Below are positions 1 through 32,124 of a DNA stretch of 32,124 bases, piece after piece. This DNA is from Sphingobacteriales bacterium (lineage in GTDB: Bacteria; Bacteroidota; Bacteroidia; Chitinophagales; Chitinophagaceae). Location of the stretch: assembly GCA_016185185.1 (NCBI GenBank), contig JACPOD010000044.1:1-32124 (forward strand). Reading direction: 5' to 3'. Under the pieces are notes generated by a model. It ran no database searches and had not been told where the DNA came from. It saw only the letters and a program-made list of their open reading frames with translations. Position 1 is the stretch's first letter, and each line of letters begins with the position of its first letter. The position numbers and the translations under genes were made by a program.

Positions 1-498
1 CCATCCCCATCCTGCCAGTCGAGTTCTTTTATTGTCCAGCCCTGTTTTTGTCCATACATACGGTACATACGGGCAAGCATTTCTGCCCAGTCCTGGCTTT
101 CTGTTCCACCGGCGCCACTGTTGATTTGTAAAACTGCCGGCAGTTCATCTTCGGGTTCATTTAAGGTGCTTTTAAATTCAGCCTCTTCGATTTTTGCAAT
201 AGCTTTTGTATATGCTTCCCTTGTTTCTTCTTCAGTAGCATCACCGCCTTTCCAAAAATCAAACAGCACTGCAAAATCTTCCGCAGATGTTTCTGTTTCT
301 GTATAAAGATTTACCCAGAATTCGTTTTGCTTACTATTTTTCAGGATCTCCGTGGCACGTTTGTTATCATCCCAAAAACCCGGACTTAGTGAGAGTTGTT
401 TCTCTTCATTGATTTTATATTGACGGTTCTCCACGTCAAAGAAACCTCCTCAAGACCACTATACGGTCCCTCATATCCTTAAGTTGTTCTTGTGTCAT
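1..498 (-). CDS. prfB: Peptide chain release factor 2 (RF2), 5' part, with programmed +1 frameshift
   Basis: RF2 recognises UGA and UAA stop codons and triggers peptide release on the ribosome. Reading from the ATG at 498, the first 20 codons (MTQEQLKDMRDR...) end at an in-frame TGA (438-436). After a +1 slip at CTT the frame continues as LDVENRQYKINEEK and then through a normal RF2 N-terminal domain, with FWDDN and INSGAGGTESQDW motifs, up to the window edge. The 3' portion, including the expected GGQ and SPF motifs, lies outside the window. The overlap of a short leader ORF with an internal AGGAGG and CTTTGAC is the classic RF2 autoregulatory frameshift. It is divergent from the gluconokinase gene. 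Identity is very secure. Confidence 0.95.
436..450 (-). promoter_or_regulatory. prfB: prfB programmed +1 frameshift site
   Basis: Read on the minus strand the site is AGG AGG TTT CTT TGA C. The internal Shine-Dalgarno-like AGGAGG (450-445) is followed by one codon, then the slippery CTT and the TGA (438-436). Order and spacing match the known E. coli element (AGG GGG TAT CTT TGA C). By family knowledge, low RF2 causes pausing at UGA and a shift into the +1 frame, so RF2 controls its own synthesis. Confidence 0.95.
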
Positions 499-505
499 AG
501 CGCCG

Positions 506-513
506 CAAAGATA
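506..513 (-). promoter_or_regulatory. -7 promoter element of prfB (TATCTTTG)
   Basis: The minus strand reads TATCTTTGCGGCGCT immediately before the prfB ATG at 498, matching the Bacteroidota -7 consensus TAnnTTTG. No clear TTG is present at the -33 position. The element is so near the ATG that the transcript would have little or no leader. The same TTTGCGGC string recurs at the promoters of ahcY and the RRM gene. Confidence 0.6.
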
Positions 514-520
514 GGGAGAA

Positions 521-660
521 AGTTTTCAGTTCTAGGTTCTCGGTTCTAAGTTCATGGTTTGCTGTTGTTGGTTGCTTTTGCTTATTCCCATTGCTTATTG
601 CCACTGTCATCTGTCAACTACAAACAGCAAACTATCAACTTTCAACATCTTCCATTATCT
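521..660. repeat. Degenerate short-word repeats between prfB and gntK
   Basis: This intergenic stretch is built from imperfectly repeated words: GGTTCTCGGTTCTAAGTTC near 535-553, TTGCTTATT twice near 576-600, and CAACTA/CAACTTTCAAC near 616-650. A long frame from 554 reads through it but gives a leucine/cysteine-rich peptide with no family resemblance, so I treat it as non-coding. Similar GTTCTAAGTT words recur at 7132-7164. Function is unknown. Confidence 0.45.
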
Positions 661-667
661 TACAGCC

Positions 668-2122
668 ATGTATTTCTTAGGAATTGATATTGGCACCGGA
701 TCCGTTAAAGCTGTATTAATAAATGTAAAAGGTGAAACTGTTTTAACTGCACAGCAACATTACCCGATGCATGAACCTGAACCCGGTTTCAGGGAACAGG
801 ATGCCGACATTGTTAAAGATGCCACCTTCACCGTCATCAAAGAAATAATTGGCAAATCAAACCAACCGGACAAAATAAAATCTATTTGTTTTAGTGCAGC
901 CATGCACAGCATAATGGCAGTAGATGAAAAAGGAAAACCATTAACACCACTCCTGCTCTGGAGTGATACCAGGAGTACCGAAGAATCAGACGATATTAAA
1001 TACAGCAAAGATGCCACCATTATCTATCAACGCTGCGGAACACCTGTGCACCCGATGCTTCCCCTCACAAAAATTAAATGGCTGAAGCAAAATGAAAGAG
1101 AAATTTTTGCAAAGACACATAAGTTTATATCCATCAAAGAATATATCTGCTTTCATTTACTGGGAAAATATATTGTTGATTATTCCGTCGCTTCAGCTAC
1201 CGGCATGTTTGACCTGCTGGCATTAAAATGGAATAAACTGGCTTTAGATTATGCCGGTATTGGTTATGAATTATTATCGGAACCCATTCCCACTTCAGCC
1301 TACTCTAACAAGTGGAACGAACACATTCCGCAGGAATTAAATCTTCCGTCAGATATTATGTTAGTGATCGGCAGCAGTGATGGTTGTTTTGCCAATGTGG
1401 GCAGTCATGTAATTCCCAACCGTGATCTTGCTGTAACGATTGGAACGAGTGCCGCCGTACGTATAACTTCACCGGAACCATTTTTTGATACTGCCGAAAG
1501 CATTTTCAATTATGTACTGGCAACTAATTTATACATCAGCGGCGGCGCCAGTAATAACGGCGGCAATGTAATGAACTGGTTAAAACAATTTTTAAAAGAC
1601 GAAAGCTTAACGGAAGCAAAAATTCTTGAAAAAGCGTTTACAGTGGATGCAGGCAGCGAAGGCTTAATAATATTACCTTATCTATATGGCGAAAGGGCAC
1701 CGGTATGGGATGCAAAAGCAAGAATGATCGTTTATGGAATGCAGGCACATCATACTGCCGATCACTTTTGCAGGGCGATGATTGAAGGGGTGGTGATGAA
1801 TTTATATTCCATTGCGGAGAAACTTATTAAACAGCAACCCAGTATTAACCGTGTAATTGCAAGCGGAGGGTTTATACAATCTCCCCTATGGTTGCAGTTA
1901 ACTGCCGATGTTTTTAACCTGCCTGTTCATATACTAGATAATGCAGACGCTTCTGCTTTGGGTGCTGCTATGTGGGGCGGATTCAGCTTAGGAATGATCT
2001 CAGAAAAAAATATTGTACAACCACCTGCAGCAAAAATGTATCAGCCGCAGGACTGGAACCACGATTTTTATATGGACAACTACCAGATATTTAAAGAACT
2101 TTATACCAACAACAAGTATTGA
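668..2122 (+). CDS. gntK: Gluconokinase, FGGY family
   Basis: This enzyme phosphorylates D-gluconate with ATP to 6-phosphogluconate in the cytoplasm. The 484-residue protein opens with the FGGY phosphate-1 motif (GIDIGTGSVKA), then AMHS, GTPVHPMLPLTKIKW, IKEYI and VDYSVASATGM. It carries the second nucleotide-binding half (VTIGTSAAVR, GERAPVWDAKAR) and a C-terminal ASGGF motif. The GTPxHPM and IKEYI segments match Bacillus GntK more closely than xylulokinases. The start at 668 was chosen because the upstream in-frame codons are low-complexity repeat and family similarity begins here. Only 18 bp separate it from the 6-phosphogluconate dehydrogenase gene, which uses its product, so the two are probably one operon. 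Confidence 0.87.
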   Translation: MYFLGIDIGTGSVKAVLINVKGETVLTAQQHYPMHEPEPGFREQDADIVKDATFTVIKEIIGKSNQPDKIKSICFSAAMHSIMAVDEKGKPLTPLLLWSDTRSTEESDDIKYSKDATIIYQRCGTPVHPMLPLTKIKWLKQNEREIFAKTHKFISIKEYICFHLLGKYIVDYSVASATGMFDLLALKWNKLALDYAGIGYELLSEPIPTSAYSNKWNEHIPQELNLPSDIMLVIGSSDGCFANVGSHVIPNRDLAVTIGTSAAVRITSPEPFFDTAESIFNYVLATNLYISGGASNNGGNVMNWLKQFLKDESLTEAKILEKAFTVDAGSEGLIILPYLYGERAPVWDAKARMIVYGMQAHHTADHFCRAMIEGVVMNLYSIAEKLIKQQPSINRVIASGGFIQSPLWLQLTADVFNLPVHILDNADASALGAAMWGGFSLGMISEKNIVQPPAAKMYQPQDWNHDFYMDNYQIFKELYTNNKY

Positions 2123-2140
2123 TCAATTTAAATTCAGAAT

Positions 2141-3040
2141 ATGCAAACTGCATTGATAGGCTTGGGTAAAATGGGTTATCCTTTAGCTTTTAATATAGCA
2201 AGAGAACATGAAGTAATTGCTTTTGATGTGAATGAAACATTGAGAAAAAATATTACTGCTGAAGGCATTTCTACTGCCGATTCATTGGAATTATTAATAC
2301 AATCCCTGAAAGGAAGAAGAGTTATATGGCTGATGGTGCCGGCAGGAAAAATTGTGGATGAAATTATTATGCAGCTTATTCCTTTATTAAAAGCTGATGA
2401 TATTGTGATTGATGGTGGCAACAGTTTTTTTAAAGATTCTGTCCGCCGTGGAGAACTATTAGCCCAGCATAAAATTCATTATCTCGACTGCGGCACCAGT
2501 GGCGGCACCAGTGGAGCAAGAAATGGTGTGTGTGCCATGATTGGTGGTGATAAAGAAGCATTTGATTATTGCGAACCACTGTTCAAATCTATTGCATTGC
2601 CCAATGGTTATTTGTATTGCGGTAATAGTGGCAGCGGACATTTTACCAAGATGGTGCATAATGGTATTGAATATGGAATGATGCAAAGTATTGCCGAAGG
2701 TTTTGCCATGATGCATGCCAGTGAATATGATTTTAATTTAAAAGAAGTAGCAGAACTATGGAACCAGGGTTCTGTGATACGCAGCTGGCTGATTGAATTA
2801 ACGGCTAATGCCTTTTTGAAAGATGCAAAGCTGGATAAAATAAAAGGTATTGCTCACAGCAGTGGTGAAGCTCAATGGATGGTGGATACAGCTAAAGATA
2901 TGAATATGGAAGTTCCTGTAATTGATCTGAGTTTGCAGTTACGGTATGCTTCTTTGCAAAAAGAAACTTATGCACTTGATCAACGACGGTTTGAGCATCT
3001 GCCCCGTTTACATTTATCCATGGGTGTGCTTTTAAATTAA
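2141..3040 (+). CDS. gnd: 6-phosphogluconate dehydrogenase, short (YqeC-like) type, altered C-terminus
   Basis: Oxidatively decarboxylates 6-phosphogluconate to ribulose 5-phosphate; the short family is usually NAD-preferring. The N-terminus has a Rossmann motif (GLGKMGYPLA), followed by DGGNS, the substrate-site CGTSGG and KMVHNGIEYGMMQ, then WNQGSVIRSWL and the HSSGEAQW region. Homology is good to about residue 277 (RYASLQKETY). The family then normally ends with a tail like KVVAALRNEFGGH, whose Arg and His complete the neighbouring subunit's substrate site. Here that tail is replaced by 22 unrelated residues (starting ALDQRRFEH), encoded antisense to the 3' end of the osmC-like gene. The gene therefore looks 3'-truncated and fused into its neighbour; activity is doubtful. 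Confidence 0.85.
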   Translation: MQTALIGLGKMGYPLAFNIAREHEVIAFDVNETLRKNITAEGISTADSLELLIQSLKGRRVIWLMVPAGKIVDEIIMQLIPLLKADDIVIDGGNSFFKDSVRRGELLAQHKIHYLDCGTSGGTSGARNGVCAMIGGDKEAFDYCEPLFKSIALPNGYLYCGNSGSGHFTKMVHNGIEYGMMQSIAEGFAMMHASEYDFNLKEVAELWNQGSVIRSWLIELTANAFLKDAKLDKIKGIAHSSGEAQWMVDTAKDMNMEVPVIDLSLQLRYASLQKETYALDQRRFEHLPRLHLSMGVLLN

Positions 3041-3566
3041 ACACTCCGGGCAACTGCGTAACACATCTTCCTGAGTGTTTACATAATTCGGGCTTCCACA
3101 CTACTGTTACTTCATCATTCTTATACTTAATATTTTTATCAACCTCTTCTTCGTGGTAAACAAAACTGCGGACCTTTATTTCACCCTCTAGTATTTTTGA
3201 GATAGGACAATGCTGTGCAATTTCCAGTAAACGGTCTTTTTGTTCAGCAGGTATTGGTTGAGGAAATGAAATGTCCCGGTCAATAAACGTAATATTCTTA
3301 TCGCCCTGCTTTGTCTGAAACAAATTTGTTTTTACACTTATCTCCGGTATATTCCATCCCTTGCGGTCGATATACATTCGTAAAGTAATGAGTGTACAGC
3401 TTGCCAGCGATGATAATAATAAAGTATAAGGGTCAGGCCCTTCATCTTTTCCTCCATTGTTTACCGGTTCATCAGCAATCAATTTTCCATTGCGCCATTC
3501 AACCACACATTTATATTTTTCGGTACCAATAGTTCCGTGAAGGGGTTTTTCTAATTTATACTGCAT
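2892..3566 (-). CDS. OsmC-family protein fused to a Fer4_19-like 4Fe-4S domain, altered C-terminus
   Basis: Residues 1-140 are an OsmC/Ohr-type domain with the two expected cysteines: C57 in SSLASCTL and C120 in AQHCPISK. Such proteins reduce organic or lipid hydroperoxides. Residues 150-200 resemble the divergent mono-cluster ferredoxin domain, with C162 and C168 in LCKHSGRCV, then LPGVFNLKAHPWINVNG. That domain normally ends with a third cysteine in CPSGAL directly after the position of K200. Here, from 201 on, the sequence is FLFAKKHTV..., encoded antisense to gnd. The third Fe-S ligand is thus missing. It overlaps gnd by 149 bp tail to tail. It sits at the 3' end of the pirin/GNAT run and is probably co-transcribed with it. 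Confidence 0.8.
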   Translation of the reverse strand: MQYKLEKPLHGTIGTEKYKCVVEWRNGKLIADEPVNNGGKDEGPDPYTLLLSSLASCTLITLRMYIDRKGWNIPEISVKTNLFQTKQGDKNITFIDRDISFPQPIPAEQKDRLLEIAQHCPISKILEGEIKVRSFVYHEEEVDKNIKYKNDEVTVVWKPELCKHSGRCVTQLPGVFNLKAHPWINVNGADAQTVVDQVHKFLFAKKHTVTANSDQLQELPYSYL

Positions 3567-3585
3567 AGACCTGATTGTTTAATTA

Positions 3586-3882
3586 TTAATTAGCAACAAC
3601 AATCCTGTTCCATTCAGGATGACGTTTGATATAAGCTACTACTAAAGGACAGAGAGGAATTAATTTCAGGTTATTCTTTTCAATAAAGTCCAATGTCTTT
3701 TCGACAATAGCTGTACCGGCCCCTTTACCTTCCAGTGCTGGTTCAACTTCTGTATGCAATAATGCAATTTTGCCGGACAATTCTTTGTATTCAATAATAG
3801 CGAAGTTCTCTCCCACTTTCATTTCAAAACGGTTAAGTGCATTGTTCTTAACCAGCTCCAGCGATTGGTATTCTTCTTTCAT
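3586..3882 (-). CDS. Small GNAT-fold N-acetyltransferase (YjdJ-like)
   Basis: This 98-residue protein matches the single-domain GCN5-related family of about 90-100 residues (Pfam GNAT_acetyltr_2/YjdJ type). The core HTEVEPALEGKGAGTAIVEKTL carries the acetyl-CoA loop pattern (G-K-G-x-G/A-x-x-I/L), and the C-terminus has CPLVVAYIKRHPEW, the family signature. The substrate is unknown. It lies 19 bp upstream of the OsmC-like gene and 10 bp downstream of a pirin gene, all on the minus strand, so it is probably in their operon. Confidence 0.85.
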   Translation of the reverse strand: MKEEYQSLELVKNNALNRFEMKVGENFAIIEYKELSGKIALLHTEVEPALEGKGAGTAIVEKTLDFIEKNNLKLIPLCPLVVAYIKRHPEWNRIVVAN

Positions 3883-3892
3883 ACAATTGTTT

Positions 3893-4750
3893 TTAATATG
3901 CTAACGTTCCAAATACTCCATTTTCATAATCTTTCATCGCCTGCTCAATTTCTTCTGCGGTGTTCATTACAAAATTATCTTTTGCGGCAATGGGTTCATC
4001 AATTGGCTCTGCAGACAAAAATAATAATTGTGTATCTTCTTCAGCCGTGATCACTATCTCCTCATTCTCCTTTTGAAAAACAATTAAGTGATGCTGATCA
4101 ATACTTTCCTGGTCAATACACAATTTCCCTTTAGCGATGTATAATAATGTCCACCAACCCGAAGTAGCTGTTAACTGTACCTGTTTGCCTTTACTGATCT
4201 CTCCTACTATAGAAACAACCGGTGTATGACTTTTATTGATCGGCCCTTTCTTCCCTTCATATTCGCCAGTTGCTAATCGCAGGTTTATTCCTTCATCATT
4301 AATAACAGGTATCAATGCTTTTTTTCGGGCAGATTGATAAAAAGGTTCATCCCATTTATTGGCTTTAGGTGCGTTGATCCAAAGCTGAATGAATTCCTGC
4401 ACACCACCTTTGCTCAATAAATCTTTTGTCGGCCCTTCACTATGCAATAAACCTTTTCCGGCAAACATCCATTGCACATCACCGGCATAAACTGTTTCAT
4501 CATGACCGGCATTGTCTTTATGATATCCTTCTCCCTGCAACATAAATGTAACCGGAGAAAAACCACGGTGCGGATGCGGATGAATACGGAACTCAGCACC
4601 AGCTTTTATTGTTTCCGGTTTTAAATGATGAATGACAATAAAGGGATTGGCAAAACGAAAATCTTTATGTGGCAATGGCTGCAAAACAGTTTCTTCTTTG
4701 GTAATCGGTTTTTCTCTTCCTAATAAAATATGTTCAATTGCTTTTTTCAT
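3893..4750 (-). CDS. Pirin family protein (first copy)
   Basis: Cupin-fold, metal-binding pirin of 285 residues. The N-terminal cupin has HPHPHRGFSPVTFML and HDETVYAGDVQWMFAGKGLLHSEGP, supplying the His/His/His/Glu ligands usual for iron. The C-terminal cupin includes LFLSAEPIDEPIAAKDNFVMNT, the conserved pirin end motif. Some pirins are quercetinases or redox sensors; nothing here fixes the substrate. It is a paralogue of the next pirin upstream, and a hairpin with a U-tract separates the two genes, so expression may be partly uncoupled. Confidence 0.9.
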   Translation of the reverse strand: MKKAIEHILLGREKPITKEETVLQPLPHKDFRFANPFIVIHHLKPETIKAGAEFRIHPHPHRGFSPVTFMLQGEGYHKDNAGHDETVYAGDVQWMFAGKGLLHSEGPTKDLLSKGGVQEFIQLWINAPKANKWDEPFYQSARKKALIPVINDEGINLRLATGEYEGKKGPINKSHTPVVSIVGEISKGKQVQLTATSGWWTLLYIAKGKLCIDQESIDQHHLIVFQKENEEIVITAEEDTQLLFLSAEPIDEPIAAKDNFVMNTAEEIEQAMKDYENGVFGTLAY

Positions 4751-4769
4751 GATGATTGATTTTATACAA

Positions 4770-4803
4770 ATAAAAAACCGGGAAGTAAATACTTTACCCG
4801 GTT
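4770..4803 (-). terminator. Intrinsic terminator between the two pirin genes
   Basis: On the minus strand AACCGGG (4803-4797) pairs with CCCGGTT (4782-4776), with a further short AGTA/TACT pairing inside the loop, and is followed by TTTTATTTG. It lies just after the stop codon of the 4810-5676 pirin gene and ahead of the next pirin start at 4750. It probably ends or attenuates transcription from upstream. Confidence 0.7.
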
Positions 4804-4809
4804 ATCGCT

Positions 4810-5676
4810 TTATACTAAGGTTCCGAATTTACCAGCCTGGAATTCTTCAATCGCCTCATAAATTTCTTCCTGTGTATTCATCACAAAAGGTCCGTAGCTG
4901 GCGATAGGTTCATTAATAGGTTCACCACTCATAAACAAGATCACTGCATCATTATCTGCTTTAATCGTTATTTCTTCTCCGCCATCTTTGAACAAAACAA
5001 AACTATGTTCAGTTGCAGGTGTTCCATCAATTGATGCATTACCATTCACCATTAACAAAGCAGCATTATGACTGGCAGGAATTGTAAAATTTAATTCACC
5101 TCCCTTGTTTAATTTAATATCAAACAAGTTCACTGGTGAGTAAGTAGCTGCAGGCCCTTTTACATCACTTACATTACCAGCAATTACATTTACCACTCCA
5201 CCATTATTTGGAATACTATATTTCCCCATCTGATCAGCTGTGATAGCCTGGTAATGCGGTGTAACTGATTTATCTTTCTTAGGAAGATTCACCCAAAGCT
5301 GAACCATTTCAAATGGACCGCCTGTTTTAGAAAATTCCTGTTCATGATATTCTTTATGCAAAATGCCAGCGCCGGCCGTCATCCATTGTACATCACCGGG
5401 ATTGATGATACCACTGTTACCGGCACTATCATGATGCGCCACACTTCCCTTATAAGCAATGGTAACGGTTTCAAATCCTTTATGCGGATGCACATCCACA
5501 CCTCTTACTTGTTCGGAGGGAGTGAAATTAAATTCAGCGGCAAAGTCAAGCATTAAAAAAGGACTGATCCTTCTTTGCAACACAGCACCAGGAATAAAAT
5601 TATACACTCTGAATCCATCGCCTACCATTCCGGGTCTTGCTGATTTTGGAATGACTCTTTCAATTTGTCTTTTCAT
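4810..5676 (-). CDS. Pirin family protein (second copy)
   Basis: A 288-residue pirin with the metal site in DVHPHKGFETVTIAY and INPGDVQWMTAGAGILHKE, and the C-terminal motif FMSGEPINEPIASYGPFVMNTQEEI. The start at 5676 (MKRQIERVIP) was chosen because family similarity starts there. The 25 codons upstream (NTKIFTRNAKKK...) are read from a dispersed palindromic repeat and are unlikely to be translated. Its C-terminal motif and size match the 3893-4750 paralogue, although the overall sequences have clearly diverged. Upstream lies the receiver-like gene, separated by the repeat hairpin at 5692-5775. Confidence 0.9.
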   Translation of the reverse strand: MKRQIERVIPKSARPGMVGDGFRVYNFIPGAVLQRRISPFLMLDFAAEFNFTPSEQVRGVDVHPHKGFETVTIAYKGSVAHHDSAGNSGIINPGDVQWMTAGAGILHKEYHEQEFSKTGGPFEMVQLWVNLPKKDKSVTPHYQAITADQMGKYSIPNNGGVVNVIAGNVSDVKGPAATYSPVNLFDIKLNKGGELNFTIPASHNAALLMVNGNASIDGTPATEHSFVLFKDGGEEITIKADNDAVILFMSGEPINEPIASYGPFVMNTQEEIYEAIEEFQAGKFGTLV

Positions 5677-5691
5677 ATTTATCTCTTTTTT

Positions 5692-5775
5692 CTTTGCGTT
5701 CCTTGTGAAAATCTTTGTGTTCTTTGTGGTTTGTTTTACCACAAGGTACACTAAGAAAGCACTGAGTACACAAGG
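5692..5775. repeat. Imperfect palindrome with ACCACAAAG-type arms
   Basis: The left arm (5692-5730, ending CTTTGTGGT) and the right arm (5738-5775, beginning ACCACAAGGTACACTAAG) are imperfect inverted copies about 38 bp long around a 7-nt loop. Each arm contains internal CACAAAG/CTTTGTG words about 9-11 bp apart. The right arm ends exactly where the stop codon of the receiver-like gene begins. Sequence of this flavour is commonly met as a dispersed intergenic repeat in Bacteroidota and other phyla. As RNA it would form a long hairpin that could protect or end the upstream transcript. Confidence 0.65.
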
Positions 5776-6138
5776 TTATTGTAATGTTATATTTAATCCG
5801 GAATTTTTTAAAGCATCATCTATAAACGAGAAAGTAGCATTACTTCTTTGTTTTACTTTTAATGCCTCGCTTATATTTTCTGCAAGATCCGCTGTATTGT
5901 TTAACACAATCACATTCTCTTGCTGAAATGTACACAGCTTGTTCAGTTTCTTTACCGCATCTGCAGAAAGATCATTGCCCAGCACTACCACATCAAAATG
6001 GTATTGATGAAATTTTTCAATTGCTTCTTCATCTGTCAAAGCATGTTTAGCTTTCCATTTGTTGTGATCGTTTAAAAGTTTGATCCAGTTGTTTGCTTGT
6101 TGTTCGTTGTTACCAACCAGTAAAATGTTTGTTGTCAT
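5776..6138 (-). CDS. Receiver-like protein lacking the phosphorylation site
   Basis: 120 residues with the alternating hydrophobic pattern of a CheY-like receiver: NILLVGNN replaces the acidic LxVDDD pocket, and FDVVVLGND replaces the xxLLDxxMP strand, so the phospho-acceptor position is Gly and the acidic pocket is lost. DEEAIEKFHQYHFD is typical helix 2. The C-terminal part (NATFSFIDDALKNSG) is unassigned. The start is supported by a good Shine-Dalgarno AAGGAG (6152-6147) 8 nt upstream of the ATG, unusual in this phylum. It lies between the Crp/Fnr gene and two pirins. It is likely a phosphorylation-independent partner or scaffold; the function is unknown. Confidence 0.75.
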   Translation of the reverse strand: MTTNILLVGNNEQQANNWIKLLNDHNKWKAKHALTDEEAIEKFHQYHFDVVVLGNDLSADAVKKLNKLCTFQQENVIVLNNTADLAENISEALKVKQRSNATFSFIDDALKNSGLNITLQ

Positions 6139-6160
6139 AATATCATCTCCTTAATGAACA

Positions 6161-6192
6161 CAAAACTACAACCAACAACATTTCCCTTCCAA
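6161..6192 (-). promoter_or_regulatory. Probable promoter of the receiver-like/pirin operon
   Basis: The minus strand has TTGG (6192-6189) about 20 bp before TAGTTTTG (6168-6161), fitting the Bacteroidota -33/-7 pattern (TTG, TAnnTTTG). The start codon is 23 bp further down at 6138. An inverted repeat TTAAG-N7-CTTAA (6202-6218) lies just upstream and could be an operator. Confidence 0.5.
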
Positions 6193-6233
6193 TAATGAAG
6201 GTTAAGCGGCGGACTTAATGTAGATTAAGAAAC

Positions 6234-6734
6234 TTATTTTTTTGCAGGAAGATTGCTGAGCATCTTACTCAGGAACTCAGGCGTAACGCCAATATAGGAT
6301 GCTACCTGTTTTTGTGGTAAGCTCTGAATTAAAGATGGATAGAGCTGGCAAAAATTAGCATACCGCTCAGCAGCCGAAAGACTAAGATTATTGACTAAGC
6401 GCTGCTGGTGCGAAGCAATTGAATTTTCAGCCAGTATGCGGAAGAAACGTTCAAACTTTGGAACAGCTGCATAGAGTTTTTCCAAATCTTCTTTACTGAT
6501 CCAGCCGGGTGGAGCGAATTGCAAAATATGTTCAAACCCATTTTTATCAATAGAATAAATGCGCAGGATGCCGGAAGTAACAAAAGTGGCCGACCTGTTC
6601 ACTTCTCCTTCCTGTAATAAAAAATGTTTCTTCTTTATTTTTTTGGAATGCAGTAATGATTTTAGAATAACTTCTTCCTCATTAGTGAGACTTATATGTT
6701 TGGATATGTGCTGAAGTAAAAGTTGAAAATCCAT
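6234..6734 (-). CDS. Crp/Fnr-family transcriptional regulator with internal deletion
   Basis: The N-terminal cyclic-nucleotide-binding-like fold (HFLLQEGEVNRSATFVTSGILRIY) is followed by a dimer helix (VPKFERFFRILAENSIASHQQRL) and a winged-helix end (LPQKQVASYIGVTPEFLSKML). Bacteroidota members are usually about 190-195 residues; this one has 166. The shortage maps to one place: after LQFAPPGW (residue 78) the expected stretch of about 28-30 residues (WISD...ALED-type) is missing and the chain resumes at ISKEDLEKL. The loss is in frame and removes strands of the sensory beta-roll. Its position upstream of pirin and OsmC genes in the same orientation suggests it regulated them. Whether the product is functional is uncertain. 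Confidence 0.8.
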   Translation of the reverse strand: MDFQLLLQHISKHISLTNEEEVILKSLLHSKKIKKKHFLLQEGEVNRSATFVTSGILRIYSIDKNGFEHILQFAPPGWISKEDLEKLYAAVPKFERFFRILAENSIASHQQRLVNNLSLSAAERYANFCQLYPSLIQSLPQKQVASYIGVTPEFLSKMLSNLPAKK

Positions 6735-6784
6735 TAAGTAAAATTAGTTCCTGATTGTTATTTGCTGGTTCATATAAAGTCAAT

Positions 6785-6812
6785 CATTCAGCATTTATCA
6801 TTCAACATTTAA
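6785..6812. repeat. Two tandem 14-bp units
   Basis: CATTCAGCATTTAT (6785-6798) is followed directly by CATTCAACATTTAA (6799-6812), 12 of 14 positions identical, in the gap between the Crp/Fnr gene and the 6821-7129 gene. It resembles other short-word repeats in this window. Confidence 0.6.
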
Positions 6813-6820
6813 CATAATAA

Positions 6821-7129
6821 TCAATTATGATGCTGCACCTTCAGTTTCTTAATCAACTCATCGCTCACACTATCGCTGTAAATACCAAATGCATTTACCA
6901 GCACCCCTTTTTCGCCATGCTTGCTTTCTATGGCATAAACAATGGCCTCATCTGCCGGGTCACTATCCCCTTCAAAACGGTACACTTCCGTTATTTCAAA
7001 CTCACCGGGCATTAAACTCATCGGTGTATCATGACAAACTATACAATCATATTCCAGGTTAAAATCAATAGTATAGCCTCTTTGTTTTAAACCGGCGATC
7101 GCCTCGGTTACCGTATCGTAGTTAAACAT
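6821..7129 (-). CDS. Conserved small Bacteroidota protein of unknown function
   Basis: 102 residues, start MFNYDTVTEAIAGLKQRGYT, with YDCIVCHDTP, FEITEVYRFEGDSDPADEAIVYAIES and GVLVNAFGIYSD. I recognise the pattern as a common Bacteroidota family sometimes labelled phosphoribosylpyrophosphate synthetase. That label cannot be right in enzymatic terms, since the protein is far too short and has no PRPP loop. The acidic EGDSDPADE segment and the cysteine pair-like C-x-x-C region (CIVC) are the notable features. No function can be assigned. It is probably transcribed alone, toward the Crp/Fnr gene. Confidence 0.8.
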   Translation of the reverse strand: MFNYDTVTEAIAGLKQRGYTIDFNLEYDCIVCHDTPMSLMPGEFEITEVYRFEGDSDPADEAIVYAIESKHGEKGVLVNAFGIYSDSVSDELIKKLKVQHHN

Positions 7130-7131
7130 GA

Positions 7132-7164
7132 GTGTTAAGTTTTAAGTTCTGAGTTCTAAGTTAC
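7132..7164. repeat. Short-word repeat (AAGTTCTGAGTTCTAAGTT)
   Basis: TTAAGTTTTAAGTTCTGAGT and the following TCTAAGTTAC are iterations of a roughly 9-10 bp AAGTTCT word, in the divergent gap between the small unknown gene and ahcY. The same GTTCTAAGTT word is found near 543-552 in the prfB-gntK gap. Confidence 0.5.
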
Positions 7165-7282
7165 GAATGATTGTTTAAAGGGTTAAAGGTTCAAATCGTT
7201 TAAAAGTTATAGCCCACAAACCTTAATCCATTAAACCCTGCAAGTTCCCTAACAATTGGTGCATAATTACCCCATTTTCAAA

Positions 7283-7313
7283 TTGGCATATTACCACATT
7301 AAATGTACATTTG
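7283..7313 (+). promoter_or_regulatory. Promoter of ahcY
   Basis: TTG at 7283-7285 and TACATTTG at 7306-7313 are separated by 20 bp, a good match to the Bacteroidota -33/-7 consensus. The downstream sequence CGGCC continues the TTTGCGGC string shared with prfB and the RRM gene. The predicted leader before ATG 7336 is short, about 15-20 nt, leaving no room for an S-adenosylhomocysteine riboswitch. Confidence 0.75.
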
Positions 7314-7335
7314 CGGCCGAATAAAAACACAAACT

Positions 7336-8664
7336 ATGTCCGCAATTACCAATGCATCTATTGACTTTAGTCTTCCATACAAAGTGGCCGATATCAGCCT
7401 AGCCGAATGGGGCCGTAAAGAAATACGCCTTGCCGAAGCAGAAATGCCCGGTTTAATGGCCATCCGTAAAGAATACGGACTTTCTCAACCATTAAAAGGT
7501 GCCCGTGTAGCCGGTTGTTTACACATGACCATTCAAACGGCTGTATTGATTGAAACACTGGTTGCCTTAGGCGCCGAAGTAAAATGGAGCTCCTGCAATA
7601 TCTTCTCTACACAGGATCATGCCGCTGCTGCTATTGCCGCTGCCGGTATTGGTGTGTTTGCCTGGAAAGGTCAAAGCATTGAAGAAGCTGACTGGTGTAT
7701 TGAACAAACTTTATTCTTTGGCGCTGCCAATAAACCATTAAACATGATTCTGGATGATGGCGGCGATTTAACCAATATGGTTTTAGATAAATATCCTGAA
7801 CTGGTACAGCATGTAAAAGGCATCAGCGAAGAAACTACTACCGGTGTTCACCGTTTGTATGAAAGAGTGGCTAAAGGTACTTTACCAATGCCTGCTATCA
7901 ACGTAAACGATAGTGTTACCAAATCTAAGTTCGATAACAAATACGGTTGTAAAGAAAGTTTGGTGGATGCTATCCGCCGTGCTACCGATGTAATGTTAGC
8001 CGGGAAAGTGGCCGTTGTGGGTGGTTATGGTGATGTGGGTAAAGGTTCAGCCGCTTCCTTAGCGGGTGCCGGTTGCCGGGTAATTGTTACAGAGATCGAT
8101 CCTATCTGCGCCTTACAGGCTGCGATGGATGGTTTTGAAGTAAAGAAAATGATCGATGCTGTAAAAGAAGCTGACATTGTTGTTACCGCTTCTGGTTGCC
8201 GCGACCTTATTACCGGCGCACATTTTAAATTAATGAAGGATAAAGTGATCGTTTGTAATATTGGTCACTTTGATATTGAAATAGATGTTGCCTGGTTAAA
8301 CAGTAACTATGGTGATACAAAAGATACTATTAAGCCACAAGTTGATCTTTATAATGTGGATGGCAAAGACATCATCTTATTAGCTGAAGGTCGTTTGGTG
8401 AACTTAGGTTGTGCTACCGGTCACCCATCATTTGTAATGAGTAATTCTTTCAGCAACCAAACACTGGCACAAATTGAATTGTGGCAAAACCACAGCAAAT
8501 ACGAAAACAAAGTGTACGTATTACCAAAACATCTAGATGAAAAGGTTGCCCGTTTACACTTAGCTAAAGTAGGTGCGGTATTAGATGAATTAACTGCAGA
8601 ACAGGCGGAATACTTAGGCATTTCAAAAGAAGGACCGTTTAAGTCTGACCTTTACAGATATTAA
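7336..8664 (+). CDS. ahcY: Adenosylhomocysteinase (SAH hydrolase)
   Basis: Reversibly hydrolyses S-adenosylhomocysteine to adenosine and homocysteine with a tightly bound NAD, clearing the product inhibitor of methyltransferases. The 442 residues cover the substrate domain ([24 protein letters not shown]), the catalytic region ([18 protein letters not shown]), the NAD Rossmann motif GGYGDVGKG and the C-terminal [24 protein letters not shown]. The C-terminus KSDLYRY is the classic end that reaches into the next subunit's cofactor site. The start [13 protein letters not shown] (7336) is preferred to the in-frame TTG-type start at 7303, which lies on the promoter. It is monocistronic, with its own terminator. 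Confidence 0.97.
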
Positions 8665-8703
8665 GAGAAAGCTGCGAGTTATTAGCTACGAGCTTCGAGA
8701 TAG

Positions 8704-8731
8704 AACCCGTTTCTTTGAGACGGGTTTTTTT
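8704..8731 (+). terminator. Intrinsic terminator of ahcY
   Basis: AACCCGTTTC (8704-8713), TTT loop, GAGACGGGTT (8717-8726) forms a 10-bp stem with one G-U pair, followed by TTTTT. It lies 40 bp after the ahcY stop codon. Confidence 0.9.
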
Positions 8732-8747
8732 GCACAATACAGAACGC

Positions 8748-8785
8748 CATTGCGAGGCTTGCGTAGCTTGCCGTGGCAATCTCCC
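8748..8785. repeat. REP-like element (CATTGCGAGGC...GGCAATCTC)
   Basis: CATTGCGAGGC and GCCGTGGCAATCTC are imperfect inverted ends around TTGCGTAGCTT. The ATTGCGAG...GCAATCTC core is the widespread bacterial intergenic repeat of the CATTGCGAG/GCAATCTC type. This copy looks degenerate. It directly follows the ahcY terminator. Confidence 0.6.
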
Positions 8786-9070
8786 AACCGAAGACTGAAA
8801 ATAAATGATGTAACAGAAGCCTTTTCTATTATTAAGCTTTGGTTGCGTCGCACACTTGTACGGCTGGTAATTCTATTCAGCAAATTGTCTGAACCTGGAT
8901 TTAATTGATTTTATGGATTGAATCATGTGCTTTTTTGATTAAATCAGAAGAAGTGAAAATCATATCTCTGATTTTTTGAAATTGATTTGGCAATCTCAAT
9001 TAGAACTTTTCTTATTCATTTATTTTTAAAAAGCAGTCTTTTGTCGTAGTTTTATGAGACAGAATTTAAT
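8786..9070. other. Gene-free stretch with GATT-rich periodic sequence
   Basis: No credible gene is present. Around 8890-8990 the word GATT recurs at roughly 9-11 bp intervals (GGATTTAATTGATTTTATGG, then GATTGAATC, GATTAAATC, CTGATTTTTTG). It is preceded by TTGTCTGAACC, which I associate with dispersed intergenic repeats in Bacteroidota. It lies between the REP-like element and a broken gene, so the area looks like a patch of accumulated repeats. Confidence 0.4.
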
Positions 9071-9517
9071 ATGAGCCTTCCTGTAATATAAACGCTTTAT
9101 CAAGTTTTCTACAGTTATAAACTTCATGATAAAATTATTGGTTGTTATTGTAATGTTTGTCTGACTGATGAATTTAATTATTATGTCCATAATACACCCC
9201 TCCATGATATTTCAGAAGACGATCTATTCTTTTACATAAGTGCAGTTGGAATCATTGAAAACGATGGAAATGACTTTAAATATTTTTTGCCAAGAATTCT
9301 GGAGATTCTTTTGATAAGTGAAGATCAAACGAGTCATTTTTACGCAATTGTCTGGAAAACATTAGCTAGTATTCAGCGGTTTTTAACCAATAGTGAGAAA
9401 GAAGTTTTAAATCAATTTGGCCAGGCATATTATTTCAATGCAAAATTATCGAATGATAAAGAAAAAGTTGAAATGGCATTATTAGACTTAGAAGAAGCTG
9501 GACTTACTTTTACCTGA
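9071..9517 (+). pseudogene. Small conserved gene broken by an early nonsense codon
   Basis: From ATG 9071 the frame reads MSLPVI and then TAA (9089-9091). After it the same frame stays open for 141 codons to 9517. The open part contains GCYCNVCLTDE, VHNTPLHDISEDDLFFYI, NDFKYFLPRILEIL and a C-terminal SNDKEKVEMALLDLEEAG. The STPL-DIS and DFKHFLPRILEL pattern is one I know from an unassigned bacterial family, so the part upstream of the TTG at 9287 is also coding. No ATG, GTG or TTG occurs in frame between the TAA and 9287. Either the gene is dead, or the 5' end was altered by the adjacent repeats. The function is unknown. Confidence 0.6.
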
Positions 9518-9593
9518 AAAAATATATTTTACTCAATTCTTATTAGCCAAGTTACAAAAGCCCTTCATCACTTTGCACAAAAGCCCAATCAAC

Positions 9594-9725
9594 TTACCAT
9601 CCGAATTCGGGCTGTAAATCGAATTCGGGGTCCTTTTCTTTGTAACTTTTTTTGGGCAAGCAAAAGAAAGTTAACAGGGTGACTGCAATAGCAAGAAATG
9701 CAAAGACCCACAACACAATCACCAC
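9594..9725 (-). CDS. Possible small single-span membrane protein
   Basis: From GTG 9725 the minus strand encodes about 43 residues: a hydrophobic helix (VIVLWVFAFLAIAVTLLTFF) followed by an acidic tail (SYKEKDPEFDLQPEFGW). The tail is encoded by a near-duplicate CGAATTCGGG (9602-9611 and 9620-9629). A longer version starting at 9803 or 9818 would run antisense through the promoter and start of the VOC gene, which I consider less likely. No family recognised. A plausible membrane span is the only support. Confidence 0.3.
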   Translation of the reverse strand: MVIVLWVFAFLAIAVTLLTFFCLPKKSYKEKDPEFDLQPEFGW

Positions 9726-9733
9726 TATCTTTG
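9726..9733 (+). promoter_or_regulatory. -7 promoter element (TATCTTTG) of the VOC gene
   Basis: TATCTTTG matches the Bacteroidota -7 consensus exactly and lies 16 bp before the ATG at 9750. No clear TTG is found at the -33 position. Confidence 0.6.
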
Positions 9734-9749
9734 TAACAAACCAACTACT

Positions 9750-10115
9750 ATGCTCACCGAAGTTCACCCCATGCTGCCCATGCGCAATAAACAAATCACT
9801 CATGATTTTTATGTACACCAGTTAGGCTTTACCGCTATAAACCCTGAAAACTATCCGCAATACTTAATGATCCGTAAAGATAAAATAGAGATCCATTTCT
9901 TTTTATTTGAAACACTCAATCCACTGGAGCATGATGGCATGTGCTATATCCGTACCGACAATGTGGAAGAATGGTACCAGTTAGCCGTAGATAAGAAATT
10001 AGATATACCCGAATTAGGCCACCTGCAAATAAAACCCTGGAATCAAAAAGAATTTTCGTTCCGTGACCCGGATAATAACCTGCTTGCTTTTGGAGAAAAT
10101 ATTCAGAAACAGTGA
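9750..10115 (+). CDS. VOC-family protein (glyoxalase/bleomycin-resistance fold)
   Basis: A single vicinal-oxygen-chelate domain of 121 residues: HPMLPMRNKQITHDFYVHQLGF is the first beta-alpha-beta unit, then IEIHFFLFE, YIRTDNVEEWY and the closing KEFSFRDPDNNLLAFGE. This is closest in layout to small bleomycin-binding or resistance-like proteins, which sequester a ligand in a dimer. Many housekeeping relatives have no known substrate, so resistance is not implied. It starts right after a TATCTTTG promoter and precedes the cytochrome b561-like gene by 122 bp. Confidence 0.85.
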   Translation: MLTEVHPMLPMRNKQITHDFYVHQLGFTAINPENYPQYLMIRKDKIEIHFFLFETLNPLEHDGMCYIRTDNVEEWYQLAVDKKLDIPELGHLQIKPWNQKEFSFRDPDNNLLAFGENIQKQ

Positions 10116-10184
10116 CCCGTTCATCCGTTCAACGTTTGCTTTGGCAGCTAGAAAATACCAGTAAAAAAAGGATGCATTCGTTTC

Positions 10185-10204
10185 TGAAAATACCCTTATT
10201 TTCA
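10185..10204. promoter_or_regulatory. Perfect 8-bp inverted repeat upstream of the cytochrome gene
   Basis: TGAAAATA-CCCT-TATTTTCA is a perfect 8-bp dyad with a 4-nt spacer, 33 bp upstream of the ATG at 10238. The size and AT-rich symmetry suit a dimeric regulator's operator, or a weak hairpin in the leader. Confidence 0.4.
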
Positions 10205-10237
10205 TGCCTCAATTTTTTTACCCTTAAAGAACAAGTA

Positions 10238-10879
10238 ATGCAGCAAGCCCTCTTCCACGAAAGATATTCCTGGTCGCTACGTATATGGCATTGGCTAACT
10301 TTTATTATTGTAGCCGCATTAATAGCTACCGTTTTGGTGAGTGATACGTTTCTGGATGGGCAGCATACCCGTTTTATTGTAAGTACTGCTACGGAAAGAA
10401 AAGGAGCCGTGCTTACACCGGATCAGACAAAAGAAGTGGTGATCACCCTGCGTCAAACCATCTGGAAATGGCATACTTACCTGGGCTATGTGCTTGGCGG
10501 TTTGTTTGCCTTTCGTTTGTTACTGGAGTTTTTTCAAACAAAAGAAGAACGGTTTGTAAGGAAATTTAAAAAAGGATTTGCTGCTTCAAAGCAGGCAGCA
10601 GATAAAAAAGAGGGGAAGCACTACTTTATCGTAAAAATTATTTATGCCCTCTTTTATATTTTATTAACCACCATTGTCATTACCGGGCTTTTAATGGCTT
10701 TTTATGATGATGACCCGGCTATGTCAAAAGAAACATTTCATGATATAAAAGAAATTCATGAAAAATGTTATTACATCCTGCTGGTATTCCTGCTCATCCA
10801 TTTGGGCGGAGTGATCAAAGCAGAATTTGGCAAGGATAAAAATATCATTTCACGAATGGTGCATGGTAGGAAGGAATAA
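10238..10879 (+). CDS. Cytochrome b561-like membrane protein
   Basis: 213 residues with four predicted membrane helices: WHWLTFIIVAALIATVLV, HTYLGYVLGGLFAFRLLL, IIYALFYILLTTIVITGLLM and CYYILLVFLLIHLGGV. Histidines sit where the b561 / Ni-Fe-hydrogenase b-type cytochrome family places its haem ligands (WHW, KWHTYLGY, EIHEKCYY, LIHLGG). It probably carries b-haem and passes electrons across the cytoplasmic membrane; the partner is unknown. The start MQQALFHERYSWSLRIWHW at 10238 is chosen because the upstream in-frame codons have no family resemblance and include the inverted repeat. It is followed after 20 bp by an NTF2-like gene. Confidence 0.8.
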   Translation: MQQALFHERYSWSLRIWHWLTFIIVAALIATVLVSDTFLDGQHTRFIVSTATERKGAVLTPDQTKEVVITLRQTIWKWHTYLGYVLGGLFAFRLLLEFFQTKEERFVRKFKKGFAASKQAADKKEGKHYFIVKIIYALFYILLTTIVITGLLMAFYDDDPAMSKETFHDIKEIHEKCYYILLVFLLIHLGGVIKAEFGKDKNIISRMVHGRKE

Positions 10880-10899
10880 TATTGCCTTATCTTTAACCT

Positions 10900-11376
10900 A
10901 TGTCACCTAACGAGGCACTCATACAAAGATTCTACACTGCCTTTCGTCAACTGGATTATAAAACCATGCAGGATTGCTATGCTGACGATGCTGTATTCAG
11001 TGATCCTGCATTTGGCACCCTCAATGCTGCCGAAGTAAAAGCCATGTGGGAAATGCTGTGCAAACAGGCCAAAGATTTTTCTCTAATATTTTCTGATGTA
11101 AAACCCCTAGATGAAGAGTATGCTACCTGTAATTGGATTGCTACTTATACTTTTTCAAAGACCGGCAGAAGAGTGATCAATAACATTACTGCCCACATCC
11201 GTATAAAAAATGGCAGGATCACAGAACATACCGACAATTTTGATTTGTGGAAATGGAGTAAACAGGCATTGGGTTTGCCGGGCTTATTATTTGGCTGGAC
11301 ACCGATGATTCAAAATAAAATACGTACTACAGCAAGGAAGAATTTAGAAAAATTTATGGCCCTGAATAAAACATAA
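10900..11376 (+). CDS. NTF2-like (SnoaL-fold) protein
   Basis: A single cone-shaped NTF2/SnoaL-like domain of 158 residues: EALIQRFYTAFRQLDYKTMQDCYADDAVFSDP is the diagnostic N-terminal helix-hairpin, followed by VKAMWEMLC, CNWIATYTFSKTGRRVINNI and GRITEHTDNFDLWKWSKQALG. Members range from ketosteroid isomerase-like enzymes to ligand-binding proteins, and the FDLWKW type is common in Bacteroidota with no assigned substrate. It is 20 bp downstream of the cytochrome gene and probably co-transcribed. It converges with rluF. Confidence 0.82.
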   Translation: MSPNEALIQRFYTAFRQLDYKTMQDCYADDAVFSDPAFGTLNAAEVKAMWEMLCKQAKDFSLIFSDVKPLDEEYATCNWIATYTFSKTGRRVINNITAHIRIKNGRITEHTDNFDLWKWSKQALGLPGLLFGWTPMIQNKIRTTARKNLEKFMALNKT

Positions 11377-11421
11377 CTGCTGACACAATGAAGTATAGCT
11401 CTTTTAATGACGCAGCAATCA

Positions 11422-12210
11422 TTATTTCTTTCGATACTCTCCTTTGCTATTCTTTTTAAATACTGCTGGTTTTACAGAAGCTTCTTTTGTTTTGGTGGAA
11501 TCACTAACCATTGATTGGATCTCCTTTATTTCCGGCTCACTTAAATAACGCCATTTGCCCAATGGAATAGCATCCAGTTTAATATTCATGATGCGTACCC
11601 GTTTTAAACTTTCAACAGTCATTCCAAAGTGTTCACACATGCGGCGTATCTGGCGGTTCAACCCTTCTGTCAATGTAATTTTAAAAACCTGTTTACCCAT
11701 GCGGTGGATCTTGCAGGGCTTTGTTACCGTACCCAGCATTGGCACGCCTGTTGACATTTTGTACAGGAATCCATCGTCAAATGGTTTATCAACTCTTACG
11801 ATATATTCCTTCTCATGTTCATTCCCTGCACGGAGGATCTTATTTACAATATCGCCATCGTTTGTAAGAAAGATCAACCCTTCTGAATCTTTATCCAGCC
11901 GTCCGATTGGAAAAATTCGCCTGGGATAATTGATGAAACTGATAATATTCCCTTTAATATTTTCATCTGTGGTACAGGTTATTCCCACTGGCTTATTAAA
12001 TGCCATATACACCATCTTTTCTTTTTTGGGTGCTGTAATATAACTCCCATCCACTTCCACCGTGTCCCCTTCTGTATAACGATTACCCAATTGAGCCGTT
12101 TCATTATTTAAAATAACACGTCCCTGTTCAATTAAACGATCCGCCTCTCTCCGGGAACAATAACCCGAATCGCTGATGAATTTATTCAGACTGATAGAAT
12201 ATTTTTCCAA
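11422..12210 (-). CDS. rluF: 23S rRNA pseudouridine(2604) synthase
   Basis: Isomerises a uridine in 23S rRNA to pseudouridine during ribosome maturation. The N-terminal S4 RNA-binding domain (LNKFISDSGYCSRREADRLIEQG) is followed by the RsuA/RluF catalytic domain with the active Asp in IGRLDKDSEGLIFLTNDGD. It continues with NKILRAGNEHEKEYIV, GLNRQIRRMCEHFG and the RIMNIKLDAIPLGKWR end. Side by side this follows E. coli RluF closely, including AGNxHEKEY and GVPxLGTVTK. The basic Lys-rich tail (VFKKNSKGEYRKK) is a likely RNA contact. It is transcribed alone and divergent from the next gene. Confidence 0.93.
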   Translation of the reverse strand: MEKYSISLNKFISDSGYCSRREADRLIEQGRVILNNETAQLGNRYTEGDTVEVDGSYITAPKKEKMVYMAFNKPVGITCTTDENIKGNIISFINYPRRIFPIGRLDKDSEGLIFLTNDGDIVNKILRAGNEHEKEYIVRVDKPFDDGFLYKMSTGVPMLGTVTKPCKIHRMGKQVFKITLTEGLNRQIRRMCEHFGMTVESLKRVRIMNIKLDAIPLGKWRYLSEPEIKEIQSMVSDSTKTKEASVKPAVFKKNSKGEYRKK

Positions 12211-12310
12211 ATGCGTATATTAAATGATTGCAAAGGTCGTTATAAATCTGTACAAGTTTTCATTTCTTTAACTAATAAACGGCTAATTTTAATTTTAAAA
12301 ATTGCCCTGA

Positions 12311-12973
12311 ATGAGAATTATTCTGCTATTTTTTCTTCTCTTTATTGAATTGAATACTTTTTCGCAGGATTATTTTCCTGATTTCCGGAATAAAAAAGAA
12401 GCATTATTAAAAGTAAGCCAAAAAGATATCCGGGCCGATATTGTAACATTTGCTTTGCAGGGTGTGGAAGAAAATATACACCAGGATCCTTTGCCCAAAT
12501 TACCCTTAACCGGTTTTGATAAAACCTTTATGCAGTTTGAAGGAAGCGATATCCGTTACTTGCAGTTTCAAAACAGCACCATCAAAGTAAAAATAACAAC
12601 GGATGCGTTTGACAGTACTAAAAATAAGATCAGCCGTATAACCGGACATGTGGTTAAAATAAATAACCGTCCTTTTTATGGGAATTACGGTAACAAACCA
12701 ACTACTGCTATTAAAGAAGTACTTGTTATCATTAATAAAGATACGGTTGCTATACCTCCTGTCGCTTACAATGATCTTTTCAATATACAATTCAGTTATA
12801 CCGATAAAGCCGGGATAGAACGATCCAAAAACGGCGTTTATTTATCGGATGATAAAAGAAAAATTTACATCTATCTGCTGAATAAAGACAGCAGCGGCGG
12901 GTATGAAGTAACATGGGTAATACAGGATAAGCAATATTTAAGAAGGGTGCTTGATTACAATATTCTTCAATGA
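12311..12973 (+). CDS. Secreted protein of unknown function
   Basis: 220 residues starting with a signal peptide (MRIILLFFLLFIELNTFSQ, likely cut after SQ). The mature part is beta-rich with many Lys/Asn: KITTDAFDSTKNKISRITGH, INNRPFYGNYGNKPTTAIKEV, then RSKNGVYLSDDKRKIYIYLLN and GGYEVTWVIQDKQYLRRVLDYNIL. The alternating strands and the ending RRVLDYN suggest a small beta-sandwich or lipocalin-like exported protein, but I recognise no family. It stands alone between rluF (divergent) and proA (convergent, 27 bp). Confidence 0.75.
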   Translation: MRIILLFFLLFIELNTFSQDYFPDFRNKKEALLKVSQKDIRADIVTFALQGVEENIHQDPLPKLPLTGFDKTFMQFEGSDIRYLQFQNSTIKVKITTDAFDSTKNKISRITGHVVKINNRPFYGNYGNKPTTAIKEVLVIINKDTVAIPPVAYNDLFNIQFSYTDKAGIERSKNGVYLSDDKRKIYIYLLNKDSSGGYEVTWVIQDKQYLRRVLDYNILQ

Positions 12974-13000
12974 TTTTATTTAACAGCTATTAAAAATAAA

Positions 13001-14245
13001 TTACCTGGTTTGGCCATTACCTTTTACGATCCATTTTTCTGTAACAAGTTTCTCCAGTGCAAACGGTCCACGGGCATGAAGTTTTTGTGTGGAGATGCCG
13101 ATCTCCGCCCCCAGTTCAAAAACTTCCCCATCCGTAAACCTGGTAGAAGCATTACTGTAAACAACTGCAGCATCAACTTCTTTTAAAAAACGCTGGCACT
13201 GTTTTTTGTTTTCTGACACAATGGATTCAGAGTGCCTGGTAGAATATTTTTGTATGTGTGCCAATGCTTCCTCTAAATTCTTAACAATCTTCACTGCACA
13301 TTTTAAACTCAGGAACTCCCGGCCAAAATCATTCAAAGATGCTTTATGCAGATGTGCATATCCTTTTAAGAGAGCATAAGACTTTTTATCCGCATAAATT
13401 TCTACGGGAAATTTATTGAACTCTGTCTGAAGCTGTTGCAGGAACAGTGGTGCAATAGCTTCATCGATCACAATTGTATCCACAGCATTACATACAGACG
13501 GACGGGTGGTTTTTGCATTCACCACAATAGAAACGGCCTTACTGAGGTTTGCCTCCTTTTCAATGTATATATGCACCACGCCAGCACCCGTTTCAATAAC
13601 CGGCACACGGCTGTTTGCCCTTACATATTTGATCAAAGAATCGGAACCCCGGGGAATGATAACGTCAATATACTTTGTAGCGGTAAACATGTCTTTTACC
13701 GATGCTCTTTCAGATGGCAAAAGATTTACAGCATCCGGATGAATTTTATTTTCCTTTAATACCGCTTTTATCAGTTTTACAGAAATCCTGTTGGTATGTT
13801 CAGCTTCCTTACTTCCTTTTAATAAAGCCGCATTACGGCTGCGGATACAAAGTGCGGCAATATCAAAAGTTACATTCGGTCTTGATTCATAAATGGCACC
13901 CACTACTCCTAAAGGCACTGTTTGTTTTTCCAGCAACAACCCATTATACAAAATTTTCTTTTCAAGGATCTTCCCGGTTGGGTCTGTCAGCTTTGCCACT
14001 TTACTTATACTATTGCCAATAGCCTTTAACCGATGTTCATTTAATAATAACCGGTCGATCTTTGGATTATTTGCTTCGTAATTGGCTATATCCTTTTTAT
14101 TCGCTTTAAGAATGGCCAATGTATTGGTATCAATGGCTTTTGCTATTCCGTTCAAAACACTTCTTATCTGTGCAGAAGAAGCTGTTCTTAAATTACCCGA
14201 TGCTTTAAATGTTCTTTTTATAATGGACTGGACTTTGCTCATCAT
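13001..14245 (-). CDS. proA: Glutamate-5-semialdehyde dehydrogenase (gamma-glutamyl phosphate reductase)
   Basis: Reduces gamma-glutamyl phosphate with NADPH to glutamate semialdehyde, the second step of proline synthesis. The 414 residues have the aldehyde-dehydrogenase fold: VPLGVVGAIYESRPNVT, NAALLKGSKEAEHTN, IPRGSDSLIKYV, PVIETGAGVVHIY and the catalytic-cysteine segment TTRPSVCNAVDTIVID. The C-terminus has SNASTRFTDGEVFELGAEIGISTQKLHARGPFALEKL. The start overlaps the proB stop by one base (TAATG), so the two are translationally coupled; a second ATG follows directly (MMSK). Confidence 0.96.
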   Translation of the reverse strand: MMSKVQSIIKRTFKASGNLRTASSAQIRSVLNGIAKAIDTNTLAILKANKKDIANYEANNPKIDRLLLNEHRLKAIGNSISKVAKLTDPTGKILEKKILYNGLLLEKQTVPLGVVGAIYESRPNVTFDIAALCIRSRNAALLKGSKEAEHTNRISVKLIKAVLKENKIHPDAVNLLPSERASVKDMFTATKYIDVIIPRGSDSLIKYVRANSRVPVIETGAGVVHIYIEKEANLSKAVSIVVNAKTTRPSVCNAVDTIVIDEAIAPLFLQQLQTEFNKFPVEIYADKKSYALLKGYAHLHKASLNDFGREFLSLKCAVKIVKNLEEALAHIQKYSTRHSESIVSENKKQCQRFLKEVDAAVVYSNASTRFTDGEVFELGAEIGISTQKLHARGPFALEKLVTEKWIVKGNGQTR

Positions 14246-15279
14246 TAAAAAATTACAATATCATCTGCATGTGCTGCAATGACATTCTTTTGGTTGAGGT
14301 TTTTAGTAATATCAGTTGACGAAATTTTTGTTTTAGCAACGCCAATAATCTCCTCTTCATCGTTCATTAATTGTACTACTTCTCCATCGGCAAACTGGCC
14401 ATTTACCTTTTTTATACCTACCGTTAATAAACTCTTCCTGTTATTAAGTGCTTTGGCGGCTCCCTTATCCACTTCAATACTTCCAATAGTGATAGAACCA
14501 CTGGCCAGCCATTTTTGCCTTGCTTTTAAGTTTGATTTCTTTGCGATAAATGTTGTACCCGCCCTTCCATTGATGGCATTTAGTAATGGGTTGGCGCCAT
14601 TCAATCCACACATGATTACTTTTATACCTAAGGAAGTAGCTAACCTGGTAAAGGTTAATTTAGAAAGCATTCCCCCCAAACCTAAACTGCTTTTTTCTGA
14701 ACGCACAAATCCCATAATACTGGTATCAATATTTTCCACCAGCGGGATAATTTGTTTTTTGTCGTTCATAAATCCTCCAACAGAAGTACAAATGATCAGT
14801 GTCTCCGCATCAAATCCAACCGCAATTAAAGTTGCCAGTTCATCATTATCGCTAAACTTTAGTTCTACATTACTTACGAGATCGTTCTCATTAACAACCG
14901 GAATAATAGCATGCTTCCAGAATTCGGCAAACGTTTCTTTTAATTGAACGAATTGAAGACGGTTGGAAAAATGATGCCGTTCGCACAAAGCCTGGGCAAC
15001 GCTTATTCCGTGTTTGGAAAAATATCTATCATACAAACGGATTAAGATTGGATTGCCTACAGCCGCAGCAGCCTTTCGCTCAATTAAGGTTCCTTTATAA
15101 TTTTTAATAAAAGCCTTACCGCTTCCTACCGCCCCACTGGATACCATCACAATATTATATTCCTGTGACAGCATTACCACTTCTGCTACCAGTTTTTTTA
15201 TAAGGGAAACATTAATAGCACCATCATTATTGGAAATAACTGCAGAGCCAAGTTTTATAACCAGTACCGGTTTTTGCAT
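14245..15279 (-). CDS. proB: Glutamate 5-kinase
   Basis: Phosphorylates glutamate to gamma-glutamyl phosphate, the committed step of proline synthesis. The amino-acid-kinase domain has VIKLGSAVISNNDG, MVSSGAVGSGKA, PVVNENDLVS, FSDNDELATLIAVGFDAETLI and GLGGMLSKLTFTRLA. A C-terminal PUA domain (about residues 265-344: SIEVDKGAAKALNNRKSLL ... FADGEVVQLM) is retained, as in the E. coli enzyme. The start MQKPVLVIKLG (15279) is preferred over the ATG at 15300, which adds seven residues not typical of the family. A 16-bp perfect palindrome lies 45 bp upstream. No proC is visible in the window. Confidence 0.94.
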   Translation of the reverse strand: MQKPVLVIKLGSAVISNNDGAINVSLIKKLVAEVVMLSQEYNIVMVSSGAVGSGKAFIKNYKGTLIERKAAAAVGNPILIRLYDRYFSKHGISVAQALCERHHFSNRLQFVQLKETFAEFWKHAIIPVVNENDLVSNVELKFSDNDELATLIAVGFDAETLIICTSVGGFMNDKKQIIPLVENIDTSIMGFVRSEKSSLGLGGMLSKLTFTRLATSLGIKVIMCGLNGANPLLNAINGRAGTTFIAKKSNLKARQKWLASGSITIGSIEVDKGAAKALNNRKSLLTVGIKKVNGQFADGEVVQLMNDEEEIIGVAKTKISSTDITKNLNQKNVIAAHADDIVIF

Positions 15280-15324
15280 GCTGTAAAAATACTTCAGCAT
15301 TGGTTGTTAGCCAAAGAGTAAACA

Positions 15325-15340
15325 GTTGTTTGCAAACAAC
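15325..15340. promoter_or_regulatory. Perfect 16-bp palindrome upstream of proBA
   Basis: GTTGTTTGCAAACAAC is a perfect dyad in the gap between the RRM gene terminator and proB, 45 bp upstream of the proB start. The position suits an operator for proBA control. It is GC-poor and has no loop as written, so it is more likely a protein-binding site than a terminator. Confidence 0.45.
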
Positions 15341-15350
15341 AGGATAATTC

Positions 15351-15380
15351 AAAATAAAAAAGGGAAGCCAAAGCTTCCCT
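15351..15380 (-). terminator. Intrinsic terminator of the RRM gene
   Basis: On the minus strand AGGGAAGC-TTTG-GCTTCCCT forms an 8-bp perfect stem (15380-15361) followed by TTTTTTATTTT. It lies 22 bp past the stop codon of the RNA-binding protein gene. Confidence 0.92.
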
Positions 15381-15402
15381 GATAATTTGTTGCGGTAATA
15401 AA

Positions 15403-15723
15403 TTACCAGCGGTTGTTATTACGACGATCGCCGCCGCCGCCACCACCGAAAGAACGCTTTCCACCGCCACCAGAACCTTCTTCTTTAGGTTTGGCAACGT
15501 TAACACGGATAGCACGGCCATCCACTGTAGCACCGTTTAATTCAGCAATTGCTTTTTCTGCAGCTGCACTGTCACTCATTTCCACAAAACCAAAGCCGCG
15601 GCTTTTTTGTGTAAACTTGTCCATAATAACTTTAGCAGAAGTTACTTCTCCGTATTCTGCAAAAAATTCTTTTAAGTCCTCATCTTGTACTGAGTAGCTT
15701 AAGTTTGAAACGTAAATGTTCAT
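15403..15723 (-). CDS. RRM-domain, glycine-rich RNA-binding protein
   Basis: 106 residues: one RNA recognition motif with RNP2 (IYVSNLSY, residues 3-10) and RNP1 (RGFGFVEM), followed by a tail of Gly runs and Arg/Asn (SGGGGKRSFGGGGGG, RRNNNRW). Proteins of this kind bind single-stranded RNA and in many bacteria respond to cold or growth phase. The gene has its own promoter about 130 bp upstream and a strong terminator, so it is monocistronic with a long leader. Codons for the Gly tract give a GC-rich patch unlike the neighbouring DNA. Confidence 0.93.
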   Translation of the reverse strand: MNIYVSNLSYSVQDEDLKEFFAEYGEVTSAKVIMDKFTQKSRGFGFVEMSDSAAAEKAIAELNGATVDGRAIRVNVAKPKEEGSGGGGKRSFGGGGGGDRRNNNRW

Positions 15724-15858
15724 GTAAAAAAATTAAATGATAAAAAAACTGAATAAAACGGCGAGGCGTAATGAGACTAACTATTTAGCAGAGTTTGCGT
15801 AGCAGAAAACCTTTTACTGACCGTGAGCTGTTATACTCAAATTAACGCCGCAAAGATA
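15724..15858 (-). promoter_or_regulatory. Promoter and long 5' leader of the RRM gene
   Basis: The minus strand has TATCTTTGCGGC (-7 element at 15858-15851), giving a leader of roughly 120 nt before the ATG at 15723. The leader contains GCTACGCAAACTCTGCT and ends in a U/A-rich stretch. Long leaders are usual for cold-shock and RRM genes and often fold in a temperature-dependent way; no specific family is recognised. Confidence 0.5.
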
Positions 15859-15992
15859 AGGGAAATATCAATACCCGAAAGATTTAAATTGCTGATTCTA
15901 AATTAATTTATGGTAGCCCCCATTTTGCAATGCTTTCATTTGACAAAACCAAGAAAAATGGCTGCCTATTTTTCAGGAAAATTTTTCTTTCC

Positions 15993-16118
15993 CTTATACC
16001 ACTGATAATCACTTGTATAAGTTCCCAACGTAAAATTACTTATGATAAACCACTATGATGGCACTATTATGGTTAATAGCTTTACACCCGAATTGAAAAC
16101 TACTAAGTGGTGGTATAA
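15993..16118. promoter_or_regulatory. Structured intergenic region with alternative pairings
   Basis: This lies in the gene-free stretch 15859-16278. CTTATAC (15993-15999) can pair with GTATAAG (16015-16021); alternatively TTATACCAC (15994-16002) can pair with GTGGTATAA (16110-16118). These two pairings exclude each other. A third hairpin, CTATTA-TGGT-TAATAG, lies at 16064-16079. This could be a small RNA or an attenuator ahead of the lytic transglycosylase gene. I see no clear promoter for it. Confidence 0.35.
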
Positions 16119-16278
16119 CCCGGACTCTTGAAAAGCCCAAACGTCCGTCCCCCGGAAATTATACTACTGTAAAAATCCCGCCATTATTCTATCGAAAGCT
16201 TACGTATTTGTTGAATCCAAATTCTAAGGGTCGGCATTGTTTTATTTAATACTTAAAACGATGTTGAACAATCTAACA

Positions 16279-17079
16279 ATGAAACACATTTTTTCAGTGA
16301 TGCTGTTGTGCTTCAGTATTAACAGCAATGCTAACCAAACGCAAAACAAACCAGATTCATGCATCATTGAAAGTAATGATAGCATGAAGAAAGAGAACGT
16401 ACCTGTATTTGAAGCTCCCTCGCCAAAAATTCAGTTAAACAAGTTCGCCAATGCTTTTGTTAGGACCTACATCAAAGAAAACAATACAGGACTAGAAAAA
16501 TTAAAAGAAAGAAGTAAGGCTGGTTTTAAAACCATTGATGCCATTTTTACTAAATATGAGATTCCTCTTGAATTAAAGTACCTCGCTGTTATTGAATCAA
16601 AATTAAATCCGAAAGCAACTTCACAGGTTGGGGCAAAAGGATACTGGCAGTTTATGGCATCAACAGCCAGGATATATGGGTTAAAAGTAAAAGGCAGTAT
16701 TGATGAACGTACACACCAATATAAAAGCACGGTTGCTGCAGCTAAATATTTAAAATCGCTGTACGATGATTTAGGAGATTGGTTGCTGGTAGTTGCCGCC
16801 TATAATTCAGGTACTGGTTATGTTTATAAAGCAATCAAAAAGGCTGGAAGCAGGGATTTTTGGAGGTTACAATACTTTTTACCAAAAGAAACACGTAACC
16901 ATGTAAAACGTTTCATTAGTGTACATTACTATTTTGAAGGTGAAGGAAGTGAGACAACCCTCACGAAGGCAGAATGGAATAAGTATCAAAAAGAAATGAT
17001 TGCTTTTGCAGCAGCCAAATCTGAAGCAAACGATCAGGCAGTTTCTGTTGTTGTTTCAGAACCTGATCAACAAAAGTAA
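16279..17079 (+). CDS. Lytic murein transglycosylase (SLT domain, MltD-like)
   Basis: Cleaves peptidoglycan glycan strands to 1,6-anhydro muropeptides in the periplasm. The start at 16279 gives a signal peptide (MKHIFSVMLLCFSINSNA); an ATG at 16261 in the same frame is the alternative. The SLT domain has the catalytic Glu in YLAVIESKLNPKATS (about residue 106), followed by GAKGYWQFMASTARIYGL, ERTHQYKSTVAAAKYL and LVVAAYNSGTGYVYKA. The C-terminus (EANDQAVSVVVSEPDQQK) is short, with no LysM repeats, unlike typical MltD. It ends 2 bp from the convergent DUF2165 gene. Confidence 0.9.
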   Translation: MKHIFSVMLLCFSINSNANQTQNKPDSCIIESNDSMKKENVPVFEAPSPKIQLNKFANAFVRTYIKENNTGLEKLKERSKAGFKTIDAIFTKYEIPLELKYLAVIESKLNPKATSQVGAKGYWQFMASTARIYGLKVKGSIDERTHQYKSTVAAAKYLKSLYDDLGDWLLVVAAYNSGTGYVYKAIKKAGSRDFWRLQYFLPKETRNHVKRFISVHYYFEGEGSETTLTKAEWNKYQKEMIAFAAAKSEANDQAVSVVVSEPDQQK

Positions 17080-17081
17080 GA

Positions 17082-17591
17082 TCAGCTTAACTCTTCATCT
17101 TTCAATTGAATGGAGATAAATACCAGGGTTATGAAAGTTAAAATACGATCGGCGCTGTACAAACCATTCCATTGGGTACTTTGCCACATACCAAACCACT
17201 CGCCGCCGATCACTTCAAAACCAATAAACCAAATGGCAATACCGCTAATCAAACCATACACCGCCCATTTTTTGGCAGCATGAAAATCAACAGCAGTTGA
17301 TTTTCTTTTTTTATACATACTGAACACACCTTTAAAACAACTAAAAGTCATAAAGCCCTCCATAGCAATTAATAGTATATAACTGGTATGATATAAAACA
17401 GGTGATTGAACAGCACGGTAATGAATATCGCTATTGGGGAAAATAGTATCCATCTTCATTACATGCTCCACAAAATAATAATTGGAATAATAATCGGTAA
17501 TGTTCCCGGCAGCAATCAGCAAAGCCATTAAACCAATTCCCATAACAGCTGTTATCTTACCAATCCTGAAGGCATAAGCAGTTGATTTCAT
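17082..17591 (-). CDS. DUF2165 small integral membrane protein
   Basis: 169 residues with four predicted helices: ITAVMGIGLMALLIAAGNIT, SPVLYHTSYILLIAMEGFMTF, WAVYGLISGIAIWFIGFEVI and ILTFITLVFISIQL. The family marks are the extracytoplasmic MDTIFPNSDIHYRAV and the WFGMWQSTQWNGL segment. No function is established for the family. It is divergent from the DUF2452 gene with a short shared promoter region and convergent with the transglycosylase. Confidence 0.85.
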   Translation of the reverse strand: MKSTAYAFRIGKITAVMGIGLMALLIAAGNITDYYSNYYFVEHVMKMDTIFPNSDIHYRAVQSPVLYHTSYILLIAMEGFMTFSCFKGVFSMYKKRKSTAVDFHAAKKWAVYGLISGIAIWFIGFEVIGGEWFGMWQSTQWNGLYSADRILTFITLVFISIQLKDEELS

Positions 17592-17668
17592 ACAAATCTT
17601 TATTTAAAATTAATAATAAGCCATTAGTCATGGTTATATCGTCAGAAAATAAAATCTTTGCAACCCAA

Positions 17669-18457
17669 ATGATACAGGCATACAACTTTACTGCCAGCTG
17701 GCAATTGTTTCCGGAAAAAGGGACTTATGAATTCGGGGAGAGACCAAAGAGCGGTATTTATAAAATCGAAGCCATAAAAGAAACCAAAGAACTCTTTATA
17801 CAACACAACTGGGTTTCGTTAGAGAATACGGCTTTTACCTCAGAATATAAAATTATAGCCGATGGCAGCATTAATACTTTTGAGAATAAAGCACTGGCAG
17901 ATACTGCCCAGGTAAATTTTCCTGACGGTATTAATTTTGAAATTCATTTTTACCGGAACGGGCAAGTAGTATTGCATGTGATACATGAAATAATGCCGAA
18001 CGGATATTTAAAGATCACCCAACAGGGATATAAAGAAGACAACAGTTCCTATACCAATACAGAAATTTACCATAAACAACTTAGTGTACTGCCCTACTCT
18101 GCATCTGTTTCGGGTGCCGTCATCAGACCCAACGAAGAGGGTATGATAAAGCACAAAGCTTTAACAGCAATGGAGGAACAAACCAATATGCAGCTAGAGC
18201 AAATACGTAAACAAATTGAATTGCTCGCCATACAAGCACAGGAAATTCAAAAGCGAAAAGAATTGTCAATGATGATTTATGAAGCAAAGCTTTCCTTTAA
18301 GCCAAATATTGGCCAGATCTATTATTTGTATGAAAAGAAAGATGGCAACCATATGTTATCATTAGTTGCCCCAAAAGAATGGGGCGGTGCGGGGCCTTTC
18401 AAAAAATTTGTAGCGGCTGTAAAATTACTGGCAGATCATACATGGATGGAGCTTTGA
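17669..18457 (+). CDS. Two-part protein: lipocalin-like N-terminus plus DUF2452
   Basis: The N-terminal 140 residues (TASWQLFPEKGTYEFGERP, SGIYKIEAIKETKELFIQHN, INFEIHFYRNGQVVLHVIHE) form an up-and-down strand pattern suggestive of a calycin-like barrel. A helical Gln/Lys-rich linker (MQLEQIRKQIELLAIQAQEI) leads to a C-terminal DUF2452 domain: YEAKLSFKPNIGQIYYLYEK, then LVAPKEWGGAGPFKKFVAAV and LLADHTWMEL. No signal peptide, so probably cytoplasmic. The start at 17669 (MIQAYNFTASW) follows an AATCTTTG promoter-like box by 8 bp; ATG 17630 is the alternative. Function unknown. Confidence 0.78.
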   Translation: MIQAYNFTASWQLFPEKGTYEFGERPKSGIYKIEAIKETKELFIQHNWVSLENTAFTSEYKIIADGSINTFENKALADTAQVNFPDGINFEIHFYRNGQVVLHVIHEIMPNGYLKITQQGYKEDNSSYTNTEIYHKQLSVLPYSASVSGAVIRPNEEGMIKHKALTAMEEQTNMQLEQIRKQIELLAIQAQEIQKRKELSMMIYEAKLSFKPNIGQIYYLYEKKDGNHMLSLVAPKEWGGAGPFKKFVAAVKLLADHTWMEL

Positions 18458-18485
18458 GTAGGCTATTATCTTTTATATTTACATT

Positions 18486-19229
18486 ATGTCTTTTATTGAA
18501 AAAATAAAATTGATCCGGCGGGCATGGCTGTATCGTCTCCGATCTGATGCAGGGGAGATTAGCTATCTTCTTAATAAAGTTCCTGAAGGATCTGTTGTTT
18601 TTGATATTGGGGCACATAAAGGAGCTTATACGTACTGGATGCAGAAAGCTGCCGGCAATGAAGGAAAAGTAATTTCTTTTGAACCGCAGCAAAAAGGATT
18701 TACTTTTTTGAGAGCACTTGTAAAAACAATGCGCTGGCAAAATGTAATCGTTGAAAACCTGGCATTATCGAACCTCATCAGTGAAAAAACACTTTTTATA
18801 AAAAAACAAGCTCTCAGCATATCCTATGAAGCCTCCCTGGAAAATAAATATGCAGATAATTTTATGGAAGAAAAAGTTAGCACCATAACAATAAATGACT
18901 ATTGCAAAAGAAAAAACATGGTTCCTTCTTTTATAAAAATTGATGTAGAAGGACACGAATGGGAAGTATTACAGGGGGCTGAAGAGATTTTACAGGAATA
19001 CCATCCTGCAATTTTGCTTGAATGTGAGGCAAGGCATATAGGGAAAGAAAAAGTAATTCAATGTTTTAATTATCTTAAGTCTTTGGGTTATAACAGCTCT
19101 TTTGTTTATAAAAACTCAAGGCGACCACTCAGTGAATTCGATTTTAACAAACACCAAAATCAAACCACAGATAAATTTTGGAGGAGCCCTGATTATTGTA
19201 ATAATTTTATTTTTGAATTCATTGGCTAG
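18486..19229 (+). CDS. FkbM-family SAM-dependent methyltransferase
   Basis: 247 residues. The SAM-binding motif I is VVFDIGAHKGAYTYWMQ, motif II is KVISFEPQQKGFTFL, and the FkbM-specific centre is FIKIDVEGHEWEVLQGAEEIL followed by AILLECEARHIG. FkbM enzymes O-methylate sugars or polyketides, often in glycan pathways. The C-terminus (DKFWRSPDYCNNFIF) is typical of the Bacteroidota branch. The acceptor cannot be inferred, as no glycosyltransferases are nearby. It is followed after 15 bp by the SET-domain gene, so the two methyltransferases are probably co-expressed. Confidence 0.9.
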   Translation: MSFIEKIKLIRRAWLYRLRSDAGEISYLLNKVPEGSVVFDIGAHKGAYTYWMQKAAGNEGKVISFEPQQKGFTFLRALVKTMRWQNVIVENLALSNLISEKTLFIKKQALSISYEASLENKYADNFMEEKVSTITINDYCKRKNMVPSFIKIDVEGHEWEVLQGAEEILQEYHPAILLECEARHIGKEKVIQCFNYLKSLGYNSSFVYKNSRRPLSEFDFNKHQNQTTDKFWRSPDYCNNFIFEFIG

Positions 19230-19244
19230 TTATATTTATCAATC

Positions 19245-19658
19245 ATGAGTTTAAATTTTCCCGTTAAAATAAAGAAGAGTAAAATAGCAGGCACCGGTGC
19301 TTACAGTGTGAATGCCATCCCCGGCAAGCGAAAGATTGGGAATATGACCGGAGAAATAATATCGTATAAGGAAGTACGAAGAAGAATTAGGAAACAAAAA
19401 GGCGGCATCCTTTACATGGTAGAATTTGATAACGAGGATATAGCCATGGATGTGAGTGTACGGAGTAACGAGTTGAGGTATATCAATCACTCCTGTAACC
19501 CGAATGTGTATATGCGCCGGGCTTACCGAAAAGTGGAATATTATGCTTTACGAAATATTAAAAAAGGAGAAGAGCTTACCTGCGATTATGGTGAAACACA
19601 TCATGAAGGAACGCTGCCCTGTAAATGTGGTGCTAAAAACTGCCGTGGTTTTATTTAA
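19245..19658 (+). CDS. SET-domain protein-lysine methyltransferase with post-SET cysteines
   Basis: 137 residues making a compact SET domain: IAGTGAYSVNAIPGKRKIGN at the N-terminus, the SAM/catalytic NHSCNPN (residues 81-87), and ELTCDYG (110-116) with the catalytic-type Tyr. A post-SET zinc motif follows: CKCGAKNCRG (C126, C128, C133), which joins a cysteine in NHSCNP to hold zinc. This is the eukaryotic histone-methyltransferase arrangement with no extra domains. The substrate in bacteria is unknown; candidates would be abundant Lys-rich DNA- or RNA-binding proteins. It lies in a run FkbM-SET-pdxJ with gaps of 15 bp each. Confidence 0.92.
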   Translation: MSLNFPVKIKKSKIAGTGAYSVNAIPGKRKIGNMTGEIISYKEVRRRIRKQKGGILYMVEFDNEDIAMDVSVRSNELRYINHSCNPNVYMRRAYRKVEYYALRNIKKGEELTCDYGETHHEGTLPCKCGAKNCRGFI

Positions 19659-19673
19659 TTGTAATTTTGAATT

Positions 19674-20393
19674 ATGACCAGACTTTCCGTAAACATAAAT
19701 AAAATTGCAACCCTCCGTAATTCAAGAGGTGGTAATAATCCGGATGTGATCAAAGCTGCTATTGATGCACAATTATTCGGCGCTGATGGAGTAACCGTTC
19801 ATCCAAGACCGGATGAAAGACATATCCGCTACAATGATGTAAGAGAAATAAAAAAAATAATCACCACCGAATTTAATATTGAAGGCAACTGCCGGGAACA
19901 AAAATTTGTGGACTTAGTATTAGAAACAAAACCCCACCAGGTAACATTAGTGCCCGATGCAGAAGTACAATTAACCAGCGACCATGGATGGGATACAGAA
20001 AGACATAAAGATTATTTGATTGAAATGATTGGTGTGTTTAAAAAAGCCGGCATCCGTGTTTCTATTTTTGTTGACCCGGATATTGCCATGGTGGAAGGTG
20101 CCGCCGCAACAGGTACTGACAGGATTGAATTATATACCGAAGCTTATGCAAGGCAATTTGCAATGGGCAATCCGCAGGAGGCAATCGAAAATTATATTGA
20201 TGCAGCTTACCGTGCAAAAGAATTAGGCTTGGGTATTAATGCCGGTCACGATTTGGATTTACATAATTTAAAATTCTTCAAACAAAATATTCCCGGCCTG
20301 GTCGAAGTGAGTATTGGACATGCGTTGATCTGTGATGCTATTTATTTAGGGTTTGAAAATACGATTCAGTTATATAAAAGACAATTGTTATAA
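19674..20393 (+). CDS. pdxJ: Pyridoxine 5'-phosphate synthase
   Basis: Condenses 1-deoxy-D-xylulose 5-phosphate with 3-amino-2-oxopropyl phosphate to pyridoxine 5'-phosphate in the DXP-dependent vitamin B6 route. The TIM-barrel protein has 239 residues, the family's normal length: SVNINKIATLRNSRGG, GADGVTVHPRPDERHI, EGNCREQKFVDL, RIELYTEAYARQFA, LGINAGHDLDLHNL and EVSIGHALICDAIYLG. All active-site segments are present. It is the last gene of the plus-strand run and converges with the haloperoxidase gene. Confidence 0.97.
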   Translation: MTRLSVNINKIATLRNSRGGNNPDVIKAAIDAQLFGADGVTVHPRPDERHIRYNDVREIKKIITTEFNIEGNCREQKFVDLVLETKPHQVTLVPDAEVQLTSDHGWDTERHKDYLIEMIGVFKKAGIRVSIFVDPDIAMVEGAAATGTDRIELYTEAYARQFAMGNPQEAIENYIDAAYRAKELGLGINAGHDLDLHNLKFFKQNIPGLVEVSIGHALICDAIYLGFENTIQLYKRQLL

Positions 20394-20400
20394 AAAATGA

Positions 20401-20417
20401 GCCGGATTAATACCGGC
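20401..20417. terminator. Weak hairpin between pdxJ and the haloperoxidase gene
   Basis: GCCGG-ATTAATA-CCGGC forms a 5-bp GC stem in the 54-bp convergent gap. It has no T run on either side, so it is at best a weak or factor-assisted bidirectional terminator. Confidence 0.35.
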
Positions 20418-20447
20418 CCATATATATAAATCACCCGAAAAAATTAG

Positions 20448-21824
20448 TTATTCTTTCAAAAACTTAATAGTGTTTAAAATATTCTGTGCTACTTTATTGC
20501 CCTGTGCTTCGCTCTTATCTAATGTTGCCTGGTAATGTAAGCCGCTATAGATACGACTGGCAGATATCTCTTTAAGCATTTGAGTAAAGCTGGTATAACT
20601 GCGGGTAGGGTAATTTAAATAATCATAAGTATGCAGGGTGATTTCAAAATTTTCGCCAAATATATTACTCATCATTCCAAGAACAGCACCACCCGTTGTG
20701 GAATGGCCAGAAGGAAATTCAGGATGATTGGGTGTAGGGATATAAGTTGAATAGTTTGGATCAATATAAGCTTTGATATAAGTAACCGGGCGGATAAGGT
20801 TGTATTTATATTTGTTAGTAAAGAGTATAACACTGGCATCATATTGTGCCAACCCAACTTTTACATAAGTAAGGGCGGCCATATCCAGCGTTTGTTTTGT
20901 ATTTTCTATTGCCTGTGCCATCAATGCCACATAAGTACCTCCGGGTGAAAAACCGGGCACATCTTTAAAATAATTAATCAGGGCCTTTTGATCATCTGCA
21001 GGTGATTTGGAAGCATCATAAACTTCCTTTACCATATTATAAAATGGTGAACCGGGTACAGGGGAAAATGGTGGAGGTGGATCCAGTTCAGTTCCATTAG
21101 CAACACCCGGTACTAATTTTCTGCGTTGGTATGTAAAAGCGCCTACAGGTGGTGTTGACGCAGTGGGAACCCAGAGGCCAGTTCCTACAGGAGGAAGTCC
21201 CGTTCCGGGAGGAAAAACATAAGGTAGATTTACATTGGCTGAACCATCTGTTTTAGCCCAGTCAAAAACTCTTGTTGCCACTTCTTTTCCAAATGCAATG
21301 GAACGTTGTAATGTGGCAGCATCTGTTTCATTGGCATAAATAGCCTGCCATGAGTTTTCAAGAGCAGCCATAGCTGTTTTATTGGCATCTGATGTTGCAG
21401 GAAAAAGTTTTCGGTTCATTTCGGCCAATGCGGCATTAGCACTTGCCGCCCAATGATACGCTTTGCCCGGCTCTGTTGATGGCATTTGCGGAAAGTCTGT
21501 TAACTGTCCTGATAAAGATTGATAAGCCGGCATTCCCGGAACAACAGACTCGTACAATGCAATACCACAATAAGCCTGGCATCTGTCTGTAGCCTGGCCA
21601 GGACTACCGGGAATTTTAACCATTTGAAGTTGCTGGTTAATCCAACTGACAACAAAATCTGATGAAAAATTTTTGGCCTGGATCAAACGGCCATTAGTAC
21701 CATCGTTTCTTGCTTCTGTTTTAGAAAATTGTTTATCGGGTTGCCTTGTCAAATCTTTTTGACAGGAGAATAAAAATACCATAGCTATACCGGCCATCAG
21801 CAGTTTGTTTGTTACATGTTTCAT
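20448..21824 (-). CDS. Vanadium-dependent haloperoxidase / PAP2-like lipoprotein
   Basis: 458 residues with an SPII signal (MAGIAMVFLFSC, lipidation Cys21, then QKD). The C-terminal half carries the PAP2/vanadate-pocket set: KYNLIRPVTYIKAYID (Lys/Arg), PTPNHPEFPSGHSTTGG (the SGHS core) and ISASRIYSGLHYQATLDKSEAQG (Arg and His). The N-terminal half is helical (VSWINQQLQMVKIPG ... NAALAEMNRKLFP), as in bacterial vanadium haloperoxidases. It is anchored on the outer or periplasmic face. True halide oxidation versus phosphatase activity cannot be told from sequence. It is the last gene in the minus-strand exported-protein run. Confidence 0.87.
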   Translation of the reverse strand: MKHVTNKLLMAGIAMVFLFSCQKDLTRQPDKQFSKTEARNDGTNGRLIQAKNFSSDFVVSWINQQLQMVKIPGSPGQATDRCQAYCGIALYESVVPGMPAYQSLSGQLTDFPQMPSTEPGKAYHWAASANAALAEMNRKLFPATSDANKTAMAALENSWQAIYANETDAATLQRSIAFGKEVATRVFDWAKTDGSANVNLPYVFPPGTGLPPVGTGLWVPTASTPPVGAFTYQRRKLVPGVANGTELDPPPPFSPVPGSPFYNMVKEVYDASKSPADDQKALINYFKDVPGFSPGGTYVALMAQAIENTKQTLDMAALTYVKVGLAQYDASVILFTNKYKYNLIRPVTYIKAYIDPNYSTYIPTPNHPEFPSGHSTTGGAVLGMMSNIFGENFEITLHTYDYLNYPTRSYTSFTQMLKEISASRIYSGLHYQATLDKSEAQGNKVAQNILNTIKFLKE

Positions 21825-21900
21825 TGTTTTTAGATTTAAATAATTATTGATAATTGATTTGCTTTTTTATTCTGATTAAATTTCTGAGTTGAAAATAATT

Positions 21901-22875
21901 TTACTGTATCCTTTGTACCCGGTAACTGCAGGAAAATGGAATAATAAAAGGGTTACTTGTACCTGAACCTGCATAAAAGGTCATATCCCCTGAAGCTGTT
22001 CCTGTTATATAACCGTTCACTGTTCCATATTCCGTAACATTTGTTGTTAAAGAATAATGATTGGTAAATGAACTGGTATAGGTAGTGTCTTTTAATGTAG
22101 AAAGGATAGTTACTGAATAATTCCCCGGAACTGTATTGTTACCGGTTTTAATATTTAATGAAATTGATTTTAACCGATTGACCCAGGGGTCCCCGCCACC
22201 CTGTATATAAGTATAAAATGAGCCTGATGTATCTGCCACCCTTTTGGCATAAATAGAATCAGACAGGGACCATGAATAATTGATACCGTTTAATGTAAGA
22301 TTAATATAAGTGTCATTGGCCGGGTTAATTAAATGCAATGTTTGAAAAGCAGAATCTGTTTTACCAGCTCCCGATGCAAGTAATTTTACCTTATAATCGC
22401 CTGCAGTTAAATAAGTATGCGAAGGATTTTGAACGGTGGAAGTAACACCGTCACCAAAATTCCACAACCAACCGATTGCATTTGTTGATGTATTTAAAAA
22501 ATTTACGGTTACAGGCACAATGGGGGTGCCGGAAATAGAATAAGTAAAACCAGCCACAGGGGCAATAGCCCGGTTACAATTACTAAAAGAAACTTTAATA
22601 ATACCCAGGTAGGTATCGGAGCTAAAAGGCCCAATATTTTGTGAATACAAAGTCTTTCCGCAAGTATCCAATACCTTCATGTTCAGAATTTCATTAACAG
22701 GTACCAGGCCGCTTATCTTTCCGGAGCTATCGGTATAATCATTTTTGCTTGTTCCATCAGGCCGGGTAATAAGGTATGGAAGAAGGGGCTTTACTTTGTA
22801 ATGCTGATGGAATGGGTATTGTAATGGCTGCTGTGTTCCCGTTAGCCAATTGCAGTTTATTACCTCCAGCATCAT
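21901..22875 (-). pseudogene. 3' part of a broken PKD-domain exported protein
   Basis: Genuine family sequence begins near LITRPDGTSKNDYTDSSGKI (about residue 36 of this frame); the first 35 residues (INCNWLTGTQQPLQYPFHQH...) are the preceding fragment read in the wrong frame. After ITRPDGTS come VPVNEILNMKVLDTCGKTLY and IGPFSSDTYLGIIKV, a linker typical of these Bacteroidota proteins. A PKD domain follows (AGFTYSISGTPIVP ... WLWNFGDGVTSTVQNPSHTY ... AGDYKVKLLASG) and then an all-beta C-terminal domain. It is separated from its 5' part by a deletion that changed the frame near 22768-22776, so no complete product can be made. Confidence 0.7.
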
Positions 22876-23386
22876 TCATTTCAACTGCAATAACGCCGAA
22901 CGATTGCAGGACACCCGGTTGATTGGTATTACCAGCACTCTTTAAATCTCCAGGTGCACTAGTATTGAAACCCTGGTCAGCAGGATTTAAATAATTGATG
23001 GAAACGGAAACATTTCCTGTATATGCATTACCATTAGATGCAGTGATAAATCCGGCAGTTAGATTAACTGCACTGCCTCCCGTAATGGAAACAGTACCAC
23101 CGGAAGCGGCTGTAACTGTTCCGGAAACAGATTTCGTTATTAGCTTAATTGTTGCATTGCTGACAGCGTTGTTACTTGCTGCAAATTTTTTTGTGCCCTC
23201 AAAAAAACCATCTTTAGTAACTGTTACTACTACAGAATCAGAACTGAACTGCACTTTTGTTAGGGAAAATTTGCCATTGGCATCTGTGGTTGCAGAAGCT
23301 GTGCCGCCTTTTACTATTGCGTTGCCCACAGCATTATTGCCAGGGTCTGTAACCACACCTGTAACACCGGGTAAAAATTTAAACAC
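22757..23386 (-). pseudogene. 5' part of the same protein: carboxypeptidase-regulatory-like domain
   Basis: The GTG at 23386 opens FKFLPGVTGVVTDPGNNAV, a carboxypeptidase-regulatory-like beta-sandwich (ATTDANGKFSLTKVQ, VTVTKDGFFEGTKKF). It is followed by the repeat region (GGSAVNLTAGFITASNGNAY, VSVSINYLNPADQGF) and AAITIPIPSALQSKAPSSIP. Relatives then continue with an LWYFDE...GLWKEEG and SHFSFWNC block of about 50 residues; here the frame gives YYPA and stops. No signal peptide or lipobox exists, although such proteins are exported, and the frame starts only 5 bp after the preceding stop. The 5' end is therefore also missing. Doubly truncated. Confidence 0.7.
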
Positions 23387-23391
23387 AACTT

Positions 23392-24519
23392 TTATTTCTT
23401 TACTAAGAAAACAGCGTTTGCATCCGATTCAACTTTGCTGAGTCTTACAGCAACACCATTCTTCCAGTAGGTGGCATATCCATTTACTGTTCCTGCCACG
23501 TACACATCCGTTCCTGAAACTGCGATGGATTTTGCTTCGGCATCTTCGGTGCCATCAGTGAGGTTTACCACTTTGCCATTTTTCCAATACCTGGCAATAG
23601 ATTTTCGGTATATATAGGCACTACCCTGTATTTGGTATGGATTACCATTCCACTCAGTTCCGGCCACATAAACATCCGCACCTGAAACAGTGATGGCATT
23701 TGCCCAGGCTTCTTCTGTGCCATCACTGAGGATTACCGGGTTGCCATTTTTCCAATATTTGGCAACAGATTTTTGATCTGGATTTCCATTAGCATCCTGG
23801 TATGTTCTGCCATTCCACTCCATTCCCGCCACATACGCATCATTTCCTGAAACAGCAATGCTCCATGCCTGAGCGAAATGTGAACCGTCTGTCAGGTTCA
23901 TGGCGTTGCCATTTTTCCAGTATTTAGCAATATGATTTTGGGGGCCATTATAAATATTGCCGGTAATGCCGATACCTGATACATATACATCAGTTCCTGA
24001 AACGGCAAGGGCTGTGCTCATGGCGCCAGTTGAGCCGCTGGGAAGATCAATCTTGTCTCCATTTTTTAGATAGGCTGCGTTTCCGCCAGTTCCATCAAGA
24101 TACCCACTGTTGCCAGTTATATAGATGTCATTATTTGAAACGGTGAGGGATCTTGGGTAATCAGGAAGATTTAAAAATTCAGAAATCCCATTTTTCCAGA
24201 ACATTCCCCTATCACTGCATCTAAATGGCCCACAAAATTGTGCATACCCTGTCATATATACTTCATTCCCCACAACTGCTACGGATGTTGCTTCTGCGGT
24301 CGTCCCACTGTAACTAATTGTGCCATCGGTGTAGTAAACCGGTTTGCCATTTTTCCAGTACACAGGTATCCCATAACCAGCGATTTCAATAGTATCTGCT
24401 CCCGCCACATAAATATCCACCTGTGTGCTGGTATTGGTATTTGATCCTTCTTTTGATAATTCCTTTTTGCAGGAACATAAAGCCAATACAAGCATGAATA
24501 TGAAATAGTTTTTTTTCAT
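23392..24519 (-). CDS. Lipoprotein with seven YWKNG repeats (propeller-like)
   Basis: 375 residues. SPII signal MKKNYFIFMLVLALCSCKKE. The body consists of about seven units of 40-60 residues, each with a core like AVSGTDVYVAG followed by AKYWKNG..V.LTDGT. The KNG turns are YWKNGKPVYYTDG, FWKNGISEFLN, YLKNGDKIDLPSG, YWKNGNAMNLTDG, YWKNGNPVILSDG, YWKNGKVVNLTDG and YWKNGVAVRLS. Seven beta-rich units suggest a seven-bladed propeller at the cell surface, probably for binding rather than catalysis. The function is unknown. Downstream lies the truncated PKD gene, so the original partner may be lost. Confidence 0.82.
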   Translation of the reverse strand: MKKNYFIFMLVLALCSCKKELSKEGSNTNTSTQVDIYVAGADTIEIAGYGIPVYWKNGKPVYYTDGTISYSGTTAEATSVAVVGNEVYMTGYAQFCGPFRCSDRGMFWKNGISEFLNLPDYPRSLTVSNNDIYITGNSGYLDGTGGNAAYLKNGDKIDLPSGSTGAMSTALAVSGTDVYVSGIGITGNIYNGPQNHIAKYWKNGNAMNLTDGSHFAQAWSIAVSGNDAYVAGMEWNGRTYQDANGNPDQKSVAKYWKNGNPVILSDGTEEAWANAITVSGADVYVAGTEWNGNPYQIQGSAYIYRKSIARYWKNGKVVNLTDGTEDAEAKSIAVSGTDVYVAGTVNGYATYWKNGVAVRLSKVESDANAVFLVKK

Positions 24520-24611
24520 TTCACTTATCTTTTAATGATTTATTAATGCTTTGCGGCTTTCATAACCGTTCAATACTATACTTCATTTGATTGTTTTTTG
24601 CTAATGAACCT

Positions 24612-25112
24612 TCAATTCAAAATTTTATGAAAATTCACATTGATTTCCATCTGCTGCGACCGGAAGTAATAACCAGGTTCAATGCTGAATGCCAAAGAAC
24701 TATTAATTGGGAACAACATCCTGATCCCTGAATTAAAATCACTTTCAAAGTCTATTGCATGTACTGAAAAAACAAGATAGGACGACAGGTGATTGGGAAC
24801 CCGGATGAAGCGCCAGCTCCCTTTTACATAAAAATCTGTTACTAATATATTGCCCGGCTGTCTATTATCTTTTATTGGGTTTTTATCTGGATAGAAATTA
24901 GCCTTTACCCCCGCATAATATCCAAAATTACTTTCATCGCCAATATTACCAGCTTCTATACCCAGGCCAAATTTTGAACCGGGTGCATAATTGTAATAGC
25001 CCGTAATGACCGGATAAGATTCCTCACCACATTGAGATTTGGAATCGGCCATGGCAGCAAGACAGAAAAATAATATTATACTTCTTCTCATATTATTTAC
25101 AAACTGTTTCAT
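24612..25112 (-). CDS. Exported beta-barrel-like protein of unknown function
   Basis: 166 residues with a signal peptide (MRRSIILFFCLAAMADSKSQ; the preceding MKQFVNN may be extra, with ATG at 25091 as an alternative start). The mature chain alternates aromatic and polar residues in strands (VITGYYNYAPGSKFGLGIEAG, FGYYAGVKANFYPD, DFYVKGSWRFIRVPNHLSSY, LAFSIEPGYYFRSQQMEINVNFHKI). This is the pattern of a small outer-membrane barrel. No family recognised. It sits in the exported-protein run and has a 92-bp gap to the YWKNG lipoprotein gene. Confidence 0.68.
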   Translation of the reverse strand: MKQFVNNMRRSIILFFCLAAMADSKSQCGEESYPVITGYYNYAPGSKFGLGIEAGNIGDESNFGYYAGVKANFYPDKNPIKDNRQPGNILVTDFYVKGSWRFIRVPNHLSSYLVFSVHAIDFESDFNSGIRMLFPINSSLAFSIEPGYYFRSQQMEINVNFHKILN

Positions 25113-25397
25113 GGTTTATGGTTTATGGTTAATGAAAAATAAGGTATCATGTCAGGCGCATTATGAAAATATTATTGGCTTTTTTTCTAACAACCCAAAG
25201 TTTCCCGAATTACAATTTTTTGGTACTGCAAAGAAGCAGGGCTACGGGATTCCATTTATTCTCCCATCTGGATCGATGAAAGAATTATCCTTCACCGAAA
25301 AATCACCAGTTGGTAAAGTGATAACCCCAATAGCCCTGCATTAGTTATAGCCGGTTTGCATTTTGTTTAAATAACCGGAGTACTATGCCACTTCATT
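25113..25397. other. Intergenic stretch with tandem TGGTTTA words
   Basis: ATGGTTTATGGTTTATGGTT (25110-25129) is a tandem 7-bp repeat just upstream of the barrel gene. A plus-strand frame reads through most of the region without any family resemblance, and I do not call it a gene. The minus strand likewise has only short open pieces interrupted by stops. The rest holds no site I can support. Confidence 0.4.
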
Positions 25398-26180
25398 CTA
25401 TCTCCATACAAAATCTGAAAGAGAAACATAATGCCTGTTCTTATTATCTTCATAGATATTATACTTTGTAGGGTAGTATCCATGCACCGCAAAGTATTGT
25501 GGTTGTGGGTAAGGCAATGATATTCCTGTTCCACTTTCCAGTACTGTACGCCTCACTATGGGAGAAACAAAAGTAAAGCTGCCATTATAGGTGCCCAGTA
25601 TCATTGTATGATCTACTGTTTGCCCGGATGTAAAATTATTGGGTGCCCAATGCCTTCCAATTTGTGGTACGACAGCATCTGCTACATAATCAGCGGGCAT
25701 GTATCCCGTGGGCGGATTTGTAAAACCAAGTGGAGCAGGATTGGGAATGGCAAGCCTGTCTTCATTACTCATCATAAAAAAGCGGATATCAAAATGAGAA
25801 GGAATGAATGCACCACCGGGAAGCGGGTGGCCGGTATAATTCCAGCCCATAGAAAGATGTTTAAATAGAGTTGACTCCAATGCTTTAGGATGAAAGTCCA
25901 GAACATACGGTGTATTAACAGTTGGTAAACCTGACAGGGCTTCATCTGTAAATACAATTCCTAACTCTTGTGGCACACCGGTATGGCTTTGCGTTATAAA
26001 AGTGTGGGCATAGCCGTTACCGATTGCGATTTCATCACCATTGAATGTGTTGAACTTTTCTGATTGGGCTGAAGCAGAATTTGCGATTGCTTTTTCAGAT
26101 GTTTCATTTTTTAAATTTTGCTCTTTTTGACAGGAGAATAAAAAGAGCAATAAGGCAGTTGCGATGGATAACTTTTTCAT
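25398..26180 (-). CDS. Lipoprotein, DUF5602/TTHB210-like
   Basis: 260 residues with an SPII signal (MKKLSIATALLLFLFSC, then QKE). The body has GDEIAIGNGYAHTFITQSH, GIVFTDEALSGLP, MGWNYTGHPLPGGAFIPSHF followed by DIRFFMMSNEDR, and a C-terminal IVRRTVLESGTG. The HPxPGGxxxxxHFDxxFFM segment is the hallmark I associate with the DUF5602 family, where His residues probably bind a metal; the family's function is not established. The lipobox context matches the haloperoxidase lipoprotein, so both are likely sorted the same way. Confidence 0.72.
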   Translation of the reverse strand: MKKLSIATALLLFLFSCQKEQNLKNETSEKAIANSASAQSEKFNTFNGDEIAIGNGYAHTFITQSHTGVPQELGIVFTDEALSGLPTVNTPYVLDFHPKALESTLFKHLSMGWNYTGHPLPGGAFIPSHFDIRFFMMSNEDRLAIPNPAPLGFTNPPTGYMPADYVADAVVPQIGRHWAPNNFTSGQTVDHTMILGTYNGSFTFVSPIVRRTVLESGTGISLPYPQPQYFAVHGYYPTKYNIYEDNKNRHYVSLSDFVWR

Positions 26181-26260
26181 AAATCAATTTTTTAAGTGAA
26201 TAAAATTTTAAAATGAGAAATTTGGCTTTTGCTTTTTTATGTTGGTTTGGATATATGGAT

Positions 26261-26762
26261 CTATTTAATGATTGCTATTTTTTTGGTTTCCGAATGATTA
26301 TCCGTTTCCATCCTCAATAAATAAATTCCCGCTGGTACTGCATTTCCTTTTTCATCATTTGCATTCCATACTAACTGATGATTGCCTGCCTGTATGTTTT
26401 TATTGGCTACTGTTTTAATCAACCTTCCTGTTATATCATAAATTTTTAATAGAAACCTTTTGTGGTTCGGTCAATGTTAGGCTAATGGCCCCCGGATTGG
26501 TTGCGGAAACAGAAGAAAGACCGGATGGTGTTGTATTTCCATGAATTGCTTCCGTACTTAAAGTCCAGCCATTTTTCAAATGTTCTTTAAGCTGGCTCAC
26601 CCGGATGCATTTGCAAACATAGTAGCAAATGAAATCTGAATACCTTGCACATTGGCACACCAATATTTTATTTGGGCCTTTGCATTGCTGTGCCGGTAAA
26701 TCAGAAACAGAAAACATTGTAATAATGAAAGCCAGCGAGTTTTTTAATAATAGTTTTTTCAT
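26261..26762 (-). pseudogene. Cys-rich secreted protein with T9SS sorting tail, frameshifted
   Basis: From ATG 26762 there is a signal peptide (MKKLLLKNSLAFIITMFS ... PAQQ) and a compact Cys-rich segment (CKGPNKILVCQCARYSDFIC, then YYVCKC, seven cysteines). A linker follows (GLSSVSATNPGAISLTLTEP) and then QKVSIKNL and a TGA at 26438. In the +1 frame the chain continues SIKIYDITGRLIKTVANKNI, QAGNHQLVWNANDEKGNAV, PAGIYLLRME, SETKKIAIIK to a TAG at 26261, a textbook type A Por secretion tail. Removing one base from the run of five A (26447-26443) restores one 166-residue protein. The shift may be a mutation, a sequencing error or slippage-based switching. Confidence 0.8.
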
Positions 26763-27021
26763 TTTAGTTGGTTTTAATGGTGATAAGAATATCTAATTGA
26801 GATAAAGGATTTTTAAACCATCCCCCCCGGTAATTCCCATACTTGTGTGACAATTGATCGTATCTGAAAATCTAATTCGTGAGCAAATTAATCAGCCCTT
26901 TGCGCTGAAAATTTTAATAAAGACATATCTGGTATAATTAGCGGTATTTAACTTATTTGTGCTGTCTTTAAGCAATAATTGACGCTGTATGCCATTCGTC
27001 GCCGAAGAATATCACCGGTCA

Positions 27022-27519
27022 CTATTCAATACCCGCATTGTCCATTTCTTTTACTAATTCCATTTCACCTTCTTCTATCCGTACAAAAAGAATTTTTGCC
27101 GGGCTTTCGAGTGTAACAATCCAGATGGTTCTGTTATCCTGATCAACTTTTAAGGATTGGTTGATGAGGAAGTTGTGATAAGTGTTTTTCACCTGTGCTT
27201 TAACATCATCAGGCATTTTGTTTTCATAAACATAACTGATATGATAAACCTGCTGCCCGTAGTTGTTATAAAGTACCTGCTGGGCTATTTCATTAAGGGT
27301 AAATTTTATCAGCCAGCTTTTATCGGTCTTATACCAGCTAACCTTAGTAGCGCCTTCAAATTCCTGTTGAAAGTTGTGCCATACTTTTTCGCTCATTTTT
27401 GCTGAATTAACAGTAACGGTTGGCAAGTCTTTACCGTTGGGCAATTGGGCATACAACTGAGATGCTATCAAAACAGTTACAACTGTTCCAATAAGTGTGG
27501 TGAATAATAGCTTTTTCAT
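27022..27519 (-). CDS. Exported PepSY-like protein
   Basis: 165 residues with a signal peptide (MKKLLFTTLIGTVVTVLIASQLYAQ). Two copies of the PepSY-like pattern follow: VWHNFQQEFEGATKVSWYKT with WLIKFTLNEIAQQVLYNNYG, then MPDDVKAQVKNTYHNFLINQ with IWIVTLESPAKILFVRI. The family is periplasmic; related domains inhibit proteases or bind ligands, but no specific role is known. The promoter region upstream carries a TAGCTTTG -7 element and motif copy A shared with the signalling genes, so this gene is a good candidate target of the NarL-type regulator encoded next to it. Confidence 0.82.
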   Translation of the reverse strand: MKKLLFTTLIGTVVTVLIASQLYAQLPNGKDLPTVTVNSAKMSEKVWHNFQQEFEGATKVSWYKTDKSWLIKFTLNEIAQQVLYNNYGQQVYHISYVYENKMPDDVKAQVKNTYHNFLINQSLKVDQDNRTIWIVTLESPAKILFVRIEEGEMELVKEMDNAGIE

Positions 27520-27603
27520 AATTGTAAGTTTTAAATGGTTAATGAAAATTTATATCGTTTACAGAGCCTGTTGTTTTTCGGAAGAGTAAGGAAGTAAACA
27601 ACC

Positions 27604-27649
27604 CAAAGCTAATTTTACAGGCAGGCCATTACAATCCCTCAATTGAGGT
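27604..27649 (-). promoter_or_regulatory. Promoter of the PepSY-like gene with operator motif, copy A
   Basis: The minus strand reads CACCTCAATTGAGGGATTG. The perfect dyad CCTCAATTGAGG (27648-27637) lies 35 bp, centre to centre, upstream of TAGCTTTG (27611-27604), a full match to the TAnnTTTG -7 element. A TTG 20 bp before the -7 element gives a proper -33 element. The leader would be about 80 nt. Confidence 0.65.
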
Positions 27650-27663
27650 GAATTAAGAAATGG

Positions 27664-27687
27664 ATAATGAAAAATGAAAAATGAAAG
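27664..27687. repeat. AATGAAAA tandem words
   Basis: AATGAAAAATGAAAAATGAA is a tandem 7-bp repeat between the response-regulator gene and the PepSY-like gene. It resembles the short-word repeats at 6785-6812 and 25110-25129. Confidence 0.45.
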
Positions 27688-27692
27688 TGCGG

Positions 27693-28346
27693 CTATACTA
27701 TTTTTTCTTTTAAAGCTTTGGAAACGGCTTCGGTAGCGGAGGCAACATGCAATTTCTGGTAAATAGATTTTACATATCCCCTTACCGTTTCGTAACTAAG
27801 AAAAATTTTTTCAGCAATGCGGGGCATAGGCATGCCTTCGGTAAGCAAGTGCAAAATTTCTCTTTCTCTTGCAGTGAGCTGGTAATCGGTAACTGTTAAG
27901 GATGGTACAATAAATTGCTGAAAAAGTTTTACCACTTTACCGGCAATAACAGGATTAAATGCAACACCACCATTTTGAACATCGGCCACAGCTTCCAGCA
28001 TTTTTATGGGAGAAGTATTTTTAAGGATATAACCGTTAGCGCCGGCACACAATGCTTCAAATATTTTAGCATCATCTTCAAACACTGTTTGTATTAAAAT
28101 TTTTATTGCAGCAAAATTATTTTTAATAAGTTGTGTGGCAGCAATACCGTCAATACCGGTCATTTCAATATCCATTAGCACCACATCAGGATTGCTTTTT
28201 TGTATATCATGCTTCCAGTTATTGCCATTGGTAAAACATCCGCAGCAGGTATAACCGGGCGAACCATTTAAAATAGAGCGGTAAGCATCCATCATTATGG
28301 GATTGTCTTCAAAAATAGCCACCCGTATTACTTTGTTGTTATTCAC
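27693..28346 (-). CDS. NarL/FixJ-family response regulator
   Basis: 217 residues from GTG 28346 (NNNKVIRVAIFEDN). The receiver domain has the acidic pair E13/D14, phospho-acceptor D59 in VVLMDIEM, T87 and K109 in GYILKN. The C-terminal LuxR-type helix-turn-helix is LTAREREILHLLTEGMPMPR, followed by IAEKIFLSYETVRGYVKSIY. It is the cognate partner of the adjacent HisKA_3 kinase. GTG 28346 is preferred to ATG 28391 because a perfect TATATTTG -7 element (28358-28351) lies between them; the ATG start would add GGERSIHSS, which is not family sequence. The leader would be only a few bases. Motif copy B lies just upstream, suggesting autoregulation. Confidence 0.9.
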   Translation of the reverse strand: MNNNKVIRVAIFEDNPIMMDAYRSILNGSPGYTCCGCFTNGNNWKHDIQKSNPDVVLMDIEMTGIDGIAATQLIKNNFAAIKILIQTVFEDDAKIFEALCAGANGYILKNTSPIKMLEAVADVQNGGVAFNPVIAGKVVKLFQQFIVPSLTVTDYQLTAREREILHLLTEGMPMPRIAEKIFLSYETVRGYVKSIYQKLHVASATEAVSKALKEKIV

Positions 28347-28350
28347 CGTA

Positions 28351-28399
28351 CAAATATAAGTTGAGGAATGTATGCTTCTTTCTCCCCCCATTTGAGGGA
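28351..28399 (-). promoter_or_regulatory. Internal promoter of the response regulator with operator motif, copy B
   Basis: The minus strand reads AATTCCCTCAAATGGGGGGA with the dyad centre 37 bp upstream of TATATTTG (28358-28351). No TTG is found at -33, as expected for a promoter that needs an activator. It lies between the kinase stop codon and the regulator start. Confidence 0.6.
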
Positions 28400-28400
28400 A

Positions 28401-29144
28401 TTATAATTCCAGCTTCACCACTGTGCCTTTTCCCGGCGCCGTATCTATAATCAGTTTTGCCCCTATTTCATCAGCCCTTGCTTTCATATTCATTAATCCG
28501 TTGCCTGGTGTAATTTCATTTATATTAAATCCCTGCCCGTCATCTTCCACTTCCACTAATAATTTTTTTTCCTGCAAAATGATACGACAGTATAAATTAC
28601 GGCAACCTGAATATTTTACTGCATTATTTATAGCTTCTTTGCTGATAAGGTACAAAACTTTTCTTTCCCGGATATCTGATAATCTTGCCGGTATGGGTGG
28701 TGTATAGGTAAAATGAAGGCTAATGTTTTTTGAAGAGGTTGCCGCCTTACTGAACAGTTTAATTTTATTTACCAGCAATGAAATGGATTCAGCAGCCGGT
28801 TTAAGCAGCCAGGCCATATCACTTACTTTTTCTATTACCTCACCGGTATAGCTGTTTATTTTTTGTAAAAGTTCAGCGGCATTACCATGGCCGGGTTGTT
28901 TTAATTGTTCCTGCGCTAATTGATTGAGCATGTTAATACCGCTTAATGAAGAGCCAATATCATCGTGAAGGTCTCTTGACATCTGCAGTAAGGCTTCCTC
29001 TCTTGTTTTATATGCCTGCTCCAGTAATTCTTTTTTATGCTGCATGGCCCGGCGGCGGCTGATGGTAAAGGATAACAGCAACAGTACCGCAGCCGTTAAT
29101 GTAAACAGCACAGCAAATATTAATATGCGGGTTACTTCATCCAT
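28401..29144 (-). CDS. Sensor histidine kinase, HisKA_3 (NreB/DesK-like)
   Basis: 247 residues: one N-terminal membrane helix (ILIFAVLFTLTAAVLLLLSF), a coiled linker, the HisKA_3 dimerisation box with phospho-acceptor H60 in SRDLHDDIGSSLSGI, and a HATPase domain (KEAINNAVKYSG, EVEDDGQGFNI, GNGLMNMKARADEIGA, GKGTVVKLEL). It has no periplasmic sensor domain of its own. Its start overlaps the end of a polytopic membrane protein gene by 13 bp, so that protein is a likely sensory partner. It should phosphorylate the NarL-type regulator encoded 54 bp downstream. Confidence 0.93.
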   Translation of the reverse strand: MDEVTRILIFAVLFTLTAAVLLLLSFTISRRRAMQHKKELLEQAYKTREEALLQMSRDLHDDIGSSLSGINMLNQLAQEQLKQPGHGNAAELLQKINSYTGEVIEKVSDMAWLLKPAAESISLLVNKIKLFSKAATSSKNISLHFTYTPPIPARLSDIRERKVLYLISKEAINNAVKYSGCRNLYCRIILQEKKLLVEVEDDGQGFNINEITPGNGLMNMKARADEIGAKLIIDTAPGKGTVVKLEL

Positions 29145-29788
29145 TTATATGCTGCTCTGAATCCTGCCCAAAGGCATAAATGAAGTACGAAAGTTATTAA
29201 ATGATTGGCATAAAAAATAAAAAGGGGCAGCCACGAAATTTTACTTTGCAGAATAGTGTTATACATCCCCAGCATAACAGCGCTGAAACTAAAATAGATG
29301 ATAAATCCGGCGCTGAACCAGTAATAAAAATCCTGTCGCAGCGGTGTGGTGATATTTTTATCGAGAAATAATTGTATTAAATAACTGACAGAAAAAAATA
29401 TAATCGCTGTACTGGCTACCGTGATATAATAAGTATCAAGACCCTGATTCTGATAAAGCACCAGGTGTACAACCTGCCATATAACTAATAAAACGGCAAT
29501 AACAATGCTCCACCATTTCATTGGGTTTTTTGCAAACACATCTGCATAGAGCAAGAGCACAGCAGGATAAAATATAATATTAAAAAAATTGTACAGCCAA
29601 AGATTTTGGATATGAAAAGCTGCCAGTATTTTGCCAGTCATTTCTGTAAGAAATGTTAGCACCCATATAGCAATAAAAAATTTCCATGTAAAGGAATAGC
29701 GTCTATTCCAGCAACGAATAGCAAGCACGGCTGTTATAAACTGTGCAACAAGAAAACCCCACTGGATAAAAGCATTTAACCAGTTCAT
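29132..29788 (-). CDS. Polytopic membrane protein, probable sensor partner of the kinase
   Basis: 218 residues with about seven hydrophobic helices (FIQWGFLVAQFITAVLAI, FFIAIWVLTFLTEMTGKILA, FFNIIFYPAVLLLYADVF, WWSIVIAVLLVIWQVVHLVL, VASTAIIFFSVSYLIQLFL, FYYWFSAGFIIYFSFSAVML, FIFYANHLITFVLHLCLWAG). No enzymatic motif and no named family recognised. Its tight coupling with the downstream kinase, which itself has only one helix, suggests it detects the membrane or envelope signal. Genes of this type are commonly found next to HisKA_3 kinases in Bacteroidota. Confidence 0.8.
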   Translation of the reverse strand: MNWLNAFIQWGFLVAQFITAVLAIRCWNRRYSFTWKFFIAIWVLTFLTEMTGKILAAFHIQNLWLYNFFNIIFYPAVLLLYADVFAKNPMKWWSIVIAVLLVIWQVVHLVLYQNQGLDTYYITVASTAIIFFSVSYLIQLFLDKNITTPLRQDFYYWFSAGFIIYFSFSAVMLGMYNTILQSKISWLPLFIFYANHLITFVLHLCLWAGFRAAYKWMK

Positions 29789-29802
29789 TTTTTTTATAAA
29801 AT

Positions 29803-30312
29803 TTATTGGGTTTTACCGCAATTGGTAGGACACAAACCTGTACTCTCCCCACCTGGTGTTAACATTAAACATTTGTCATCCGAGCTAAACATATCTGTGG
29901 AGGTAAAGTGAACAACGCCATTCTGGTCAGGAGGCAGAGCATTCAGGTCATTGGCCGGTACAACCATTATACTCATTTGACCTTTACCATTACTTACCTT
30001 TAAAATTTTTTGACCGGTGGAAGGATATGGTCTTCCTTCATCCTGTCTGTAAAAATAAAGCCTGAAACAATCAATTGGGTTTTCACCATTAAGATTCGCC
30101 GGGTCGGAATAATATTCAATCAAATATTTAATATCCTCTATCAATAGTATGCAGGAAGCTGTTTCATTACTGTTATTATAATCATTTAGTTCCTGCCTGT
30201 ATGCAGATGTTTTTTCTTTTAATTCTTGCTTCGTTTTGGTTTTACAGTGGCCCTGACCGAGATTACCGTAAAGTTTTTGACTAATTGGCGGCAATTTGGA
30301 TTTAGTTGACAT
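29803..30312 (-). CDS. Unknown protein, first gene of the signalling operon
   Basis: 169 residues, no signal peptide or membrane helix. The N-terminus is basic (MSTKSKLPPISQKLYGNLG, then KTKTKQELKEKTSAYRQELN). A middle part (ASCILLIEDIKYLIEYYSDP, CFRLYFYRQDEGRPYPS, QMSIMVVPANDLNALPPDQN) looks like a small alpha/beta domain, and the C-terminus is Cys/Gly-rich (STGLCPTNCGKTQ). I recognise no family. It is 14 bp upstream of the membrane protein gene and begins after a TATCTTTA promoter with motif copy C, so it is co-regulated with the two-component genes and may be an input or target of the system. Confidence 0.72.
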   Translation of the reverse strand: MSTKSKLPPISQKLYGNLGQGHCKTKTKQELKEKTSAYRQELNDYNNSNETASCILLIEDIKYLIEYYSDPANLNGENPIDCFRLYFYRQDEGRPYPSTGQKILKVSNGKGQMSIMVVPANDLNALPPDQNGVVHFTSTDMFSSDDKCLMLTPGGESTGLCPTNCGKTQ

Positions 30313-30341
30313 AAAAAAAAGATTTGAAGTGATTGAATAAT

Positions 30342-30390
30342 TAAAGATATATTATTTCGCAGGGTAAATGACACCCCTCAATTGGGGGAA
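30342..30390 (-). promoter_or_regulatory. Operon promoter with operator motif, copy C, in the divergent region
   Basis: The minus strand reads TATTCCCCCAATTGAGGGGT with the dyad centre 36 bp upstream of TATCTTTA (30349-30342), one mismatch to TAnnTTTG. No -33 TTG. The same motif ends only 18 bp before the start codon of the divergent LytS-like gene at 30408, so one bound regulator could activate the operon and block the other direction. Confidence 0.6.
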
Positions 30391-30407
30391 TAATGAAACC
30401 CAATTAA

Positions 30408-31532
30408 ATGATTAGCCAGGAATTTATATTTTCAAAAAAACCAACTGTAAAGTTGTTGAGGCATTTTTTGTTCTGGCTGCTGTTTTCCCTGCATTTTATT
30501 ATACAAAACCTGATGATTGGCGGGCCCGGTGAGGCAAAAACATCCCGTACATTTATTGAAAGTTTTTTGCACCTGTTGTATTTCCTCCCGGTTTTTATAC
30601 TGTCCACTTACTTTTTTCTGCAGGTTATTTTACCGGCAACTTTATTTAAAAAGAAATACCTGCTTTTTTCTTTTGCCTCATTCCTGTTGTTATCGTTCAG
30701 CATTGCCGGATGTTACTGGATGGGTAAATTATATATTCATAATACCTATAAGATTCCTTTTGATAAAATAACTTTTTTACAAAACAAATATCATGTGCTG
30801 GTAAACGGCTTCTTTGTAACTCTCATGCTATGGGGAATTGCCGGCGGGTTTAAACTGGCAAAAAAATGGTACGAAAAACAAAAAGAAAATGAAAAGCTGG
30901 CGCAGCAAAAAATTGCTACTGAAATAAAATTGCTTAAAACACAAATCCATCCACGTTTCCTTTTTCATTCTTTACATTCTGTTCAGCAACAGGTGGAGGC
31001 ATTATCCAAAGAAGCCCCCGGTATGATTTTACAATTAGCAGATATGTTGAGCTATCTTTTGTATGAAAGTGATGAGGAGTTTGTATTGCTTGAAAAAGAG
31101 GTTGAGATAACCCGTTCTTATATTTTATTGCAGCAGGCCGGCAGTAAAAACAAAGTGGATTTTAAATTGAGGATACTGGGTAAAACACAGGGAATACTTA
31201 TTACCCCTTTAATTCTTTTTGCTTTTACTGAAAGTTTTTATGAACTTTTTCTTGAGCATCCGGCTGCTGTAAACTCATGCCTGCTGGAAGTTGAAATAAA
31301 AGACGACACTGCAATTTTTATAATTGACAGTACTGTTGGTAACAACAAAAATTTGATGGGGAAGTTAACCGGCTTTCAGTTACAAATACAAAATCTTTAT
31401 CCGCATCAAAATAAGATGGAAATTAAGAATACGGATGGCGGTTTTATGTTGTTATGGGAAATCCCTATCAGTACAAAAAATATAAGTGAAGAAAATAAAA
31501 CGGTTTTACATGAAGAAGGGCTGGCTGTATAA
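30408..31532 (+). CDS. LytS-type histidine kinase homologue without catalytic residues
   Basis: 374 residues: four membrane helices (residues about 15-150), a coiled linker (KWYEKQKENEKLAQQKI) and a His_kinase domain. The family box QxNPHFLFNxLN is here QIHPRFLFHSLHS, so the phospho-accepting His is Arg (R183). In the ATPase part the ENAIKHG box is replaced by ESFYELF, and the DNGxG box by IDSTVGN. The fold outline (ILITPLILFAFTE ... LTGFQLQIQNLYPHQNKMEI) is retained. It should not autophosphorylate. It overlaps the canonical kinase gene downstream by 23 bp, so a heteromer in which it senses or regulates its partner is likely. Confidence 0.85.
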   Translation: MISQEFIFSKKPTVKLLRHFLFWLLFSLHFIIQNLMIGGPGEAKTSRTFIESFLHLLYFLPVFILSTYFFLQVILPATLFKKKYLLFSFASFLLLSFSIAGCYWMGKLYIHNTYKIPFDKITFLQNKYHVLVNGFFVTLMLWGIAGGFKLAKKWYEKQKENEKLAQQKIATEIKLLKTQIHPRFLFHSLHSVQQQVEALSKEAPGMILQLADMLSYLLYESDEEFVLLEKEVEITRSYILLQQAGSKNKVDFKLRILGKTQGILITPLILFAFTESFYELFLEHPAAVNSCLLEVEIKDDTAIFIIDSTVGNNKNLMGKLTGFQLQIQNLYPHQNKMEIKNTDGGFMLLWEIPISTKNISEENKTVLHEEGLAV

Positions 31533-32124
31533 TATTATTTTATCCAACGATAAGTGGTATAGGGTGCAAAGGCATTTGTTCTTTTGGCTGGCTGTATATA
31601 TTTACCAGGTATTACGAATAAGTATTTTTTATCCGCCGGATAAATTGTGGAACGGCATGCCAGCTATATTAAAAATGTCACTTATTTTTGGATGCTTTTT
31701 TTTAATTTATTTCACCTATACGTTTGTTTACTACCTGGTTCCCCGGTTTTATAACCGGAAAAAATATTTTCTTTTTGGGGTTGCTGGTTTTCTGCTCATC
31801 GTTTCTTTAGAATTACTGGCACTAACCTATAATTATTTAAATATATCAGCACAGGTTACCAGGCTTATTGGAATAAATTTTACCCAGGCAGGTTTTATGG
31901 AAAGTTACCGCCCGCCATTAATCAGGATGCTGGGCAACCCGCCACTTATCTGCGGTTTCTTTTTAGCATTAAAAACCATGAAGAACTGGTATAAGGAACA
32001 ACTGCAAAATGATTTACTGGCAAGAGAAAATGCCAATGCCGAATTACAATTATTAAAAGCACAGGTTCACCCGCATTTTTTATTCAATACGCTCAACAAT
32101 ATTTATTCTTTTACTTTAAACCAG
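31510..32124 (+). CDS. LytS-type sensor histidine kinase, 5' part
   Basis: The frame from ATG 31510 is open to the window edge (205 codons seen). It has membrane helices (HLFFWLAVYIYQVL, MSLIFGCFFLIYFTYTFVYY, YFLFGVAGFLLIVSLELLAL, NPPLICGFFLALKTM), a linker (NWYKEQLQNDLLARENANAE) and an intact box QVHPHFLFNTLNNIYSF, with the catalytic His at residue 189. The ATP-binding part lies outside the window. Compared with its upstream neighbour it has the same layout with proper catalytic residues. Such kinases usually pair with a LytTR-type regulator, which would be expected just downstream. Confidence 0.9.
   Translation, partial: MKKGWLYNIILSNDKWYRVQRHLFFWLAVYIYQVLRISIFYPPDKLWNGMPAILKMSLIFGCFFLIYFTYTFVYYLVPRFYNRKKYFLFGVAGFLLIVSLELLALTYNYLNISAQVTRLIGINFTQAGFMESYRPPLIRMLGNPPLICGFFLALKTMKNWYKEQLQNDLLARENANAELQLLKAQVHPHFLFNTLNNIYSFTLNQ

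Follow-up and report, generated by a model that had tools for sequence, protein, structure and literature searches.

A degenerate LytS-like histidine kinase encoded beside a canonical one in the Chitinophagaceae: an old gene pair and probable heteromeric receptor

In a Sphingobacteriales bacterium of the Chitinophagaceae, the gene for a LytS-like histidine kinase whose phospho-accepting His is replaced and whose ATP-binding boxes are degraded stands directly before, and in the most likely gene model overlaps, the gene for a LytS-like kinase with a canonical H box, and the adjacency of such genes together with their grouping in phylogenetic trees indicates that they probably represent an old pseudokinase/kinase pair that acts as a heteromeric receptor. 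The window (the whole stretch of DNA analysed, 32,124 nt) is one entire contig (JACPOD010000044.1) of a 2.84-Mb assembly (GCA_016185185.1) in 122 contigs that was judged 81% complete. The pseudokinase, the first-position member of the pair, is encoded at 30408..31532 on the plus strand by an intact reading frame for 374 aa, and its assignment draws on the ORF list, a match to PF06580, a structure model and the state of its motifs. Its layout comprises four hydrophobic helices, a long linker helix and DHp-like and CA-like folds in which the catalytic boxes are degraded.

The H box of this protein reads QIHPRFLFHSL, as opposed to QVHPHFLFNTL in the product of the next gene. Alignment places Arg183 (codon CGT, 30954..30956, plus strand) where the PHF motif has the phospho-accepting His, and His187 (30966..30968, plus strand) where FLFN has the conserved Asn. 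The His in PHFLFN that marks an active kinase is thus lacking, and so are the N-box Asn/Lys and the glycine box: the N box is reduced to a remnant, ESFYE, at 31230..31244 (plus strand) versus the canonical ENSFK, and the glycine box/ATP lid region (31320..31379, plus strand) contains no GxG at the aligned position. In the LytS-type kinase BtsS the phosphorylated residue, His382, sits between Pro and Phe, and an H382Q variant could not be phosphorylated (available text of PMC10653868); because this Pro-His-Phe setting is the same, Arg183 can be taken to replace the catalytic His. A sequence-only reading of the same DNA had claimed Arg in place of the catalytic His (HPRFLF versus HPHFLF), an N box without Asn, no DNG box, an intact frame with membrane helices and QVHPHFLFN in the overlapping downstream gene, and each of these claims is borne out by the motifs, the frame and the helices described here. 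A sequencing error at the Arg codon was ruled out, as Arg is also found in separate assemblies from the same and other genera.

The 374-aa protein scores 58.5 bits against PF06580 (cut-off 25.2), and no other Pfam domain, 5TMR-LYT and GAF included, was found in a scan up to E 1; PF06580 is also matched by all 23 members of A4 at E <= 0.01. The absence of a Pfam HATPase match was dropped as a sign of loss, the canonical partner in locus L047 being likewise without one, and in NCBIfam the pseudokinase matched nothing, while the partner had a single match below threshold. The structure predicted from 48 sequences (mean pLDDT 88.1, pTM 0.67) opens at its N terminus with four long helices, hydrophobic also by hydropathy, the fourth of which continues into the linker and is followed by DHp-like helices and a CA-like alpha/beta fold; a further hydropathy peak lies at residues 256-281, within the CA-like domain. 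For residues 176-356 of the model the closest solved structures are histidine-kinase domains, those of GanS (Z 12.7, rmsd 4.4, 168 residues aligned) and DosS (Z 12.7, rmsd 2.6, 121 aligned) among them. GanS was also retrieved when solved structures were searched by sequence (E 0.0013), a search in which matches to beta-lactamases were taken as chance. By this predicted model the DHp-CA histidine kinase fold is retained, a likeness of fold that says nothing on function.

The second gene, most likely starting at ATG 31510, was followed over its 5' part of 205 codons (31510..32124, plus strand) to the end of the contig, for which reason the catalytic half of its product, with the N and G boxes, is out of view; the part present encodes a LytS-like kinase with a canonical H box and keeps QVHPHFLFNTLNNIY. 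The remaining contigs of the genome were searched for the 3' half with the corresponding stretch of a relative as query, and only other kinase paralogues were hit. With the start at 31510 the two genes overlap by 23 nt (31510..31532, plus strand), a length also seen in the relatives L047 and L048. On the other side of the pseudokinase gene, at 27693-29788 on the minus strand, lies a second signalling cluster composed of a LuxR-type regulator, a HisKA_3 kinase whose N-terminal part is short and, with a 13-nt overlap, a hydrophobic-looking protein without a Pfam match; this cluster is perhaps a split sensor and kinase.

The sequence-only reading had named orthologues that keep the His and the ATP-binding boxes, and hence a recent loss in one strain, as the finding that would overturn it. 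Searches with the window protein covered 244 genomes of the family and 3 of the genus, and the best three intact relatives (L047 in G029, 44% identity; L048 in G205, 43%; L018 in G002, 43% over its first 293 residues and 36% in the full alignment) all have PRFLFH, that is, Arg for His and His for the Asn of FLFN, as well as degraded N and glycine boxes. All three stand before a canonical kinase gene, with an overlap of 23 nt (L047 and L048) or 14 nt (L018). Since the nearest intact relatives share both the Arg and the degraded boxes, and the trees group them with the window protein, recent loss in one strain is ruled out. Conservation of the His-to-Arg change itself held among these nearest relatives and failed across the wider clade, where the column is occupied by R, E, D, G, A, T or N, or by H. 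From the alignment, the constant feature of the clade is the degraded ATP site and not the Arg, and the His-to-Arg exchange is the version of this lineage.

Named genomes (the best 80 of 107 matches, in 79 loci) and 394 genomes of the family were searched with a profile built from 11 degenerate proteins; results from the family genomes, with this profile and with the partner profile described below, hold among the matches listed. The kinase-family ORFs of 189 sequences were sorted by motif columns, and ORFs aligned over at least 250 positions gave, with near-identical ones collapsed, 172 distinct proteins. Thirty-seven of these lack the His, with R (10), D (8), G (7), E (6), A (3) or T, P or N (1 each) in its place, and among them the Asn of FLFN is lost in 35, the N-box Asn in 24 and the N-box Lys in 32 (L074, with a gap at both N-box columns, is one of the 37). 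The broken degenerate gene of L063 is not among the 37 because of the filter on length and near-identity. In the other 135 proteins the His is present, accompanied by the FLFN Asn in 131 and by the N-box Asn in 132; the four that combine the His with loss of the FLFN Asn are those members of the degenerate clade in which the His persists.

The sequence-only reading had also asked whether the tight gene overlap is conserved, and for the most part both pairing and overlap are. In 33 of the 37 cases the His-less gene has a His-bearing kinase gene as its same-strand neighbour at a distance of no more than 200 bp, the His-less gene being first in 23 pairs and second in 10, and the partner is cut by the contig end in two (the window and L096). 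Of the remaining four, L050 and L090 have a partner with a broken frame, L082 has a gene inserted before its partner, and L188 is alone: its degenerate kinase (L188:3350-4444) has no partner on the same strand, and a canonical kinase and a regulator lie divergently to it. Overlap is found in 28 of the 33 pairs, most often of 14 nt (12 pairs) or 4 nt (5 pairs), when scored from the most upstream start codon, which can overstate it. Second-position pairs are probably undercounted because the loci were collected with first-position profiles. Among the hosts with a pseudokinase and its partner are the cultured Niastella vici (L069), Niastella yeongjuensis (L102) and Ginsengibacter hankyongi (L078). 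Six tandem pairs have the His in both members, and three of these begin with a degraded His-keeper; L060, L183 and L185 are pairs of two canonical kinases and, although outside the paired clades, may depict the arrangement that preceded the loss.

Forty loci, those of the 37 His-less genes and of the four His-keeping clade members, were inspected for neighbouring genes. A same-strand regulator within 3.5 kb was present in 35, located 3' of the kinases in 34 and 5' in L064, and is similar to a relative's regulator that matches Response_reg and LytTR; the LytTR domain was scanned in that one protein and the other regulators were judged by similarity. The five loci without a regulator are four cut by the contig end (the window, L096, L106 and L128) and L188, in which it is distant and on the opposite strand. 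A putative outer-membrane protein of about 360 aa is encoded in 12 of the 40 loci, 5' of, inside or 3' of the cluster (for example L018:7300-8376, L047:10139-11224, L048:6442-7527, L050:10300-11379 and L171:955-2034), and in L082 its gene is the one between the two kinases. One of three such proteins examined has a sub-threshold match to MipA. It is a candidate signal donor or a candidate target among regulated genes; a homologue on another contig of the window's genome (C38) lies in a different gene setting and was set aside. At L018:4970-11453 two full pseudokinase/kinase pairs follow each other, separated by an outer-membrane-like gene, and a single regulator closes the row.

The same association was approached from the partner side with a profile of 20 partners run on the 394 family genomes. 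The best 24 matches (at least 427.9 bits) all have a neighbouring second kinase gene, with one gene between in G330, and these neighbours comprise 21 without the His, 2 with the His and degraded ATP boxes, and 1 (G384) cut by the contig end. The search is partly circular, as 14 of the 24 best matches were in the profile; the other 10 divide into 7, 2 and 1 in the same categories. Below the score gap, the nine loci examined (L218-L221 and L223-L227, one with a broken frame) have unpaired canonical kinases, whereas the kinase of G242 is paired, as are the partners with broken frames in G193 and G354. Among the matches listed, the pair is thus found in about 24 of the 394 family genomes, window included. 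Of 395 genomes sampled across the class, 14 had a match at E 1e-70 or better; the degenerate loci among those fetched, besides the window, were in G535 and G548, each from another family and each paired, and the rest were canonical.

We assessed the ancestry of the two kinases in quick trees with SH-aLRT support only, in which some branches are long (L179, L119 and L106 in the 94-row tree, others in the 172-row tree). In the 172-row tree the window protein groups with its three Arg relatives (99), and sets are formed by 30 rows including the window (98), by the 10 second-position degenerate proteins (100) and by 38 partners (98). No truly lone canonical kinase falls inside the partner clade of this tree, its two seemingly unpaired rows being the broken partner of L050 and the separated partner of L082. 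A 94-row tree, from which L188 was omitted and which included 16 of the remaining canonical kinases, recovered the 30 first-position members (99) and their 28 partners (99), the 10 second-position members (100) and their 10 partners (95), as well as all 38 partners together (96). A tree of the membrane part, containing no catalytic columns and 91 of the 94 rows (three without a clear cut point were dropped), gave the same four sets (89, 91, 95 and 95); since the membrane part alone yields them, grouping as an artefact of shared loss is ruled out.

By alignment, the loss of the phospho-accepting residue that marks a pseudo-histidine kinase is conserved in 26 of the 30 first-position members. 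The four that keep the His (L067, L170, L127 and L128) all lack the FLFN Asn and the N-box Lys; the glycine box is lost in L127 and L128 and one of its glycines is kept in L067 and L170, and the N-box Asn is kept in L067 and L127. The His state changed at least three times within the clade on the 94-row tree, and a His that, once lost, was never regained would require 8 losses on either tree. Placed on the tree, these losses suggest that a degraded ATP site is the common feature and that loss of the His was a repeated, later step.

The losses in the first-position members are concentrated at, though not confined to, catalytic columns. In the examples selected here from a longer table, the residue typical of the partners remains at the His in 4/30, at the FLFN Asn in 1/30, at Arg250 in 0/30, at the N-box Lys284 in 0/30, at the N-box Asn in 8/30, at Asn313 in 2/28 and at Gly329 in 2/29. 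Kept are Arg21 and Trp26 (27/27 each), Lys182, Leu194, Tyr221 and Glu236 (30/30 each) and Pro272 (29/30), while non-catalytic columns that are also lost include Ala176 (4/30), Thr193 (3/30) and Asp242 (5/30). Lys284, Arg250 and Gly329 are retained in 38/38, 38/38 and 37/37 partners and in 16/16, 15/16 and 16/16 other canonical kinases. NG86 dN/dS of the degenerate gene was 0.08 (L047/L048), 0.11 (L049/L082) and 0.09 (L075/L175, second-position), and that of the partners in the same genomes 0.10, 0.09 and 0.07. These values are rough, since dS was as high as 1.4-3.3 and saturation affected the remaining four comparisons of degenerate genes, among them that of the window. The three pairs open to measurement, none of which contains the window gene, are under strong purifying selection, and selection of this kind in relatives suggests that the degenerate protein has a function.

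The best explanation of these data, and one we consider likely, is that a non-catalytic receptor subunit and a working kinase form a heteromer in which the pseudokinase sets the state of its partner. The first gene would provide the receptor subunit, in which membrane sensor, linker and dimerisation helices are kept and the phospho-acceptor and much of the ATP site are lost; the second would provide the working kinase, with the response regulator of the same cluster, as judged from gene order in the relatives, as the likely target of phosphotransfer. The heteromer would most likely assemble through the matching membrane, linker and DHp helices of both proteins, binding of a signal to the pseudokinase would set the kinase/phosphatase state of the partner, and the outer-membrane protein of some clusters could be signal donor or target. 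Histidine kinases in general are homodimers, and native ChrS and HrrS kinases have been reported to heterodimerise in two-hybrid assays, in which a truncated ChrS pseudokinase showed no significant heterodimerisation (available text of PMC9491836); RetS heterodimerises with GacS and thereby inhibits it (available text of PMC12189002), and AlgZ is a further precedent (PMC4064291). A cluster shared by two kinases is nevertheless not proof of a shared complex. More tentatively, and with somewhat less than an even chance of being right, the pair may be an old two-gene kinase working as an obligate asymmetric dimer, one protomer sensing and the other catalysing, in which the ATP site was degraded first and the His then lost repeatedly, and the same division of labour may have arisen again with reversed gene order.

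Several other explanations were weighed against the heteromer. The pseudokinase could act on the response regulator instead, by binding it through the DHp region, by sequestering or dephosphorylating it, or by reading its phosphorylation in the manner of DivL with DivK~P. We regard this as unlikely. The invariance of Leu194, Tyr221 and Glu236 in the DHp region and the regulator gene in 35 of the 40 loci fit such a role, for which DivL is a precedent (available text of PMC4211667). However, regulators dock near the His of histidine kinases, and positions there vary (Gln184 kept in 11/30, Asn195 in 4/30), the His itself is replaced in many ways, and a clade of partner kinases of its own would be left unexplained by action on the regulator alone.

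An unusual catalysis of the degenerate protein, either non-canonical nucleotide binding or, in second-position members, an ATP site that phosphorylates the His of the partner in trans, appears improbable. It draws some support from the N-box Asn and Lys kept in 13 and 5 of the 37 His-less proteins, and from L053, which lacks the His (Gly instead) and the FLFN Asn yet keeps ENK and GxG; this second-position protein (L053:6797-7978) is a possible ATP-binding subunit for phosphorylation of its partner in trans. In the window's own clade, by contrast, Lys284, Arg250 and Gly329 are almost entirely gone and in partners and canonical kinases almost universally present. Very doubtful is also the notion of parallel sensors that share a cluster and form separate complexes, the first acting through, for example, the putative outer-membrane protein: the gene for that protein, in 12 loci and between the kinases in L082, and the solitary degenerate kinase of L188 would accord with it, whereas 28 of the 33 adjoining pairs overlap (scored from the most upstream start codon) and 28 of the 40 loci have no outer-membrane-like gene within the stretch examined. 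Least credible is ordinary decay of a functionless duplicate into a pseudogene, for which the six tandem His-keeping pairs could be the source of spare copies and the broken ORFs of degenerate genes (L063, L074) or partners (L050, L090) could be examples, but frames are mostly intact over a deep clade with conserved order and overlap, and recent decay is unlikely because of the separate tree groups, the kept scaffold residues and a dN/dS of about 0.1 where measurable, so that the earlier judgement that this is not simple decay stands.

Few natural pseudo-histidine kinases are known to us. DivL of Caulobacter, as the available text of its accounts describes it, likewise has a histidine-kinase fold with the phospho-accepting His replaced and works without kinase activity by controlling another kinase, CckA (PMC4211667, PMC12189002), but unlike the protein described here it retains, the His aside, all of its H, N, G1, F and G2 boxes and carries PAS domains (PMC4211667). 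In the present case the sensor consists of membrane helices, the ATP site has degenerated, and the kinase under control is probably the product of a homologous neighbour gene. The genes of RetS and GacS of Pseudomonas are unlinked, whereas the present pair is adjacent, mostly overlapping and homologous. One kinase of the RetS/GacS pair regulates the other by heterodimerisation, as is proposed here from gene adjacency and tree grouping; the two differ from the present pair as hybrid kinases, with additional siphoning or removal of phosphate (available text of PMC12189002). LytS/LytTR systems of the BtsS/BtsR type share the PF06580-type kinase, the PHF H box and, as seen in a relative of the window, the LytTR regulator, and LytS proper has 5TMR-LYT and GAF domains (available text of PMC10653868 and PMC5552118), neither of which Pfam finds in the window protein; relative to these systems, a second, degenerate kinase has been added. 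ChrS and HrrS of Corynebacterium glutamicum are paralogous kinases that heterodimerise, and a dead version of ChrS alters signalling, but that pseudokinase arose by truncation in laboratory evolution and the heterodimer is one of native kinases (available text of PMC9491836); the pseudokinase here is natural, of full length and old. Pseudo-histidine kinases as such are thus already known, from DivL, and no published account of a LytS-type pseudokinase/kinase pair was found in a search that left subscription papers mostly outside, which is weak evidence of novelty.

In some three dozen loci a degenerate kinase neighbours its working partner, and repeated loss of the His alongside retention of much of the scaffold makes these loci a natural series in which to ask what is required of a kinase subunit that has been freed from catalysis. 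For annotation the family carries a warning, in that these genes score far above the cut-off of a histidine-kinase Pfam family and yet kinase activity is not to be expected of their products. Heteromeric two-component signalling of this kind would be directly testable in the cultured hosts Niastella and Ginsengibacter.
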